Assembly: GCA_021325255.1 (NCBI GenBank)
Contig: JAJPHP010000080.1
Location: forward strand, 88,727-152,726
Direction of reading: 5' to 3'
From: Nitrososphaerota archaeon
Lineage (GTDB): Archaea > Thermoproteota > Nitrososphaeria > Nitrososphaerales > CADDZS01
Length of the DNA stretch: 64,000 bases
Shown: in pieces, positions 1 to 64,000 of the stretch
How the letters are laid out: every line of letters starts with the position of its first letter
How positions within the stretch are numbered: position 1 is the stretch's first letter
Notes under the pieces: model-generated
Seen by the model: the letters and a program-made list of their open reading frames with translations, nothing else
Told to the model about the DNA's origin: nothing
Database searches by the model: none
Position numbers and translations under genes: made by a program

Positions 1-23
1 GTCCCAAAATGTTGGAATGCCAG

Positions 24-250
24 ATGGTCACCATTCGCCGGATTGACAATCAAGACAGAGTCACATTGCCTGAAGATTGACGTTCGAAGAAGTTGAAAGG
101 TGAAAAAGAAGTCATAGTGACGATTCTGTAGTGATTCTGTCACGCAAAAGAGTAGATCTCACGCGATTCTTTGACAGTACCGAAGTTGAGATCGATCCCA
201 AGGCCTTCAGGGATTATGCACAATTGAAGCGGGTACTACTTGAAGAATAA
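24..250 (+). pseudogene. Decayed AbrB/VapB-type antitoxin gene
   Basis: Read with a frame change, this stretch encodes a recognisable AbrB-fold antitoxin. It begins MVTIRRIDNQDRVTLPED, then has TGA (78-80) where family members usually have Trp, then RSKKLKGEKEVIVTIL, then TAG (129-131). The reading frame then moves by 2 and continues as RKRVDLTRFFDSTEVEIDP and a DYAQLKRVLLEE tail ending at TAA (248-250). The shift lies in a short direct repeat (gattctgtagtgattctg), suggesting a small duplication. Intact relatives are DNA-binding antitoxins that repress their own vapBC operon. With two stops and a shift this copy cannot make a normal product. Family assignment comes from the VTLPxxWR and VDLTxxFDS patterns. 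Confidence 0.7.
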
Positions 251-251
251 A

Positions 252-378
252 GTTCTCTATGGGTTCCTCAATGCATCCGTTCTTTGATCTTCGGGATTGC
301 CGCGCAACCGAAGAATGTACCGCACGAGACTAAAATCGTCAAGAGCGTCGCAAATGTGGAAAAACGGATTGCACGATC
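252..378 (+). pseudogene. Truncated VapC (PIN-domain toxin) remnant
   Basis: Directly after the broken antitoxin, the frame reads VLYGFLNASVL and then hits TGA at 285-287. With a one-base shift (TTG at 284) it continues IFGIAAQPKNVPHETKIVK and onward to KRI. This matches the start of archaeal PIN-domain toxins, which begin with a short strand and FLDASV, the first catalytic Asp region. Here that Asp is Asn. Similarity stops near 378, where the 3' end of the intact opposite-strand vapC begins, so the rest of the toxin is missing. The right boundary is approximate. Confidence 0.55.
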
Positions 379-391
379 TCTGCATCTCCCA

Positions 392-811
392 TCAGGGAGA
401 GCGAACCGCCACGCCCTTGGCCTTGAGACTTTCTTTCATTTTCAACTGGTCCTCGTCGAGCGTCAAAAGTTCCGAGCCGGACTTGCCAGAAAGAGCAATA
501 AGGAGATCCATATCAGGGAAAGGTTTTCCACTCCGAAGTGCTTGCCCTTGTACGTCTGCCGCGTTCGACACAACTTCTTCGTCTATCTCATAGACCCTGA
601 GCCAGCTGAATATCTCATCGAGCCATGCGAGCTCTCTTGCATCTCCGTGCTTCTTCCACAGATAATTGCCGCCAAGCTTTAGCTCGTATTCCGTGAGCCT
701 GCTTGCGCCCAATTCCTCCACGTACGCTCTTCGGTCCTTCAACGCGCGCTGGACCTCGGAGTCACCCCTGCGCAGGGCCACTAGAATGCTTGTGTCCAAA
801 ACGAGCTTCAA
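392..811 (-). CDS. vapC: VapC-family PIN-domain ribonuclease toxin
   Basis: A 139-residue protein of normal VapC length. PIN-domain acidic residues are visible: Asp6 in MKLVLDTSILVAL, a mid-protein Glu in LTEYELKLGG, and Asp residues in PFPDMDLLIALSG followed by LLTLDEDQ. Family members are Mg-dependent RNases that cleave tRNA, rRNA or mRNA when the antitoxin is lost. It overlaps the upstream antitoxin gene by 4 nt (ATGA, 808-811), so the two are translationally coupled. Its 3' end abuts the decayed vapBC remnant on the other strand. The family call is firm; the RNA target is unknown. Confidence 0.9.
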   Translation of the reverse strand: MKLVLDTSILVALRRGDSEVQRALKDRRAYVEELGASRLTEYELKLGGNYLWKKHGDARELAWLDEIFSWLRVYEIDEEVVSNAADVQGQALRSGKPFPDMDLLIALSGKSGSELLTLDEDQLKMKESLKAKGVAVRSP

Positions 812-1029
812 ACTGAAGTTCTTGCTCTTGTGCGTTTTCTGATTCCTTCGACTACACTGGCGAGTTCAGCTTCTCTGCCGGTCGAGTGAGAACTCAGTGC
901 AAGGAGGCGATCTATCGTCTTTTCCACGTTCGCGGAAATCAAACCGTCTATGGTCTCCGAAAAGGACCTTCCTGCTTTTACGGATTCCAGCCTCTTGTAG
1001 GTTTCATCGGAGATGGTGATGGTTTTCAT
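808..1029 (-). CDS. vapB: VapB-type antitoxin
   Basis: A 73-residue protein beginning MKTITISDETYKRLESVKAG, the usual opening of archaeal VapB antitoxins with a short ribbon-helix-helix-like N-terminus. It is followed by SFSETIDGLI and a basic C-terminus rich in Arg. It lies upstream of and overlaps vapC, the standard order. By family analogy the protein binds VapC and represses the shared promoter. The start is the ATG at 1027-1029, close to a TATA-like element, so the transcript is probably nearly leaderless. It differs in fold family from the AbrB-type remnant at 24-250, so the two modules are not simple duplicates. Confidence 0.85.
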   Translation of the reverse strand: MKTITISDETYKRLESVKAGRSFSETIDGLISANVEKTIDRLLALSSHSTGREAELASVVEGIRKRTRARTSV

Positions 1030-1053
1030 TTATAACACATGATACACGAAAGC

Positions 1054-1063
1054 GCTATTTAAC
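1054..1063 (-). promoter_or_regulatory. TATA-like box for vapBC
   Basis: On the minus strand this reads GGTTAAATAG, centred about 30 nt upstream of the vapB ATG. With archaeal spacing, the start of transcription falls within a few bases of the start codon. The remaining 1064-1319 interval shows no recognisable gene. Confidence 0.4.
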
Positions 1064-1319
1064 CGTTAACGGCAGCCGGCTCCGACTCAGATGATGAACC
1101 CGCCCTTGAAGCCGCATCTTTTGCTGGTCTGTATTACAGGCAGTCAGAAACGAAAACGACTCGGCCAACACCGTACTCGAACTCCCAGATTCCTTCTCGT
1201 CGTCACCTGCCAACTCAATTCATCTATCTCAGAAATTGTTGCTCATGAATTTGCCTTTTCTTTCATTAAACATTCTCTCGCCCACTCATGGCAATAGGAA
1301 ATCTGTATAAGAAAGAATC

Positions 1320-1520
1320 ATGGTGTCAATAGTACGGGCGATTATTAAGAAATTGGCCTTTGACGATCCCGTTGTCTGGATTCTCATAATTGCCGTAGTG
1401 ATCGCAGTACCTGTGTACTTGATTTTCCGCGTTGTTTCATTACTCTCGAAAGCTAACAAAGTACTAGACAACAAGCTGAAAGAGCAAGAGGAAAGAAAAC
1501 AAAAGCAGCAACAAACCTGA
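1320..1520 (+). CDS. Small membrane protein with a TatA-like N-terminus
   Basis: 66 residues with one transmembrane helix (about 19-42) followed by a Lys/Glu/Gln-rich cytoplasmic tail that may form a coiled coil (KEQEERKQKQQQ). The helix start FDDPVVWILIIAVV closely resembles WDDPVVWVLIIGVV in the tatA product encoded at 5624-5929. It lacks the FGxxKIP hinge and the amphipathic helix needed for TatA function. It may be a TatA-derived protein with another role, or the similarity may only reflect a membrane anchor. ATG at 1320 is the obvious start. Function unknown. Confidence 0.7.
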   Translation: MVSIVRAIIKKLAFDDPVVWILIIAVVIAVPVYLIFRVVSLLSKANKVLDNKLKEQEERKQKQQQT

Positions 1521-1634
1521 TCTCACGGCCATTAGGTTCATCAGGTTACATTTCTGTTTCCCGCGTCGGTCAAAGTACGTACTTGACAGCTTGGTTTCTC
1601 AAACCTGTTCTGTCTCGTAGGAACGTAGGAGCCA

Positions 1635-2114
1635 TCAGCGAAATGGCGTTGCTAGGAAGGTCTGCGTAATATCAAGTTCTGTTTCTCCGGCCCAGCCGGT
1701 TCCGTTTATAGGACTCGAGACCAAGTACTTGTAGGTGAAGCAAAAGCGCAGATAGTACGTGCCAGGAGGCAAAGTCATATTCAGGTTTAGCGAAGTAGTG
1801 TTCCCGCTTGTGTAAATATAACTCACTGGCAACGAGTCTGAATATTGTACTTGTGAGTACTGGTTCTCATTCAAAAGGTAGAACAGCATGCTTGCGTTTG
1901 AGATGAATCCTCCGGTTAAAGTGGACTCTCTTTTCAAATTCATTTCGCATGTTGTACTGCTTCCACCGGCATAGTACGCTCGGTTGCCCTTCTCCAGGAC
2001 ATGGCCGCATCCCACAGGCGCATAGGATTGTCCAAGGAGTATCGCGTAGGATATGGATACTCCTGCCGCAATGATTGCTACAACAACGAGCAAGAGTATG
2101 CAAGCGTGTTTCAT
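1635..2114 (-). CDS. Exported hypothetical protein
   Basis: 159 residues. The N-terminus MKHACILLLVVVAIIAAGVSISYAI is a hydrophobic signal peptide or anchor. The remainder is polar and Asn/Ser/Thr-rich with several possible N-glycosylation sites, and probably folds as a small beta-sandwich (LNMTLPPGTYYLRFCFTY). I do not recognise a family. Two Cys (in VGCGHV and TTCEM) could form an extracellular disulfide. It is one of several exported or membrane proteins between 1.6 and 5.3 kb, most on this strand, which suggests a cell-surface gene patch. Confidence 0.7.
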   Translation of the reverse strand: MKHACILLLVVVAIIAAGVSISYAILLGQSYAPVGCGHVLEKGNRAYYAGGSSTTCEMNLKRESTLTGGFISNASMLFYLLNENQYSQVQYSDSLPVSYIYTSGNTTSLNLNMTLPPGTYYLRFCFTYKYLVSSPINGTGWAGETELDITQTFLATPFR

Positions 2115-2330
2115 TTGTCAGGCGTCATTCTGGAGCGTCTGGCGCTATTTAGCAATTTGCCAAGCTTGCAGGGCGAACTCGCAACAACTTTCTACTACTT
2201 CTTCTTTCAGGTAAGGCGGCCGGCGAAAAGAGTACGGAGCTAGACGACCCGAAAAAACTACAGCGTGGCCAAAACTACCACGCCTATCAAGGGAGCAAGA
2301 GATTGACGATTCGACTTTGCCAGGGACTGG

Positions 2331-2852
2331 TTAATGTTGTCTCGCAACGGATGCTCGCCTCTTCATCCTAGAACGAAATCGGGTTCCCATAACGGTACAA
2401 ACTATGCCTGCCATAGCGGCAGAAGAAGCCCATAGAATTGACATAAAGTACATGACAACGAAAGGATCACAACCTCCAACACTGCATCGCGGCCCCGCGT
2501 CTTCAACTGCAATCAATATCACAAGTCCCGCGAACAAAAAGAGGGTAGCGGCGGAGGAAAGAAGCGCTGACATCGAAGCCGCGTTCTTGCTGTGCCCGAT
2601 GACATTCACCATTATTCCGAAAATGAAGAGATCCAAGCATGCGAAAGGCAGAAAGAAGCCGATTGCGGCGTAAGGATAGTAGACCGTGTTTCCTACCTGG
2701 ATCCGAAAGTTATTCAGATTCACCGCCAAGAAAAAGACGGCGGCTGCTGCGATGAGGGGCAAGGCCCTCTGGACTATTGCTGAAGTAGAGCTAGCAGCGC
2801 CTATATGATAGGAATTTGTGTTACTCTCTTCTGCCAAGGCTCCAAAAGTCAC
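2331..2852 (-). CDS. Four-helix membrane protein, hypothetical
   Basis: 173 residues with about four predicted membrane helices: roughly 30-47 (ALPLIAAAAVFFLAV), 60-85 (YYPYAAIGFFLPFACLDLFIF), 95-118 (AASMSALLSSAATLFLFAGLVIL) and 133-157 (VVMYFMSILWASSAAMAGIVC). A short loop holds PRCSVGGCDPF, a Cys pair that may be a disulfide on the outer face. The C-terminus is basic (RFRSRMKRR), consistent with a cytoplasmic end. Family not recognised. It lies in the same orientation as the neighbouring small membrane genes. Confidence 0.6.
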   Translation of the reverse strand: MTFGALAEESNTNSYHIGAASSTSAIVQRALPLIAAAAVFFLAVNLNNFRIQVGNTVYYPYAAIGFFLPFACLDLFIFGIMVNVIGHSKNAASMSALLSSAATLFLFAGLVILIAVEDAGPRCSVGGCDPFVVMYFMSILWASSAAMAGIVCTVMGTRFRSRMKRRASVARQH

Positions 2853-2967
2853 GATCTCGTTTCTACAGATTGAACGTTTCGCATTGGTAGCTTCAGGTGG
2901 CGTCCTAGAGCTTCTCTCTATCGTCGCGATTGATTTCCTTGGACCATGCCTCTACTTGATATCATTC

Positions 2968-3249
2968 TCAAATCTTTGCTAGAGGCATTTCTCGTCTGTT
3001 TTTTCTGGTATCTTTGCTTGACACTCCATCTGAGATGAAGAAAGTTGCAACAATCAGCGCTGACCCAAATATAATGAACGCTGTGCCAGAGTAAGCCCAC
3101 AAGTATTGCTGCGTATAGTTCATCTGTGGACAGCCTGCGCTCGAGCAGGTGACAACGGCGTACACTATCATGGTTGAGAACAAGAGCTGCACCGCTCCCA
3201 GTACTATTAGGACAACTCCAATGATCCGAAGGGCAGTTTTTGTGTTCAT
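2968..3249 (-). CDS. Small two-helix membrane protein, hypothetical
   Basis: 93 residues with two hydrophobic helices (about 7-30 and 50-73) joined by a loop containing two Cys (VVTCSSAGCPQ), similar in style to the Cys pair in the membrane protein at 2331-2852. The C-terminal tail is basic. I do not recognise the family. The shared architecture (helices flanking a Cys-pair loop) hints that the two adjacent genes are related or act together, but this is inference. ATG at 3249 is the start. Confidence 0.55.
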   Translation of the reverse strand: MNTKTALRIIGVVLIVLGAVQLLFSTMIVYAVVTCSSAGCPQMNYTQQYLWAYSGTAFIIFGSALIVATFFISDGVSSKDTRKNRREMPLAKI

Positions 3250-3277
3250 CCACTTGTGACCTGCGACAACACTTTGT

Positions 3278-3568
3278 TTAATTGAAAACGGATAAAATGT
3301 TTAACGTTGATTCTCTCCCTGAGACCTGAAAGTGAACTATATCCATCTGCTCCCATTCATCGCAGACCGTCAATGTGTACTGCCCTGCTGAGAAGAGGCA
3401 CGTCTTATCGGGCTGACCTCTAGATGGTTGAACAAGCTTCAGCCACTGTTTCGAGTCGATTGTCTCCGCGGTATTTGGGAAATTAATCAAAGGGTATTCT
3501 ATGCCGCTCGAATTAGTAGTGGAAGTTCCGACGGGAGAGGTGCTTACGGAGTAACGCGGTGGAGCAAT
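3278..3568 (-). pseudogene. C-terminal fragment of an exported protein
   Basis: An open frame without a convincing start runs from just after a TGA (about 3569-3571) to 3278. It includes APPRYSVSTSPVGTSTTNSS, then NFPNTAETIDSKQWLKLVQP and QYTLTVCDEWEQMDIVHFQV. The Ser/Thr stretch followed by a beta-rich domain resembles the other exported proteins nearby (for example 3706-4203), but no signal peptide precedes it. Another open frame upstream (DNKRKYILHNELLHRVTP) ends within the same region, suggesting a frameshift. I read this as a decayed or frameshifted gene. Function unknown. Confidence 0.4.
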
Positions 3569-3705
3569 TCATTGTGCAGAATATACTTGCGCTTGTTGTC
3601 GAGGGAGTAGATCGTATTTGATTCTATGGTCTTGACGACCTGTTCTGATGATTAGAACGGTCGCAACCAGTATTGAATGCACTGCCTCAGCCTTTGTATG
3701 TGAGC

Positions 3706-4203
3706 TTATGTTGAAGATCTGCACGGAACCGCGATTGTAGATAATTGAACAGTTACATCTGCACCTTTGACAATTACGGTGCCTGAAGATTGGCCCGGAA
3801 ACTCTGACTTAGGATAAACATTGTAGTTGTAGATTCCGTCAGACACTCGAAAGGTTATCACCGAATAGTTCGTGTAGGCTTGAGAATACGTGTAGACGCC
3901 TTTTTCCGGAAGGGGGAGCGTCGCGTTCGAAGGTTGTGCAATAGTGATTCCGTTGGACAATGAAACGGCCCACGGAGCGAGGTATACTTGAGGGGAACAC
4001 CAGCCCGTCTGATTGAAGATTAGATTGTGATAACCTTGCGGAGCAGAAGTACTGCTAACACTCGTGGCAATGCTGGTGCTCGTAGTCGTCGAAGAGGAAG
4101 CTCCTGCTGATGTGATTGCCAAGCTCAGATATGCTCCAAATACAAGAGCAATTATCAAAATGGGAACAAAGCCAATCGCAGCTCCCGGTCCCGTAGAGCT
4201 CAT
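3706..4203 (-). CDS. Membrane-anchored extracellular protein with Ser/Thr stalk
   Basis: 165 residues. One N-terminal helix (about 10-33, IGFVPILIIALVFGAYLSLA) is followed by a Ser/Thr-rich stalk (about 35-55, likely glycosylated) and a beta-rich extracellular domain of about 105 residues with two Cys (GWCSPQ and the C-terminal VPCRS). No family is recognised. The architecture matches the product of 4647-5309 and the fragment at 3278-3568, so this stretch holds several anchored surface proteins. Start ATG at 4203. Confidence 0.65.
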   Translation of the reverse strand: MSSTGPGAAIGFVPILIIALVFGAYLSLAITSAGASSSTTTSTSIATSVSSTSAPQGYHNLIFNQTGWCSPQVYLAPWAVSLSNGITIAQPSNATLPLPEKGVYTYSQAYTNYSVITFRVSDGIYNYNVYPKSEFPGQSSGTVIVKGADVTVQLSTIAVPCRSST

Positions 4204-4314
4204 GAAATTGTCATCCCTGCCGCGCTGCGTATTAACTTCGTCTTCTATTTCATTCTACATTATTTGTGCTTGTTCTGCCACTTGGAACATGGCAGATGCC
4301 GCAGTGGCGAACTT

Positions 4315-4491
4315 TTAGCTCGAGCAAGAGTGTGCCGAGTTTGAGAGTGAGGTAGACCTCGCGGTCACGTGTCCTGAGGGGACATAGAGCGTCAAGCAGA
4401 TCAGCTCCATCGGCCCGAGTTCGCACGTCGCGTGGTACTCCGACCCGTTGTTTTCCACCCTGAAGGAGAAACTCCCCACGCCTTGAGTCAT
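4315..4491 (-). CDS. Possible small ORF or remnant of an extracellular protein
   Basis: A 58-codon frame beginning MTQGVGSFSFRVENNGSEYH and ending with TAA at 4315-4317. It has the look of a beta-sandwich tail domain, with two Cys in ATCELGPMELICLTLY. It has no signal peptide or membrane helix of its own. It may therefore be the 3' remnant of a gene like its neighbours rather than a functional gene. Protein-like composition is the only support. Confidence 0.3.
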   Translation of the reverse strand: MTQGVGSFSFRVENNGSEYHATCELGPMELICLTLYVPSGHVTARSTSLSNSAHSCSS

Positions 4492-4646
4492 TATGGTTCT
4501 CTACCTATGCAGCTCCGTCGCACCGTGACCGTACACTTCGAGAGTCTGGTCTACTTGATTATGAGTTTAGCTAATCGAGGGAACTGTTCAATTCGTGAAG
4601 TAGCCATACTCTAAAATATGATCGAAGGCCCGCAACATTATGGCGC

Positions 4647-5309
4647 TTGATCAACAAACCCAGAAGCCGCGCAATCAGCGCCCTCAACGTGCTCCTGATT
4701 CTGGTCGTTTTAATCCTGGCCACAATCCTAGGCTTTGTGTCGTATCAATATGTTGGCAGCTCTGTAACCACCACGACTACAGTAACGTCATTTATCTCTC
4801 AGACCGAGACAATCACTCAAAGCCAATCTGTGTTGGTAACGACTCTATACCAAACTTACACGACCACTCAGTTTGTGACGGCTACAACTTCACCTGCGAG
4901 CTCTGTAGCATTGTCCGGGGTAAATTTCACCGTCGGAGCTACGGAATACACCCTGATAAACAGTAGGCTTAGCTTCCCTACAAATTCGATGGTGACATTC
5001 GTCATCGTGCTCTACAACTTCGTGCTCGATTCCTCTAACTCGAGCATGACGAATTTGCCTCCCCTCGCGCGCGCCGTGAATGGGACTGACATCTCGCAGG
5101 CGACCGCGCAGTACTGGAACTTTCATGTGCTGGGATATTCTCAGGCGTTCAACCTCTCGCCGCCAGAGAACGACACTTGGTATCAAGGGATGCACCTTTC
5201 TGGAACGAGCAAGGGGGCCGTGCCAAATTACGGCAACGATACCCTTTATGTGGCGTTGTTAATGCCTCCCACGACCTACAACGGATTTCTGGTGGTAAGA
5301 ATATTCTGA
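4647..5309 (+). CDS. Membrane-anchored extracellular protein, hypothetical
   Basis: 220 residues. A basic N-terminus (INKPRSRAIS) leads into one membrane helix (about 12-36), then a Thr/Ser-rich stalk (about 38-85), then a domain of about 135 residues containing NFTVGATEYTLINSRLSFP and ending in YNGFLVVRIF. The beta-rich C-terminal domain with several Asn-x-Ser/Thr sites suggests an exterior, glycosylated location. The fold could be cupredoxin-like, but I see no clear Cys-His-Met copper ligand set. It is the only gene of the surface patch on the plus strand. Confidence 0.65.
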   Translation: MINKPRSRAISALNVLLILVVLILATILGFVSYQYVGSSVTTTTTVTSFISQTETITQSQSVLVTTLYQTYTTTQFVTATTSPASSVALSGVNFTVGATEYTLINSRLSFPTNSMVTFVIVLYNFVLDSSNSSMTNLPPLARAVNGTDISQATAQYWNFHVLGYSQAFNLSPPENDTWYQGMHLSGTSKGAVPNYGNDTLYVALLMPPTTYNGFLVVRIF

Positions 5310-5623
5310 GTCTCTAGCCAACTCACCTCGGAGCAAGTGCGGCGGCCGACCGTGATAATGTTAGCAAAGATCAAAGTTTCCGAAGCCTCTTAGCTCGGTC
5401 TGTTAGGTCAGGTGGGGACCGGACAGTAACACGGTTACGACGATTATCACGAGTTCTGGCACTAAAAAATTCGAGTGTGTACAGTTAGGGCCTGCAATAC
5501 CTATTTCATTCCACTCTGTTCACTATGTGTTCCGAGGTGGAGAACACAAGAAAGGAAGAGAAGAGAGGCATCCCACTCTATCGCATCCGCGTGAACGAAT
5601 GCGCGGCTTCCATGGTATTTCCG
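5310..5623. other. Intergenic, nothing recognised
   Basis: About 310 bases between the surface protein and the convergent tatA gene. Open frames here are short and not protein-like. No repeat or RNA gene was seen. Confidence 0.5.
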
Positions 5624-5929
5624 CTACTTTTTGTTCAATTTCCACGAAAGCTCGGTCGCAATTTGCTGCCTCGTCTTACCCATTGTGTCGATTCCCTCAT
5701 TTTGGGCCGCGACTACAAGAGGGTCCTCCGACGCTGCTTGTGAAAACTGTGTCACGTTAGCCGAGGCGGAGCCATTTGCCAATTCTGAGGTAATTCCCTT
5801 CGACGCCATGTCGAACTCCCTCCTGGCTTGCCCGAGCCCTCTCGCAAACTGTGGAATCTTGTTTGCTCCGAAAAGGAACACCACTACTCCAATGATGAGA
5901 ACCCATACGACCGGATCGTCCCACGCCAT
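5624..5929 (-). CDS. tatA: Twin-arginine translocase subunit TatA
   Basis: 101 residues with the full TatA pattern: a short exterior N-terminus, one helix (about 6-20, VVWVLIIGVVVFLFG), the hinge FGANKIPQFARGLGQ, then an amphipathic helix (ARREFDMASKGI) and a polar tail. TatA forms the pore that moves folded, cofactor-loaded proteins across the membrane. It is divergently transcribed from a Tat-dependent molybdoenzyme whose signal peptide carries RRSFVK, so co-regulation is plausible. No tatC is seen in this window. Confidence 0.9.
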   Translation of the reverse strand: MAWDDPVVWVLIIGVVVFLFGANKIPQFARGLGQARREFDMASKGITSELANGSASANVTQFSQAASEDPLVVAAQNEGIDTMGKTRQQIATELSWKLNKK

Positions 5930-5988
5930 TACGACAACTCTCGCCTTTGATAACGCTATGGTAATGCCATGATATTAAGCCTACTTCC

Positions 5989-6006
5989 ATTCTCAAATTT
6001 GAGAAT
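5989..6006. promoter_or_regulatory. Perfect 18-bp palindrome between tatA and the molybdoenzyme operon
   Basis: ATTCTCAAATTTGAGAAT is a perfect palindrome. It lies between a minus-strand TATA-like element for tatA (5973-5982, GCTTAATATC) and a plus-strand one for the molybdoenzyme (6018-6027, CTAAAATAGG). A dimeric regulator bound here would control both directions. The operator role is inference from position and symmetry. Confidence 0.55.
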
Positions 6007-6086
6007 CGTCTGCTTGACTAAAATAGGCTGGTATTGCTCACAAGAACCCATACGTCTCCTTCTCTCTTTCGCTAATCTAGAAGTGA

Positions 6087-8525
6087 ATGGGATTTCACGT
6101 GAGAATTACAAGAAGAAGTTTCGTAAAATATTCAGCCCTGGCTGCGACGGCGACCTACGTCGCGCTCTCTTTTCCGCCCGGACACAATCTGTTGAAAGCC
6201 CTTGACACCAAGTTGTTAGGGCAGTCGACCCCGGCGAATTCGACCACAACTACAATTCGGACAGCACACTCCAACAACTGCGATGGATCCTGTGGACTGG
6301 TCGCAACGGTTGTAGGTGGGAACATTGTCAGGTTCAGCGACGCCACATTCAACATGCCCAACTTCCCTTCGAGGATCTGCTTGAGGGGCCTCTCCCAGCT
6401 GCAGTATGTTTACCACCCTGACAGAATAAAGTATCCAATGCAGCAGGTGGGTCAGAGGGGGAGTGGTCAGTGGCAGCAGATCTCTTGGGACCAGGCTACC
6501 ACGATAATTGCCAACAAGTTGAGCTCCATATCCTCACAGTATGGCTCGAAGTCGATTTACATTGCGCCCTATACGGGAAACCTTGCCGCGATTAACGGGC
6601 TGATAGGTGTCGGATACAGATTTGCGAGCGTGATAGGCGCGAGTGCCGGCGACTTTGAAGGAGACAACGAGGGGGACTCTGCGAGCCCTGCGGGAGCGGT
6701 AGAGGAACTCGGAGGATTTGATGGGCACGAGCTCACGGACCTACTGAACGCGAGGATGATCGTGCTCTGGGGAAACAACCTCGCGGAGACCGACATACCT
6801 GACATGAGGTTCGTCCTTGATGCCAGAGACTCTGGGACCAAGGTCGTGTACATCGACCCGAGGCACACTTCGACCGCGCAGCTCTCAGACCAGTGGATTA
6901 CGATCAGGCCTGGCACCGACGGGGCGCTTGCCCTGGGAATGATTAACGTAATCATCAACGAGAACCTGTACAATCAGAACTATATCACGAGCTACACAGT
7001 GGCTCCCTTCTTAGTGCGCCAGGATACGGGCCTCTTCCTCAGAGAAGGCGATGTGGTTTCTGGTGGCAGTTCAAAGAAGTACATGGTATACGATTCGAGT
7101 AGCAGCTCAGCGGTTACAAGCGACACAACTGGAGCGACGCCCGCTCTGACCGGATCGTACACGATCAACGGCATCACTTGCAAGCCGGCATTCCAGCTTC
7201 TTTCCGAGATGGTATCGAAATACGATCTTGCAAGTACGTCCACAATTACGGGGATAGATCAAAGCACGATCAAGACCTTTGCTGAGCAGTTCGCTGCTGC
7301 CAATCCCGCGGCGATAAAGGCCGGATTCGGCGGAATCTCCCACTGGTATTACGGTGACCTGACCTACAGAGCCATGATAACTCTCTCAGCCCTTTGCGGC
7401 TACATTGGGGTGCACGGAGGCGGCGTAACAACATACAACGGAGCTCTGTTGGACTCGGCCATAGATCTCTCAGACTGGATCACACCTGACAAGAAATCGT
7501 ACTCGTATCTCCCCCCGCTCTCCTTCTGTGATGCCGTTCTCAGCGGGAATCCCTATCCAATTAAGGCAGCATGGTTCCCATGCGACAACTTTGTGAATCA
7601 GCAGGGAGACACAAACCGGACAATCAAGGCTCTGCAGGCGCTTGACTTTGTGGTCGTCTCCGACGTTTTCATGACTCCAACTGCTCGCTACGCAGACATC
7701 GTGCTCCCTGTCGCCACGCAGTATGAGAAAGAGGACATACTTCTCGGAGGCAACATGTATCTTCAGTACCTGCCGCAGATAATTCAGCCATTGTGGGAGA
7801 GCAAGTCAGATCTTGACATGTTCGGGATGGTAGCTCAGAAGATGGGGCAGGGCTCTTACTTCAACCAAACCACGGACGACTACATCAGCCTTCTCTTGAG
7901 CGGCCTTCCTTCGGGGCTTACGCTCGACACGTTAAAGTCTCAGGGGGTCGTTCGCCTAGACGACAAGGACTTTGCTTCCGCCGCCTATCAGCCGATAACA
8001 CATCCCTACGTTCCATTCTATCAGCAGAACTTCCCGACTCCGTCCGGCAGAATAGAATTTTATGTCGAGTCACTTGTCCCCTACAACCAGCCCCTCCCGA
8101 CCTACCAGGAACCGTTAGAAGCGTCGCCTTCCAACCCGCTCTTCAAGAAATACCCACTAGTCCTGATTACGAGTCACACGAAGTTTAGGACACACACGCA
8201 GTGGAACAATCTCGCCTGGCTTCGCGAACTGAATCCGAAGCAATTCATTGAGATCAATCCGGATGACGCCGCCTCGCGTGGGATTAACGACGGTGACGCC
8301 GTCACGGTGTTCAATGACCGTGGCTCAATAACGACCTTGGCGCGCGTTACCTCGGGCATGCGTCCCGGCGTCGTTAACATCTACCAGGGAGACTGGCAGG
8401 AGTTTCCCAATGGAACAGTAAACATGCTGACTCATCAGAAAATCAACCCGGCGCAGTCTGTTGTTTTTCTCTTCCAGTCCAACACAGCCTACTTCGACGT
8501 TTTGGTGGATGTGAAAAAGTCATGA
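6087..8525 (+). CDS. Tat-exported molybdopterin oxidoreductase, catalytic subunit (DMSO reductase superfamily)
   Basis: 812 residues. The N-terminus is a Tat signal (TRRSFVKYSALAATATYVAL). The FS0-type site reads His61-x3-Cys65-x3-Cys69-x28-Cys98, a His-led ligand set known from NarG and other type II enzymes (selenate, chlorate, perchlorate reductases, dimethyl sulfide dehydrogenase). The segments IVLWGNNLAETDIPDMRFVL and QWITIRPGTDGALALGM are the molybdopterin-guanine dinucleotide binding regions. A D/E-rich stretch (191-198, EGDNEGDS) sits where type II enzymes carry the Asp molybdenum ligand. The C-terminal domain (about 700-812) has the NPDDAASRGINDGDAV cofactor fold. It is first in an operon with FeS, NrfD and TorD-like genes. 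The substrate cannot be read from sequence. Confidence 0.9.
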   Translation: MGFHVRITRRSFVKYSALAATATYVALSFPPGHNLLKALDTKLLGQSTPANSTTTTIRTAHSNNCDGSCGLVATVVGGNIVRFSDATFNMPNFPSRICLRGLSQLQYVYHPDRIKYPMQQVGQRGSGQWQQISWDQATTIIANKLSSISSQYGSKSIYIAPYTGNLAAINGLIGVGYRFASVIGASAGDFEGDNEGDSASPAGAVEELGGFDGHELTDLLNARMIVLWGNNLAETDIPDMRFVLDARDSGTKVVYIDPRHTSTAQLSDQWITIRPGTDGALALGMINVIINENLYNQNYITSYTVAPFLVRQDTGLFLREGDVVSGGSSKKYMVYDSSSSSAVTSDTTGATPALTGSYTINGITCKPAFQLLSEMVSKYDLASTSTITGIDQSTIKTFAEQFAAANPAAIKAGFGGISHWYYGDLTYRAMITLSALCGYIGVHGGGVTTYNGALLDSAIDLSDWITPDKKSYSYLPPLSFCDAVLSGNPYPIKAAWFPCDNFVNQQGDTNRTIKALQALDFVVVSDVFMTPTARYADIVLPVATQYEKEDILLGGNMYLQYLPQIIQPLWESKSDLDMFGMVAQKMGQGSYFNQTTDDYISLLLSGLPSGLTLDTLKSQGVVRLDDKDFASAAYQPITHPYVPFYQQNFPTPSGRIEFYVESLVPYNQPLPTYQEPLEASPSNPLFKKYPLVLITSHTKFRTHTQWNNLAWLRELNPKQFIEINPDDAASRGINDGDAVTVFNDRGSITTLARVTSGMRPGVVNIYQGDWQEFPNGTVNMLTHQKINPAQSVVFLFQSNTAYFDVLVDVKKS

Positions 8526-8583
8526 AGATGACCAGATTCATGAGTATTGAAAATGAAAGACTTGGAGTAAGAGGTAAGAAAGA

Positions 8584-9453
8584 ATGACAAGGTACGGAAT
8601 GTTGGTTGATCTTAGCCGTTGCGTCGGATGCCAGAGCTGCGCGGTTGGATGCAAGGTTGAGAACAATGAACCCCTCGGAATCTGGTGGAACAGGGTTCTC
8701 ACCGTCGGTGGAAGCGAGATCGACCAGCCCTCCGGCAATTTTCCAAATGTCCTGATGCACTACCTCCCCCTAGCGTGCCAGCACTGCGAAAATGCTCCAT
8801 GCGTCAAGGTCTGTCCGGTGGGAGCAACCTACAAACGTCAATCTGACGGCGTTGTTCTGATCGATTATGACAGATGCATAGGGTGCAGATACTGCATGGC
8901 GGCCTGCCCGTACGGTGTGAGGACATTCAATTGGGGCAATCCACAGTATTCACCAGGAATCAGTTTTCCTGTTGGGCAGCAAGGAGATCACCTCGACACA
9001 GACCCCACTTCCGGCCAAAACAGGAGGGTCTACACACCATCAAGGCCAAAGGGTGTCGTAGAAAAATGTTCGTTCTGCGTTCAGAGAATCGACACAGGGA
9101 CAGAGCCGTTTTGCATCCAAGTCTGCCCAGTTGGGGCAAGAGTGTTTGGAGACTTGGACAACCCTTCGAGCAAGATTTCAACTGCAATAAGGAATGGAAA
9201 CGCACAACAGCTCCTGCCGGAACTGGGCACGAATCCCAAAGTATTCTTCATCCCACCTTACCAGAAGAAGGACGTGGTCCCGAGCTCGAGCAACTCGCCT
9301 CCTTCTGAGCTCTCTCCGAGTCCTCTCATAATTTCACAGGCAGAGTCACAAGGGGGATACATCCCCAATTTCAAGCCCGCGCCGGGCGGAGTGATTGTTC
9401 CTCCGCCTGCCCCGCCAGAAGCAACAGGATCAAGTCAAGTGGAGGGTGAATAG
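8584..9453 (+). CDS. Four-cluster ferredoxin electron-transfer subunit (DmsB/NrfC type)
   Basis: 289 residues. Four complete [4Fe-4S] Cys sets are visible: CVGCQSCAVGC (from residue 15), CQHCENAPCVKVC, CIGCRYCMAACPYG, and a last set split by a loop (CSFC then FCIQVCPVG). It would carry electrons between the membrane anchor and the catalytic subunit. There is no signal peptide, so it presumably leaves the cell by riding with the Tat-exported partner. The C-terminus (about 225-289) is a Pro/Ser-rich low-complexity extension. The gap to the upstream gene is 58 nt, and the next gene starts 8 nt downstream. Confidence 0.93.
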   Translation: MTRYGMLVDLSRCVGCQSCAVGCKVENNEPLGIWWNRVLTVGGSEIDQPSGNFPNVLMHYLPLACQHCENAPCVKVCPVGATYKRQSDGVVLIDYDRCIGCRYCMAACPYGVRTFNWGNPQYSPGISFPVGQQGDHLDTDPTSGQNRRVYTPSRPKGVVEKCSFCVQRIDTGTEPFCIQVCPVGARVFGDLDNPSSKISTAIRNGNAQQLLPELGTNPKVFFIPPYQKKDVVPSSSNSPPSELSPSPLIISQAESQGGYIPNFKPAPGGVIVPPPAPPEATGSSQVEGE

Positions 9454-9461
9454 GAAAAGAA

Positions 9462-10724
9462 ATGAACCAAGTACAACTTCCAAAGACGAAAAAGAGTCAC
9501 TCGGAGCTGGGGTTCTACATTTTCATCGCGGCACTCATTGCCATGATATCAACTGGTGTGGTGGCTTGGTCGATCCAACTTCAGAACGGCCTTATCATGA
9601 CCAACATGAGGGACGTGGTATCGTGGGGGCTTTACATTTCGCTATTTGCATGGTTTGTCGGTGTAAGTGCGGGTGGTCTCATAGTATCCTCCTCTGCGGC
9701 AGTGTTCAAGATAAAACAGTGGCAGCCGATTTCGAAGCTTGCAAACCTGCTCGCGTCAGTGGCGATAGCCCTCGCGGCATTCGCAATACTCCCTGACCTC
9801 GGAAGGCCGGACAGAATCCTCAATCTCTTCCTCTATCCTAATCTGCAATCACCGTTAATTTGGGATGTCACGATCATCTTCACTTATCTCATAATTTCGT
9901 TAGTAGAACTAGGACTAATGATCACGGCTGACATTGCAAAGGAGAAGGGCAACGAAAGCAAGTACAATTCAAGAGAGAGATTGGTGAGGGGAATCGCATT
10001 CGTTGCGCTACCTGTCGCCATCCTGACGCACTCCATAACCGCATGGATCTTCGGACTTCAGATCTCAAGACCACTTTGGAACACCGCGCTGCTCGCACCT
10101 ATCTTCCTCGCTTCCGCGCTTGTGTCGGGGCTGGGCCTGGTGATTCTTGTCTGCGTTCTTTCTAACAAGTTCGGGGCGGTCAAAGTGGAGAGGGAGACAA
10201 TCTCGGGGCTTGCGAGGCTCTTGGGCGTCATAATACTCGTGGATCTCTTTCTACTTGCCTCAGAGTACGTAACCGCAGTATGGCCCGCGAATCCCGCGGA
10301 AGTCTCTCCGCTACTGGTCGAGTTCTTCGGTCCTTACTGGTGGCTTGCATGGACGCAGTGGATACTTGCAGTCGTGGCCCTGGCTCTAGTAGCTTATCCG
10401 AAGACAAGGGGCTTGGCGGGAGCGCAGTTGACCGCGGCCGTAATGGTCCTGCTGGAAGTCTTCTTCTACAGGCTGGAACTCGTGATTCCGGGATTTGTAA
10501 ACCCGCTGGTGCAGTATCCTCCGGGCACCTCGGTGGGCACGGCGAGTGCAACCTACAACCCGTTGATCTCAGGGTACAACCCGGGATTCTCCTTCCAACT
10601 ATCCGGGTCGTACTTCCCGAGTGTAATCGAGTGGTCCATTGCGATCGGACTAGTGGCCGGCGCTGCGCTGCTGATCACGCTAGGGATTCGATACTTGCCG
10701 CTCTCAAGTCCAGAGAAGCGGTAG
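9462..10724 (+). CDS. NrfD/PsrC-type integral membrane anchor subunit
   Basis: 420 residues with about ten predicted membrane helices, beginning LGFYIFIAALIAMISTGVV. It shows NrfD-family features: the second helix GLYISLFAWFVGVSAGGL, a short loop LPDLGRPDRILNLFLYPN, and the later helix with DLFLLASEYVTAVW. NrfD/PsrC proteins are quinone-reactive anchors that contain no heme. This one therefore connects the molybdoenzyme to the quinone pool. The start is the ATG at 9462, 8 nt after the FeS subunit, indicating translational coupling. Confidence 0.9.
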   Translation: MNQVQLPKTKKSHSELGFYIFIAALIAMISTGVVAWSIQLQNGLIMTNMRDVVSWGLYISLFAWFVGVSAGGLIVSSSAAVFKIKQWQPISKLANLLASVAIALAAFAILPDLGRPDRILNLFLYPNLQSPLIWDVTIIFTYLIISLVELGLMITADIAKEKGNESKYNSRERLVRGIAFVALPVAILTHSITAWIFGLQISRPLWNTALLAPIFLASALVSGLGLVILVCVLSNKFGAVKVERETISGLARLLGVIILVDLFLLASEYVTAVWPANPAEVSPLLVEFFGPYWWLAWTQWILAVVALALVAYPKTRGLAGAQLTAAVMVLLEVFFYRLELVIPGFVNPLVQYPPGTSVGTASATYNPLISGYNPGFSFQLSGSYFPSVIEWSIAIGLVAGAALLITLGIRYLPLSSPEKR

Positions 10725-10769
10725 AAACTGAAACCATAACTAGGGCAGGAGGGCGTAGCCGCACAATAC

Positions 10770-11387
10770 TTGAACGTCGTAGGCGACAAAGAGGACACCG
10801 AAGCCAGAGCAGCGGTCTATCGCATCTTATCCTTGGCTTTCTGTCCCCCTAGTACTGAAACATACAAGATCTGGAGTGCGTTGAACCAGCTGGAAACACC
10901 AGACGACGCAAACGGAGACCAGTTCGAGCCAGATTCGAAGGCGCTCGCCTTTGAATACAACAGGCTCTTTGTCGGACCCGAACGTCTCCCCTGCGCTCCG
11001 TACGAGTCAGTCCACAGGAAGGACAGGTCGGAGATGGAGATAGGGACAGTCCTTGGGCCGTCCGCATTTGATGTACAGCGCAGATACTCTGAAGCGGGAG
11101 TTGAGACTTCCAAGAATTTCAAGGATCTACCAGACCACATCGCTGTAGAGCTCGAATTCATGCACCACCTCTGTTCAAAGGAGCTTGCAAGTGAAAACAC
11201 TGACGAGGCAGAAATATTTAGGCGAATGCAGGAGGAGTTTGTCGAGATTCACCTTGCTCCCTGGGTCTTCGCATTCGCTGATAAAATGACTTGCAGTACC
11301 AATTCGCCATTCTATAGAAAGCTTGCATGGGTTCTGAGAGACTTTGTGGGGGACGAGCAAGACTATCTCGGCGTTGGCCACGGGTGA
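10770..11387 (+). CDS. TorD/DmsD-like molybdoenzyme maturation chaperone
   Basis: 205 residues, all-helical, with the family signature LPDHIAVELEFMHHLCSKE (PDHIxxELEFM). TorD-family proteins bind the Tat signal and the apoenzyme and prevent export before molybdenum cofactor insertion. Its place behind the molybdoenzyme, FeS and anchor genes fits that role. The start is TTG at 10770 with AGGAGGG at 10747-10753, a somewhat long spacing. The spacer to the upstream gene is 45 nt. Confident for the family; the client is inferred from the operon. Confidence 0.88.
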   Translation: MNVVGDKEDTEARAAVYRILSLAFCPPSTETYKIWSALNQLETPDDANGDQFEPDSKALAFEYNRLFVGPERLPCAPYESVHRKDRSEMEIGTVLGPSAFDVQRRYSEAGVETSKNFKDLPDHIAVELEFMHHLCSKELASENTDEAEIFRRMQEEFVEIHLAPWVFAFADKMTCSTNSPFYRKLAWVLRDFVGDEQDYLGVGHG

Positions 11388-11416
11388 AAAGGAGGAAAGA
11401 GTGTGCATCATTACTC

Positions 11417-12838
11417 GTGAAGGTCTGCGTCGAGATTGGCAAGCTGCCTGATGAATCCTCGGCTTTTCTCAGGTCAGAAATAGACAACAACTGGAGCGAA
11501 CGAGCTTTCACCATCTCGTCCAAAGACGAAATTCCGTCGGGGACGGAAGCCCTCCTGATCGTCGGAAAGGGGCGTAAGGCACGAGACCTGGATGGAATTC
11601 AGGTCCTTGAAAGAATCGAGCCTCAGTACGAGGACGCCGAGGCACTCCTGTTCCAGGTCAACGCGAAACTCGGAATGATGACGAGGTCTGACCTGGCGAA
11701 GACCAGAGTTGCATTTTCCCCAAATGACAGCGATGCGAAGGTATCAAGGCGGGACCTCTTCTTGGGGATCAGGGGCAGCTTTCAATCCTATTCGGACGCA
11801 CCAATCGTCTTCACCGATATCTGCGACTCAAAGTATGGCTGCAGAAAATGCATAGACGCTTGCCCTTCGAAAGCGATTAGTCTCGCAAAGGGATTGATCA
11901 GAGTATCGGATTCAGAGTGCAACAGGGCGGGTCTCTGCACGTCGATTTGTCCCGTCTCTGCGATCCAGTTGCCAAGATTTTCAGAATCTTCTTTTCTAGG
12001 CCTCATCGAAGGAATGGAAAAGTCCCGCGCGCCGAAGAAGGTACTTGTCCTCACATGCAACTCAAGTCGAGTCGATCCCTCGCCGTGGATGTACGTCGAA
12101 CAGGTAAAGGACCTCGGCGTGATAGGTCCGCGTCAAATATCCTTCGCTGCAAGCTCATCCTGTTTATCTGGACTAATCTTGTACTGCACCGACGGCTCAT
12201 GTCTTGGAAAGTCAAAAGCAAGGCAAGCAGTTGAGTCCGTCAAGTCTGCGCTCAAGGACAAAGATGGTTTCTTTCTTGCGTTCGTTGAGGGAGAAGATGG
12301 AAGGGCCCAGATACGGGAAATGTACGAAAACATCCCTTCAACCAATCAACGGAAACAACTCGAAGGGATCGCATATGGCAGGGAATCTTGGAAGAATTAC
12401 ACGAAGGCTCTGAGAACAACATCTTCTCCTGAGGCTCCAGCGTTGGGACTGGGGCTCACTGGTTTAGCGATTTCGGAAAGTTGCACGCTTTGCGGAACCT
12501 GCGAGAAATACTGTCCTCACTCTGCCCTAAAGATTGATGGGGGCAAACTAGAGTTTGATTCATCGAATTGTACAGGATGTGGTTACTGCGCTTCGTTGTG
12601 TCCAGAGAACTCGATAACTATGAACCCTCTCCCGAGAGTGGGGGACCTGGAACGAAGGACCGCTTTTGAAGATGAGATAGTAAACTGTGCACGTTGCGGA
12701 ACTCCCCTTGACAGCGCCAGGTTTCTCAGAAAAGTCGCAGCGCTCGTTGGTGGCGAAGACCCGATGATGAAGTACTGTAACTCCTGTAAACAGCAAATGG
12801 CCTTCCAAAAACTGATGCAATTCCATCCCAAGAAGTGA
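11417..12838 (+). CDS. Multi-cluster ferredoxin-like protein of the molybdoenzyme operon
   Basis: About 473 residues from GTG 11417, chosen because AAGGAGGA (11389-11396) lies just upstream and an earlier ATG (11327) would overlap the chaperone gene by 61 nt. An N-terminal region of about 100 residues has no recognised fold. A first ferredoxin pair follows (CRKCIDACPSKAIS and CTSICPVSAI), then a middle domain with CTDGSCLG, reminiscent of MvhD-like redox domains, then a second pair (CTLCGTCEKYC and CTGCGYCASLCPENS). The tail has CARCG and CNSC, a probable zinc site. It likely serves electron supply or assembly for the enzyme. Similar proteins occur near archaeal molybdoenzymes, but the exact role is unknown. 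Confidence 0.75.
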   Translation: MKVCVEIGKLPDESSAFLRSEIDNNWSERAFTISSKDEIPSGTEALLIVGKGRKARDLDGIQVLERIEPQYEDAEALLFQVNAKLGMMTRSDLAKTRVAFSPNDSDAKVSRRDLFLGIRGSFQSYSDAPIVFTDICDSKYGCRKCIDACPSKAISLAKGLIRVSDSECNRAGLCTSICPVSAIQLPRFSESSFLGLIEGMEKSRAPKKVLVLTCNSSRVDPSPWMYVEQVKDLGVIGPRQISFAASSSCLSGLILYCTDGSCLGKSKARQAVESVKSALKDKDGFFLAFVEGEDGRAQIREMYENIPSTNQRKQLEGIAYGRESWKNYTKALRTTSSPEAPALGLGLTGLAISESCTLCGTCEKYCPHSALKIDGGKLEFDSSNCTGCGYCASLCPENSITMNPLPRVGDLERRTAFEDEIVNCARCGTPLDSARFLRKVAALVGGEDPMMKYCNSCKQQMAFQKLMQFHPKK

Positions 12839-12846
12839 AGCTACCA

Positions 12847-13543
12847 ATGTTATAAGCTGTCATTCTCTCCGGAGGCAGAAGCTCGCGCATGAGTACTGAC
12901 AAGGCCCTTCTCCGACACGAGGGCAAGCCCTTCGTCTCCCTAATTGCTGATGAACTGTTGACATTTACTGATGACGTTGTGGTCACGATAGGCAAGAAGG
13001 ATAAGAGAGATTTCGAATGCGTGCTAGGTGACAGAAGAATCAAAATCGTAAACGATACCGATTTCTTTGAGAACCCACTTGGCGGCATGTTTTCCGGTTT
13101 AGATCATGCTAGAGGCGATTACATCTTCGTAATCGCGTGCGATTCCCCGCTGATACGGGGGGGACTTGCAAAGACCCTCTACGCACGCTCTCGGACATTC
13201 CGCAGCCATTCCTATCTGGGGCGAGACTGATATAATGACCTGCGAGCCACTTTGCGGCGTTTACAACCTTGAGCAAACCAGAGCGTCAATAGCTAGATCT
13301 GTCATCACGCAGAGGATGGCATGCAAGCGCATGCTTGCGCTTTTGAAGGACGTCAGATGCGTCCCCGTCTCGGAACTGAGAGCCATTGACCCGACCATGC
13401 TATCATTGCATAATATTGACACGCCACAAGACTACGAAGATATGAACGCAAGATGCCAGCTTGCTTTTGTTTATAGCACGCGAGGAAGGAAAAAACGGCT
13501 TCTTGATAAACTACTGAGATTGACTATATCCCGCCTATTTTAA
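12847..13543 (+). pseudogene. mobA: Interrupted molybdenum cofactor guanylyltransferase (MobA)
   Basis: From ATG 12847 the frame reads M-L-stop (TAA, 12853-12855) and then AVILSGGRSSRMSTDKALL, the GTP-binding loop that opens MobA proteins, so the stop falls before the essential motif. The frame continues through NPLGGMFSGL and IACDSPLI. Near 13178-13190 homology moves by one base into the frame AAIPIWGETDIMTCEPLCGVYN and ends SLHNIDTPQDYED, the MobA C-terminal signature. A start at ATG 12889 would lose the nucleotide loop. MobA would attach GMP to the cofactor of the enzyme encoded upstream. Two lesions suggest a pseudogene, unless they are assembly errors. Confidence 0.8.
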
Positions 13544-13562
13544 GGAAAGTCACCGAGTTCAT

Positions 13563-14918
13563 TCACTGTGGAATCTGAGGCCCTGGTGGTTTCTTTGTCT
13601 TCGTTGACTTTAACCTTCCTTTTCCCACCGCGCCCTTGTTCCCTCTCCAAGCACTGGAGGAGACTAGAAGAAGCGTGATCAATGCTGGCGCAAGAACAAG
13701 GGAAGGGACCAAAAAGGGAGCGGTCGGCGAACTTCCTGAAAAAATTCCAGCCGCGACAGGTCCCGTCGCGGCTCCGACACCAATTGCTGACTCAAAGAGG
13801 CCCGCGCCCGCACCCATCCTCTCGGACCTTGCCTCAGCTAGCATTGCTACCTGCGAGATGTAGTATATTCCAGAGTATCCCGCCCCAACTATTCCGAACG
13901 ATACACAGAATATCACTCCGGATTTGTCAGGTATGGTAAGAAGCAAGCTCGATAGCGAGAGCATAGCGAGAAGCGCGAGTGTGTTTCTCGCTCTTGTCTC
14001 GCGACGGAGAAGGAAATACCTGAACCCGTTCCTCACCGTGAGGAGGTACACCAGAAACCTGACCCCACCGTAGACTGCCGGCGCTGCACCGATCAGCAGG
14101 ATGGATAACCCGAGGGACTTTACATAAGGCGGGAAGAAGGTCAGCAGTATCCCCGACGACACGGCGCAGAGAGCCATTGCGATAAAGTAGAACACCCAGC
14201 TCACTTTGCGCCCGTTCTGCCTTTCGTCAAATATCGAGGGCCCGTCAGTCTGCTCTCCATTTAGAGCAGTAGAGTTCAACCCGCTCTGAACTTCTCCTTG
14301 CGGTTTCTCCGGGGCTTTTCTGTTCAGCAATATTGGGAGAAAGTTTGCAAGCGTTATTCCGATCAACAACATCGCCGCGGACAGGAAGACCAGCCTGAGC
14401 GAGAGTGCAAGGACCAGGAAAGATCCAATGAGCGGCCCCACCGCGGCCGCGCCCGACCACGAGTAGTTAAATATCGTAAGCGACTTTCTCGGATCTCTAG
14501 AAGGATCATGGGTGAGCGCGGCTTCCAGAGCCGGCCAGTATGTAGCCCATCCTAACCCTTCGAACAACCTGATTGCGATCAGGGTAATCGGGTCGCTCAC
14601 CATAAAGTAAAGTACGGAAACCGCAGAAAGGATGGCAAGGGATCCCGCTATGAAGTACCTTCGAGCTCCTGCGCGATCGGAAAAGTGTCCCATGACGAAG
14701 GGCATGAAGGAGTAGACCAGATTGGCGGATCCTCCCACAATTCCAATTTCGAGGACGCTGGCTCCGAGCTCGACAGCGAGAAGCGGGATGAAAATCGAGA
14801 AGATTGGTAGGGTGAGGTTGGCTATGGCGGCGGCGCCAATGTAGCGGACAAACTCCCCATTCCTGGAACTAGCGAACTCCGTTCCAGCTGATGGCTCTTT
14901 TCCGGCACCCAGTTTCAC
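13563..14918 (-). CDS. MFS transporter
   Basis: 451 residues with about 12 hydrophobic helices in two halves separated by a long polar loop (about 205-240). The MFS loop 2-3 signature appears as GHFSDRAGARRYF, and helix 5 has GPLIGSF. The first helices start GAAAIANLTLPIFSIFIPLL. The substrate cannot be deduced. Its 3' end faces the end of the broken mobA, so the genes converge and are probably unrelated. The C-terminus is basic (LKSTKTKKPP). Confidence 0.85.
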   Translation of the reverse strand: MKLGAGKEPSAGTEFASSRNGEFVRYIGAAAIANLTLPIFSIFIPLLAVELGASVLEIGIVGGSANLVYSFMPFVMGHFSDRAGARRYFIAGSLAILSAVSVLYFMVSDPITLIAIRLFEGLGWATYWPALEAALTHDPSRDPRKSLTIFNYSWSGAAAVGPLIGSFLVLALSLRLVFLSAAMLLIGITLANFLPILLNRKAPEKPQGEVQSGLNSTALNGEQTDGPSIFDERQNGRKVSWVFYFIAMALCAVSSGILLTFFPPYVKSLGLSILLIGAAPAVYGGVRFLVYLLTVRNGFRYFLLRRETRARNTLALLAMLSLSSLLLTIPDKSGVIFCVSFGIVGAGYSGIYYISQVAMLAEARSERMGAGAGLFESAIGVGAATGPVAAGIFSGSSPTAPFLVPSLVLAPALITLLLVSSSAWRGNKGAVGKGRLKSTKTKKPPGPQIPQ

Positions 14919-15152
14919 TGCTCGGAATCTATCTCCAGACTCATTTTCAGGAAGGACACGCGTACAAAGCGTGATAGGGGATCTGTAAACTCCCCAGTGA
15001 TTTCTCCTAAACCTGAGCGAGAACGGTATTAAATTTTGACCAATCGAAAGCGACCGAAGTCAATGCAAGAGCTTGAGGTTCTCGTGCTGGGATCGAGATT
15101 AGTCACTGGAGGCTACTCTGATTCCAGCAAGACCCTTACGGCACCTCACCTT

Positions 15153-16094
15153 TCAGAATGATTGGGTAGATACGTAATCCTCGTTGGTGAGGGCGTTGAA
15201 CTCGATGACCCTCTGGTCTCCTCCCTTTGATCCAGCGATGAACCGATAGCAGGGCACATAAATGAGTTCGATCTTGCTCGCGACGGCCACCTGCTCAATT
15301 ATCCTGTGAGGACGGATTTCGGGCTGTTTTACTATCGCACCCTTCAGCCTTGAGATCAGGTCCTCCTTTGAAAAGTGGATGCTCAACCCCTTGCTCACAA
15401 CGTCAGACGTTGCTTCGTCAAAACGTGTCACGCTTCGCAGCGCCTTGAGAGTCTTCTGATCCTCCTTCCCAAGGTGCGCGTTGAAGCACACCTCTGACTT
15501 TACGGCGTACGAAGCAATTTCCTCGGCCTCGATAGTAAGCTGGACCTTGTGACTCACTTCCTTATCCTTGCTTCGAAGTGCCACGCGAATTCCGGAACTG
15601 AATCCCTTCTGCAATCCTGCCCTGATATTCCCCTGGAATGGCGTGAGTGGGACTGGACCTATGCCGGTAGGGATTGCGCTCGAGGAAGCAATCTCCGAAA
15701 CGACATCACTGATCCGCCTGCGCTCCGTCGCAATCTGCTGCGATTCGCCGTTTATCATGACCTCCTCCACATCGTTCGCGATTCCCGCCGAGTACACTGA
15801 CCTTCTTAGGTACCTGCACGCATAGCTTCCAACAGCACGCCAGAATGGAATGTAGAAGAGATCCTTCTCGTAGACCTCAATCTGGTCTGGGTCGGGCTCG
15901 CCTACCTTCAGGAATCCTAATCGGACGCGGGAAAAGTACTTTGTAACGCGAAACCTGACCTCTTCAAGACTCTTTCTGTCGAGAAATGAGTTGGCAGGAA
16001 CTTGTAGGGTTGTCTCCTTGACTTCAGTCTTGTCCTGTAGCTCGGCGTCCGGCCCGATGACTGACCAGCCGTTGACGGGCGTCACTGTTGTCAA
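15153..16094 (-). CDS. Conserved-looking protein of unknown function
   Basis: 313 residues, soluble, no membrane helix. It starts with TTG (16094, MTTVTPVNGWSVIG). It has a central region DLFYIPFWRAVGSYACRYLRR and a C-terminal EVAVASKIELIYVPCYRF-like pattern in which aromatic residues precede a YxP motif twice (LFYIPFWR and LIYVPCYR). The repeated 'hydrophobic-Y-[IV]-P-aromatic' motif suggests two related half-domains. I do not recognise the family. It stands alone between an MFS gene and a decayed stretch. Confidence 0.65.
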   Translation of the reverse strand: MTTVTPVNGWSVIGPDAELQDKTEVKETTLQVPANSFLDRKSLEEVRFRVTKYFSRVRLGFLKVGEPDPDQIEVYEKDLFYIPFWRAVGSYACRYLRRSVYSAGIANDVEEVMINGESQQIATERRRISDVVSEIASSSAIPTGIGPVPLTPFQGNIRAGLQKGFSSGIRVALRSKDKEVSHKVQLTIEAEEIASYAVKSEVCFNAHLGKEDQKTLKALRSVTRFDEATSDVVSKGLSIHFSKEDLISRLKGAIVKQPEIRPHRIIEQVAVASKIELIYVPCYRFIAGSKGGDQRVIEFNALTNEDYVSTQSF

Positions 16095-16412
16095 TGCTTT
16101 GAATAGCGCATGCTTGACTCGGTTTCTAATTAAGCGTGTGGAGATCGACAGATCAATTACGGCGGAACTTCAGGACTGCATTTGCTTTTAGGGCTGTAGA
16201 AGATAAGAGGGCATTCCTCTTCGTGATAAGATCTGAGCCTTTGCCTTTTCTATACTTCCTTGCTCCGCTTGCAAGAACAATATTTGCAGAGATACTAACA
16301 ACAGTACGCTTGAAATTCGGTTGTATACGTTTGATCCATCTCCCACTTCCTCCGCGTCATTTTTGAAAAATTCTGGCGCTCGCCGAGTGTTTGTGAGCTG
16401 TGCCATCTTTCT

Positions 16413-16550
16413 TCAACTATCCTTGTATCGAATTGACACTGCGCTACCGCACTTCTTGCAAATCTTGAGATCACAGTCAGGTTTCCTGACGAAAACCACC
16501 TCCCTCTGTTCATTGCATATAGGACAGAATTTGGTTTCGGCTTGCTCCAA
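16413..16550 (-). CDS. Small zinc-ribbon protein
   Basis: A 45-codon frame starting TTG at 16550 (LEQAETKFCPICNEQREVV), with two Cys pairs: CPIC near the start and CKKC near the end (DCDLKICKKCGSAVSIRY). This spacing is typical of a single zinc ribbon. There is no ATG and an upstream stop sits 9 nt before the TTG. Function unknown; small ribbons like this often bind nucleic acid or act in transcription. About 290 bases between this gene and 16121 show no recognisable gene. Confidence 0.55.
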   Translation of the reverse strand: MEQAETKFCPICNEQREVVFVRKPDCDLKICKKCGSAVSIRYKDS

Positions 16551-16728
16551 GCTTTTTCACTTTCTACGGCAAAGTGTGTGATCCGTCAGAATTGGACTTT
16601 TCTTACTTATTCAGGCAATTTGCCATTATTCAGTTATTCGCAGATGGCGCAATAATTGTTGATTCTAATGGCGAATCAGGGATCTTATATGCAAGAGGCC
16701 CATGTGATAATTGGAGGCCTAGAAAGTC

Positions 16729-17058
16729 TTGGTACTTTGCAAGCATCTCGAAGTCGACAACTTTGGAGTATATTCTATCGCTGTCAGCGGAAAATTAGAG
16801 CATAATACTCTTCTAAGGTGCAGTTCCTGTGAAAAATACGTCACTCTAGATGGGCGGGAAATTGACGAAGATGCAATAGTTTCACGAAAGAGCATGTCGA
16901 GGAATAAGCTTCGCACAATAACCGCACAGTTGAATTCCATGACGTATCAGGAACTCGAAGACCTCGTCGCAAGGGAGACGGCGGGCAACGACACGAGCAA
17001 ATTGATGAACGAAATTGTTGCACTCGGCTTGAAGCAATACAAGTCGAAATACAACTAG
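16729..17058 (+). CDS. Hypothetical protein with a Cys pair
   Basis: 109 residues from TTG 16729. It holds one CSSC pair (about 31-34) in RCSSCEKYVTLDGREIDED, which could bind zinc together with Cys5/His6 near the start. The C-terminal half is helical (SMTYQELEDLVARET then LMNEIVALGLKQYKSKY). No family is recognised. The upstream 16574-16728 region may contain the true start or another short frame; I cannot decide from sequence. It lies 91 nt upstream of an acetyltransferase on the same strand. Confidence 0.5.
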   Translation: MVLCKHLEVDNFGVYSIAVSGKLEHNTLLRCSSCEKYVTLDGREIDEDAIVSRKSMSRNKLRTITAQLNSMTYQELEDLVARETAGNDTSKLMNEIVALGLKQYKSKYN

Positions 17059-17149
17059 CATTAGCACATGTCGTGTCTTAATTCCTCTATGTGAGCTGTT
17101 ATCCTTTTTTAGATGTTTTTCTGAATCCGAATTTTGCTAGAAAAACAAA

Positions 17150-17638
17150 TTGGAAAGGATAAAGATCAGGCGAGCAAGGAAGGAAGACTCTAAGGATTTT
17201 CTGAAACTCGTCGTTGAGCTCGCAAATTTTGAAAAGTTGGAGCCCCCTTCGCCTGCCGCGCGAAGGAGAATAACCCGCGACATCTTTGAAAAGAAGAGAC
17301 TCAACCTGGTACTTGCAGCGTCCAATGTGGCGGGAACAGTCGGGTACGCGCTTTACTTTTACACATACTCGTCATTTCTCGCGAGACCCACACTCTACTT
17401 GGAAGATCTCTACGTCTCAAAGGAGTTCAGAGGAAAGAAGATTGGGAGAGACCTTTTCACCTACTGCGTTAGGGAAGCAGCTAGAAACAGGTGCGGGAGA
17501 ATGGAGTGGGCTGTTCTCACCTGGAACAAGAAAGCTATCGATTTTTATGAGCGCAGGGGCGCGCGGAGGCTCGCGGAATGGTACTATTACCGACTTGATG
17601 GAAATGGCATCGAGCGCCTACTAGCCCGCGAGCGATGA
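17150..17638 (+). CDS. GNAT-family N-acetyltransferase
   Basis: 162 residues covering a complete GNAT fold. The acetyl-CoA loop is EFRGKKIGRDLF (about 91-102). It is preceded by LYLEDLYVSKEFRG and followed by NRCGRMEWAVLTWNKKAIDFYERRGA, a pattern close to the spermidine/diamine acetyltransferase (SAT1-like) branch, which has LEDLYV, a WxVLxWN motif and IxFYxxxGA. The acceptor could be a polyamine or other amine. Start is TTG 17150; the preceding region is AT-rich. It ends 8 nt before the stop of the convergent helicase gene. Confidence 0.85.
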   Translation: MERIKIRRARKEDSKDFLKLVVELANFEKLEPPSPAARRRITRDIFEKKRLNLVLAASNVAGTVGYALYFYTYSSFLARPTLYLEDLYVSKEFRGKKIGRDLFTYCVREAARNRCGRMEWAVLTWNKKAIDFYERRGARRLAEWYYYRLDGNGIERLLARER

Positions 17639-17646
17639 GGAATCCT

Positions 17647-19482
17647 TTAGGCTTCAGATTCCATTGCAACGATGTCAAAGAGTATCTTGCGATAGTTCAT
17701 CGTGATACTCCTCGCGTAAAAGCCCCCCTCGATCCTGAGGTTAGCGCGATTGCCTCCCACAAGACCAAATTCAGCCGCCTCATGCTTGTAGTACTTCTCA
17801 AACGTGAGGCAGTCGTCGAGGTAGGGGGCAAGTTTTTTTGGTTCGACGTTCGTGAGCACCTCCCGTTCGATTGAAGGTTCTCCTCTTTCGGCGAGGATGT
17901 CGTTGAGCGATTCTCTCGCCGCTTCGTAGTCCTTCCAAGCCTCGTCCACAAATCTGGGGAAGATACCGTTTGTCACGAGCGTGGAGATGAACCTGCCGTC
18001 GATGTCCTCAGAGTACTTTTTGAGGAGCGTCGCCTTGATGTTGAGCTCGTTTGTCTTGTCAAACCCGTAGAGGAACTCGAGCGCGACGCCCTCCATCTCC
18101 GATTTGTACGAGTGGTTCAGCGAGTCTCCAAAAGCACCGCAGGCGAGGAAGAACCTAGCCGCCTCAAAATCACTTCTCAATACGGCCTCCGAAATCACAT
18201 GGGCGTAATCCGGCTCGTAGGGTATCTCACTCATCAGGAGCCCCTTGTCAGTTATACTATGGGTACCCCTTTCAATTGCCCCAACATCGTACATCCAGTT
18301 CTCGGCGAACTGTAGGTCGTTCATGTTTAACTTCGACATGAACTCCAGTTCCGAAAGTTTCAGCCCGTACTTTGACATGAGCAGCACCAAGTCGAACGGT
18401 GTCTCGCGCTCCAGCGACTTTCTGACGCTCTTGGGAGAAATCATCTTCGGTACAGGTACATCGGAGAGGAGGACCGCGCGACCGGGTTTGAACCTCCCGA
18501 CCCGCCCCATCATCTGAAGGAGGGAATTGTTGTCGATTGTCCTGTATTCCAGGCTCTTCTGCCCTAACTTCTCCTTCCCGTCGATCTCTTCGTTAAAGAT
18601 CAGGACGTTGTCCACGTAGATGTTCACGGAGGAGGCTATCACGTTGGTTGCGAAAACCTTCAGGTTCTTGTCGATCTCTGCTCTTTCTTGAATTTTGTTT
18701 ATCTCTGAGCCCTCGAGCCCTCCGTGGATGTAGACACCGCCGTAAGAGCGGGCGTACTTTTCGACGAGCCTTCTCGTCGGGAGGAAGACAAGCCACGACT
18801 CGTTCTGCGGCTGAGAGTAGAGGTATAGCGGTAGACGGTCGAACATCTCGTCGAGGTCCTTTGCCATCTCAAGCTCTATCGAGACGGGAAACCTTCTGCC
18901 CGAAATGGTGTACTGGTTCTTTATCCCGAGGAATTCGAGGAACTCCTCTGGATCGAGCGTTGCGCTCATCACTCTGAGGAGGTTGCCCTCTACCATCTGC
19001 CTTCTTGCAAGAGACATGCAGAGTTCTAGCTGCGAAGTGAGCTGGTGGCTCTCATCGAAGTAGATCGAAGAATTTCTCAGGGACCTCTCGGCAAGCATGC
19101 GAAGCAAAACACCGTCGGTTACAATACGTATCGTGCCTCGCTCGGCGTTGATCTTCGTGTCCTTTGTGATTACCGCGAGGTCGTCCCTGACCTCTGGATA
19201 GAGAGTGCAAAGAGAGTAGTATAGCGCGCTGCACGACGCTCTCGAGGGCTCCCTGATGACTATCATCCTCTGCTTGCCGTGAAGCATGTACTCGTGTATC
19301 GGAGTCACGGTGCTTTTGCCGGTTCCGACATCGCCGAGGATGAGAAAGTGGTCATCAAAGTCGATGGAGTCGAGGATGGCAAAAATTGGAAGCTTTGCCT
19401 CTGCGGGCTCTGCTCCCTTGACCGAAGGACTTGCCTTCTCCATTTTGGATTCACTCATTGCTCCTCGAGAAAAATTTGGCAT
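17647..19482 (-). CDS. DEAH-like superfamily 2 helicase
   Basis: 611 residues. Visible motifs are Walker A GDVGTGKST (50-58), motif II DESH (143-146), motif III SAT (173-175) and motif VI QMMGRVGRFKPG (about 335-346). The order resembles the DEAH/NS3-like helicases but with DESH in motif II. The C-terminal half (about 370-611) is helical with no recognised domain. Such proteins unwind RNA or DNA using NTP. The genes on either side give no hint of its pathway. ATG 19482 is used; ATG 19458 is an alternative start nearby. Confidence 0.8.
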   Translation of the reverse strand: MPNFSRGAMSESKMEKASPSVKGAEPAEAKLPIFAILDSIDFDDHFLILGDVGTGKSTVTPIHEYMLHGKQRMIVIREPSRASCSALYYSLCTLYPEVRDDLAVITKDTKINAERGTIRIVTDGVLLRMLAERSLRNSSIYFDESHQLTSQLELCMSLARRQMVEGNLLRVMSATLDPEEFLEFLGIKNQYTISGRRFPVSIELEMAKDLDEMFDRLPLYLYSQPQNESWLVFLPTRRLVEKYARSYGGVYIHGGLEGSEINKIQERAEIDKNLKVFATNVIASSVNIYVDNVLIFNEEIDGKEKLGQKSLEYRTIDNNSLLQMMGRVGRFKPGRAVLLSDVPVPKMISPKSVRKSLERETPFDLVLLMSKYGLKLSELEFMSKLNMNDLQFAENWMYDVGAIERGTHSITDKGLLMSEIPYEPDYAHVISEAVLRSDFEAARFFLACGAFGDSLNHSYKSEMEGVALEFLYGFDKTNELNIKATLLKKYSEDIDGRFISTLVTNGIFPRFVDEAWKDYEAARESLNDILAERGEPSIEREVLTNVEPKKLAPYLDDCLTFEKYYKHEAAEFGLVGGNRANLRIEGGFYARSITMNYRKILFDIVAMESEA

Positions 19483-19693
19483 GTGTGCAAGTGTCTAACA
19501 ATGGCCGAAGCGCGTTGCCTATTGCGTTTCGAATTCAAGATTGGCCCCTCATCGGAAATAAACGCTCCTGTCAGGCATTCGGGTTATCGCTGTGGAATAC
19601 ACCGGGACTTTTTCCAAGGACTTGTCCTTAGTAATTGGAGCCTTTCTCCATTTTCCTTAACTATGTGGGAAAAGTCCACAGTCGATCCTGCAT

Positions 19694-20389
19694 TTGCAGA
19701 AAACAATTACCTGTGTCTTGGGCAACCAGACCTACGAAACCATGGAAATCAAAGGCAAGAGGTTACTCGTAATTCACGGCGAGGCCGCGGGTACTTCATT
19801 TGCCATAATTCCCGGATGGTATTCAGGGAACGAAAGATACGACAAAGGGCAACTCGCCGCAATCGACGTACAGCTCATTGATCCCGTCGAGCAGATGAAC
19901 ATAGAAAGGGAAGTAAGGTCCCGACTCTCCTCCGTAGGAAAGGGAGAGCCACGCATATCATTCTGGGGCTCCAGGGGAATCGAGGAACTTGAAAAGCCCG
20001 AAAAGGAATCTTCCTCAACTATTCTCGTGGTCGACGACGACCCGACCATACGCGACATCATCAAAAAGTATCTCGAGAAGGAGGGATTTAATGTAAAGAC
20101 CGCCGCGAGCTCAAAGGAGGCGGAGAATCTTCTGAGGTCGAGCAAGCTCCCCGACCTGATGCTTCTTGACATCATGATGCCCGGAGGAACGGGATGGCAA
20201 CTGCTTAAGGAACTCGAGAAAGATCCGACAATCAATCATCTTCCAGTCGTTGCAATCAGCGGTCTTGAAAGGCCAGCTGAACGCGGCGAAGAGTACGACT
20301 CGAAGATGCTCTACGATTACTTGGTCAAACCGTTCTCTCTTGCTGAGCTTTCAAGAGTCGTGAGGAAGTTCAAGACGCCTCAGGAATGA
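19694..20389 (+). CDS. Response regulator with a novel N-terminal domain
   Basis: 231 residues. Residues about 108-228 form a receiver domain: acidic pocket DDD (114-116), phospho-acceptor Asp159 in LMLLDIMMPGG, Ser189 in VAISG and Lys212 in LVKPFS. The first 105 residues (LLVIHGEAAGTSFAIIPGWYSG) are beta-rich and not recognised. There is no DNA-binding output domain, so the protein may signal through protein contacts or through the N-terminal domain. Start TTG 19694; ATG 19742 (METMEIKG region) is an alternative. No histidine kinase is adjacent. Confidence 0.8.
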   Translation: MQKTITCVLGNQTYETMEIKGKRLLVIHGEAAGTSFAIIPGWYSGNERYDKGQLAAIDVQLIDPVEQMNIEREVRSRLSSVGKGEPRISFWGSRGIEELEKPEKESSSTILVVDDDPTIRDIIKKYLEKEGFNVKTAASSKEAENLLRSSKLPDLMLLDIMMPGGTGWQLLKELEKDPTINHLPVVAISGLERPAERGEEYDSKMLYDYLVKPFSLAELSRVVRKFKTPQE

Positions 20390-21050
20390 AGAAGAGAAAA
20401 AATTTGAAGACATGGGAGCGCATCCCAATCCAGCTACGTTTGGCGTAACTGTGTGTAGATTCCTTCTCCCCTTGTCTTTCCTTTCTTCTTCTTTGTTTTC
20501 GCTTTCGAATGCAGTTTGAATTTTTCTTCTCTACTGCTTGTTTCGTAAAGCGTGCCCACTAGTGGGCAATCAGGTGGGCTCCCCAGTAAGTCGAAGCTAC
20601 CATGAGCTCGACCCTGTGCCCACTTTCGTATTCGTGTTCGTCAGCCTCTCCCTTCGTTTCGAAAGCGAGCTGACAGTTTCTGCATTGATACCTCATTCGG
20701 GTCTAGTCCAAAGATCTGATGTAAAAATCCTATTTACGCATTATTCATAGGGCATCCTTAGAGATCCGTGACAAAGTCTTGGCAAATTTCACGCGTTGAG
20801 AAAGCAACAGCTGCTCTGAGTACGGACCCCAAAACCTGATCTGCGCTCTCTCGTTGTTGAGAAGGTTTGTGATGAATACCACTGATTCTCGTTCTCAAGA
20901 TCTTTTGTGCGCAAGAATGCAGAAACAGACAGCATTGAGACGATCCTATTGCCCGAGGGAATTAGCAAAGCGCGCTCTCTCACACTCACGCGATGTTGCG
21001 ATACGCTTAACTAGTTTGCAGAAGCTCGAAGTCTTTTACTGAACTATATC
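20390..21050. other. Gene-free 660-bp interval
   Basis: No convincing coding frame on either strand. It contains a perfect 16-bp palindrome TGCCCACTAGTGGGCA (20553-20568), and a weak TATA-like element (GCTTAACTAG, about 21005-21014) before the TRAM gene. The interval is long enough to hold an RNA gene, but I see no tRNA or other known RNA signature. Confidence 0.5.
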
Positions 21051-21449
21051 ATGAGTTACGGAAGAGACCGCGATAATCGCGGATACGTAGGTAACAGGGG
21101 TGGATTCGGTGGAGGAAGACCTCCAATGGGTCCAAAGCCTGTAGAAGTAGGTAAGGAATACGACGTAGAAGTCACTGAACTTTCAAGACGGGGCGACGGA
21201 GTCGCAAAGGTCCAAGGTTTCGTGATCTTCGTTCAAGGAGCGAAAGTCGGACAGAAGGTCAAAATCAAGGTTGATCGTGTGGGTCCAAGGTTCGCGAGCG
21301 CATCAGTAGTCGGCCCAGGTGGCGCATCTTCGGGTGCTCAAACAGAATCTTCAGCGTCTGCATCTTCTGAGGAAAGCTCAGAGGGAAGCGGCAGCGCCGA
21401 ATCAATGACTGAATCAGTCGGCGATTCATCTTCTGACGAAAACGCATAA
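21051..21449 (+). CDS. TRAM-domain RNA-binding protein
   Basis: 132 residues. A Gly/Arg-rich N-terminus (about 1-30, RDNRGYVGNRGGFGGGRPP) is followed by a single TRAM domain (about 31-90): VGKEYDVEVTELSRRGDGVAKVQGFVIFVQGAKVGQKVKIKVDRV. The C-terminus (about 95-132) is Ser/Glu-rich and acidic. Stand-alone archaeal TRAM proteins bind RNA and have been described as cold-shock-like RNA chaperones. The RGG-like head plus acidic tail is an unusual pairing that could support RNA binding and autoinhibition. ATG 21051 is clear. Confidence 0.9.
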   Translation: MSYGRDRDNRGYVGNRGGFGGGRPPMGPKPVEVGKEYDVEVTELSRRGDGVAKVQGFVIFVQGAKVGQKVKIKVDRVGPRFASASVVGPGGASSGAQTESSASASSEESSEGSGSAESMTESVGDSSSDENA

Positions 21450-21834
21450 GAAGACGAATCAACTGATTCTCAAAGACTCGTGCGTTTTTCCTGCACACGC
21501 TTCGAAAAATTCCACGGTCTAGTAATTCATATGCGAAAGCAGAAAAACCTTGGATTACTAGATTTCTTTTTTATTCTCAACTTAGCTAGTGTATGTGCTT
21601 CCTAGCTTATCCCCAGCTCCTCTTTTCCGCGGATTTAGCTTTCGTCATTCTTTACTATTGTGCCTCCGGTGCGGATTGCTCGTCGAACCAGCCCCGATTT
21701 TTCTTTCCCTTCTTTGAACTTTTGTAGGTTAACTCTCTATTGGCCAGTCTAGAGCATGTTCGCTTCTAGGCTTATGAGTACCGCATTGGCAAGAAGAGGA
21801 CACAAAGCAAATCGAAGAGCGAAAAGAAAACAAC
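21450..21834. other. Interval after the TRAM gene with a T-run
   Basis: No gene recognised. A T6 run (21567-21572, within gatttcttttttatt) lies about 120 nt past the TRAM stop codon and is the best terminator candidate, as archaeal RNA polymerase stops at T-tracts. Confidence 0.4.
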
Positions 21835-22008
21835 ATGGGTCTAGTCAACCTCGCAATAGTGATCATCATACTGATCATCATACTCGCATTCCTTGGGTTT
21901 GGCGGAGCGGCCGCAGCACTTGGAAGCTTGCTATATCTTGTGATAGTCATCATAATAGTCCTCTTCCTCGTTAGCCTCTTCGCGGGACGAGGATGGTATG
22001 GGCTATAG
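21835..22008 (+). CDS. DUF1328/UPF0391-like small membrane protein
   Basis: 57 residues from ATG 21835: MGLVNLAIVIIILIIILAFL, then GFGGAAAALGSLLYLVIVI and IIVLFLVSLFAGRGWYGL. Two hydrophobic helices are separated by the GFGG-A-rich turn. The pattern LAFLGFGG...LFLVSLFAG matches the UPF0391 family (bacterial YtjA and relatives), whose function is unknown but which is linked to stress and envelope in bacteria. No close neighbour on the same strand. The family call rests on the motif and length. Confidence 0.75.
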   Translation: MGLVNLAIVIIILIIILAFLGFGGAAAALGSLLYLVIVIIIVLFLVSLFAGRGWYGL

Positions 22009-22196
22009 CGCACTCGAAGGAAATTAGCAAACCTTCAATTAAACAGAGATCACGAGGGGCGGCGCCCAACAGAGAGCCCCCATCTCAAATGAGGCACTCC
22101 CTGCTGAACATGGTGAAGATGCAGGCGTGCCACAGTTTTTCTTTCTTATGTCTTCGCGATATCCCGGATTGACATATTGATTATGTCTAGTCATCA

Positions 22197-23120
22197 CTAC
22201 CGAGTTATCTTTGAGATTAACTCCGACATCGCAGCCGTAGCGGATTTTCGCTGTTCCGACTGCTGCAATATCTGAGCCCTCTGAATACCGAGGTCGCTCA
22301 TTCTGATGCGCAGAGACTCTAGCCGTTCGGCGTCTTGTTGATGTTTTCTCCCATCGGAACCCTGCGAAGAGCGGATCTTCGAATTTCGCTCTTCCTGCAG
22401 AGTGTGAATCTCGCCTTCCAGCTTCAAGCGTTTGGATTGGAGTTCATTTATCCTGCGCGTTACGGATTCAACCGAGTTTGGATCTGAAACCTTCGACGAG
22501 AACAGCCTTTTGAATAATGAAGTCGAGGAATCAGCATCGGATCTCTTCTTGGCGCCCCTCTTTCTCTCCTCGAGCGCTGCCTTCTCCGCTTCGATTTGCC
22601 TCTCGTTCTCGTGGTACTGCTTCTTGAGAGAGTCGATCTTTGAGCCGAGCTCCCCGATCTGCGCATCGCGTTGCTGCTTTCCCAATAGATCCGCTTGGAC
22701 TATATCATTGCTGATAGTCTCTATATCGTTGCGCAACTGGTCTATCTCTCGATTAATTTCTGAGGTATCGACCGGCTTCGCCAGAGACGCGTTAAGCTCG
22801 AGCCTCTTTTCGAAATACTCCTTGGTGAGATTGTGAGGGCCTGCTTTTGTCTCGAAATCATCTAGGAGGAGGTTGAAATTCTTGATCCAGTTATGCATCG
22901 TGTATCCGCCAGGCTCGGACGAAAAGACCTGCTGCCCTAATTTTTCAAGCGAGATTACTGTCCTGCTCTTTAGTTGATCAAAGTCTAGTTGCTGTTCTTC
23001 GACGTACTTTATCTTGTGCCTGTGGAATTCCTGTTTCTTCTTACGCTCCTTCCTCTGAGCGCCTCCCTTCCCGCCAAAGGACGAAGAGGAGTTTCTCCCC
23101 GAACCACTTCCGAAACTCAA
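22197..23120 (-). CDS. Coiled-coil protein, hypothetical
   Basis: 307 residues. A Gly/Ser-rich then Lys/Arg-rich N-terminus (about 1-33, SGSGRNSSSSFGGKGG then RKERKKKQEF) precedes a globular part (about 35-105) and a long coiled coil from about 115 to the end, with heptad-like runs such as IDQLRNDIETISNDI and INELQSKRLKLEGEIHTLQEE. No catalytic motif is seen. It may be a structural or scaffolding protein, or a nucleic-acid-associated factor given the basic head. ATG 23120 is the start. Confidence 0.7.
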   Translation of the reverse strand: MSFGSGSGRNSSSSFGGKGGAQRKERKKKQEFHRHKIKYVEEQQLDFDQLKSRTVISLEKLGQQVFSSEPGGYTMHNWIKNFNLLLDDFETKAGPHNLTKEYFEKRLELNASLAKPVDTSEINREIDQLRNDIETISNDIVQADLLGKQQRDAQIGELGSKIDSLKKQYHENERQIEAEKAALEERKRGAKKRSDADSSTSLFKRLFSSKVSDPNSVESVTRRINELQSKRLKLEGEIHTLQEERNSKIRSSQGSDGRKHQQDAERLESLRIRMSDLGIQRAQILQQSEQRKSATAAMSELISKITR

Positions 23121-23430
23121 TGTGACGGTTGCACCTTCCCTTTTCTCGATTCTTGCAGGTTCCCGTTGTTCCGCTTGCTAACTCTCAAAACTCTTCGAAA
23201 ACATGATTTAAGAGTTGCAAAATCAGCAAGCACAATCAGCGAATTCTCTAGAAACGGGAATCCAATGGTTGGGCTTCTAAGGGGCCAAACGCGGGAACAA
23301 TCTGTGGGCGCCCGCAAGACCAGAATTGAATCTTCAAGGACTTGAGAGAGGGAACGGGATTGACGAGAGTAATTCCTCTTAGATTCTCAGGCGGAATCGA
23401 AGCATCGAATTATCACAGCTCCCTGTTAGC
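23121..23430. other. Interval upstream of the ilv promoter
   Basis: About 310 bases with no recognisable gene on either strand. It separates the minus-strand coiled-coil gene from the plus-strand ilv operon, so it presumably holds the promoters of both. Confidence 0.4.
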
Positions 23431-23434
23431 TATT

Positions 23435-23443
23435 CTTAAATAA
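23435..23443 (+). promoter_or_regulatory. TATA box of the ilv leader/operon
   Basis: CTTAAATAA centred near 23439. The usual archaeal spacing of about 26 nt puts the transcription start near 23465, only about 10 nt before the ATG of the 35-codon leader ORF. The transcript would therefore begin almost at the leader start codon, and that codon is not preceded by a Shine-Dalgarno sequence. Confidence 0.5.
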
Positions 23444-23474
23444 TTACAAGTCGGCAGGTTAGTTTCACCAAGAA

Positions 23475-23582
23475 ATGCCCGGCAAGCAATCTGGAGTCGT
23501 TTCACTGGCAACCTCTGGACTCGTCACCTACGTTGACGTGTCTTTGAGCTTCTTGTTCAGCTTGCCGCTTACTGTGGCATAG
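23475..23582 (+). CDS. Candidate Leu/Val-rich leader peptide upstream of ilvB
   Basis: A 35-codon ORF, MPGKQSGVVSLATSGLVTYV then DVSLSFLFSLPLTVA, ending TAG at 23580-23582. Leu (6) and Val (6) make up 12 of 35 residues, concentrated in VVSLATSGLV and SLSFLFSLPL, and there is no Ile. It starts near the predicted transcript 5' end and stops 1 nt before a strong hairpin, 70 nt ahead of ilvB, the gene for the first common step of valine and leucine synthesis. This matches the layout of amino-acid attenuators in bacteria. Translation is not proven, and an ORF this short can occur by chance. Confidence 0.45.
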   Translation: MPGKQSGVVSLATSGLVTYVDVSLSFLFSLPLTVA

Positions 23583-23583
23583 G

Positions 23584-23626
23584 CCCCAGCTTTTTTCCAT
23601 ACAAACACGGAAAAAACAGGCTGGGG
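23584..23626 (+). promoter_or_regulatory. Hairpin between the leader ORF and ilvB
   Basis: CCCCAGC (23584-23590) pairs with GCTGGGG (23620-23626), and TTTTTTCC (23591-23598) pairs with GGAAAAAA (23609-23616), leaving a cag bulge and a 10-nt loop. That gives 15 base pairs. The T6 run in the left arm is itself a possible archaeal termination tract. It starts 1 nt after the leader stop codon, so a terminating ribosome would cover its base. Ribosome position could therefore decide whether it forms. Confidence 0.6.
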
Positions 23627-23651
23627 GAAGGGAAATTTGTAGTGTGGGGTA

Positions 23652-25346
23652 ATGAAAATACAAGTGGTAAAACTATCTGGATCGCAGTCGCTAATCAAGG
23701 CACTCCAAAATGAAGGGGCGAACGTACTTTTTGGAATGCCAGGGGGAGCAAATCTTCCTATCTACGATGAGCTGTCAAAGTCGGAGATAAGGCATATACT
23801 TGTCAGGCATGAGCAGCTCGCAGCGCACATGGCCGACGGTTTTGCACGCGTGTCCAGGAGGCCGGGCGTCTGCCTTGCGACTTCGGGTCCAGGTGCTACA
23901 AATCTTGTTACTGGGATTGCCACCGCCTACATGGACTCGATCCCCATGGTTGCGATCACCGGACAAGTAGCCACAACAAGCATAGGAAAGGACGCCTTCC
24001 AAGAGTGCGATATTGTCGGCGTCGCAAGTCCAGTCACAAAGTATGCGTTCCAGCCAACCGACCCAGCGACGATTCCCAGTACGGTAAAGAAGGCATTTTA
24101 CATTGCAGCATCAGGTCGCCCCGGCCCCGTACTGATTGACATTCCAAAGGACACGCAGACCGCAGAGGCGGAAACCCAGTTTCCCGACACCGTGAGAATC
24201 AGAGGATACAATCCCGTGGTCGTGCCAGATACCCTGCAGATTGAGAAAGCGCTTGACATTATCCTGAAAGCCGAACGGCCCATGATTCTGGCAGGTGGAG
24301 GTGTTGCGATTTCAGGAGCCTACGCTGAACTTCAGGCTCTGGCTGAGGCGCTGATGTGCCCGGTCGCCACTACGTTCAAGGGGAAGGGGGTTTTCAACGA
24401 AACCCACCCGCTCGCTCTCGGCCCCATCGGGATGCATGGTCACATAGAGGCAAACCGCCTAATTCTTGAAGCCGATGTTTTGCTCGCCGTCGGAACGCGC
24501 TTCTCCGACCGCTCCACGGGTAAGGTGAGCGATTTTGTTCCCAAAACAACCGTAATACACATTGACATTGATCCTTCTGAAATTAACAAGAACAAGGCTG
24601 TTGACCTGGGGATCGTGGGAGACGTCAAGGCCTCGCTCAGGGCGCTGCTCGAAGCCTTCATGAGGCGAGCAAGGCGCAACGAAATCAAAAAGTGGTCTGA
24701 AAGATTTCAGGAAGTAAAGGAGAGCTGCAGGAACGAGTGGCACGTCGACATGTCAAAGATATCCGCGATAAGCGTACTGAAAAAACTTAGAGAAGTCCTT
24801 CCTCCCGACGCGCTCGTCACCACAGAAGTAGGCCAATGCCAGATGTGGGCTTCGCTCCACTTCGACGTAATCGAGCCCGGTACCTTCTACAGCTCCACGG
24901 GTCTCGGCACGATGGGCTTTGGGTTTCCTGCCGCCATTGGCGCAAAGGTCGCCGCGCCGAACAGGCCAGTCCTAGACATTGCAGGTGACGGGAGTTTCAA
25001 CATGACCGAGGCCGCACTCGCGACCTCGGTTCTCGACAACATCCCGGTAATCGTCGTAATAATGAACAATACGATGCTCGGGATGGTTGCGCAGTGGCAG
25101 AGGCTGTTCTACGAACGAAGGTATCATGGAGTAAAGCTCTACGGCGTGCCGGATTTTGTCAAATTAGCGGAAGCTTACAGAGCCCAGGGACTACGGGTCC
25201 AATCAATCGACGAGTTTGCAAAGGCGATAAAACTCGGGCTCAGGAGCGACATCGCGACGATAATCGATATCCCGATATCTCCAGAGGAGGACGTCTTCCC
25301 GTTTGTCGTTCCCGGCACAGCACTGAAGGATATGATCGTAGCATGA
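23652..25346 (+). CDS. ilvB: Acetolactate synthase, large (catalytic) subunit
   Basis: 564 residues, the normal length. It condenses two pyruvates to acetolactate (valine, leucine) or pyruvate with 2-oxobutyrate (isoleucine), using thiamine diphosphate. The catalytic Glu54 lies in LVRHEQLAAHMADGFAR. The ThDP-Mg motif is GDGSFNMTEAALATSVLDN followed by NNTMLGMVAQWQ. FAD/ThDP domains are in the usual order. It opens an eleven-gene plus-strand run and overlaps ilvN by 4 nt (ATGA). A leader ORF and hairpin lie upstream. A G-rich sequence (gtgtggggta) before ATG may serve as ribosome binding site. Confidence 0.97.
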   Translation: MKIQVVKLSGSQSLIKALQNEGANVLFGMPGGANLPIYDELSKSEIRHILVRHEQLAAHMADGFARVSRRPGVCLATSGPGATNLVTGIATAYMDSIPMVAITGQVATTSIGKDAFQECDIVGVASPVTKYAFQPTDPATIPSTVKKAFYIAASGRPGPVLIDIPKDTQTAEAETQFPDTVRIRGYNPVVVPDTLQIEKALDIILKAERPMILAGGGVAISGAYAELQALAEALMCPVATTFKGKGVFNETHPLALGPIGMHGHIEANRLILEADVLLAVGTRFSDRSTGKVSDFVPKTTVIHIDIDPSEINKNKAVDLGIVGDVKASLRALLEAFMRRARRNEIKKWSERFQEVKESCRNEWHVDMSKISAISVLKKLREVLPPDALVTTEVGQCQMWASLHFDVIEPGTFYSSTGLGTMGFGFPAAIGAKVAAPNRPVLDIAGDGSFNMTEAALATSVLDNIPVIVVIMNNTMLGMVAQWQRLFYERRYHGVKLYGVPDFVKLAEAYRAQGLRVQSIDEFAKAIKLGLRSDIATIIDIPISPEEDVFPFVVPGTALKDMIVA

Positions 25347-25963
25347 GCAGCGTAGCAACAAAGCCCGTCCCGGCCGCCGAAGCGTCAGATGGATCTAAGA
25401 GTAGCGAAGAGGAAGAAACTTCAATCGGCAGGCAGGCCGGAAGAAGCGCTCTTGAGACTGGCGCAAACGAAAAGAAACAGGCAAGAGACCTAGTCTACGC
25501 GATAGTCGAAAACCAACGCGGTGTCCTGCATAGAATTTCGGGTATGTTCCGCGCTAAGGGCTTTAACATCACGAGCATCTCAATCGGCGAGTCCTCGTCC
25601 CCTGACCTCGCGAGAATGACGATCGTGCCAAAGGGAGACGAGGCCGCTCTGCAGCTTCTGGTAAAGCAACTCCAGAAGATGATTGACGTCATCGAGGTGG
25701 GGACAATCAGGCCTGCGGACGCGATAGAAAGAGAACTTGCACTCGTAAAGTTTGAGACACGCGACATGAAGAGCAAGAACGAGATACTCGAGCTTTCAAA
25801 CAATCTCGGTGCGCGGGCCGTGGACGTGTCTAGGGATTCGCTGGTCGTGGAGTTTACCGCCACCCCAGAGCGAATCGACTACTTCATCAACGAGGCGTCC
25901 AAGTCCGGCGCGATCAAGGAGATTGTGAGAACCGGGCTCACTGCCTTAAGAAAAGGACTGTAG
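25343..25963 (+). CDS. ilvN: Acetolactate synthase, small regulatory subunit
   Basis: 206 residues from ATG 25343, which overlaps the ilvB stop. An N-terminal extension of about 47 residues, low-complexity and Ser/Glu/Ala-rich, precedes the ACT domain (about 49-125: LVYAIVENQRGVLHRISGMF, then GFNITSISIGES) and the C-terminal domain (about 130-206). The ACT domain binds valine to inhibit the holoenzyme. The extension is not in typical IlvN (about 160 residues). A longer start would intrude into ilvB, so the ATGA overlap start is preferred. Confidence 0.95.
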   Translation: MSSVATKPVPAAEASDGSKSSEEEETSIGRQAGRSALETGANEKKQARDLVYAIVENQRGVLHRISGMFRAKGFNITSISIGESSSPDLARMTIVPKGDEAALQLLVKQLQKMIDVIEVGTIRPADAIERELALVKFETRDMKSKNEILELSNNLGARAVDVSRDSLVVEFTATPERIDYFINEASKSGAIKEIVRTGLTALRKGL

Positions 25964-26040
25964 TAGGTCAAGATTAAGGAAAGAATTCTCTGCGCGAATA
26001 GAGAAGAGGATACAGAAAGAGAGAGGAAAAGGGTGCGAAA

Positions 26041-27636
26041 ATGGAAGAGCAAGGCAAAACTATGAAATCGGCGACAGCAGCCGCCCAGGACGTGGTAAAG
26101 GTCCCAAAGAGAAGGGTGAGGATCTTCGACACGACGCTGCGCGACGGAGAGCAGACGCCGGGCGTGTCGCTGACTACCGAGGAAAAGATCGAGATCGCTG
26201 AGGCGCTTGACCAGCTCGGCGTCGACGTGATCGAGGCCGGCTTCCCGATAGTTTCGGAAGGAGAGTTCGCTGCAGTCAAGGCAATCAACAAACTGGGGCT
26301 GCGCTCACAGGTCGCCGCGCTTTCAAGGGTGGATAAGAAGGATATCGATGCCCTAATTTCCTGCGACATTTCATACGGTCACCTCTTCATCGCAACCTCT
26401 GACATTCACCTCCAGTACAAGCTGAAGATGACCCGAGAGCAAGCGCTCCGTGCGGCCATCGAGGGCATAGAGTACGCGCGTGCACACGGGATGAGGGTAG
26501 AGTTCTCGGCCGAGGACGCCACGAGGTCAGACAGAGAATACCTGGCACACGTGCTGGCTGAGGTCTCAAAGCTCGGAGTAGAAAGAATCGACGTGCCCGA
26601 TACCGTGGGCACGATGACGCCGGAGGGCTTTGCGGAGATAATCCAGTTCCTCCGGAGCAGGGTGAATATTCCACTAAGCACCCACTGCCACGATGATTAC
26701 GGGCTAGCGGTTGCAAACAGCTTAGCAGGCGTGATCGCGGGCGCAGACCAATCTCACGTGACGATAAATGGACTAGGGGAGCGCGCCGGAAACGCGTCGT
26801 TAGAGGAGTTCGTAATGGCAATCACGCGGCTCTACAACTACGAGACAAACATCAACACGAAGATGCTCTACTCTACATCTAGACTGGTAGCAAGAGCAAG
26901 CCGGGTACTGGTCCAGCCAAACAAGGCTATAGTCGGGGACAACGCGTTCGGACACGAGTCCGGGATTCACACGCACGGTGTCCTTGTTCTCCCTGCAACC
27001 TACGAGCCAATGGAACCGGAGCTCGTGGGGGCTAAGAGGAGGATCCAGGCTGGAAAGCACGCTGGCTCTCACGGAATTGCAGCTCAGCTGAAATCGCTCG
27101 GAATCGAGGCGACAAACGAGGAAATCAAAAGAGTAGTTCAAAAGGTCAAGATACTGGGCGATATGGGCAAGACTGTAACGGATGTGGACCTGGACAGGAT
27201 CGCACGCGACGTAATCGGCATAGAGCGCAGCATACCCTTCCTCAAGATCACAGACCTCGCCGTGGTAACAGGAATAAACACTGTCCCGACAGCTTCTGTG
27301 AGACTCACGGTCGGAGGAAACCAGATTATCACGGTCGCGGAGACTGGAAACGGGCCGGTGGATGCGGTCGCAAGGGCAATACAGAAGGTCACCGACAGGT
27401 TCACTAAAGTGAAGCTGAAGGAATACCGGCTGGAAGCGATCACGGGCGGAACAAACGCCGACGCCGAAGTGGTGATCAAGGTGGAGGACGAAAATGGGCA
27501 GGTGTCGACGGCCTCCTCTACTGGACCTGACATCATCATGGCGAGCGTCGACGCGATGATAAGTGGGATAAACGAGATTACTCTCAGAAAGTCCCGAAGC
27601 TCACAGCAGAGTGCGAAAATGATTCCTACGCCCTAA
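26041..27636 (+). CDS. leuA: 2-Isopropylmalate synthase
   Basis: 531 residues. It condenses acetyl-CoA with 2-oxoisovalerate, the first step specific to leucine. The N-terminal TIM barrel opens RIFDTTLRDGEQTPGVSLT, with the Arg-Asp pair and metal-binding Asp, and carries STHCHDDYGLAVANSL, the HxH metal site. NGLGERAGNA is the other signature. The C-terminal LeuA dimer domain (about 400-520) provides leucine feedback. A citramalate synthase cannot be excluded from motif alone, but the paralogue encoded at 31434-33350 looks more like CimA. It follows ilvN by 77 nt. Confidence 0.92.
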   Translation: MEEQGKTMKSATAAAQDVVKVPKRRVRIFDTTLRDGEQTPGVSLTTEEKIEIAEALDQLGVDVIEAGFPIVSEGEFAAVKAINKLGLRSQVAALSRVDKKDIDALISCDISYGHLFIATSDIHLQYKLKMTREQALRAAIEGIEYARAHGMRVEFSAEDATRSDREYLAHVLAEVSKLGVERIDVPDTVGTMTPEGFAEIIQFLRSRVNIPLSTHCHDDYGLAVANSLAGVIAGADQSHVTINGLGERAGNASLEEFVMAITRLYNYETNINTKMLYSTSRLVARASRVLVQPNKAIVGDNAFGHESGIHTHGVLVLPATYEPMEPELVGAKRRIQAGKHAGSHGIAAQLKSLGIEATNEEIKRVVQKVKILGDMGKTVTDVDLDRIARDVIGIERSIPFLKITDLAVVTGINTVPTASVRLTVGGNQIITVAETGNGPVDAVARAIQKVTDRFTKVKLKEYRLEAITGGTNADAEVVIKVEDENGQVSTASSTGPDIIMASVDAMISGINEITLRKSRSSQQSAKMIPTP

Positions 27637-27726
27637 ATCGACTCGCATGCAAAGTCGGTCTATAAACGCAAAAAGACGAAGAAAAAAGTAACAGAAGAAG
27701 GAAAAGGAGTGTAATACGCAGGGGAG

Positions 27727-29046
27727 TTGCCGCGCGCTTACAGAGTTTCATTCATCGAAGGAGACGGAATCGGCCCAGAGATACTTTCGGCGAGCAGATC
27801 TGTCCTCGAAACTCTCAGCGAATGCTTCAACCTGAACTTCGAGTTCATCGCGACGCCGGCCGGTGATCGAGCCCTGGCGAAGACAGGTGAGGCTCTCCCT
27901 AGGGAGAGCTTCATCGCGATAAAAGAGTCCGATGTCTGCCTCAAGGCTCCCGTCGGTGAAACCGCAAAGGAGACGATTCTCAAGATACGCCAAGACTTGG
28001 ACCTCTACGCAAACATCCGCCCCGCGCGGAATTACGTGTTTGTCGAGAGCAGGTTCAAGAACGTTGATCTCGTAATTGTGCGGGAGAACACCGAGGACAT
28101 CTACGTGGGAAGGGAGTTCGAAGAGCATGACGGAAAGAGGGCGACCGCACTCAAAGTCACGACTGAAAAAGCGAGTAAAAGAATCGCGAAGGTGGCTTTT
28201 GAAATGGCAGCCTCACGCCAAGTAAACAGAGAAAGGGAGGAGAAGCGAGACGACAGCGACTCGTATTACTCGCAATCCGCTCGCACTGATGCATACCTGA
28301 TATCGGATGAGAAAAGACAACAACCGGAAATTCCCGGTAGAGGCGTCGGCCGAAACTTCCCTAGCGTGACATGCGTGCACAAGTCCAACGTCTTGCCAAA
28401 GACAGACGGGCTCTTTGTAAAGAGCTGCACCGTCGTCGCTGAGGGGTATCCTTCGATAAAATTTTCCACAATGTATGTTGACACAGCGGCGATGTCGCTC
28501 GTCAGGAACCCAGAGTCCTTCGACGTGATAGTGACGTCAAATATGTACGGCGACATTCTGTCTGACGAGGCCTCTCAGGTCGTGGGTGGCCTTGGCATCG
28601 CGGCCTCGGCGAATCTGGGAGACGGATTTGCCCTCTTTGAGCCGGTTCACGGCTGTGCGCCAGACATTGCGGGAAAGGGGATCGCAAACCCCATTTCGAT
28701 GATATTCACTGCGAAGATGATGCTCGACTGGCTCGGAACTAAGAGATCCGATGAAAACTGCCTCGCAGCCTCGCTCGCAATAGATCGAGCAGTGTCCGCA
28801 GTTGGCGCAAGAGGAGTCCTCACTCCAGACATCGGCGGGGCATCGAGCACTGCGGAGGTAACCAGGGAAATTTGCAGCGAGATCCGAGAGATGTACGGCG
28901 AAGATGGGGAGCGAGTAAGAGGTATGACGAAAAAAGGTTCAGGCATGCGTGCGGGAAGACAAGGAGAAGAATCGCGCCCAATTGGTGAGGTTGTCGGTTT
29001 AGAAAACAGCAATCGAAAGGATGTGTTGTTGAAGAAAAAATGGTAG
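27727..29046 (+). CDS. leuB: 3-Isopropylmalate dehydrogenase with an unusual insertion
   Basis: 439 residues, against about 340-350 in typical LeuB. It oxidatively decarboxylates 3-isopropylmalate. Motifs: EGDGIGPEIL, LKAPVGET, LDLYANIRPARNY, RENTEDIYVGRE, SNMYGDILSDEASQVVGG and EPVHGCAPDIAGKGIANP. About 47 residues (166-212, rich in Arg, Glu, Asp, Ser) are inserted between the helix FEMAASRQ and the strand VTCVHKSNVLPKTDGLF, and the C-terminus is extended by about 40 residues. The active-site Lys (in VHKSNV) is kept. TTG 27727 starts it. It overlaps ilvE by 7 nt (ATGGTAG). Confidence 0.9.
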   Translation: MPRAYRVSFIEGDGIGPEILSASRSVLETLSECFNLNFEFIATPAGDRALAKTGEALPRESFIAIKESDVCLKAPVGETAKETILKIRQDLDLYANIRPARNYVFVESRFKNVDLVIVRENTEDIYVGREFEEHDGKRATALKVTTEKASKRIAKVAFEMAASRQVNREREEKRDDSDSYYSQSARTDAYLISDEKRQQPEIPGRGVGRNFPSVTCVHKSNVLPKTDGLFVKSCTVVAEGYPSIKFSTMYVDTAAMSLVRNPESFDVIVTSNMYGDILSDEASQVVGGLGIAASANLGDGFALFEPVHGCAPDIAGKGIANPISMIFTAKMMLDWLGTKRSDENCLAASLAIDRAVSAVGARGVLTPDIGGASSTAEVTREICSEIREMYGEDGERVRGMTKKGSGMRAGRQGEESRPIGEVVGLENSNRKDVLLKKKW

Positions 29047-30011
29047 TCGAGTTAGAGCAGGCTTCGATGGAACAATCCAACAAAGTAAAGCCGGAGATTC
29101 AGAAGACAAAGTACGTGTGGATGAACGGCAAGCTGGTCGGATGGGACGAGGCGACCGTCCCCGTCATGACCCACGCGCTTCACTACGGCACGGGTGTCTT
29201 CGAGGGAATAAGGGGATACGGGACCAACGGGAACCTCAACCTCTTCAGGTTGCGTGATCACTTTGAGAGGTTGATCAACTCCGCAAAGATATGCGACATT
29301 GAAACAAAGTACACAGCTGACGAGCTGAGCGAGGCATGCGTCATGCTGCTCAGGTCCATCGAGATGAAGGACGATTGCTACATCCGTCCGATTATCTTTG
29401 TAGGATTTTCTGGAATAAACCTGGGATTCATCAACTACCCTGTTGAGGCGGCCATCCTAGCTTTTCCATTCAAGCACTACTTTGGCAAGCCGGGCCTTGA
29501 TGTTTGCATCTCGACTTGGACGAGGCTCTACGATCCTGTGACCCCACCGATGGCAAAGATCTGCGGGAACTACGTGAACTCTGTGTTTGCAAAGAGGGAA
29601 GCGGCGAAGAACGGCTATGACGAAGCGATAATGCTCAATGTGGAGGGGAAGGTTTCGGAAGGGACTGGCGAGAACATATTCGTGGTAAAGAAAGGCAAGA
29701 TGTACACCCCGCCGATTGGTGCGTCAATCCTTGACGGTATCACCAGAAATACGGTGATGGAACTTGCGAAGGAGGTCGTTGGAATTGAAGTGGTCGAAAG
29801 AGACATTGCAAGGTCGGAGCTCTACACCGCTGATGAAGTCTTCCTGACCGGAACAGCGGCGGGCATCGCGCCGGTGTTGTCGATAGATCGACGCAAGGTG
29901 GCAAAGGGGACCGTGGGCCCGCTGACGAGAGATCTCGGAGAGGCCTACAATGCGCTAGTCATGGGAAGAATGAACTATGGTCACGACGACTGGGTGACCA
30001 AGGTATACTGA
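29040..30011 (+). CDS. ilvE: Branched-chain amino acid aminotransferase
   Basis: 323 residues, fold-type IV PLP enzyme. It transfers the amino group of glutamate to the keto acids of Val, Leu and Ile. It starts with a short extension, then YVWMNGKLVGWDEATVPVMTHALHYGTGVFEGIRGY. The catalytic Lys lies in MAKICGNYVNSVFAKREA, and EGTGENIFVV and TGTAAGIAPV are the cofactor phosphate and substrate loops. It overlaps leuB and precedes ilvC, so the final Val/Leu/Ile step is co-transcribed. The first ATG (29040) is used; an in-frame ATG at 29067 is an alternative. Confidence 0.96.
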   Translation: MVVELEQASMEQSNKVKPEIQKTKYVWMNGKLVGWDEATVPVMTHALHYGTGVFEGIRGYGTNGNLNLFRLRDHFERLINSAKICDIETKYTADELSEACVMLLRSIEMKDDCYIRPIIFVGFSGINLGFINYPVEAAILAFPFKHYFGKPGLDVCISTWTRLYDPVTPPMAKICGNYVNSVFAKREAAKNGYDEAIMLNVEGKVSEGTGENIFVVKKGKMYTPPIGASILDGITRNTVMELAKEVVGIEVVERDIARSELYTADEVFLTGTAAGIAPVLSIDRRKVAKGTVGPLTRDLGEAYNALVMGRMNYGHDDWVTKVY

Positions 30012-30049
30012 GAGAGCGAGAATTTGTTTTTGGAGTGATCGAGAAGAAA

Positions 30050-31282
30050 ATGATGATGAGTAACCAGGAAGAAGAGAGGAAGCAGCAAGTAGCAGCAACC
30101 GAAGGAGCCGCAAAAGCGATCTACGACGACGATGTCACCTCGACGCAGGTCAAAAAGAACGAAGTAATCGCGGTACTCGGTTACGGAATCCAGGGCAGGG
30201 CTCAGGCGAGCAACCTTAGCGATTCTGGGTTCAGAGTCGTGGTCGGCCTGCGCAAGGGGGGGAAATCATGGGACCTAGCAAAGAGCGACGGACACAAGGT
30301 GATGGACGTCGTGGAAGCCGCGAAGGCGGCGGACATTATCCACATGCTCGTCCCGGACATGGTTCAGGGTGATGTTTACAGGGAAATCGAACCGTACGTG
30401 ACGCCTGGAAAGGCGCTCAGCTTCTCGCACGGGGCAGCAATACACTGGGGTTGGATCAAATCACCTCCGGGTGTTGACGTATTCATGGTAGCTCCGAAGG
30501 CGCCGGGACAGAGGGTCAGGGAGGTCTACCTCCAAGGATTCGGCACACCATCGATCGTCGCAGTGCACCAGGATGCGACGGGCAGAGCTTGGGACAGGAC
30601 GCTGGAGCTTGCCAAGGGGATTGGAAGTACAAGAGCCGGAGTCATCAAGACCACGTTCAAGGAGGAGACCGAGAGCGATTGGTTCGGAGAGCAGGTCGAC
30701 CTCTGCGGAGGGGTTGATCGCCTAATTAGAAAGGCGTTCGAGGTTCTCGTCGAGAACGGCTACCAGCCGGAGATCGCGTACTTTGAGTGCCTGCACGAGC
30801 TCAAGCTCATAGTGGATCTTATCCAGAGGTACGGTATCTCTGGGATGTACAGGGGAGTCAGCGAGACTGCGAGGTTCGGAGGGCTCACGGTGGGAGGCAA
30901 TGTGATCAACGAGGAGACGAAAGAACGGATGCGCAGCGCTCTCAGGGATATCCAGTCCGGAGCTTTCGCTGACCGGTGGGTCAACGCCTACAAGAACGAA
31001 CAGGCTCGAGCCTTTGAGAAGTACATGGACGAACTGGATGCTCACCCGATAGAGCAGGTCGGAAGAAGACTAAGGCGCATGATGTGGCCGGAGGATGCCC
31101 TGCAATCGCAATCGTCGAAGGTAGCGAGCTGGTCAAAGCTTCAGCAGCAGCACGGTGAGAGGAAGGGTGGCGCAATAACAAGAAAGAGTGGCAAAGCTAC
31201 CTCTTCGTCGCGCGCTGTGGCGAGCAAGAAGACGCAGAGGAAGCAGCGAAGGAAAACTACTACGACGAGGGGCAGAAAGTAA
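30050..31282 (+). CDS. ilvC: Ketol-acid reductoisomerase with a basic C-terminal tail
   Basis: 410 residues from ATG 30050; family proteins are about 330. It converts acetolactate to dihydroxyisovalerate using NAD(P)H and Mg. The Rossmann motif is GYGIQGRAQASNL, and the loop LRKGGKSWDLAKSDG keeps Ser, suggesting NADPH preference. The metal/substrate site includes DLCGGVDRLI and FECLHELKLIVDLI. The last 58 residues (31106-31282) follow the catalytic domain MMWPEDAL. They contain 10 Lys, 8 Arg and one Glu (KKTQRKQRRKTTTTRGRK), unlike any standard KARI. This tail could bind nucleic acid or the membrane. Confidence 0.95.
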   Translation: MMMSNQEEERKQQVAATEGAAKAIYDDDVTSTQVKKNEVIAVLGYGIQGRAQASNLSDSGFRVVVGLRKGGKSWDLAKSDGHKVMDVVEAAKAADIIHMLVPDMVQGDVYREIEPYVTPGKALSFSHGAAIHWGWIKSPPGVDVFMVAPKAPGQRVREVYLQGFGTPSIVAVHQDATGRAWDRTLELAKGIGSTRAGVIKTTFKEETESDWFGEQVDLCGGVDRLIRKAFEVLVENGYQPEIAYFECLHELKLIVDLIQRYGISGMYRGVSETARFGGLTVGGNVINEETKERMRSALRDIQSGAFADRWVNAYKNEQARAFEKYMDELDAHPIEQVGRRLRRMMWPEDALQSQSSKVASWSKLQQQHGERKGGAITRKSGKATSSSRAVASKKTQRKQRRKTTTTRGRK

Positions 31283-31433
31283 GGCTAGTAACCAATCACA
31301 AACACGCGCCACAGAAAAGAGACACGCAAAGTGGCAATCTTTCTACACTCTTCGTGCGTGCTTTCTCATTCCCGCAGGCGTGTGTGCGTTGGCGTCCAAG
31401 CAAGAACAGAAGGAAATGTGAAGAAACGGGCCA

Positions 31434-33350
31434 ATGGTAAAAAACTCGAAGGAAGGCAACCGGGCAAAAGCCACTGGAGATCAAGAGGGTAACAGTGGCA
31501 CGAGCTCTCCGCGTCCTGCCTATTCCAAGATAGAGATACTTGATGCCACACTCAGGGAAAGAACCTTCGGCGTCTCGTTTGCGCTTGGAGAAAAGCTCTC
31601 GATTGCCAGCATGCTTGATTCGCTTGGCGTCGATTTCATCGAGTATGCCCTACCAAAGAATGCAAGCGGACGGGAAGGTGCGTCTTCTTCTGCTGCTACC
31701 AGTTTTTCAAATCAACTTTCATCGGTTTTAAGGCGGGGAACTCAGGCTATCCTGCAATACTCCGAGAATGCACCTTCTGCTCGAGATGATGCTAATGAAG
31801 GCAAGACGCAAGTTGGCGAAGAGAATGGCGACGAAAATCATGGATCGTCGATTCCCTCAAGTATAGTCAGCGTCAGGGCAGACTGCTGGAGGTCGCATCT
31901 GATAGAGCCGTTCTCGCATAGAAGAATCGATCCAGACGAAAATCTGAGGAAACTAAAATCCAGGATTTCGGCGCTTGGAGAAGCGCATGGAAAGGACGTC
32001 TTCTTCTCCGCGGATCACTTTTTTGACGGTTATTCTGAAGATTCTGTTTACGCCCTATCAATAATCAAGGCAGCCGCGGAGGCGGGTGCTTCCAGAGTCG
32101 TGCTTTGCGACTCGAGAGGCATCGCCACGCCAGATCAAGTGGCAAAAGCTGTGAAACTCGTCGTAAGTAATCTGTCGAATGAGCATGAAGAAATCCTGGT
32201 TGGGATATGCGCGCACAACGACTGCGGCCTGGCCGTTGCAAATACGCTTGCTGCTGTTAGCGCTGGTGCAAAGCATGTCCAGTGCACAATCAACGGGCTT
32301 GGCGAGCGCGCCGGATGCGCGGACCTTTGCCAAGTCCTCCCCCTGCTCAATTTGAGACTCGGATACACGACGCTCAACTCGCCTCTCCCAAAGGAACGGC
32401 AGCTCCTATCACTGAGGGCGCTTTCAAGGAAGGTCTCTGACGTTTCGGGCATCGTATCGTCGCAGAGACCATTTGTGGGAGAAAGAGCATTCGCACACAG
32501 CGACCCATCCCATGTCGCTTCTGTTTCCTACAGCCCCGACACTTACGAGACTATCAATCCTGCCTTCGTGGGCAACGCGAGGAAGATGGGAGTCGACGAC
32601 GCATCCCTAATCCTCGGCGAGATGTGGGAGCTAGGGCTTTACTCAAAGGAAAGGGAGGCGGTGGCGAGCAATGTGATCGCGAAGATGAACGATCTCGAAG
32701 CTCGTGGCTACAAATTCGATGACGCAAAAGCGAGCGTCCATCTGCTCATCCTTGACACCCTAGAAGTTGAGATTCAGCCTTTCCAAGTACTTCGATGGGA
32801 GACGAGCACGATAAGCAAGGTTGGCGCCCAGCCCGAGGTCAATGGTACAATCGAGGTTGCAATCGAAGAAGGTCATGGAGAGGACAAGAAGATGAAAAAC
32901 GTTATCGCCTCGGCAAAGGGAGTCGGCCCTATACACGCTATCGACCTCGCCCTAAGAAGGGCACTCGAGAGCGAATTTCCTGAACTCAAGGATCTCAAAC
33001 TCATCAGCTATTCGCTGAACATCGTAGACTCTCTTAACGGGACGGCCGCGGCGGCAAGGGCTAGAACAGAATTCGCAGATCGGGGGCCTTCACAGGTCGA
33101 CAACATGTCGATGAGCGGTTCTCTTTCACCCGCCGAGGCAAACGCATCTTCGTCGGAGTCTCCTGGTACACCGGCCGCCAGCTCTATGACTTGGGCGACC
33201 ACGGCCGTTTCGGATGACGTGCTAGATGCGAGCATACGAGCTTTGATTGACGGCTATAGATACAAGCTGATTTTCAAGAGCAGCAGCGCGAGGTTCGCGC
33301 TACCTGACTGGAAAGTTGCGCTGAGTTGGAGATACTCTGAGAGGTGCTAG
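31434..33350 (+). CDS. cimA: LeuA/CimA-family synthase, probably citramalate synthase, with an altered metal site
   Basis: 638 residues. Features of the long CimA type are DHFFDGYSEDSVYALSI, VLCDSRGIATPDQV, INGLGERAGCADL, RPFVGERAFAHSDPSHVASV and VGNARKMGV. CimA joins pyruvate and acetyl-CoA for isoleucine. The metal ligands differ from LeuA: the usual RD is Arg41-Glu42 (Glu also occurs in homocitrate synthases), and the first His of HxH is Cys259 (GICAHNDCG). Low-complexity inserts lie at about 112-142 and 575-605. The pairing with LeuA in one operon supports a citramalate role, but catalysis with Cys259 is uncertain. ATG 31434. Confidence 0.8.
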   Translation: MVKNSKEGNRAKATGDQEGNSGTSSPRPAYSKIEILDATLRERTFGVSFALGEKLSIASMLDSLGVDFIEYALPKNASGREGASSSAATSFSNQLSSVLRRGTQAILQYSENAPSARDDANEGKTQVGEENGDENHGSSIPSSIVSVRADCWRSHLIEPFSHRRIDPDENLRKLKSRISALGEAHGKDVFFSADHFFDGYSEDSVYALSIIKAAAEAGASRVVLCDSRGIATPDQVAKAVKLVVSNLSNEHEEILVGICAHNDCGLAVANTLAAVSAGAKHVQCTINGLGERAGCADLCQVLPLLNLRLGYTTLNSPLPKERQLLSLRALSRKVSDVSGIVSSQRPFVGERAFAHSDPSHVASVSYSPDTYETINPAFVGNARKMGVDDASLILGEMWELGLYSKEREAVASNVIAKMNDLEARGYKFDDAKASVHLLILDTLEVEIQPFQVLRWETSTISKVGAQPEVNGTIEVAIEEGHGEDKKMKNVIASAKGVGPIHAIDLALRRALESEFPELKDLKLISYSLNIVDSLNGTAAAARARTEFADRGPSQVDNMSMSGSLSPAEANASSSESPGTPAASSMTWATTAVSDDVLDASIRALIDGYRYKLIFKSSSARFALPDWKVALSWRYSERC

Positions 33351-33362
33351 GGGTTAGAAGAT

Positions 33363-34796
33363 ATGAAGACAGAATCATCTGCAGCAGCGTGCGGACAGAC
33401 CATCGTGGAAAAGATCGTTTCGAGAGCTGTTGGAAGAAAAGTCGGGCCGGGAGACCTGATCGAGGTGCTCCCGATTGACAAGCTCTACTTCAACGAGGTC
33501 ATCGCTCCGCCGGCGCTTGTAAATTTCAACGACGATTTCTCACCAATCTTCGAAGAAATCGAGGGCTCGGCGGCCCGCCGCAGTTCCACGACGCGAAGTG
33601 GGGAGATAGTGGTATTTGACGGCGAGAAGAAGCAGAAGGCAAAACTCAGGGTCTTTGACCCGAAGAGAGTTTGTTTCATACCCGATCACACGGTGCCGTC
33701 TTGCTCGGTCAAGGTGGCACAGGGCGTCAACCTGATGAAGAGTTTCGCCGCGGAACAGGGAATCAAAATGTACAAGGAAGGGGATGGAATCGAGCACACC
33801 GTCGTAACGGAGGAAGGATTCGTAAGGCCGGGAGAGGTCGTCGTAGCGACAGATAGCCACACAGACACCGTCGGCGCAATCGGTGCGCTCGGGTTCGGAA
33901 TCGGGACCACCGAGGCTGAGTACGCCCTCGCCCTGGGAGAGATTTACGACTTTTTTGTCCCCGAGACCTACAGGTTCGAGGTGAGCGGAGAATTCCCTTC
34001 AGGAGTCTTTGCGAAGGACCTCATCCTCCACATCCTCGGGACGCTGAAGGAGGGCGGGTGCTCTAAGCGCATTGCAGAGTACGGCGGGGAGACAATACGA
34101 AAAATGGGAATGGATGGCCGCTTCACCATATGCAACATGTCCGTCGAGATGAGCGCCAGATCTGCCATAGTGAACCCAGATCAGGTTACCATGGATTTCA
34201 TCGCTGACATCGTCAGCCGCCACCCAGAGCTATCGGTGGAACTGGCCGAGAGCATGAACTCTGTCAAGTTTACGGAGAGCGACGCAAACGCAGAGTACTC
34301 ATCCAGGATGGATGTCGACGCCTCAAAGCTTGTCCCACAGGTTGCGCTCCCTCACTCTCCCGCGAACTCCAAGCCAGCGAGCGAGGTAAACGACGAGGTG
34401 AACGTCGTCTTCATAGGTTCGTGCACTAACGCAAGGCACACCGACCTCGTTGAAGCGGCCAGGGTCCTCAAGGGGAGGAAGGTTCACAGAAACGTGAACC
34501 TCATAGTTATCCCTGCTTCGAGGCTCGTATACAACTGGGCAATGTCGGAGGGAGTCCTCGAAACCTTTGCAGATGCGGGTGCAAATATCGAGTCGTCAAA
34601 CTGCGGCCCGTGCTTCGGGAAGCACATGGGAGTACTTTCGCCTGGTGATCGCTGTGTGAGCACTTCCAACCGCAACTACAAAGGGCGCATGGGATCGCCT
34701 GAGGCCTCTATCTACTTGGCATCTCCAGCAACGGCCGCGGCGTGCGCTATAGAGGGCAAGATAGCAGATCCGAGGAGGTACTACAAAGGAAATTGA
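33363..34796 (+). CDS. leuC: 3-Isopropylmalate dehydratase, large subunit
   Basis: 477 residues. It isomerises 2- to 3-isopropylmalate (and probably citramalate to methylmalate) with a [4Fe-4S] cluster. Cluster ligands are in IGSCTNARHTD and SSNCGPCFGKHMG. Substrate-site motifs are IPDHTVPS and ATDSHTDTVGAIGALGFGIGTTE. A charged loop (about 75-98, SSTTRSGEIVVFDGEKKQKA) and a linker around 315-345 are longer than usual. The small subunit follows 14 nt downstream. Homoaconitase is possible by sequence, but the operon supports leucine synthesis. Confidence 0.93.
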   Translation: MKTESSAAACGQTIVEKIVSRAVGRKVGPGDLIEVLPIDKLYFNEVIAPPALVNFNDDFSPIFEEIEGSAARRSSTTRSGEIVVFDGEKKQKAKLRVFDPKRVCFIPDHTVPSCSVKVAQGVNLMKSFAAEQGIKMYKEGDGIEHTVVTEEGFVRPGEVVVATDSHTDTVGAIGALGFGIGTTEAEYALALGEIYDFFVPETYRFEVSGEFPSGVFAKDLILHILGTLKEGGCSKRIAEYGGETIRKMGMDGRFTICNMSVEMSARSAIVNPDQVTMDFIADIVSRHPELSVELAESMNSVKFTESDANAEYSSRMDVDASKLVPQVALPHSPANSKPASEVNDEVNVVFIGSCTNARHTDLVEAARVLKGRKVHRNVNLIVIPASRLVYNWAMSEGVLETFADAGANIESSNCGPCFGKHMGVLSPGDRCVSTSNRNYKGRMGSPEASIYLASPATAAACAIEGKIADPRRYYKGN

Positions 34797-34810
34797 GCGC
34801 TGCAAAGGAT

Positions 34811-35368
34811 ATGATCAAAAAATCAACCAATAATGTCAGAGGCACCGTGACAGTAAAGTTCGGCGACGACATCAACACAGATTACATCATACCTGCATAC
34901 TTGCTTCAGGAGGCTTGGGACAAGCGCTTCTTCGCCGATTATGCTTTCGAGAGATACAGCCCTGAGTTTGTGAAGGTCTGCAGGTCAAACCCGAACGCCG
35001 ACAATATAGTCGTGGCTGGAAAGAACTTTGGATGCGGCTCAAGCAGAGAACAGGCGGTATACGCAATCCAGTACAACAACGTGAACGCGGTCATCGCCGA
35101 GTCTTTTCCAGACATCTTCTTCCGCAACTCGATCAACAACACCTTTTGTGTGGTTCGTGTGGAGAGCACTTCCGATTTCGAAATCGGCGACAACGTCGAG
35201 ATCGACCTAAACAACCTCGCCGTTTTGAGAAAGGACAAAGCCGGCGTTCTCAGAGCAGAGAAGAAGATTCTGATGAACACTGAGGAGAGGAATCTCTTAG
35301 TTTCCGGCGGAAGGCTCGGGAAAGTGAAGGACAGGCTGAGGCAGAGGCTGCTCCTCGCCTCGTGCTGA
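34811..35368 (+). CDS. leuD: 3-Isopropylmalate dehydratase, small subunit
   Basis: 185 residues from ATG 34811 with AAAGGAT just upstream; an earlier start would overlap leuC. Family motifs are FGDDINTDYIIPAYL at the front and GKNFGCGSSREQAVYAI, which binds the substrate carboxylate. It forms the swivelling domain that completes the LeuC active site. The strand pattern SFPDIFFRNSINNTFCVV and EIDLNNLAVL is standard. A basic C-terminal stretch (KVKDRLRQRLLLASC) ends it. Next gene pheA follows after 42 nt. Confidence 0.95.
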   Translation: MIKKSTNNVRGTVTVKFGDDINTDYIIPAYLLQEAWDKRFFADYAFERYSPEFVKVCRSNPNADNIVVAGKNFGCGSSREQAVYAIQYNNVNAVIAESFPDIFFRNSINNTFCVVRVESTSDFEIGDNVEIDLNNLAVLRKDKAGVLRAEKKILMNTEERNLLVSGGRLGKVKDRLRQRLLLASC

Positions 35369-35410
35369 ACGCGTCGAAAGAAAAATGATCACGAAGACGG
35401 CGGAAAAGTT

Positions 35411-36439
35411 GTGGCAGTAAGGGTCTCTCGCTTGCCTCCATTTGATTATTCCAAGAATCTCTTGCTCTTACTCAAGGAAAGTGGTGAGAGTGGGAAAATA
35501 GGGCAACAACCGCACCCTATTGAAAGGAAGGGAAGGACAACAGCCTCACTGAAGGTCGCCTTCCAAGGGGAGTTAGGCGCATATAGTCAGAGCGCTGTCT
35601 ACGCTTTCTTCGGGAAGAGCAACGTGGGGGAGGTGATCCCACTCCCGACATTACAGCGCGTGTTCGGAGCCGTCTGCGGAGAGTCGTCCTCGCCAGACTT
35701 TGCCGTCGTGCCAATAGAGAACAGCCTTGCGGGTACTGTCGGCGAGACGGTCGATCTCCTTATTCAGAAGGACGTTCGGATCGTCGGCGAGACAAGCGTT
35801 CCAGTGGAACACTGCCTCATAATTCACAAGGACACGACTCTCGATAAGATAAGAAAGGTGATGTCGCACCCTCAGGCACTCGCTCAGTGCAGAGAGTACC
35901 TCGACAAGTCTGGCAGGGGGTGGGAGCAGGTTTCTATCTACGACACTGCGGGATCTGTGAAGATGATCAAGGAGCAGCACTTGCTCGATACCGCGGGCAT
36001 TGCGAGCGAGCTTGCTGCTGAAATCTATGGGATGAAGGTAGCGAAGAGGAGAATTGAGGATGACCACTCCAACAGAACGAGGTTCATAGTCATCGAGCGG
36101 GTGAGCAAAAGGAAGAAGAAGAAAGATTCCGCTGGTTCCAACTTGGCAACTTCTACATTTGTCGATACGGAGCCGACGGGAAAGGACAAGACCTCAGCTA
36201 TTTTTGTCACAAGGCACGAGCCTGGAGCGCTGGTAAGTGCTCTCGCGGCGTTATCCACTCTCGGAATCAACCTCACAAAGATCGAATCACGCCCGATGAG
36301 GGGCCGCGCCTGGGAGTACTACTTTTACGTTGACTTTGAGGGGCACGTCAAGGAGGAACGCTGCAGGAAGGCAATTGCGAAACTGGCGCAACAGACCGAG
36401 GAGCTTAAAGTCCTAGGATCTTACAGGAGAGGAGTCTGA
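35411..36439 (+). CDS. pheA: Prephenate dehydratase
   Basis: 342 residues from GTG 35411. It converts prephenate to phenylpyruvate in phenylalanine synthesis. The PDT domain (about 51-230) shows VAFQGELGAYSQSA, VPIENSLAGTVGETVDLL, MSHPQALAQCREYL and NRTRFIVIER. A C-terminal ACT domain (about 261-342) has EPGALVSALAALSTLGINL and ESRPMRGRAWEYYFYVD, the Phe-binding ESRP signature. A Lys/Ser linker (about 231-260, SKRKKKKDSAG) separates the two. A 50-residue head precedes the PDT domain. Its place in a branched-chain operon suggests it is read from the ilv promoter. Confidence 0.94.
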   Translation: MAVRVSRLPPFDYSKNLLLLLKESGESGKIGQQPHPIERKGRTTASLKVAFQGELGAYSQSAVYAFFGKSNVGEVIPLPTLQRVFGAVCGESSSPDFAVVPIENSLAGTVGETVDLLIQKDVRIVGETSVPVEHCLIIHKDTTLDKIRKVMSHPQALAQCREYLDKSGRGWEQVSIYDTAGSVKMIKEQHLLDTAGIASELAAEIYGMKVAKRRIEDDHSNRTRFIVIERVSKRKKKKDSAGSNLATSTFVDTEPTGKDKTSAIFVTRHEPGALVSALAALSTLGINLTKIESRPMRGRAWEYYFYVDFEGHVKEERCRKAIAKLAQQTEELKVLGSYRRGV

Positions 36440-36559
36440 GAAGTCAAAGGAATTGCGCTCGAAACGGAAAGCCAGAAAAGGCGTCTTTGCGGTCGTGATG
36501 CCTAGTACACAAGCGAGTTTAATCATATCTTCATCATCATTTCCCTATCTAGTAACCCA

Positions 36560-38260
36560 TTGAGAGGTTTCCCCGCAAGAGATTTGTCAAATAATAACAG
36601 CGGCTCCGCACTCGAAATTGGCAAGGATGCGGTTGTCGGCGCGGCACCTCAAACTCGAAGGTACGTAATGAAATTTGGAGGGTCATCGCTTGCAGGTTCG
36701 AAGGAGATAGTCCAGAGCGCCTCCATAATAAAGAGGTATAGGGATTCCGGTGCTTCTTTGATCGTCGTTTGCTCCGCAATGGGGGACACCACCGACTTTC
36801 TCCTCAAGGCAGTCGAACACGCAAAGAAGGGGGAAATCGAGGTCGCCAAGAAGACCGTTGCAGAGATGCACGCAGACCACAACTCTGTCATCGAGAACAC
36901 AATCAGCAATCCGCTCTTCAGAGAGGAGTCGAAGCGCTGGGTGGCCGAGAGATTCGACGAGATAGACAAGGCGTTGCTCGGAATCTCCCTCCTCAGAGAC
37001 CTGAGCCCAAGATCCATGGACTTTGTCCTCTCATTCGGAGAGCGCCTATCCGCTTTCATAGTCTGCAACGTCCTTGCTTCGCTGGGATTGAAGACGAAGT
37101 ACATGACGGGCGGAGAGGCCGGCATACTTACCGACGAGACCTTTGGGGCTGCCGAGCCAGTGCCGAAGCAGACGTTCGATGCCCTAAGAGCAAACCTCCT
37201 CCCACTACTCGAGAAGGAAGGCGTCATACCTGTGATCACCGGGTACATCGCAGAGACTCTCGACAAAAGGGAGATCATAACTTTGGGCCGCGGAGGATCC
37301 GACTACAGCGCAACCCTGATTGCAGCAGCTGTTGATGCGGACGAAGTGGTGCTCTGGACAGACGTCGACGGGATACTATCCGCAGATCCACGAATCGTCA
37401 AGGACGCAAAGATACTCGATCAGGTGACATACCTCGAAGCAATGGAGATGAGTGCGTTTGGGGCAAAGGCCATGCAGCCCAGGGCTCTCGAGCCTGCGGC
37501 AAACAAGGACATTCCAGTCAGGATTAGAAACACATTCAGACCTGAGGTCGGCGGGACCGTCATCGTCTCATCGAAGAAAGCGTCGAATGGAATCAAAAAC
37601 GGCGTGAAGGCGGTCGGGTCTCTCGGAGGGGTCGGCCTCGTAAGTATCAGCGGCACGAGCATCGTTGGCAGGCCCGGAACCGCGGTGAAGATCTTCGAAA
37701 TCCTGAAGGAGCTCGAGGTCGGCATACTCATGATGTCCCAGTCGGTCTCAGAGAATAATGTCTCACTGGTGATAAAGAGGGAGGCAATCCCCAAGGTCAT
37801 CAAGGCGTTGAAGAAGGACCTCCTGCTGGAAGATCCCGACTCGGAGGAGCGCACTCAGCAACAGCAGGCCGTTGCCGCCGTGCTCGGAGAAGCCGGAGGA
37901 GGTGGAGAAAGGCGCGAACTCATGAAGAAAAGAGCTCTCTTCTCGAGCGGAAGCAGCTCAAGATTCTCAAAACTTGACTATGAGGACGATGTCGCCATAG
38001 TCGCGGTGCTCGGCAAGGGAATGATAGGGACGCCCGGAATCGCGGGACGAGTATTCAGCACAGTGGCAAAGCAGGGGATCAACATCAGGATGATTGCGCA
38101 GGGTTCTTCGGAGATCAACATCTCTTTCGTCGTGAAGGAGAAGGAGAGGAGCAGAGCCGTCATTGCGCTCCACGAAGAATTCGTCTTAGGATCAAAGAGC
38201 GAAGCGGCAGCAATACCAGACGTCGCGGCCCAGCAGGTTGTTCAAGCTACGCACCAGTAG
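36560..38260 (+). CDS. lysC: Aspartate kinase
   Basis: 566 residues, longer than the usual 450-470. It phosphorylates aspartate, entering the Lys/Thr/Met pathway. The kinase domain (about 34-330) has VMKFGGSSLAGS, DLSPRSMDFVLSFGERLSA, TLGRGGSDYSATLIAAAVDADEVVLWTDVDG. Two ACT repeats follow (about 345-423 and 478-545). They are split by a 54-residue Gln/Gly/Ser-rich insert (424-477, 37829-37990). The insert may change regulation by Lys or Thr. The start at 36560 is TTG (36560-36562). It ends the plus-strand run and converges with thrC, 13 nt apart. Confidence 0.94.
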   Translation: MRGFPARDLSNNNSGSALEIGKDAVVGAAPQTRRYVMKFGGSSLAGSKEIVQSASIIKRYRDSGASLIVVCSAMGDTTDFLLKAVEHAKKGEIEVAKKTVAEMHADHNSVIENTISNPLFREESKRWVAERFDEIDKALLGISLLRDLSPRSMDFVLSFGERLSAFIVCNVLASLGLKTKYMTGGEAGILTDETFGAAEPVPKQTFDALRANLLPLLEKEGVIPVITGYIAETLDKREIITLGRGGSDYSATLIAAAVDADEVVLWTDVDGILSADPRIVKDAKILDQVTYLEAMEMSAFGAKAMQPRALEPAANKDIPVRIRNTFRPEVGGTVIVSSKKASNGIKNGVKAVGSLGGVGLVSISGTSIVGRPGTAVKIFEILKELEVGILMMSQSVSENNVSLVIKREAIPKVIKALKKDLLLEDPDSEERTQQQQAVAAVLGEAGGGGERRELMKKRALFSSGSSSRFSKLDYEDDVAIVAVLGKGMIGTPGIAGRVFSTVAKQGINIRMIAQGSSEINISFVVKEKERSRAVIALHEEFVLGSKSEAAAIPDVAAQQVVQATHQ

Positions 38261-38273
38261 TTTGCTCACACCG

Positions 38274-39671
38274 CTATCTTGCTGTCAGAGCCTTCTCGAG
38301 TGACCGCTCATCAGCCGAAATTGTCTTGAGCGATTCGAGGGAAATTCCCTTGAGCAGCGCATTTGGATCCTTGAGGCCGTTTCCCGTGCAGATGCAGACA
38401 ATCTTGGAATCCTTCATCTCTTGATACTCTTGCGAATATTCAGCATCTCGAAGCCTCGCAACCTTTTCCAAGTACGCAATCGGCGCGGCCGAAGCTGGCT
38501 CGACGAAAATTCCCTCACTCGAAGCTAGCAACCTCTGGGCCGAGAAGATTTCCTGATCTGTAACCCAGTCGGCCCTGCCCTCGGACTCGTAGATTGCAGC
38601 TAGCGCCTTCATCCAGCTGACGGGGGAGCCAATGTTGATCGCCGAGGCTTCAGTGTGCGGATCATCCACGGGGTCTATCGAATCCCTCCTACCCACCCTA
38701 AACGCCCTAGCGATAGGTGCGGCGCCTTCCGCCTGTACTCCGACAAGCCTCGGCGGCCTCGAACCTATGTGTTTCCCAACCGTGCTCTCCAGCCCGATCT
38801 CGAATATCTCGGAAAAGCCTTTCCACACGGCCGTGATGTTTCCACCGTTTCCAACAGGCAGGATGACGTGATCGGGCACGGTGGTGCCCAGCTGCTCGAC
38901 AATCTCGAAAGAGACGGTCTTCTGTCCCTCGATCCTGAAGGGGTTCAAGGAGTTAAGCAACAGGATGCTGCTGTCCGATTCGCAGATCTTGCTCGCCATC
39001 CTCAATGAATCGTCAAAGTTTCCCTCGACCTGGAAAATCTCGGCGCCGTATGCAATCGCCTGCGCTATCTTCCCCATGGCTATCTTCCCCTTGGGTACTA
39101 GGACGATACAGCGGAGGTGGGCTCTTGCGCTATATGCGGCCAGCGAAGCGGAAGTGTTTCCAGTTGACGCGCACATCACGCTCTTGTATCCGAGTTCAAC
39201 CGCCTTTGATACGCCGACCGTCATCCCTCTATCCTTGAAAGATCCAGTGGGATTAAGGCCCTCGAACTTTACATAGAGCGACCTTACGCCGAAGCGGCGA
39301 GCGATGTTCTTGCATTCAATCAGATTAGTCCCTCCCTCGTTGAGCGAAATTATGTTGCTCTGATCCCAGAGTGGAATGAGGTCAAAGTACTTCCAGACTC
39401 CGTCGGATGAGTAGGAAGGGCGCCGAAGGCTTTCGGGGGTACCTGATCGTTCACGCCGGAAGTTCCTGTCTTGTAGCTGTTGTATGGGTCTATCGCTCCT
39501 CAGCCAGGTGGTGTCCCTCTTCACCTCAAGCAGGTTCCCGCACTTTGTGCAGCGGTAGAACTTACCATACTCGTCGATGTCGTAGACGGCCCTGCACCCA
39601 AAGCACCTGAGTGTGTAGTGACCCTTTTTGGATCCAAGTGTTGAGGAGAAGAAGCTCAAAATTTCCTGCAA
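38274..39671 (-). CDS. thrC: Threonine synthase
   Basis: 465 residues, PLP enzyme converting O-phosphohomoserine to threonine. An N-terminal zinc ribbon (LRCFGCRAVYDID then RCTKCGNLLEV) precedes the catalytic domain. The PLP Lys lies in NPTGSFKDRGMTVGVSKA, with the phosphate loop LPVGNGGNITA. It lies opposite to the lysC operon, and asd follows on the same strand upstream, so the two aspartate-family genes may share expression. Homoserine dehydrogenase and kinase are not in the window. Start ATG 39671. Confidence 0.95.
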   Translation of the reverse strand: MQEILSFFSSTLGSKKGHYTLRCFGCRAVYDIDEYGKFYRCTKCGNLLEVKRDTTWLRSDRPIQQLQDRNFRRERSGTPESLRRPSYSSDGVWKYFDLIPLWDQSNIISLNEGGTNLIECKNIARRFGVRSLYVKFEGLNPTGSFKDRGMTVGVSKAVELGYKSVMCASTGNTSASLAAYSARAHLRCIVLVPKGKIAMGKIAQAIAYGAEIFQVEGNFDDSLRMASKICESDSSILLLNSLNPFRIEGQKTVSFEIVEQLGTTVPDHVILPVGNGGNITAVWKGFSEIFEIGLESTVGKHIGSRPPRLVGVQAEGAAPIARAFRVGRRDSIDPVDDPHTEASAINIGSPVSWMKALAAIYESEGRADWVTDQEIFSAQRLLASSEGIFVEPASAAPIAYLEKVARLRDAEYSQEYQEMKDSKIVCICTGNGLKDPNALLKGISLESLKTISADERSLEKALTAR

Positions 39672-39778
39672 TCAACAACCGATAGTAGTTCTTGTACTGT
39701 TAAACAATTTGGAGTGAAAAAAATGAGGAAGGGGAAATTCGGAACTCTCTTGACCATTATACACGTCTGCGTACTACT

Positions 39779-40822
39779 CTAGCCCGCAATATCATACTGT
39801 TTAGCAAGGAGCTCCGCCGTGAGTATTGCCCCTCCGGCCGCGCCGCGAATCGTGTTGTGAGTCAGCAAGTGGTACTGTAGTACTTTCTTACCGCTTCGTC
39901 CCCCACCACTTCGTATCCTGCCCACAACGGTTGACATACCGTTCCCGGCCATCCTATCTAGCCTAGGCTGCGGTCGGTCGTTTTCATCCCTGACAATTAT
40001 CGGTTGACTTGGGGCACTAGGCAATTTCAACCTCTGAGGCTCGCCGATAAAAGTTTCAAGTACAGCGCGCGGATTGTCTATGACTCTTTCAGACTCGAGG
40101 TAAACCGATTCTAGGTGCCCATCTATCACAGCGACCCTGTTGCAGGAGCAAAAGATCTCAATTGAGGACGGCTTGATTTCCTTCCCACCGACCTGCTTCC
40201 CGAGGAGTTTGTTTGTCTCGGCCGGCACTTTTTCTTCCTCGCCTGAGATGAAGGGTATCACGTTGTCCTCAATGTCAAGAGAGGGGACGCCAGGGTACCC
40301 AGCTCCTGAAAGGGCCTGGAAGGAAGTCATCACGACCTTACGGACTCCAAATGAATCATCTAGAGGTTTGAGTGTAATTGCAAGGCCGACGGTTGTGCAG
40401 TTGGGCGTTGCCACGATGAACCCCTTTCCACTCTTCAACCTACTCTCGATCAGTTTGAGGTGCTCGGGATTCAACTCTGGAATAATCAGAGGGGCATCAG
40501 AGTCCATACGGTGGGGGGAAGCGTCAGTTATCACCTTGAAGCCAGCTTCGGCGAATTTTGACTCCGTCTCGCTTGCAACCGCCGTCGGCAGAGGCGAAAA
40601 TACGAGATCGGCATCTATCTTTGAGGGCGAGGATTCCTTTATCTCGAGCGAACGCAGCCTGGTGGGAAGGTCAGGAGCTACCTCTCCCAGTTTCATACCT
40701 ACCTTTGTATTGCCGGTTACATCTACCACCCTGAACCATGGGTGCTCCTTGAGCATCTCTAAGTACTCGAGACCGACCTTTCCGGTCGCCCCCAAAACCG
40801 CCACGTCTATTGAATGCTTCAA
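39779..40822 (-). CDS. asd: Aspartate-semialdehyde dehydrogenase (archaeal type)
   Basis: 347 residues. It reduces aspartyl phosphate with NADPH. Nucleotide motif: DVAVLGATGKVGLEYLEML. The catalytic Cys is in FIVATPNCTTVGLAI, and the catalytic His region is IDGHLESVYLE. The archaeal/fungal branch is indicated by this Cys context. It precedes thrC on the minus strand, separated by about 107 nt, so both could be one transcript. ATG 40822. The regulatory region lies in the gene-poor interval upstream. Confidence 0.95.
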   Translation of the reverse strand: MKHSIDVAVLGATGKVGLEYLEMLKEHPWFRVVDVTGNTKVGMKLGEVAPDLPTRLRSLEIKESSPSKIDADLVFSPLPTAVASETESKFAEAGFKVITDASPHRMDSDAPLIIPELNPEHLKLIESRLKSGKGFIVATPNCTTVGLAITLKPLDDSFGVRKVVMTSFQALSGAGYPGVPSLDIEDNVIPFISGEEEKVPAETNKLLGKQVGGKEIKPSSIEIFCSCNRVAVIDGHLESVYLESERVIDNPRAVLETFIGEPQRLKLPSAPSQPIIVRDENDRPQPRLDRMAGNGMSTVVGRIRSGGGRSGKKVLQYHLLTHNTIRGAAGGAILTAELLAKQYDIAG

Positions 40823-41368
40823 TTTCCTATCTCAAACCCTGATCCTACGTCTTGTCAGGTGTGCTCATTTTCTGACTCGGGCATGCGAGCGACGGTCAGC
40901 TAGACGCTACACCTTCACACGAACTGATGACTGTACTCTCCTGTGTCCCACTGTATTCGCTTCTACCCTTTGTAATATTTATCCCAAAGTGGAGTGAGAA
41001 CGGCCGGAGGTCTCTCACGATGAACTGCTTGGCGTCCAAGCCCTTTGGAAGTACTACCGCTTCAATTCATCTTCCCACCGTCAGATCTATGGTTATGGGA
41101 ACTCGAGCTAGCCACGGACTCTGGCTCTATATATAGTGGATTATCATGCCACCAGTGCTACTTCGGCGCGAGTGTGTGCTACTAAAATTTCCCTCCATGA
41201 CTTACGCAACTTGCGTGTACAGATAAAATCGTCGCGGCTGAAATCGCAAATCATCCTCGAAAATCCGAAAATCGGAGCTTGCTGCCCTAATTCTAATCTC
41301 GACATGAAGAAAATGGGAGGATTGCATTATTCGGTTTCCCGCTTTATATAGCAAATTAGCTCAGTTAC

Positions 41369-41418
41369 GTACCCCCTCTAGGGGGGTACCCCATTGAATT
41401 CTCGACAATTGTCGAGAA
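41369..41418. repeat. Two adjacent palindromes
   Basis: GTACCCCC (41369-41376) pairs with GGGGGTAC (41382-41389) around a 5-nt centre. Ten bases later TTCTCGACAATTGTCGAGAA (41399-41418) is a perfect 20-bp palindrome. Such pairing could be a terminator-like structure or a protein site. Confidence 0.6.
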
Positions 41419-41695
41419 GTGCAAAGATACGAAGCGTGGATTTCTCCTCTCTGAACAGCTCAGAAAGATTGACGGAACAATATGAAACGCGACATTCTGC
41501 TTCTTCTTCGCCTTCTTCACACGTGTGTGAAAACTCTCGAGGGGCCTTTCGATAGAATCGGGAATTTGCTAGATGACCGGTGAATGTACTGATTAACGCC
41601 AATAATATTGCGGGACAATGCAATAAATGTGAGTTCCTCGACTGTACCATTGAATCCCTACGGCGATCCTCCGCTTTTAACACTCACTAAATGCG

Positions 41696-41723
41696 ATCAC
41701 GTACGTACGTGATCACGTACGTA
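41696..41723. repeat. Overlapping perfect palindromes built from ACGT units
   Basis: ATCACGTACGTACGTGAT (41696-41713) and a 22-bp palindrome TACGTACGTGATC... (41702-41723) overlap. Both consist of ACGT and GATC units, so the site could be bound in two registers. No gene starts immediately nearby. Confidence 0.6.
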
Positions 41724-42535
41724 ATTTCGCAAAGTCTGAAATAGGCAAAAGCTTACCGCCAACGAGTATACCAGTTTGTTTGGGAGTGTGGATCCGAAGC
41801 GTCACCATTTGTTCGGTATGCTTCTATTCGGCATTTCGATTCGGTACGCCGAATTTTTTGCAGAGATTAACTTGAGATTCAGAACCTGAGAAACTGTTAC
41901 GTTTCGAGCTCATTGATTCCATTCTCCTCTGCCCTATCAATTTGTCCCACATTGATTCGGTTCTAGATTTCACGATAGGGATCGTTTGAATTTCTACAAT
42001 CGATACATGCAGGAACACCACTGTCAGAGTGGAAGGGGAAACTGGGAGATGGAAGTGACATAAACACATCTTTTTCACCTAAAAGTCTACCATTTGTGGA
42101 ATCAGGGGATTGATCATCCAACAATGGGCGATTTGAAAGTAGATTTCCAGTCGATTGAAAATGGGTTGAAGAGGAGTCTCGGTTCATTGGCGAAACACAT
42201 CCGCCTCTGGAGAAGAAGATGTCGAGAATCAATAGCCTTCAACATGTGCAACAAGGTGGGAGCGGGAGCAGAGCAAGTTTTCACGCACACACCTCAAGAT
42301 CCCCTGTATCGAACCACTCAGGATTCCTCATGAAGGTGGCGGAATGAGAGTGGAGCGCACGGGGGAAATTGAGAACATTTGAATCCCAATTTGAATTGAG
42401 GGCCGTAACTTGCTTGCCTCTACCATCTGTCATCTGCGCCATTGCCGAAAGGTACGGCCTTCCATCTACAAGCGAGCCGCTTCTGCAGACTTTCACGAGA
42501 AACCCTACGCCTGACAGAAAACTTCCCGGGTCCTA

Positions 42536-42706
42536 ATGGCTAGCAGAGATGCGTCATCTGAGATAGTGACACCTCGAGAACAAAAAGACGATTGGGCCAC
42601 CACCGCAATTAATGCTCATGTTGTCTTGTCGATATTCGTCAAGGGAATCAAAACGATTAATAAATTCCTGCATTATTCCACCCGTAGTACACTCGGAGAG
42701 TGGTAG
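42536..42706 (+). CDS. Possible small ORF before the FHA gene
   Basis: A 56-codon frame from ATG 42536 (MASRDASSEIVTPREQKDDW) with a hydrophobic stretch NAHVVLSIFVKGIKTINKFL. It ends 9 nt before the FHA gene start. The tail of the frame overlaps an AT-rich element (gattaataaattcc, about 42655-42668) that looks like the TATA box for the FHA gene. The frame may therefore be fortuitous. Confidence 0.25.
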   Translation: MASRDASSEIVTPREQKDDWATTAINAHVVLSIFVKGIKTINKFLHYSTRSTLGEW

Positions 42707-42715
42707 GAAAGCAGG

Positions 42716-43291
42716 TTGTCAACCGTCGGATCAGTGGTCATAGGCAACGAAAAGATACTGAATGCAATCAATTCGTTGAAGTCTTACAATTCTGATTTCG
42801 AGTCTGCGTACGACTCTTACGTCCAAGAGTACGGCACCGACAAGATTTCGTTCAACGAAACGTTGAACATCGCAAATACAATCGATCCAGTTTCTTTGAT
42901 TTTAGGGCGAAACTGCGTTCTGTCGTATTTTGACTCCAGCAAGAGCCTGAGGGGGAGTCTAGGATCACTTGAGCTGAGGCAGGGAGACGTATGCATCATC
43001 GGAAGGCGAAACCCTCAAGACTCTAGTCTGGTCGGCTGGACCACTTCGGGGACCCAGGTGGACCTTCAGGAGTACAACCCGAGGGCCAGCACCATACCAT
43101 CGCGTGTGCACGCCGCGCTGGTCTATGAAGGTGAGCACGAGTTGCTATTCAGCGACCTTAACAGTTCATCCGGCACGGTCGTGGTCGGCGAATCGTCTCT
43201 CTCCGGCCCCTTTGTCAGAGTGTATGATCCGGGCTCAGCGAGTCGGCCGACGATCAAGTTCGATCGCGTAATTACGGGAAGAGCAAAGTAA
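42716..43291 (+). CDS. FHA-domain protein
   Basis: 191 residues from TTG 42716 with AGCAGG upstream. The C-terminal half (about 85-190) has forkhead-associated features: LELRQGDVCIIGRR (the Gly-Arg strand), IPSRVHAALVYEG (the SxxH-like loop that binds phosphothreonine) and FSDLNSSSGTVVVG, where the usual N-G is S-G. The N-terminal 80 residues are helical and not recognised. FHA domains read phosphothreonine, so this implies Ser/Thr kinase signalling. No kinase is adjacent. Family call is good; partner unknown. Confidence 0.7.
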   Translation: MSTVGSVVIGNEKILNAINSLKSYNSDFESAYDSYVQEYGTDKISFNETLNIANTIDPVSLILGRNCVLSYFDSSKSLRGSLGSLELRQGDVCIIGRRNPQDSSLVGWTTSGTQVDLQEYNPRASTIPSRVHAALVYEGEHELLFSDLNSSSGTVVVGESSLSGPFVRVYDPGSASRPTIKFDRVITGRAK

Positions 43292-43316
43292 TTATTGGCA
43301 TCTTTAGGGCGCAGGC

Positions 43317-43478
43317 TTATAAGATTACTTTACTCGCTCCGCTCTCCCTGAATTCTCCCTCTTCCAAAGCGCCAGCTTCATCGTAGTCTTTGTGTCTTTT
43401 CCAATAGGCGAACAAGATGCGGCTCAATTCGTCTGCCATAGTCTCAATCCCAACAGGCGCTTTAGTTGCCGCATCCAA
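43317..43478 (-). CDS. Small hypothetical protein
   Basis: A 53-codon frame from TTG 43478 (LDAATKAPVGIETMADELSR) or 40 codons from ATG 43439. It ends TAA at 43317-43319. Composition is protein-like and helical (ILFAYWKRHKDYDEAGALEE). No family recognised. It converges with the FHA gene. The remaining interval to 43644 shows nothing else. Confidence 0.45.
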   Translation of the reverse strand: MDAATKAPVGIETMADELSRILFAYWKRHKDYDEAGALEEGEFRESGASKVIL

Positions 43479-43644
43479 TATGTCGCTCTTTCAAAATACA
43501 CAATCTAATCGATATGCGGCTGAATGAAGAAAGAGAGTTAGTAGATTTCAGAACGCGAGACGAAAAGGGAAAAGGAAAAGGATACGCTCAGCCTCCATCA
43601 TCCGTCCTTCTCTAATGGGCTGTGAGTTCCCGCGGTTACTCTAA

Positions 43645-43995
43645 TCATTCTTCTTGAGTCTGTTGTTGTTTCTGTTTCTTCCCTATCTCGTACTTGCTCG
43701 TCAGTTCCTTTGCCTTGCCTGCTAATGTGTCCCACGACCAGTTTGACACGCTCATCCTGCACAGGTCAACCTTCCAAGCTTCACCTCTCTTCTGCCACCT
43801 GTACAGTCGCAGGTCTCTGCCGAACTGACTTTCAACCACGACCAGCGCAACAATGAGTTTGTTGCTCCGATATACGTCGTAGCCCTCGAGGACCTTGTAT
43901 GATTCTGATACGGGATAGTCACCCTGTTGCTTGGGTTGCCCTGAAGGCTTCGCCTTTGCTTCCTCGCCCCGTAATTCTTGAGGTTGCTCTGACAA
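43645..43995 (-). CDS. Hypothetical protein
   Basis: 116 residues. A disordered, charged N-terminus (about 1-30, QPQELRGEEAKAKPSGQPKQ) is followed by a compact alpha-beta part YKVLEGYDVYRSNKLIVALVVVESQFGRDLRLYRWQKR and a Lys/Gln tail. The alternating strand pattern with WQKRGEAWKVDLCRM suggests a small beta-sheet domain. I do not recognise the family. ATG 43995 starts it. Confidence 0.6.
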   Translation of the reverse strand: MSEQPQELRGEEAKAKPSGQPKQQGDYPVSESYKVLEGYDVYRSNKLIVALVVVESQFGRDLRLYRWQKRGEAWKVDLCRMSVSNWSWDTLAGKAKELTSKYEIGKKQKQQQTQEE

Positions 43996-44245
43996 TTTGT
44001 AATTCCCATTGGTCTCTTATCTTAAGCTCAGGTTCCCTATTTCCGTTTTGCTTCGGCAAGAGGAATAGCAACGAGTGATGAGAATTTCTGGAGGCTGTGC
44101 GCTGGCTTCAGCAAAACAGAAGAGCTAACTTTCCTTTTGTGGGATAAAGTAAAAAAAGAGGAAAGAAGATCCCACACCGTGCGTGCCTTGGGTTATTCGG
44201 AGAGAGTATTCTATTCGAGTTTAACCACAAACACTCGCACAGCGT

Positions 44246-44416
44246 TCACTGCTTGCTCATTTCTTTCTTTTCCGAAGCAAGGTACGCCCTGTAGCACTCT
44301 TGGTTTTCGTAGACGTGATCTAGGTACTCGTCAAAAGGAAGCTCCTTGTTGCATGCTTTGCAGTACCTGAGACCTGTCGATGAGGTCTGCCTGCGAGCGT
44401 CGCTGCGTGTTTCCAT
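44246..44416 (-). CDS. Small zinc-finger-like protein
   Basis: 56 residues from ATG 44416. The core is LRYCKACNKELPFDEYLDHV then YENQECYRAYLASEKK: Cys-x2-Cys, then His and Cys further on, giving a possible CCHC zinc site. No family recognised. The size and basic N-terminus (METRSDARRQTSS) suggest a nucleic-acid or protein adaptor. It is one of several tiny zinc proteins in this window. Confidence 0.6.
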   Translation of the reverse strand: METRSDARRQTSSTGLRYCKACNKELPFDEYLDHVYENQECYRAYLASEKKEMSKQ

Positions 44417-44695
44417 TATCATCACTATGAGTAAAGTGCTCTATAGCTGTACAGGCGATGGAGCTTCTTTAAAGTTGCGATACAAATTCAATGCTTTTTG
44501 ATTAATAGTTAAAATATCTACAAGATCAAGACTGCGGCCTGGCGACCACAATAGTCATCGCAACTCCGCTTCATTCCGAATCCGACTATTCCAAAGAAAA
44601 ATCGGGAACATCATGTAAAACATATCTCTTTCCCCCAAGCACTTTTCTACCTTGCCGAGTTTATAGACCAAAGAAAAGGGGCCGAGTGGAAGACC

Positions 44696-46123
44696 ATGCA
44701 GAAAACAACAGTCATCGAAACTGTGAATCCCGCAACGGATGAGAAGACTGCCGACTATCCTCTCTTTTCGGATGAGCAGGTGAACCGCGTAGCAAGAAGC
44801 GCAAACCAGGCTTTTGCAAGCTGGAGAAAACTTTCGATCGAAGAAAGGGGAGATTACCTGAGAAAACTCGCAAGTGCATTGAGGAGCAAGAAGAAAGCGT
44901 TCTCTCGGATCATGACGATAGAGATGGGCAAGCCAATCACACAATCTGAAGCAGAGGTTGAAAAGTGCGCCTGGACCGCTGAGGTCTACGCGGACAATGC
45001 CTCAAGCTGGCTTGCGGAGGAGATTGTGAAGACTGATGCAAACCTGAGCTACGTCGAATTTGATCCGCTAGGTGTGGTCTTGTCCGTGATGCCGTGGAAT
45101 TTCCCGTTCTGGCAGGCCTTGCGGTTTGCGATACCTACGCTTGTTGCTGGCAACACCACAATCCTGAGACACTCCAACGTCTGTCCAGGCTCTGCTCTTG
45201 CAATCGAGGAGGCTTTCAAGAGCGCGGGCTTTCCCGAGGGCGTCTTCACGACGATCATCACAGATCATGGAGCGGTTTCGAAGTTGATACAATCAGATCA
45301 CATAGCTGGAGTTTCGCTGACCGGAAGCACAGAGGCCGGTCGGGCAATCGGGGAGGAGGCCGCGAGGAACTTTAAGAAATTCGTGCTCGAGTTAGGCGGC
45401 AGCGACCCCTTCATGGTTCTTGAAGACGCGGATGTGCGAGAGGCAGCCAGAGTTGGGGCGGAGGGTCGTTTGATCAATTCCGGGCAGAGTTGCATTGCTT
45501 CGAAGAGATTTATTGTAGTGAAATCGGTTGCTCAAGAGTTCACGGAGGGATTCGTGTCGGCGTTTGAAAAGAAAATTACTGGAGATCCGCTCGACCAAAA
45601 TACCGAGGGCGGCCCCCTAGTAAACAAGCAGCAAGTTTCCTCCCTGGATGCACAGGTCACAGATGCTGTTTCGCGCGGGGCCAGAGTTAGGGCTGGAGGG
45701 AGGCCGAGGGGAGGTTCCGGCGCATTTTACGAGCCTACAGTCCTAGACAGCGTTGACCTCGAGATGAAGGTCATGCGGGAGGAGGTGTTCGGGCCTGTTG
45801 CTCCAATCTACGTAGCTTCCGATGAAGCAGAGGCGATTAGGGTGGCGAACGACTCTGAATTCGGGCTCGGCTCAAGCCTCTGGACCAGAGACCTTGACAG
45901 AGCAAAGCGAATTGCTAGAGAAATCCAGAGCGGTCTCGTATTTGTAAACGCATTTACAAAGTCAGATCCGAGGATGCCGTTTGGCGGCGTCAAGAGGTCG
46001 GGAATTGGAAGGGAGCTCTCGAAGTACGGCCTGAAGGAATTCGTCAACGTAAAGTCCGTCAGCATCTACGGGATAAGTGCAGAGAGTAGCAACAACGAGG
46101 TTCACTCGTCGATCGTGGAATGA
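44696..46123 (+). CDS. NAD(P)-dependent aldehyde dehydrogenase (succinate-semialdehyde type)
   Basis: 475 residues, full ALDH length. Motifs: LSVMPWNFPFWQALRFAIPTL (nucleotide site), FVLELGGSDPFMVLEDADV (catalytic Glu), NSGQSCIASKRF (catalytic Cys), MREEVFGPVAP and MPFGGVKRSGIGRELSKYG. The closest branch by pattern is succinate-semialdehyde dehydrogenase/GabD-like, but the substrate is not proven. ATG 44696 follows an AT-rich promoter region (about 44495-44515). A stand-alone gene. Confidence 0.93.
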   Translation: MQKTTVIETVNPATDEKTADYPLFSDEQVNRVARSANQAFASWRKLSIEERGDYLRKLASALRSKKKAFSRIMTIEMGKPITQSEAEVEKCAWTAEVYADNASSWLAEEIVKTDANLSYVEFDPLGVVLSVMPWNFPFWQALRFAIPTLVAGNTTILRHSNVCPGSALAIEEAFKSAGFPEGVFTTIITDHGAVSKLIQSDHIAGVSLTGSTEAGRAIGEEAARNFKKFVLELGGSDPFMVLEDADVREAARVGAEGRLINSGQSCIASKRFIVVKSVAQEFTEGFVSAFEKKITGDPLDQNTEGGPLVNKQQVSSLDAQVTDAVSRGARVRAGGRPRGGSGAFYEPTVLDSVDLEMKVMREEVFGPVAPIYVASDEAEAIRVANDSEFGLGSSLWTRDLDRAKRIAREIQSGLVFVNAFTKSDPRMPFGGVKRSGIGRELSKYGLKEFVNVKSVSIYGISAESSNNEVHSSIVE

Positions 46124-46252
46124 GCAAACGAACCCATCCATCATGAGAAGGATGCGTCCAGATCTCGGGAATGCATGAAGCTCGCTCTATACGAAACGAG
46201 AGCTGATGTAGATTAGCCGGTCCTTGAGGACCTCGGTTAAATTTTTGGTTAT

Positions 46253-46268
46253 TTATCAAAATTGATAA
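46253..46268. promoter_or_regulatory. TTATC/GATAA palindrome before the PRC-barrel gene
   Basis: TTATCAAAATTGATAA is a perfect 16-bp palindrome ending 48 nt before the ATG at 46317. The same half-sites appear at 48986, 51361 and 58405, at similar distance from other small genes. Confidence 0.5.
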
Positions 46269-46316
46269 CTAGAATCATTTAGGCCACTGCAGCTAATTTG
46301 AACATAGAAATCAAGA

Positions 46317-46631
46317 ATGAACACAAACGAATTGCTCGAGAAAGAGATAATCGACAAGGACGGGGACACCATAGGGAAGGTAAAGGGAACCAACTTCGAC
46401 GGGAAGACTTGGCAAATAACAACTCTGGACGTGGAGCTCGATAACAAAGTGGCCGAAGACATCGGTATGAAGAAGCGATTCGGGCACACCAAGTTGCCAT
46501 TGAAGTCAAGCTTCGTGAGTGCGATTGGAGATAGGATTGTTCTAGGCTCGTCGAAGCAGGAGCTGGAGAATTACGTAAATTCGCTAAAACAGGTGGAAAC
46601 CCCAAAGACGGCCGCGACGACTACGAGCTGA
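46317..46631 (+). CDS. PRC-barrel domain protein
   Basis: 104 residues. The first 80 match a PRC barrel: LLEKEIIDKDGDTIGKVKGTNF, WQITTLDVELDNKV, KLPLKSSFVSAIGDRIVL. Stand-alone PRC-barrel proteins occur widely in archaea, with proposed roles in RNA or membrane-associated processes. The C-terminal tail is Thr-rich. It may be controlled by the TTATC/GATAA palindrome upstream. Confidence 0.85.
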   Translation: MNTNELLEKEIIDKDGDTIGKVKGTNFDGKTWQITTLDVELDNKVAEDIGMKKRFGHTKLPLKSSFVSAIGDRIVLGSSKQELENYVNSLKQVETPKTAATTTS

Positions 46632-46786
46632 AAATGTTCCTTTGTAACCACTCCTAGGAAGGCTTTTCGCCGGATTCCGAATATTACAACAGATTGCGGA
46701 TGAAATCTTGCTCAAATGACGCGATGTGATTTAATTTCATAAATAACAAATCCATTTTATTGGCTGCACAACAACATGACATAATC

Positions 46787-47182
46787 ATGGCGCAACGAAC
46801 GGCCGATTCCCGATCGGAATCCTACAGCGACTTTATGCAGTCTAGTACCACCTCGAGCTTTGCCGATCAGACGGAGACGATCGAAACAGGCGTTCCTGTT
46901 AGCCGGGACGGAAGAACACATCGAGACCGAATGACAGTGATAGCCTCAATCTTGGAACTGTCACTCAATGGCTCCCTGAAGACGCACATAATGTACAAAG
47001 TGAACTTGAGTTTCTTCAAGTTGAGACGCTTCCTTGAGATTTTGCTTCAGAACGGGTTGGTTAGGGAGAGCATGGACCACGAATCGTCGAAAGTAGTCTA
47101 TTATACGACGGAGAGCGGGAGAGCCTGGCTCGAAAAGTTCAAAGTGTTAGAGCAACTCACAAATTTCAAAGGGAACTTTTGA
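46787..47182 (+). CDS. Winged-helix protein (ArnR1-like)
   Basis: 131 residues from ATG 46787; a TTG 27 nt earlier is possible. The N-terminal 50 residues are Ser/Thr-rich and disordered. A winged helix follows (about 50-125: RMTVIASILELSLNGSLKTH, then YKVNLSFFKLRRFLEILLQNGLV and the wing VVYYTTESGRAWL). This resembles small archaeal ArnR1-type regulators. An AT-rich element (TCATAAATAAC, about 46734) is upstream. Target unknown. Confidence 0.8.
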   Translation: MAQRTADSRSESYSDFMQSSTTSSFADQTETIETGVPVSRDGRTHRDRMTVIASILELSLNGSLKTHIMYKVNLSFFKLRRFLEILLQNGLVRESMDHESSKVVYYTTESGRAWLEKFKVLEQLTNFKGNF

Positions 47183-47554
47183 ACATTCATCAACTTTGTG
47201 AAAGGACTTGCTACGCTCTAACTCCTGTAAGACAAAACTTTCCGTTGAGTTTCCAGGATTTCTTTCTGTTTTGAAGTAGTTCAGTGAATTCCTGCTCTTT
47301 TTGAGCTCTCGGACGAGGAAAAGTGAGTCAGTAACGCTAAATCGCTCAAGCTGCGTGTAGAGCAAGCTCTCTTCCGATTATCAGAGCCGAAAGACTCGTT
47401 ACAAGAAGATGTTGTTTAAAGTCACGGCTCGGTCTTCATTCGCACTCTTTTGTCACATTCGACTTGAGATTAATAGACAACTGTTACTCGTATGAATAAC
47501 TTACAGTAGAAATATCGGTTACAATTTCGCCACTAACAATGGCGCCGAATATTT
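47183..47554. other. Interval upstream of htrA
   Basis: About 370 bases without a convincing gene. A minus-strand frame at 47147-47365 (LFLVRELKKSRNSLNYF) overlaps the preceding gene and is probably fortuitous. Confidence 0.4.
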
Positions 47555-48760
47555 ATGAAGTCAGGAAAGTTCAGGCGAGCCAGTACTTCCTCAATTGTCA
47601 TTGTGATTGTATTCGTTCTGGCAGCAGCTACGTTGGCCTCTTTCGCCCTCGCCACGCCCGGAATGTCGGGTAAGGCAGCTACAACACAACCACTAGGATC
47701 TTTGAATAGCGTTAGCTCTTCGGTCACCGAAGGGAGTCTGCAGAGTAATGTCTCTTCACCTTCTGAGTTGAACGCTCAACAGATATACGCCAACTCAGAT
47801 CAAGGCGTCGTAACTGTTCAAGGATCACAGGTACAGAGCTCTCTATCTGGTCCTCAGGCCGTTGGCGTACTTGGGTCGGGCTTTGTCGTTCAATACCTGA
47901 ATGCCGATTATGTCCTTACAAACTATCACGTAGCGGGGGCAACGTCCAATCTAACCGTCACATTTCATGATGGAGATGCCTATCCTGCAAGAGTAGTCGG
48001 AGCGGACCGATACGCCGATCTGGCGGTGATATCTGTGCAACAGACACCAGCTTCCCAATTTCATCAGTTGACTCTTGTTAGTTCCGCATCTCTTCAGGTG
48101 GGATTCCCTATAGCCGCCATCGGTAATCCTTTCGGATTGGCAGGATCTATAACGATAGGGATTGTTAGCCAACTTGGACGGACTATATAGGACCCCACAG
48201 CGGGCAATTTTTCCATCGCTAATGCAATCCAATTCAGCGCTCCAATAAATCCCGGTAACTCTGGCGGACCTCTCCTGAATGCACAGGGGCTCGTAGTAGG
48301 AATCACTACTGCCGTAATCAGCGGATCTCAGGGAGTGGGTTTTGCCATACCGTCAGATACGATTATCAAAGAGATGCCGTCGCTCGTTGCAAATGGTTCC
48401 TATAATCTGCACTCCTACTTGGGTATAGGTGGGGTGGACATGAATTATCAGCTCACGCAGGCATCTGGAACCAACTTTACCTATGGGGTACTCATCGAAA
48501 ACGTTGTTCAAGGGGGGCCTGCGAGCAACGCCGGATTGAGAGCTGGCAACAGAACAGAAACCATTCTTGGTCGTCTGTATTTTATCGGCGGGGACATCAT
48601 AGTTTCAATCAATGGAACACGAGTAATAAACAACGATGCACTTGCAACTTACCTCGAAGAGAACACTATCGCGGGGCAAACTGTATCCTTGGGGATAATA
48701 AGAGACGGAAATTACGTGAACGTTAATGTCCAGCTCGGCGCTAGGCCTCCGATTTCATGA
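47555..48760 (+). pseudogene. HtrA/DegP-type serine protease with one in-frame amber codon
   Basis: A single frame from ATG 47555 to TGA 48760 encodes a complete membrane-anchored HtrA except for TAG at 48188-48190 (codon 212). A TM anchor (about 13-35) is followed by the trypsin domain: catalytic His125 (YVLTNYHVAG), Asp155 (DRYADLAVIS) and, past the stop, Ser236 (INPGNSGGPLLN). A PDZ domain follows (about 300-400, ENVVQGGPASNAGLRAGN). The stop lies at GRTI-stop-DPTAGNFSIANAIQ, where relatives often have a Gln or similar. No other damage is seen, so a CAG-to-TAG change, an error, or rare readthrough are all possible. As it stands the first part lacks the nucleophile. Confidence 0.9.
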
Positions 48761-48811
48761 GAGTGCCATCACTAGGCTTATACTAGATCAAGTCAAGAAG
48801 AGCAACCTACG

Positions 48812-48937
48812 ATGAGCAGAAAAAAGACGATTGAGAAGGAAGAAAAGGAAGAGACAGAAAAGGGCACCGAAAGGGAAGAAATCAAAGATGAAATGCATGA
48901 AGAAGAGGATTTAGAAGATATCGAAGATAATACCTAG
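48812..48937 (+). CDS. Small, highly charged protein
   Basis: 41 residues from ATG 48812: MSRKKTIEKEEKEETEKG, then TEREEIKDEMHEEEDLED. It is almost entirely charged and helix-forming, probably a coiled coil or disordered. Composition bias means it could be fortuitous. No family. It lies between htrA and the Sm-like gene. Confidence 0.4.
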   Translation: MSRKKTIEKEEKEETEKGTEREEIKDEMHEEEDLEDIEDNT

Positions 48938-48985
48938 TCGAAATACCGATTTCAAGCAAATAGCGTGTAAGTCCTGACTCTCGGC

Positions 48986-49007
48986 CTGTTATCCGAAATG
49001 ATAACAG
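48986..49007. promoter_or_regulatory. CTGTTATC/GATAACAG inverted repeat
   Basis: CTGTTATC (48986-48993) and GATAACAG (49000-49007) are perfect arms around 6 nt, ending 41 nt before the TTG of the Sm-like gene. It shares half-sites with the elements at 46253, 51361 and 58405. Confidence 0.5.
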
Positions 49008-49048
49008 CAGACTGATAGGAGAGCCATCATAAACCTGTTTGCTTTTCC

Positions 49049-49300
49049 TTGTCGAGAAAACCGCCAATAGAAACAGAACTGGGGGAAGCCGTCATGATCC
49101 ATCTGAACAACGGCGAGGTCATATGCGGAAATGTGGCCGAGAAGACAAAGGGCTCGATTAGATTAGCTGATGCTTTCTTCATAGTAGAAGATCCCACAAC
49201 AGGCGAGCTAATTCCGTCCGGTGAGGCGGCAAGTTTTGGACTCATCGAGATACCTTATTCCAACATTTCGTCTTTGAAGGCACTCTCAGTGGGAGTCTGA
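49049..49300 (+). CDS. Small Sm-like (LSm-fold) protein
   Basis: 83 residues from TTG 49049. The core, ELGEAVMIHLNNGEVICGNVAEKTKGSIRLADAFFIVE, matches the Sm1 pattern of strands with a GxVxG-like turn (NGEVICGN), and IEIPYSNISSLKAL fits the Sm2 strand. LSm-fold proteins bind RNA or form rings, but the canonical RNA-binding residues are not obvious. Function unknown. Confidence 0.5.
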   Translation: MSRKPPIETELGEAVMIHLNNGEVICGNVAEKTKGSIRLADAFFIVEDPTTGELIPSGEAASFGLIEIPYSNISSLKALSVGV

Positions 49301-49415
49301 TCGAGACAATATCCAACGAAAGAAGACCCTCTGTGTAGAAAGATAATCTGCGAAATAACACAACCAATGATAGCCTCACTAAGTATAGACTAACACTGAG
49401 GCGAATATCTGATAA

Positions 49416-49782
49416 TTGGATGGATTTTTCGCATGGTTGGCCGGTCTAATAATCACCTGGATCGTGGTGGCTATTCGTACATACTTTGCTGCCAAAATAA
49501 TTGTCGGAAGGAATGCAACAATTTGGAGGGCAATGCTCACAACGCTGATAGGTCCCATTGTCTATGCAATAGTCCTGTTCTTCGCAAATCTATTTCTTTT
49601 CGCACTACCTTATGCGACGGCCGTAGCTTCACTTCTTGCGTTCTTGGCATGGGGGATGGGTTTTCAAGAGGTACTTTAGGACCAGCTGGTTTCGCGCGCT
49701 TGGGATAGATATTTTATCGACGATCATCTCATGGATCATCGTTTCTATCTTGGGCTTTATTGGCGTAGCCCTTGTATTATGA
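49416..49782 (+). pseudogene. Multi-helix membrane protein broken by a 1-nt frameshift
   Basis: The first frame (TTG 49416) runs through three helices (MDGFFAWLAGLIITWIVVAI, then RAMLTTLIGPIVYAIVLFFA) to GMGFQEVL and TAG. Shifting by one base near the G/T runs at 49653-49666 continues as FKRYFRTSWFRALGIDILST and the last helix IIVSILGFIGVALVL, ending TGA 49780-49782. Removing one base restores a continuous protein of about 121 residues. The family is not recognised. A real frameshift or a homopolymer error is equally likely. Confidence 0.7.
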
Positions 49783-49850
49783 CCTAAGACAAATTTGGGA
49801 AACAATCAAGGCGAGTTGGCAATCAAAAATGGCATACAGCACCTTCAGTT

Positions 49851-51032
49851 TTAGGGCGAAGAGATCTGCCCCGGCATTCTTGATTCCTGACTCTGCCCTG
49901 ACCTGCTTTTCCTAATCTGATTTCCATATTCGATCCACCCCAGCTTGGGTTTGCCCTCCTTCGTGCGCAATCCAAAGTGGTTTTCCTTCTCCGGGAAGGA
50001 AGTCCAGTAGCTGTCCGAATATCTCCAAAGGGCGATACCATTTAGAAAGTCCGACGAATAGGCCTCTTCGCAGGCCCGTGCGACGTATGCAGCCTGGTTT
50101 ACTTCGCTGTATCCTTCTCGTGGGGGACCGGAAGGATACCCTGTCTCCGCGATAAACACAGGCAAACCTGTCTCAGACTTGACCTTCGATGAGAACTTGA
50201 ACTTTGAGACATCGATTGGAGTCGCGCGAGCATAATTTGGATAAAAGTCTAGTCCGACGACATCACAGTATTTGACAAAGGATTTCGAATCTGTTCTTTC
50301 CCTGTCTGCCTCTAGGTTGATGATAACTGTTGATGATGGATTTTCTTCCCTGACTATTTCAGATAACGTCCCTAGAACGGCGTCTTTCATCCCAGGCTTG
50401 TTCCATATCCTGCCCTCGCGCCAGCTCGAAGCGAGGTGTGCAAACCACCAGTTCGGTTCGTTCTCGATTTGCCAGGTTTTGATCGAGTCTTTGTAATGAT
50501 GGACAACCGCTGTCGATACATCGGCTAGTTTCGTCAAGTAATCTTCCGAATTATTCTCATCCATCCCCCTCGGAAGAAATCGCGAGTATCCATTTTCCAG
50601 TACCGCAACAATTTCCACGCCCTCTGAATTCAATATCGAAACAAAGTCGTCTAGCGGGAACTTGTACGGCCGCTCTCCGATGTTTGGTTCGAAGAAATTC
50701 CATTGGAACCAACAACGGACGAAATCAATACCGGTTCTCTCGAGCTCCTTGGCAAGCCTGACTGTTGCCTGCTTGATCTCCTCTCGAAAGTTTGGAGAGG
50801 TAGGAGGAGGCCCCTGGCTTTCTTGGACTGATTCTTTGACTCCTGAACCGGTATCGCGGCGAAACAGCCCGTGAACATTCCCGGTAACTTTCGCAGTAAG
50901 AAGTTTCGTCGCTCCTATGGGCTTTGGCTGCGGGGCTCCCGGGTAGACCCACATGTTGTCAATGCTCACTCCCCACCTGAACCTTGTCGACCAAAATCTG
51001 CCGGCTCCCATTTTCCGATTTCTTTCCTTCAA
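49851..51032 (-). CDS. Clan GH-A TIM-barrel glycosidase
   Basis: 393 residues. Strand and catalytic motifs: RWGVSIDNMWVYPG at the start, IDFVRCWFQWNFFEPN, WQIENEPNWWFAHLA (acid/base Glu) and VFIAETGYPSGPPR (nucleophile Glu), which together mark clan GH-A. The exact family and sugar are not clear. It has no signal peptide, so it probably acts in the cytoplasm. The C-terminus (about 380-393) is polar. It belongs to a group with GH15 and a sugar porter on the same side of the window. Confidence 0.8.
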   Translation of the reverse strand: MKERNRKMGAGRFWSTRFRWGVSIDNMWVYPGAPQPKPIGATKLLTAKVTGNVHGLFRRDTGSGVKESVQESQGPPPTSPNFREEIKQATVRLAKELERTGIDFVRCWFQWNFFEPNIGERPYKFPLDDFVSILNSEGVEIVAVLENGYSRFLPRGMDENNSEDYLTKLADVSTAVVHHYKDSIKTWQIENEPNWWFAHLASSWREGRIWNKPGMKDAVLGTLSEIVREENPSSTVIINLEADRERTDSKSFVKYCDVVGLDFYPNYARATPIDVSKFKFSSKVKSETGLPVFIAETGYPSGPPREGYSEVNQAAYVARACEEAYSSDFLNGIALWRYSDSYWTSFPEKENHFGLRTKEGKPKLGWIEYGNQIRKSRSGQSQESRMPGQISSP

Positions 51033-51077
51033 AGACCAGATATGATTTTCAAAGCAATTTCTTAGCTGGGCTTACAT

Positions 51078-51314
51078 TCATTCTCGCGTTGCAGAACTGG
51101 GAACATCATATGCCGTAGTCTTTTGACCAGAAATACTTCGTGCAAGGATTTGAAAACCGATTAACAATAGGGCGACCGAGAATAGAATGTTCAATAGGGC
51201 GGCCGCAATCCCTGGCAAAAATAGAATTACGAGACCTATGCAAAGAACAATGATTCCGGTAACTGTCGAAACAACCCTGCTCCACACTGGCCTTCGAGCG
51301 ATTGCAAATGTCAT
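51078..51314 (-). CDS. DUF308/HdeD-like small membrane protein
   Basis: 78 residues with two helices (RVVSTVTGIIVLCIGLVILF and AALLNILFSVALLLIGFQIL) separated by LPGIAAA. This matches half of an HdeD/DUF308 protein. Function unknown; bacterial relatives are stress or acid-resistance membrane proteins. The TTATC/GATAA element at 51361-51382 lies 47 nt upstream of the ATG (51314). Confidence 0.75.
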   Translation of the reverse strand: MTFAIARRPVWSRVVSTVTGIIVLCIGLVILFLPGIAAALLNILFSVALLLIGFQILARSISGQKTTAYDVPSSATRE

Positions 51315-51360
51315 ATCCGTTTGTAATCTCGTAGACTGGGCTATGACCTAATTGTGTGCT

Positions 51361-51382
51361 GTAATTTATCTTGATAAATCAC
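51361..51382. promoter_or_regulatory. GTAATTTATC/GATAAATCAC near-palindrome
   Basis: GTAATTTATC-tt-GATAAATCAC is symmetrical except for one base. It ends 47 nt before the DUF308 start codon and matches the element at 58405 closely (CTGTRATTTAT and ATAAATCAC). Confidence 0.5.
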
Positions 51383-51435
51383 AATACAGCTAAGAGGATA
51401 ACAAGGACCACGAGGAGAAAGGGGTTGGTGAATAA

Positions 51436-53310
51436 TCAGCTAGAGGGTTTGAACCTGGTGTCCGAAGACTCGTTCAGAGCTCGATCCAACACGTCGCACG
51501 CGCTAATTAATGCAAGGTGAGTAAACGCTTGCGGAAAGTTGCCGAGCCCCTCACCGAGTGGACCAATTTCCTCCGAGTATAGACCCAGATGGTTGGCGTA
51601 AGTGAACATCTCCTCGAGGTTTTGCCTCGCCTCTTCCAGCCGCCCTGCCTTGGTAAGCGCCTCCACCAGCCAGAATGTACAGATGGAAAAAGTGCCTTCG
51701 TAGCCCTTTAGACCATCGGACGCTGCGGAGCCAATTCGGTAACGGTAGAGGTGGGGCTCGTTCATAAGTTCTTTTTGTATGCGCTCGATCGTGCGCAGCA
51801 TTCTCGGATCCTTACCCTCGGCGAATCTAGTAACTGAGAGAAGCAGAGAGCTCGCATCCACCGCATCGCTTCCATAGTACTGGACGAAACTTTCCTTTTC
51901 CTCGTTCCACCCTCTTTCCATGATCTCATTGTATATCGTGTCCCTGATGGTCTTCCATTTTTCAACAAGCGCGGGCAGGGACTGAGCCTCCGCCAGTCGA
52001 ATCGCCCTGTCAAAAGCAACCCAGGACATCAATCGAGAATGAAGGAAGGCCCTTTGACCTCCTCGCACTTCCCAGATTCCTTCATCCGGCGTCTGCCAGT
52101 TCTTGCTTAGCCAATCGAGGAGGCGTAGCAGAGCTGTCCAGCCCCTGTAATACAGACCCCTCCCTTCACCAAATGCGATGTAAACGGCATCAAGAAGTTC
52201 CCCATACACGTCAAGTTGAAGCTGTTTGTATGCACCGTTGCCAATCCTTACCGGACTGCTTTGCCGATAGCCTTCAAGATGATCAAGTACGGTCTCCGTT
52301 AACTCGTGACCGCCGTCAATGGTGTACATCGGTTGAAGCTGGCTGTCTGTCGACTCGTTTATCCGGGCGAGGAGCCAGTTTGCGAAAGCTTCCGCCTCGT
52401 CATGGAACCCCAATTGCAACAGACTGTGCAGTGTAAAGGCAGAATCGGGTAACCACGTGTATCTGTAGTCCCAGTTGCGCTCTCCTCCGGGATCCTCGGG
52501 CAAACTCGCGGTAGGGGCAGCAACGATTGCTCCAGTTGGTGCGTATGTGAGCAACTTTAGGGCGAGGGCTGATCGGTGAACCATCTCGCGCCATCGCCCC
52601 TGGTACCGGCACTGACTCAGCCAGGCCCGCCAATAGTTCTTCGTCTCCAGCAATGAATCCTGGTATTCACTCCGCAGGCGCGAGACCGGTTCGACATCTT
52701 GCTCTACGGTACTTTCAAGTATGAAATGCGCGGATTGCCCCTGAGGCAAGGTGAAAGTAGTTCGTACGTTGTTAGATCCATTCTCTTCCAGCGGAACAGA
52801 TGAGGATAGTACTCGGCTCAGTCGTCGACTACGAAAGATTGCACCTCGTTTCAAAATCTGGAGGGAGTGCACGTCACGGGCATAGTTGAAAGCAGGGTGA
52901 CAGACTACTTCGAAAGTAATCGTGCCGTGCAGCACGCTGACGCCACGTATGATGCGGTGATGCTGCGTTTTCTCCCTGAAATGCTGGATGGGCATGAAGT
53001 CGGTGATTTCGGCGACGCCGTCGGCGGAAAGAAAGCGAGTGACAAGGATGTTCGTATCCGGAAGGTAGTATTGCTTTACTTCTGAGTTACTCACGTCCTT
53101 TGGTGAAATCTTCAATGTGCCGCCTTCTTCAGCGTCGATTATCGCACCAAAGACGCTCGGCGAATCAAAAGAAGGCATGCAACACCAATCGATGGCGCCG
53201 TTCTTCCCTACGAGAGCAACAGTGTGGAGGTCGCCAATGATGCCATGATCTTCGATTGGAAGGTATGCCTGCGAGCGTCCCTTGATCTCAATTTCAGTCT
53301 GCTTTGCCAA
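51436..53310 (-). CDS. GH15-family glucoamylase/trehalase
   Basis: 624 residues. The front domain (about 1-230) is beta-rich (YLPIEDHGIIGDLHTVALVG, IDWCCMPSFDSPSVFGAIID). The (alpha/alpha)6 barrel has the GH15 motifs EDPGGERNWDYRYTWLPDSAFTLH, WEVRGGQRAFLHSRLMSWVAFDRA (acid Glu) and YSEEIGPLGEGLGNFPQAFTHL (base Glu). Archaeal members act as glucoamylases or trehalases. The sugar porter on the other side of the shared promoter region suggests use of an oligosaccharide. Confidence 0.92.
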   Translation of the reverse strand: MAKQTEIEIKGRSQAYLPIEDHGIIGDLHTVALVGKNGAIDWCCMPSFDSPSVFGAIIDAEEGGTLKISPKDVSNSEVKQYYLPDTNILVTRFLSADGVAEITDFMPIQHFREKTQHHRIIRGVSVLHGTITFEVVCHPAFNYARDVHSLQILKRGAIFRSRRLSRVLSSSVPLEENGSNNVRTTFTLPQGQSAHFILESTVEQDVEPVSRLRSEYQDSLLETKNYWRAWLSQCRYQGRWREMVHRSALALKLLTYAPTGAIVAAPTASLPEDPGGERNWDYRYTWLPDSAFTLHSLLQLGFHDEAEAFANWLLARINESTDSQLQPMYTIDGGHELTETVLDHLEGYRQSSPVRIGNGAYKQLQLDVYGELLDAVYIAFGEGRGLYYRGWTALLRLLDWLSKNWQTPDEGIWEVRGGQRAFLHSRLMSWVAFDRAIRLAEAQSLPALVEKWKTIRDTIYNEIMERGWNEEKESFVQYYGSDAVDASSLLLSVTRFAEGKDPRMLRTIERIQKELMNEPHLYRYRIGSAASDGLKGYEGTFSICTFWLVEALTKAGRLEEARQNLEEMFTYANHLGLYSEEIGPLGEGLGNFPQAFTHLALISACDVLDRALNESSDTRFKPSS

Positions 53311-53660
53311 GATACTAAACCCGCTTGCGACTTTCTGGTGTGCGCAAAGTGCCTAATGACATAGTTGTTACTTAACGAATTAAATAATTCATGAGGCGCC
53401 TTCGAGATGTCGAGACGAGTGCATCTGAGATATCAGAAAGATAGAGATCGGGAGTCCAGGAGAAAGGGAATGGCCGTCAGACCGCTAGTGTCGATGATCT
53501 GACCCGATCTCGAAAGTGAATATCTCTCCGAATGCGAAATTCTCCATAACCAGATTATTTGTTTAAAATTACGATTCTTTACTGAAGTGTACGACTGGCG
53601 TTTTGCCATCGGTTTTCGCTGTAATTTATCCTACTAAATCAGCGAACCCTCAAGTAGAAT
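53311..53660. other. Divergent promoter region between GH15 and the sugar porter
   Basis: No gene recognised. Near its end, CGCTGTAATTTATC and TAAATCAGCG (53618-53644) form an imperfect inverted repeat resembling the elements at 51361 and 58405. Confidence 0.4.
53618..53644. promoter_or_regulatory. Imperfect copy of the TTATC-type operator
   Basis: CGCTGTAATTTATCctacTAAATCAGCG: CGCTG pairs with CAGCG, and TTTA with TAAA; one arm has an extra TA. It lies about 100-150 nt before the conserved part of the sugar porter. Confidence 0.4.
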
Positions 53661-53664
53661 ATAG

Positions 53665-55093
53665 CTCGATCTTGTCATCGAATCTTCTCAAGGTAACTCT
53701 TCGGTATCGCGGAAATTAGTAAAGCAAGAACAAAAGTCAGTTGGGCAAAGATCGCTGCGTCGTTACTCTTATCTCGTCGCTTCGGTCGGAGGCATTGGAG
53801 GACTTCTCTTTGGGTACGACACCGGAGTTATCTCAGTAGCGATTCTCTTTATCACTCCGAAATTCCATTTGAACTCAGTGCAGACAGAAGTGGCTATCAG
53901 CGCCGTCTTGGTCGGGGCAATTGCAAGAGCAATTGCAGGTGGAAAATTGGGGGATGTCTTGGGCCGGAAAAAGACTATGATGATTCTGGCAGGGATCTTC
54001 GGAGTGGGTGCGGTCTTGACTGCCCTCTCCCCTAGTTACTACTACTTTATCCTGTTTTGCATTATTGTAGGCTTCGCCACAGGCGCCGCTTCTTTCATTG
54101 CTCCCATTTACATAAGCGAGCTCTCACCAATTTCCATGCGCGGGAAGCTCGTGACCTTCAACCAGCTTTTTCCTTACAGTCGGGATTGCCCTTGCCTATG
54201 GTGTCGACTATGCCTTTGCTTCAATGAACCCTGGCTGGCAACCAATGTTTGCAGTCGCCGTAATACCTGCCATTGCACTCGGAGTAGGCATGGCTTATCT
54301 ATTGGAATCACCTAGATGGCTTGCGAGCAAGGGAGCCTGGGACCGGGTGGATAAGGAAGTCGGTGAGTTTTTCTCGGAGCCTCAAAAGTCACAGCTGATC
54401 AACGAAGCAAAACAGAAACTGCAGATGACTGAGAACGTGACTTTACGTAGTCTTTTGCGTCCTGGTTTGCGACTTGCTTTGCTTCTCGGAATTGTTCTAG
54501 CAGTATTTCAACAATTGATTGGTATCAACACGGTGATCTACTATGCGCCGCAGATCTTGCAATTCGCAGGAGTCACTGATACGAATTCATCGATAGCTGC
54601 GACTTCATTCGTCGGAGTCGTGAACGTGCTTGCTACCGTTGCGTCGCTGTTTCTCATCGACGCTGTAGGTCGCAGACCCTTGTTGCTTGGGGCAATCGCT
54701 GGGTGCGCGGCGGCGCTCGCAATCATGGGCACCGTATTTGCAATCGGCAGTAGTTCGCTTGGGCTTCTCGTACTTGGTTGCCTGATTGGCTACATTGTAT
54801 CATTCGGGGTTGGAATAGGGGGCGTCTTCTGGATGCTCGGCTCAGAGATATACCCTACGCACATGCGAGGGCAGGCTGACGGCTTGACTGCGACGGCGAA
54901 CTGGACTGCGAATTTGCTCATAAGCGTCCCGTTCCTTTCACTCGTCGATTTGATTGGAGGATCGAGGACGTTTTGGCTCTACGCTATCTTCGCAATTGCC
55001 GCATTCGTCTTCTGCTGGATTCTCGTCCCGGAGACGAAAGGGAGATCTTTAGAGAAGATAGAAACCTACTGGGAGAGCGAAAGAAAGTGGTAA
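53665..55093 (+). pseudogene. Sugar-porter MFS gene with a frameshift and no clear start
   Basis: In frame from 53665 (after TAG), the first conserved block is RRYSYLVASVGGIGGLLFGY then DTGVIS, the sugar-porter N-terminus. It continues GGKLGDVLGRKKTM to LVTFNQLFPYS. Homology then moves by one base at a T5 run (54167-54171); with one T fewer it reads QLFLTVGIALAYGVDYAFAS and onward through LESPRWL, QQLIGINTVIYYAP and VPETKGRSLEKIETYW to TAA/TGA near 55093. No ATG, GTG or TTG precedes the first block, so the N-terminus is also damaged or an unusual start is used. It probably imported a sugar with the neighbouring GH15 enzyme. Confidence 0.85.
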
Positions 55094-55135
55094 GAAACTG
55101 AAATCTTCGAGCACAGTCAAAGAATCGAAAGAGAT

Positions 55136-55408
55136 TCAGACTCCAATTGCCAGCACCCTCTTTCCTTGTTCGGTGATGAAATACGTTTGCGACTCTGATT
55201 CATGAATCGCCAAACCATGATTGACAAGAATGCTGAGTATTCTCATAACTTCTTGAGCAGCCAGGACAGGATTCAAATTGTCCTGAATTTTTTCAAGCTT
55301 GCCGGCGTTTGCCCCGATTCCAGATACCTGGAGCGCCTTCAGCACATTATTGACATTTGAAAAGAGTCTAGCATCTAGCTCTATTGAGAGGTCAGTTTCT
55401 TCTTCCAA
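55136..55408 (-). CDS. Small winged-helix protein
   Basis: 90 residues from ATG 55408. The first 35 residues are helical (LDARLFSNVNNVLKALQVSG). The rest is a small winged-helix pattern: NPVLAAQEVMRILSILVNHGLA with the wing SQTYFITEQGKRVLAI. It resembles the ArnR1-type proteins encoded at 46787 and 57341. Possible regulator of the nearby sugar genes, on position only. Confidence 0.65.
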   Translation of the reverse strand: MEEETDLSIELDARLFSNVNNVLKALQVSGIGANAGKLEKIQDNLNPVLAAQEVMRILSILVNHGLAIHESESQTYFITEQGKRVLAIGV

Positions 55409-55464
55409 AGAACGCTCCTAGGCGTCTAGCATTGAAACTTTTATGCTTTTGCCAAAGTCGAACA

Positions 55465-55538
55465 GAGCTTGTCAAGTTATCTGACACCGTTCGTGAGGAT
55501 GCAAAACATCCTCACTGTGAAGATAACTTGACAAGCTC
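55465..55538. repeat. 74-nt nested perfect hairpin
   Basis: An 18-bp outer stem GAGCTTGTCAAGTTATCT (55465-55482) pairs perfectly with AGATAACTTGACAAGCTC (55521-55538). Inside, GTGAGGATG (55493-55501) pairs with CATCCTCAC (55507-55515) around caaaa. It lies between a winged-helix gene and a membrane protein gene, both on the minus strand. It may be a terminator-like RNA, a protein site, or a small mobile hairpin. Confidence 0.75.
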
Positions 55539-55607
55539 CTTGTAACCTATTGCTGTGTATACAACCCTTCAGATTGAATCATTGAAGTGATACTGTTGCT
55601 GCGCAGT

Positions 55608-56156
55608 TCAACGCAGGAATCCTCGTCTAGCGCTTCTCGTTTTGTAAAAGAAGAAGCCGAGATTGAAGACCACGTAGATCAGTCCAAGGGCTCTCTGGAT
55701 AGCTTGGTCGACAGGATCCAAACTGAGCTGCGGACTGATTGCCCATATCGGCGCAAGAGGCCAAAATAGCAGGAAGAAGCACCGGGTCAATTCACGGACA
55801 AGGGATATGCTCGACTGCTGCCTTAGCCATCGCAAGTACCTGGTGTAAATCAGCGGATACAGCATGACTGATATTGGAACAAGAAAGAGGAATCCAATAG
55901 CTCGCGCAAGGATGTCGATCTCAGATAACGTAGGAAAAACGGGAAAATGAATCACCGCAAAAGTTGCCGAATTAATCAATACGCCTATGCCAACAACACC
56001 GGGGCTGGAAATTGAGTAGGATGCGAAATATCCAAAGATTATTCCCAGCACCATTAGAAAGAAATCGCGAACGATAGTAAAATTCTCTTTCTTTTCCTCC
56101 TCTGCCACCGCATTTTCTTCGGAATTGCTTCTATTCACCGATTTCGACTTGCTCAA
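55608..56156 (-). CDS. Four-helix membrane protein, hypothetical
   Basis: 182 residues. A charged N-terminus (about 1-28, Ser/Glu/Lys) precedes four helices: DFFLMVLGIIFGYFASYS, GVVGIGVLINSATFAVIHF, LARAIGFLFLVPISVMLYPL and FFLLFWPLAPIWAI, with a final weaker one near the end. No family recognised. The C-terminus is basic (YKTRSARRGFLR). ATG 56156. Confidence 0.65.
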   Translation of the reverse strand: MSKSKSVNRSNSEENAVAEEEKKENFTIVRDFFLMVLGIIFGYFASYSISSPGVVGIGVLINSATFAVIHFPVFPTLSEIDILARAIGFLFLVPISVMLYPLIYTRYLRWLRQQSSISLVRELTRCFFLLFWPLAPIWAISPQLSLDPVDQAIQRALGLIYVVFNLGFFFYKTRSARRGFLR

Positions 56157-56350
56157 ATCAGGCTACAACTGTATTCTATTCTCTGCTTTGTGGTCAGTCA
56201 GATACTCATTTTCGCACACTGGAGTGCCTGAAAGGGCCGCATGATGGCAAAGCCATTCCCAATCTAATATTCGATCTGTAATTTCTGAAACTAAATCGCA
56301 ATATCTCATTACTGCAGTCGAATCGATAGCACAATCCCGTGATTGTTTGA

Positions 56351-56863
56351 ATGATCGAGGAAGTATACGCACAGGATATTGACGGCAAGGGACTTGCCAA
56401 TGTGCTGGAGCAAACATTCAGAGCCGACGGTTACGATGTGCAAGAATTGGGCGGAGGCAACGACATCGCTGTCCAGATTAGGAAGGAAAGTACCGGGCGG
56501 GCGATCGTGGGAATGCAGCAGGCGCTAACAGTCCGTATAAAGAAAGAAGACGGCATGACCAGGGTAACGCTCGGGCAAGCAAAATGGGCAGATAAGGCAG
56601 GAGTTGAGGTCATAGGAGCATTCGTCTTCTGGCCCCTTATGGTTCCCGCCACTTATGGTGTTTACAAGCAACATACGCTTCCCAAAAGAGTGATCGATGT
56701 CGTCAACACGTACACGACATCAAAGGGGGCAACAAATCCAAAATCAAAGACATCTTCCATGGTCGCATGTTCTGCCTGCGGTGTAGCAAATTCCTCGGAC
56801 GCCCATTTTTGTTCCGCGTGTGGCTCACCTCTTGAGGTCCAGAAATCGGAGGCAACGCAGTGA
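56351..56863 (+). CDS. Hypothetical protein with a C-terminal zinc ribbon
   Basis: 170 residues. The first 120 form an alpha-beta domain (AQDIDGKGLANVLEQTFRAD, then QALTVRIKKEDGMTRVTLGQ) with a hydrophobic segment GAFVFWPLMVPATYGVY. A linker leads to a zinc ribbon (about 137-162): ACSACGVANSSDAHFCSACGSPLEV. Many archaeal proteins pair such ribbons with a membrane or regulatory domain. Family not identified. ATG 56351. Confidence 0.7.
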   Translation: MIEEVYAQDIDGKGLANVLEQTFRADGYDVQELGGGNDIAVQIRKESTGRAIVGMQQALTVRIKKEDGMTRVTLGQAKWADKAGVEVIGAFVFWPLMVPATYGVYKQHTLPKRVIDVVNTYTTSKGATNPKSKTSSMVACSACGVANSSDAHFCSACGSPLEVQKSEATQ

Positions 56864-57043
56864 GTAGTCGACACGACTATTTCCTAATATTTCCTTTGGC
56901 ACTCTGGAGACCACTTCTAAAGTGGCCCAAGCAATTTCGAAAAAGGCGCAAGGCTACGATCGGCAAAGTAACCTAGGTGCGGTACGCGAAAAGTTGCGAA
57001 TAAGCGACGGTTTCTTCTGATTCCTCGCTTCCAGCCTCCGACG

Positions 57044-57196
57044 TCAAACCAGTTCTCCCACCTCATCGATATGTACATCAATCCCATTTTCAGCAGCGAT
57101 TAAGGAAAGTTTACTCATCTTTTCCCCCGCCTCGAATGCATTCTTTGCCGAAAACACAAGTCTAGCTTTGTACGTCCTCTCGGTTTCCCGAACCAT
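57044..57196 (-). CDS. Small hypothetical protein
   Basis: 50 residues from ATG 57196: MVRETERTYKARLVFSAKNA, then FEAGEKMSKLSLIAAENGID and VHIDEVGELV. The strand-helix-strand pattern is protein-like and the frame is clean. No family recognised. The rest of 56864-57340 shows only the inverted repeat at 57219-57275. Confidence 0.5.
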   Translation of the reverse strand: MVRETERTYKARLVFSAKNAFEAGEKMSKLSLIAAENGIDVHIDEVGELV

Positions 57197-57218
57197 GTCC
57201 ACTTTTCAGCTCTATTCA

Positions 57219-57275
57219 GGTAGAAGGAATGTATTCAGATTTATCTATCCATTTGACAGACCAATTCCTTCTACC
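57219..57275. repeat. 12-bp inverted repeat with 33-nt spacer
   Basis: GGTAGAAGGAAT (57219-57230) and ATTCCTTCTACC (57264-57275) are perfect arms. The structure lies upstream of the 50-residue gene (57044-57196, minus strand) and downstream of the broken winged-helix gene. Confidence 0.6.
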
Positions 57276-57340
57276 CGACCGAAGCCACTTTTGGCGGGTC
57301 TTGTCAATCGGCCGGTTTGGTAAGAGAATGTGTGGATACT

Positions 57341-57679
57341 TCATCGTCGAGTCTTGATATCCGTCGTCAGCAACTCATATGCTCCAAGATAATCCATCCC
57401 CTTGCCTGTTGTCCTGTACACATTTACTTACTGATTCCCTTCTACTATTTTCTCCTCAATCAGCTCTGTGTCGACAAGGATCCTCAAGTACTCTCGCATC
57501 ATGGCAAAACTCAGCTCTGCTTTGCACATCAAGGAAGCCTGGCTGACCCCTCCATCGCTCTTTGTTGCATCCAACAAAACGGCGATAATGTCCATTTCAC
57601 TCTTGTTCTTAAGGAACATTGGTTGCCTCTCCCTTGCCATTTCTGGCACTAGGTATGTACTACACTCAGAATCCGACAT
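57341..57679 (-). pseudogene. Winged-helix regulator with an in-frame TAA
   Basis: The frame from ATG 57679 reads through a winged helix (KSEMDIIAVLLDATKSDG then LMCKAELSFAMMREYLRILV) to LIEEKIVEGNQ and TAA at 57428-57430. It then continues in frame VNVYRTTGKGMDYLGAYELL to TGA at 57341-57343. The part after the stop is exactly the wing and final helix expected in ArnR1-type proteins (VYRTTxKGMxYL). One base change probably interrupted it. The short form may still exist. Confidence 0.75.
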
Positions 57680-57841
57680 CAGAATCCTACTTCGATTTGT
57701 TCATAAGAATCTAGAAAGGGAGAGAACCTCTCCACTCTCTGCAGGCGACCGAAGGTTTTTCCAGGCCCAAACTTCCTTCTGTCCTACACTAGATGTGGAG
57801 GGGAAGAATTCTCTCCCTTCGAGAAAGGCTTCAGTTTCCAA

Positions 57842-58354
57842 TCATGCAGTTTGTGGGGCAGCTTTCGCAGATTCCTCGGCGAAGGCAGTTCGCAATCTCT
57901 GTTCCTGTTCCGCGGATAGGTTAGTGCGAATCACCGTTGGGTGGAATTCCTGAAGCTGAGCCACCACCCTATCAGCTGTCACTTGGTGGATCAACAGAAA
58001 GATTCCAGATGTCCCAGGCTTTAGCACGCTTCCGACTTCTCTCATGAACTTCTCGTCGACTCCAATGTCGTGGGCATGTCCCATGAGCGCACCGATTCCG
58101 GCCCCGATCGCCGCTCCCAAAATTGGCGAAAGAAAGAGGAGACCAATCAGCATGCCCCAGAAGGCACCGCCGAGTGCTGCCCCTCTCGTCATCTCTCTAG
58201 CCTGTTTGACCTCGACTTTGCCATCGGCTTTCCGGATCACAACCACGAGGTCGTCCAATAGAATTAGTTGCTGATTCTGCAGTTGCAGCAACTTTTCTTT
58301 TACTTGATCAGCAGTGTATTCCTTATCAAACGCTAAGACTACTAGCTCGCTCAC
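57842..58354 (-). CDS. DUF1269-like membrane protein
   Basis: 170 residues from GTG 58354: VSELVVLAFDKEYTADQVKE. This start matches the family opening (SELVVIAFDxxxxA). An upstream ATG (58444) would place the palindrome at 58405-58432 inside the gene. The middle has a glycine-rich hydrophobic segment (GGAFWGMLIGLLFLSPILGA then AIGAGIGALMGHAHDIGV). DUF1269 proteins are membrane-associated and of unknown function. A disordered tail follows. Confidence 0.75.
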   Translation of the reverse strand: MSELVVLAFDKEYTADQVKEKLLQLQNQQLILLDDLVVVIRKADGKVEVKQAREMTRGAALGGAFWGMLIGLLFLSPILGAAIGAGIGALMGHAHDIGVDEKFMREVGSVLKPGTSGIFLLIHQVTADRVVAQLQEFHPTVIRTNLSAEQEQRLRTAFAEESAKAAPQTA

Positions 58355-58404
58355 TACCGAATTACACCGATGCGGATCTATGACCGTTTGGGGAATAATA
58401 CTCT

Positions 58405-58432
58405 GCTGTGATTTATCAAAATAAATCACAGC
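58405..58432. promoter_or_regulatory. Perfect 12-bp-arm palindrome upstream of the DUF1269 gene
   Basis: GCTGTGATTTAT-caaa-ATAAATCACAGC. It ends 51 nt before the GTG start at 58354 and is the best-conserved of the TTATC/GATAA family. Confidence 0.6.
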
Positions 58433-58433
58433 C

Positions 58434-58664
58434 TCAGAATCCAAAGTCTCTTTGCAATATGCGTCGAAAGAAGCTTGTGTTCTTCTTGGTATCCGTCAAA
58501 TTTCGTTGAAGGTTCACATTTCCTATAACGGAGGTCGCGCAAGGTGAATCAATCACGATGACCCGATCCGATTGCTTTTCGCCAACTTTCTCAAAGTCAA
58601 AGTTAAGGCGATTAAGGCATTCCAGCACGAAGATGACGCACATATGAGCAGCACGCGTTTCCAT
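58434..58664 (-). CDS. Possible hypothetical protein
   Basis: A 76-codon frame (CVIFVLECLNRLNFDFEKVG, then DRVIVIDSPCATSVIGNVNL) with a protein-like composition but no recognised family. It lies in a 500-bp interval (58445-58952) that shows nothing else. It may be fortuitous. Confidence 0.3.
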   Translation of the reverse strand: METRAAHMCVIFVLECLNRLNFDFEKVGEKQSDRVIVIDSPCATSVIGNVNLQRNLTDTKKNTSFFRRILQRDFGF

Positions 58665-58952
58665 CTATTCTTCGCGTTTCCTCGCCGCCGAACCTCTGAC
58701 CGAGATAGGAGAACAGGCCGTACAAAGAAGGAGAAGAACTCGGCCCGCATCGATAAACGGAAGATTCCCCTGGCCAATACGACATAGTTCAAGGGTCGAA
58801 GCGGCAATTCTATGCATGCTCTCAATTGTAAAGATAAATAGTAGCGCGGAACAGCTCAAAGAATGACGACGAACAGCCGAGGATTTCCAAAAGAGATATC
58901 CGATGAGACTTTCCAAAGTAAAATTTGAGACTTATAAGCAGGTCAAATCAGC

Positions 58953-59282
58953 ATGGAGAAACTAATTTTGAAAAAGACCGACACATTGGCAAAGGCAAAT
59001 AACAACGCGCCAGGGACCGCCGCGTCCGGAGCTGTTACTTCTACTACACCGGCCAGCAAGACTACTGAATCTGAGGATAAGAAACCTGTGCTCTTGGGGC
59101 AAACCCGAAGCATAAAGATCGTTGATCTGCAGGTCAGGAAGCGAAGACGCAATCCCGCGAACTGCAAGTACTGCAACCTCCCGATCGAGGAGCGATACGC
59201 ACTCAGCAAGGGCTCTAGGACTGGAGCAAGATACTATCACATCAAATGTGCCATAAAGGTCGGCTTTGACATCACTGTCTGA
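58953..59282 (+). CDS. Small zinc-binding protein, hypothetical
   Basis: 109 residues from ATG 58953. The N-terminal half (about 1-55) is Ala/Thr/Lys-rich and disordered. The C-terminal half is VRKRRRNPANCKYCNLPIEE then RTGARYYHIKCAIKVGFDI, with Cys-x2-Cys and His-x2-Cys, a probable CCHC zinc site with a basic front. No family recognised. It may bind nucleic acid. Confidence 0.65.
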   Translation: MEKLILKKTDTLAKANNNAPGTAASGAVTSTTPASKTTESEDKKPVLLGQTRSIKIVDLQVRKRRRNPANCKYCNLPIEERYALSKGSRTGARYYHIKCAIKVGFDITV

Positions 59283-59833
59283 CCAACTATCGGCAAAAAA
59301 TGTAAGCAAAAAGATATGTGTTCGTGTATGCAGGGAAAGACTTGAGACAGAATCTCCTTTTCCTCCCCCTCGGCATAAACCTCGCGTGCTCTTTTTGAAT
59401 TCCTTCCTCAAGACTCGCCGCAGTTTTCCTAGTTGTGCTGCCGCCTGGGGCGCGCAGCAGTAGAAGGATCACTGAATGATCACGGCAGAAAGAGGATGCA
59501 GCGGGCAAGCCTCATTTCTTCCCTAAATAACCTTGGAAACCAAGAAGCTGCAGCTTCTTCTACTCGGCTTCCACTACCGGATAAAAAGTTCCAAATAGGT
59601 GGAATGGCAATTACGCCATGTCGGGGTGGAATACGAAAAGACGAAAAGCCGAGGACTTGTTTTCCCTTTGAGGTACAGCAGTCGTTTATTCTCCACGACC
59701 AAGCTCGAATCAAGCCGTCAATACAGAACTATTGAACAATACGTTTTTTCAAATTACCAGGAGAACGGAAATCGGAGACTATGCCTAAATCACTTGAGGT
59801 CCTGAAGTTCAAACAGGAGATTTCGATCCTTCA
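59283..59833. other. 550-bp interval before the thiolase gene
   Basis: No convincing gene. AAGAAGCTGCAGCTTCTT (59542-59559) is a perfect 18-bp palindrome. No clear TATA box before the thiolase ATG was seen. Confidence 0.4.
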
Positions 59834-61009
59834 ATGAACACAAGCACCGCACGTTGTGCAATGATTTCTGCCGGTTGTGCAAGGTACGGACGAAGAGAAG
59901 GACTTTCAGCACGGGAGATCTTCGATGAAGCGCTGGACGAGCTCTTCTCTAATTGCCCCAAATTGTCAAGGGCCGACGTGGGTGCTCTTTTTTTAGGCCA
60001 AGCGTTTGAAAGCTTCGAGCATCAGGCAAATACTTCTGCTGGAATTGCAAACAACTATGGCCTCTCAGGGATTCCAACGGTGAGGCTGGATTCCGTATCC
60101 TCCTCGGGTGGTTCTGCGCTCCGAGCGGGCTATCTTGCAGTCGTTTCGGGCGAGTTCGACGTGGTATTATGCGGCGGGGTGGAAAAGATGACCTCTTTCG
60201 ACACACCAACCGCACTCGAAATCATCTCAATGGCGGCAGATAGGCCGTTCGAACAGTGGAACGGAGCCACGCTCACCGCGCTCAACGCGCTTGCCGCCAG
60301 CGAGCACATGAGGAGATTTGGCACAACTGAAGAGCAGCTCGCTCTCGTCTCGGTAAAGAATCACGAGAACGCTCTTGACAATCCCAAAGCGTACTTCAGA
60401 AAGAAAGTCACTCTCGAGGAAGTCCTCGCATCGAGGAAGGTATGCACTCCCCTCAAGCTCCTTGATTGCTCACCGATTTGCGACGGCGCAAGCTGCATTG
60501 CGCTCTGCCGGCCAGACCTTGCTACGAAATACATGGACACGGCCATTGATATTATTTCGAGTGCAGAAGCAAGCGACTGCGATTTCGTCTTCAGGGAAGA
60601 TCTGATCGGATTCAACGCAACGAGACGTGCCGCCAAAAAGGCTCTTTCACGAGCTGGCGTGGAAGTTAGAGAAGTTGACTTTGCAGAGGTGCACGATGCT
60701 TTTACTATCAACGAGATCATAGCTTATGAGGATTTAGGGCTTTGCGAACAGGGTGCGGGAGGCAAGCTGATAGAGAGCGGTGAAACAAAAATTGGCGGCT
60801 CAATACCCGTTAATCCATCCGGAGGACTCAAGGCGAAGGGGCACCCTGTGGGTTCAAGTGGAATAGGGCAGGCTTACGAAGTATTCATACAGTTTACTGG
60901 CCGTGCAGCTCCCTCAAGGAAAGTCAAAGACGCAAGGCTAGCTCTCACACACTCGATGGGGGGAGCCGGCGTAACCGCGCAGGTGCACATTTTCAAAGCA
61001 CGAGCATGA
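59834..61009 (+). CDS. Thiolase-family acyltransferase with Ser at the nucleophile position
   Basis: 391 residues. SCP-x-like thiolase fold: DVVLCGGVEKMTSFDTP, EVHDAFTINEIIAYEDLGL, and INPSGGLKAKGHPVGSSGIG with the catalytic His. The loop that normally holds the nucleophilic Cys reads VRLDSVSSSGGSALRAGYLA: Ser89 (TCC, 60098-60100) replaces Cys. Such proteins may be non-catalytic or may do another acyl reaction. In many archaea a thiolase and a DUF35 protein form part of a complex with HMG-CoA synthase. Here DUF35 follows 99 nt downstream. No HMG-CoA synthase is in the window. Confidence 0.85.
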   Translation: MNTSTARCAMISAGCARYGRREGLSAREIFDEALDELFSNCPKLSRADVGALFLGQAFESFEHQANTSAGIANNYGLSGIPTVRLDSVSSSGGSALRAGYLAVVSGEFDVVLCGGVEKMTSFDTPTALEIISMAADRPFEQWNGATLTALNALAASEHMRRFGTTEEQLALVSVKNHENALDNPKAYFRKKVTLEEVLASRKVCTPLKLLDCSPICDGASCIALCRPDLATKYMDTAIDIISSAEASDCDFVFREDLIGFNATRRAAKKALSRAGVEVREVDFAEVHDAFTINEIIAYEDLGLCEQGAGGKLIESGETKIGGSIPVNPSGGLKAKGHPVGSSGIGQAYEVFIQFTGRAAPSRKVKDARLALTHSMGGAGVTAQVHIFKARA

Positions 61010-61075
61010 GATCAGACTTGCGGCTCGATCAATTCATACGAGAACGCCCGCGTGTGCAACCCCGCATCTATTGAG

Positions 61076-61086
61076 AATTAATAAAT
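61076..61086 (+). promoter_or_regulatory. TATA box before the DUF35 gene
   Basis: AATTAATAAAT centred near 61081. The expected transcription start near 61107 would make the ATG at 61109 essentially leaderless, and supports that start over GTG 61100. Confidence 0.45.
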
Positions 61087-61108
61087 CAATGATCTAGGTG
61101 TGATTGCA

Positions 61109-61555
61109 ATGATATCTTCGGAACCGATACAAGAAAAGCTGACCGTTGAGTCCTTTTACCAAGGAGGCAAGAATGGAAAGCTCCTCGGGCTCGAATGCAT
61201 CGCGGGTCACGTCACGGTTCCACCTCGGAGAAGCTGCCTTGTCTGCAATTCGCTTGAACTAAAAGTCGTGGAGCTATCCGGACGCGCTACAATAGTTGCG
61301 ACGACCGAGGTATATTCAAAATCAAAAGAATTTCCAATCGAAGCCCCGTATCTCCTGGCTCTGGCAAAACTCGAAGAGGGTGGGAGTCTGCTCGGTGTAG
61401 TCAAGAAAACTCAAGGAGATACGTCAAAAGATGTCTGTACTGAATCCAAAGTGATTGTGAAATTTGAGATTGTAGATCCCGAAGGCGGCGAAACTAGCAG
61501 TACTAAGTATCTTACAGAAAGGGGAAGACCGAGAATCTTCTTCGAACGAGTATGA
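61109..61555 (+). CDS. DUF35 OB-fold protein paired with the thiolase
   Basis: 148 residues from ATG 61109. The order is a zinc-ribbon-like front (GLECIAGHVTVPPRRSCLVC) and an OB fold (VVELSGRATIVATTEVYSKS, then APYLLALAKLEEGGSLLGVV). In usual DUF35 proteins the ribbon has two Cys pairs. Here the first pair is Cys-x-x-Gly, so zinc binding may be lost. DUF35 proteins scaffold thiolase and HMG-CoA synthase in archaea. The degenerate ribbon parallels the Ser89 thiolase. Confidence 0.85.
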   Translation: MISSEPIQEKLTVESFYQGGKNGKLLGLECIAGHVTVPPRRSCLVCNSLELKVVELSGRATIVATTEVYSKSKEFPIEAPYLLALAKLEEGGSLLGVVKKTQGDTSKDVCTESKVIVKFEIVDPEGGETSSTKYLTERGRPRIFFERV

Positions 61556-61626
61556 TAGGCGTACTGCGTGTGCCACTCTGCGAAGCCAGGTTTTCTTTCT
61601 CCACTCAATCTGCATGATTTCTCCCT

Positions 61627-62322
61627 TTACGGGCCGCTGTTGAGAATTGTTACGTTGGTCAAGAGAATCGGATTGATTGGCTGGTCGGGGTACGCCGAGC
61701 TCTCTGGGTAGGTCGGAACGTTGGCAATGCTCTGCGCGACATTCATCCCGCTGATTACTTTCCCAAAGACAGTGTATTGGCCATCGAGGTTAGTGTTGTT
61801 TGCCAGATTGATGTAGAACTGCGAACTGCCGCTGTTCGGGTCACTAGTCCTCGCCATACCGAGGGTGCCAATTGTATTGTGAAGCGACGGTACTATCTCG
61901 AGTGGAACAGTTTGATTTGAGCCGTGTTGCCCCCAGGTCGACCTGACTCCGCCGCCGTTCTTCGTTGTAGGGTCGCCGGTCTGGATGACAAAACCCTTGA
62001 CTATCCTGTGCCAGGTCAGGTCGTTATAGAATCCTGACTTTGCAAGGTCAACAAAATTCGCGACAGTCTTGGGCGTGAGCGAGGCGTAGAGCTCCACTTC
62101 CATTACTCCCATCGGAGTGAATATTTTTGCATAAATTATTGGACTTGTTGTTGTGGTAGTCATGATTGATCTCGCCGTCGAACCAAAAGTGCTGTACGCA
62201 TACCATCCCGCTCCCGCGGCGACTATGGCAACGATGACTGCCACGACGACGTAGGTCAGCGCTCTGGAGCCGCTACCGCTTGGCCGCTCAGGTTTCCTGT
62301 ACTTTTTTGAAGAGTGCGGCAT
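61627..62322 (-). CDS. Membrane-anchored cyclophilin peptidyl-prolyl isomerase
   Basis: 231 residues. A basic N-terminus (SKKYRKPERPSGSGSR) and one TM helix (about 21-43) are followed by a Thr-rich linker and a cyclophilin domain (about 62-231). Motifs: FTPMGVMEVELYASLTPKTV, WHRIVKGFVIQTGDPT, SSQFYINLANN and DGQYTVFGKVISGM. It would speed proline isomerisation of proteins outside the membrane. ATG 62322. Next gene osmC is separate, 185 nt away. Confidence 0.92.
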   Translation of the reverse strand: MPHSSKKYRKPERPSGSGSRALTYVVVAVIVAIVAAGAGWYAYSTFGSTARSIMTTTTTSPIIYAKIFTPMGVMEVELYASLTPKTVANFVDLAKSGFYNDLTWHRIVKGFVIQTGDPTTKNGGGVRSTWGQHGSNQTVPLEIVPSLHNTIGTLGMARTSDPNSGSSQFYINLANNTNLDGQYTVFGKVISGMNVAQSIANVPTYPESSAYPDQPINPILLTNVTILNSGP

Positions 62323-62507
62323 TTTTTACTTTTCACTGGATTTCCAGATCAAAGGTGTGCTACGAGGAGGAATTGCAAGGCAGGTAACCTACCTTCCCTC
62401 TTTCCCTCGGAGGCATCCAAATTTATCGACTATAAAAAATTCTCCGCCGTACAGACGGAGTGGAACGGATAAGTAGAATCTACTATACTAGGCGACTTTC
62501 TAGTTTG

Positions 62508-63017
62508 CTAGTTTTCCTCGTCATTTTCCAATATCTCGTATTTTATCAGAATCTTTGCCTTGCCGCTCACAGTCGCGCCAACTGAGCAGTATTTTTCCTC
62601 GCTCAACTTGATCGCCCGCTCCACCCTACTTTTCTCAAGCCCCTTTCCCTCAAGCCTGTAGAGGAGGTGTATCTCTCGGAAATACCTTGGATACTCCTTA
62701 TTCTGAGTTCCTCTCGCAAACACGGAGAGACCCGTCAATTTCTGCCTAGATTTTTTGAGAATGTCGATGACGTCCATTGCTGTGCAGCAAGCAACTGCCA
62801 TGAGAAGCAACCTGACCGGGGTTGGTCCACTGTTTTCTCCTCCACCTTCAGGGGAGGTGTCAATCACGAGTGAGTGTCCTAGTTCGTCTGTTCCGACGAA
62901 CTGCATCTTCTCGACCCAATCTACGGATACCGGATAATCCTTCGTGTCCTCCAGTTTTGGCTGAAGGCTTGGGCTCGGTTCTGCTCTCTCTTCTATCCTT
63001 GCCTCATTTTCTGCCAT
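62508..63017 (-). CDS. OsmC/Ohr-family protein
   Basis: 169 residues. A 25-residue charged head precedes the OsmC domain. The two reactive Cys are visible: Cys in LLMAVACCTAMDVIDIL and Cys in EEKYCSVGATVSG. OsmC/Ohr proteins reduce organic peroxides or act in other stress functions. The GPTPVRLLLMAVACC context fits the OsmC branch more than Ohr. ATG 63017. Confidence 0.9.
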   Translation of the reverse strand: MAENEARIEERAEPSPSLQPKLEDTKDYPVSVDWVEKMQFVGTDELGHSLVIDTSPEGGGENSGPTPVRLLLMAVACCTAMDVIDILKKSRQKLTGLSVFARGTQNKEYPRYFREIHLLYRLEGKGLEKSRVERAIKLSEEKYCSVGATVSGKAKILIKYEILENDEEN

Positions 63018-63328
63018 GGTAAAGAAAATCCATCATGAACACTGATTTCTCTCTTTCTTCCTGCAAACGAACACAAGGAAGCGCCTGAAGATAATAGGAA
63101 AGGTGGAACCTACTCTTGCGATCCAGAAAGGTAGTTTCAGACGTTCCACGCGAAATCGAGCGTAAGATGCGGGGCAGAAATCAGCACAAGGGCAAGAGTG
63201 CTGCACTCGCAAGGAAAACTGGTTTATATTCTCAGGCACGACAGTCTCTCTATATCCCTGTGAAGAAGGGATAGAGGAAATGGGTATAGACTCCATTTTT
63301 GTACAAGGTAGCGTGAAAAGAGAACATT
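63018..63328. other. Divergent promoter interval
   Basis: No gene recognised. It separates the minus-strand osmC gene from the plus-strand gene at 63329. GGTTTATATTC (about 63221-63231) is a TATA-like element for the latter. Confidence 0.4.
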
Positions 63329-63592
63329 ATGGGAGAAGGCGATAAGATACAGCAAAAGAAGATGGATGAGAAGCAAGGCGGAGAGATCTTTGACGTCGTT
63401 GTAACGATGGAGATCTCGAAAGAGGGTGCGAGAGTAGATTCGAAGAAAGTGGAATTCGGTAAGTTGAAGGAAGATCAGGTGAAGGGGCTCGCAGATCTGT
63501 TCTCGATGATGGCCGCAAACATCGAGTACATCAAGAAACTCTCTCCTCAATTCGAAAAATTGGGACGATCTGTTCCAAATTATCTCCAGTGA
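63329..63592 (+). CDS. Small hypothetical protein
   Basis: 87 residues from ATG 63329. A Lys/Glu head is followed by EIFDVVVTMEISKEGARVDS and a helical tail (QVKGLADLFSMMAANIEYIK). Probably a single compact alpha-beta domain. Family not recognised. ATG is well placed after a TATA-like element about 100 nt upstream. Confidence 0.6.
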   Translation: MGEGDKIQQKKMDEKQGGEIFDVVVTMEISKEGARVDSKKVEFGKLKEDQVKGLADLFSMMAANIEYIKKLSPQFEKLGRSVPNYLQ

Positions 63593-64000
63593 TCACACAT
63601 TCGAAAAATAGGGCAAAGTCTGATTCGTGTCGAAAAACTCTGCCTTAGCAATCTGTAAGCCAGACTGACAACCCTCCGGACGACGGAATAGAATTACTAA
63701 CAGATAGCTGCCAGTGCAATTAATAGAAAAACTCGTCGAAAGTATAGGTTGCAAGAAGCCTGCCAGCACAAAGTGATCTCGAAGTGGTGGCTTTCGATCG
63801 CGATCGTACTGGCAGTTATGTGATGTACTTCTCGCTGTTTGCAGGCGTCGGCCATCAGGTTATATAATCATACTGATTGCTCGAAAGGATACCGTCCACT
63901 TAAGGAACTCATGGCAGAATTTTCCTCCAATATACATGGTTGTTGAGCACGAGAAACATGCTTTTGGGAGCCTAACAAACCATTGCTATCGTTAAGTGGC
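63593..64000. other. Window end; possible broken membrane-protein start
   Basis: From about 63749 a frame reads LQEACQHKVISKWWLSIAIV LAVM and TGA, and a one-base-shifted continuation reads VMYFSLFAGVGHQVI and TAA. Together they resemble the first helix of an MFS transporter (KWWLxIAxVL). It may be a remnant. Nothing else is recognised to the end of the window. Confidence 0.3.

Follow-up and report, generated by a model that had tools for sequence, protein, structure and literature searches.

A putative branched-chain amino-acid-sensing leader peptide ahead of ilvB in archaea of the class Nitrososphaeria

Attenuation of ilv and leu operons by leader peptides such as ivbL, ilvL and leuL is textbook knowledge in bacteria. 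Do archaea control branched-chain amino-acid synthesis in a similar way? The question was raised by a 64-kb stretch of DNA from a Nitrososphaerota archaeon (64,000 nucleotides, here called the window), in which a sequence-only reading saw the layout of bacterial leader-peptide attenuation ahead of ilvB and knew of no established archaeal example for ilv genes. The available text of a 2021 paper points the same way, stating that no example of attenuation or antitermination was known in archaea (PMC8448881). We also found no archaeal amino-acid leader peptide in searches of the open-licence literature.

Two archaeal studies come near to the subject. In Haloferax volcanii, uORFs of 15-31 aa were found in 16 of 97 long 5' UTRs; these are also short ORFs in the leaders of normal genes, but the available main text mentions no regulatory codons and uses the terms "attenuation" and "leader peptide" 0 times (PMC4983044). 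The promoter-proximal elongation control described in Saccharolobus is likewise post-initiation control in archaea, but its available text has 0 instances of either "leader peptide" or "uORF" (PMC8448881).

The ilvB leader in the window and the genes behind it

The leader occupies positions 23435-23651 of the window on the plus strand, in the order TATA-like box, 35-codon ORF, one spacer nucleotide, hairpin and ilvB, which begins at 23652. The TATA-like box (CTTAAATA, 23435-23442), recognized by its sequence, is the putative leader promoter and predicts a transcript that would start about 10 nt upstream of the ORF. The leader peptide uORF (MPGKQSGVVSLATSGLVTYVDVSLSFLFSLPLTVA, 23475-23582, stop codon TAG) has counterparts in six close relatives and across the class. 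Its 35 codons include six Leu and six Val codons, which bears out the initial description of a TATA box followed by a 35-codon ORF with 12 Leu/Val codons and by ilvB.

Two helices are predicted in this leader. In stem I, CGGCAAGC at 23480-23487, in uORF codons 2-5, pairs with GCTTGCCG at 23560-23567, near the uORF end. Stem II is the hairpin behind the stop codon, whose 5' arm (CCCCAGCTTTTTTCC, 23584-23598) and 3' arm (23609-23626) form 15 pairs in the predicted fold, with a 3-nt bulge on the 3' side (23616-23618). Its first base lies 1 nt past the TAG, so that the 15-bp hairpin claimed for this place was found there, with the bulge in addition. The T6 run, initially noted as a tract that goes with the hairpin, turned out to be at 23591-23596, within the 5' arm of stem II and paired to A's, and the window has no run of four or more T's between the hairpin and ilvB. 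The T6 therefore does not represent an intrinsic terminator's U tract. The entire leader folded modestly better than its shuffles (z -1.74, 12 of 200 shuffles as low), and the signal of the hairpin region alone was stronger (z -3.8). Rfam release 15, leader and riboswitch families included, gave 0 matches at the gathering score in the 64-kb window, and a tRNA search of positions 1-64000 found no tRNA gene.

The gene behind the leader, ilvB, encodes the large subunit of acetolactate synthase (23652-25346; TIGR00118 over the cut-off, E 1.8e-217). Its start is ambiguous, either ATG at 23652 or GTG at 23664, and by eye the latter aligns with the GTG/TTG starts of relatives. ilvB is the head of a co-oriented run of genes on the plus strand. 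It is followed by ilvN/ilvH, encoding the small subunit (25343-25963; PF10369 and PF22629 matched within a longer ORF, 25094-25963), for which we infer the start at 25343 from an ATGA overlap with ilvB. Then come leuA, of the 2-isopropylmalate synthase family (26041-27636; NF002085 over the cut-off), a leuB-like isopropylmalate/isohomocitrate dehydrogenase gene (27727-29046; TIGR02088, E 1.3e-110, below the cut-off), the branched-chain aminotransferase gene ilvE (29040-30011; TIGR01122 and NF005146 over the cut-off) and the ketol-acid reductoisomerase gene ilvC (30035-31282; TIGR00465 over the cut-off). A citramalate synthase-like gene (31434-33350; TIGR00977, E 1.8e-95, below the cut-off) precedes a leuC-like gene for the large subunit of an isopropylmalate dehydratase family enzyme (33363-34796; TIGR02086 over the cut-off) and a leuD-like gene for the small subunit (34742-35368; TIGR02087 over the cut-off), after which prephenate dehydratase and aspartate kinase genes are found. 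The ilvB-headed cluster is probably a single transcript.

The leader in close relatives

A scan with one genome per species gave 80 loci, six of which have an ilvB 78-84% identical to that of the window. A family search around one close relative covered nine genomes and returned the same six; a close ilvB was absent at that cut-off in the other three. The full layout of TATA box, uORF and hairpin is present in all seven members of what we call the window family, the six relatives and the window itself. A lack of ORF or hairpin conservation in relatives had been set beforehand as a possible refutation, and this result did not refute the reading. All seven members have TTAAATAA, with its first T 32-39 nt upstream of the uORF start. 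The family uORFs are 31-35 codons long, that of L005 probably starting from an internal TTG, and end in stretches rich in Leu/Val/Ile plus Ala (LPLTVA, LPLIVA, LPFSVA, LSLLVTIA, LSLLVILA and LSLLVIIIA). The gap from stop codon to hairpin is 0-1 nt.

Both helices are found throughout the family. Stem I, between the first codons of the uORF and a stretch some 12-15 nt short of the stop codon's end, is predicted in 7/7 members (p 0.000-0.057 each, from 300 shuffles per sequence), and its pairing is maintained by changes such as GACAAGC/GCTTGTC in L064 and AACAAGC/GCTTGTT in L005. An early helix within the leader ORF, of the 1:2 type of attenuators, is thus present as stem I. The lower part of stem II, CCCAGC/GCTGGG, is identical in all seven members except at the sixth pair of L002. 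Six positions of the upper part, counted up from the 3'-side bulge, each show two to three Watson-Crick pair types across the family, as read from the predicted fold of each sequence, in which unpaired cells cannot show up. Six of the seven hairpins have a 3-4 nt bulge on the 3' side. The hairpin z values range from -4.8 to -0.4 and reach -2 or lower in five members, the hairpins of L002 (-1.7) and L004 (-0.4) being weak.

The leader peptide as a whole is not conserved within the window family. Most codon differences are non-synonymous (390 of 465 differing codon pairs), and codon positions 1, 2 and 3 differ in 289, 239 and 335 of 659 cases, which is little coding signal.

How the hairpin might switch off ilvB is less apparent from these leaders. 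A U tract after the hairpin is absent in 7/7 family members, the sole run of four or more T's there being a T4 in L005, right next to the start of ilvB. With T6 in the stem and no T tract after the hairpin, an intrinsic terminator was rejected for the window family. We also looked for an antiterminator, in which the uORF would pair with the hairpin's 5' arm. The best helix was at chance in six of the seven members (p 0.04 in L003), and its positions were not shared. The ilvB ribosome site is not part of stem II, the uORF holds no conserved partner for it, and it is not covered by the hairpin, whose 3' end is 20-37 nt before the ilvB match. Antiterminator pairing and a sequestered ilvB ribosome site were therefore rejected, as neither has a conserved helix in the family. 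Because U tract, antiterminator and paired ribosome site are all lacking, the OFF step has no visible effector in the window family.

Leader ORFs across Nitrososphaeria

We collected 163 ilvB upstream regions (the window, 79 of the 80 one-per-species loci, 23 further loci and 60 stretches). After strand correction and removal of two short regions and 42 duplicates (60-mer de-duplication), 119 were left, including nine from a Bathyarchaeota-like outgroup. The search was blind to amino-acid content and required a TATA-like box 27-48 nt before an ATG, an ORF of 12-45 codons and a stop 8-120 nt before the ilvB match. A TATA-linked uORF candidate was found in 88 of the 119 distinct regions, which share ancestry, so that the counts are not independent events. 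Among the last ten codons of the 88 candidates, at least six code for Leu/Ile/Val in 54 and at least seven in 42 (mean 5.6), whereas the 541 candidates from 2380 dinucleotide shuffles include 10 with at least six and none with at least seven. The remaining 31 regions have no candidate, and 34 of the 88 candidates stay below six Leu/Ile/Val codons. In the outgroup, one of the nine regions has a candidate (MQGINMWNKISTSPKGGEK), and it is poor in Leu/Ile/Val.

The enrichment is of in-frame codons and not of base composition. In two uORF sets, both picked with composition in view, the share of Leu/Ile/Val at every codon from -1 to -10 lies in the range 46-82%, compared with 5-25% from -13 to -20 (79 uORFs), and the frequency of T at codon positions 1, 2 and 3 of the last ten codons is 0.17, 0.68 and 0.34 (61 uORFs). 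The uORF frame is the frame richest in Leu/Ile/Val in 55 of the 61. The leader thus contains a short ORF that is rich, in frame, in codons for the end product of its operon, a feature by which attenuators are recognized.

Regions ahead of other biosynthetic genes served as controls. At permissive distances, ilvD gave any candidate in 3 of 18 loci (best 2/10 Leu/Ile/Val) and hisG in 4 of 15 (best 4/10); neither gene shows a leader of this type. Some candidate was found in 21 of 41 trpE loci, the best having 6/10 Leu/Ile/Val (one locus, L141). A looser scan of ilvD returned an ORF at L114 with 13/26 Leu/Ile/Val, which we rejected as a leader; its TATA score is weaker, its stop is 130 nt from the match and its enrichment is N-terminal. 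An apparent Trp leader ahead of trpE (MGGHIW..., MGGHLW..., ...GGSFWP...) was likewise discarded, as in most of the 41 loci the same bases, read in the trpE frame, give a common TrpE start of the type V-A-T-F-G; this false positive was seen at L144, L145, L146, L147, L149, L312, L316, L321, L322, L326 and others. The uORF is also not an N-terminal extension of ilvB, since a stop in the ilvB frame lies after the uORF in 69 of 79 cases (inside it in eight, only upstream in two).

The same search was run ahead of the predicted genes of G017, a near-complete genome of Nitrosopumilales type (1.60 of 1.62 Mb scanned). It gave 124 candidates with 110 distinct uORFs, three with at least six Leu/Ile/Val, and the ilvB uORF, MTYILTQPFLVLVELVL, is the only one of the 110 with seven among the last ten codons. 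One of the two runners-up, MINHTQQTALLDSVALVGITDRLIL, is TATA-linked, has 6/10 Leu/Ile/Val and lies ahead of a gene for an M1-family aminopeptidase (L268:10163-12652).

Could an ORF and a hairpin simply stand by chance in a long 5' UTR? The modest folding of the window leader as a whole fits this, but the family layout, stem I, the pair changes of stem II, the in-frame codons, the blind search, the G017 scan and the controls all contradict this reading, and we give it next to no credence. It is the comparative part (7/7 family members and 88 of 119 regions) that is decisive for the reality of the leader.

The uORF sequences are unlike between lineages and have their codon content in common, as seen in MPRADSEHWHKVHVLVLLRLA of Nitrososphaera, MGSIKTINCDMANRKILFVKGFLLL of Nitrosocosmicus, MTKVDSTSISSILLLVELVL of the Nitrosopumilales type, MKRARDTILLSKDLQSLLVIVPLLVP of L006 and MRGGAETGRRLSVQVVLLVLNVLPLVVLL of L066. 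This variation bears on two other readings. Nascent-peptide arrest is exemplified by the fungal arginine attenuator peptide and TnaC. Here, the leader peptide would bind free Leu/Val/Ile in the ribosome tunnel, arrest at the stop codon and block ilvB. The stop codon does adjoin the hairpin, and C-termini are common within one lineage (for example HVLVLL-LA and LLVELVL), but between lineages they differ and only the Leu/Ile/Val content is common, which codon sensing fits better than one arrest motif. Moreover, a ribosome stuck at the stop would be expected to melt the hairpin. We consider arrest improbable. Alternatively, the uORF product might be a small hydrophobic protein with a function of its own, and the hairpin might act separately in mRNA protection or as a protein-binding site. 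The C-termini are indeed hydrophobic, and the lower stem CCCAGC/GCTGGG with its 3-4 nt bulge is nearly invariant in the family, as for a protein-binding site. Nevertheless, the peptides are unlike between lineages, with lengths from 17 to about 37, and helices tie the uORF start to the uORF end, which makes this reading more improbable still.

Stop-site hairpins, mostly of unlike sequence, are also predicted in Nitrososphaera, the Nitrosopumilales type, L006, L069, L092/L098, L173 and L180 (Nitrosopumilales type, NpumA, NpumB and NpumC are working labels coined in this analysis). In the Nitrosopumilales-type hairpin, GCTGTA/TACAGC, the 5' arm takes in the final Leu codon together with some of the stop codon. 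A GGAG/GGTGA site follows closely downstream of this hairpin, whose 3' end is roughly 20 nt before the ilvB start. The arms in L092 and L098 are CCTTGTAG/CTGCAGGG and CTTGTAG/CTACAAG, respectively. The hairpin has z of -2 or lower in 21 of the 58 leaders folded, which include 3/12 in Nitrososphaera, 1/8 in NpumA, 4/5 in NpumB, 3/5 in NpumC, 1/4 in Nitrosocaldus and 4/9 of others. It is lacking in Nitrosocosmicus (0/5) and in most Nitrosocaldus leaders, and a second Nitrososphaera-like set gave 0/3. Outside the window family, stem I exceeds chance in L006, L066 and L092 and, within NpumC, in three of the five members. A fourth NpumC member, L211, has a different helix, formed with the hairpin's own 5' arm. 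Stem I was not above chance in the leaders tested from Nitrososphaera, Nitrosocosmicus, Nitrosocaldus, NpumA and NpumB or in L067, L069, L098, L173, L209 and L180. Where the hairpin is present, its 5' arm begins at the stop or within about 6 nt of it, and the run of Leu/Ile/Val codons extends to the stop or close to it. A waiting ribosome and the hairpin would therefore be mutually exclusive.

Some Nitrosopumilales-type leaders may come closer to the bacterial pattern. In L178, L194, L220 and L222, a run of T4-T6 after the stop-site hairpin could be a true U-tract terminator. In L211, a helix is predicted between ACAGCACCA, within the uORF, and TGGTGCTGT, at the stop (p 0.003). It would rival the stop-site hairpin and is possibly an antiterminator in that sub-lineage.

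A quick tree of ilvB with 59 rows has the leader in 32 rows and in 0/7 outgroup rows. The 32 include the deepest Nitrososphaeria rows, L063, L066, L069 and L006, the first three having long end branches that make their placement unsure. With leader labels that come from composition-picked uORFs, the tree needs 6 changes, versus 19.9 in shuffles. One gain in the class ancestor, with later losses, would be the simplest reading. The losses are mostly in one part of Nitrososphaeraceae. One Nitrososphaeraceae subgroup (L024, L025, L032 and L036) is without the leader and has a common promoter-like GACAACGAGTATATAT near the ilvB start; this nearer promoter seems to have replaced the leader. L056 and L059, scored leaderless on the tree, have 29-codon uORFs of equal length at a similar place about 150 nt upstream of ilvB, the end of that in L059 having 8/12 Leu/Ile/Val. 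They are possibly divergent leaders.

Taken together, these data bear unequally on the bacterial-type layout that was seen initially. A branched-chain amino-acid-sensing leader peptide ahead of the archaeal ilvB is strongly supported, and this across the class. The bacterial-type terminator was not supported, as the T6 is in the stem, no T tract follows the hairpin in the window family (7/7) and no conserved antiterminator was found there.

How the leader may act

We put at roughly 80% the reading that this leader acts in cis, sensing the charging of Leu/Val/Ile tRNA by way of a translated short peptide and regulating the ilvB-headed cluster. The TATA box, the uORF, its in-frame codon content and the predicted helices with their conservation are the observed part of it; from these we infer uORF translation, stalling and the direction of control. 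A ribosome would load at once on a transcript begun about 10 nt before the uORF and would reach the Leu/Val/Ile run just before the stop. If Leu/Val/Ile were plentiful, the ribosome would finish and leave, stems I and II would close, and ilvB would be low. If they were scarce, the ribosome would wait on the last codons, covering the 3' strand of stem I together with the beginning of stem II, so that both stems would be open and ilvB would be on. The waiting ribosome would block the hairpin directly; a separate antiterminator is not seen, nor, in the window family, a U tract. The direction of control follows feedback logic, by which scarcity of its product should turn a biosynthetic operon on.

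The least certain part of the model is its output, on transcription or on translation. At about even odds, we favour early, factor-dependent termination of ribosome-free RNA over a translational block of ilvB or a change in mRNA stability. Transcriptional attenuation by a route other than a bacterial-type terminator is possible. The leader layout, which mirrors attenuators, is in line with a transcriptional output. According to the available text of two papers, FttA probably accounts for polarity in archaea (PMC12548453), and in Saccharolobus early elongation complexes recruit aCPSF1 (PMC8448881). With the same sensor, however, closed hairpins could instead impede the access of ribosomes to ilvB, or change the decay of the mRNA, and leave transcription unaffected. 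The lack of a U tract after the family hairpin, the GGAG/GGTGA site that adjoins the Nitrosopumilales-type hairpin and the GTG/TTG starts that ilvB, by eye, often appears to have in the window family are consistent with such an output, but the family hairpin leaves the ribosome site uncovered and pairing between the uORF and that site is not conserved. We regard this translational variant as possible though not probable. Re-initiation from the uORF to ilvB is unlikely, because gene spacings above 30 nt show little coupling in the available text of PMC12548453 and the spacings of about 20-76 nt seen here are mostly too long; the sign of control would also be wrong.

Among known systems, bacterial translation attenuators such as the erm/cat leaders are similar in that a ribosome stalled in a uORF opens RNA structure for the next gene, but the archaeal signal would be amino-acid supply, and the ilvB ribosome site lies outside the hairpin in the window family. 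With the bacterial ilv/leu attenuators, among them the Corynebacterium ilvBNC leader (PMC11857589), the archaeal leader shares a short leader peptide with clustered Leu/Val/Ile codons, here right behind a putative promoter, an early helix followed by a later hairpin, and the same target gene. Unlike these attenuators, it has a TATA promoter and, in the window family, no U tract and no antiterminator that we could find, and its codons abut the stop, where a ribosome would block the hairpin directly. The archaeal ilvB leader thus resembles a bacterial attenuator in sensor and layout. We do not file it as one, because two defining features, the U-tract terminator and the antiterminator, fail. It is rather likely that amino-acid leader-peptide attenuation exists in archaea and was already in the Nitrososphaeria ancestor, in a form in which a ribosome at the terminal codons blocks the hairpin directly, without U tract or antiterminator in the window family, and which is presumably coupled to factor-dependent termination or to translation.

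Nitrososphaeria include ammonia oxidisers. If the reading is correct, archaea would couple translation to gene control by leader peptides, and ammonia-oxidising archaea would gain a concrete regulation of branched-chain amino-acid synthesis. The leader would also provide an archaeal test system in which a waiting ribosome, an RNA hairpin and termination are linked, with a eukaryote-like polymerase and aCPSF1/FttA.
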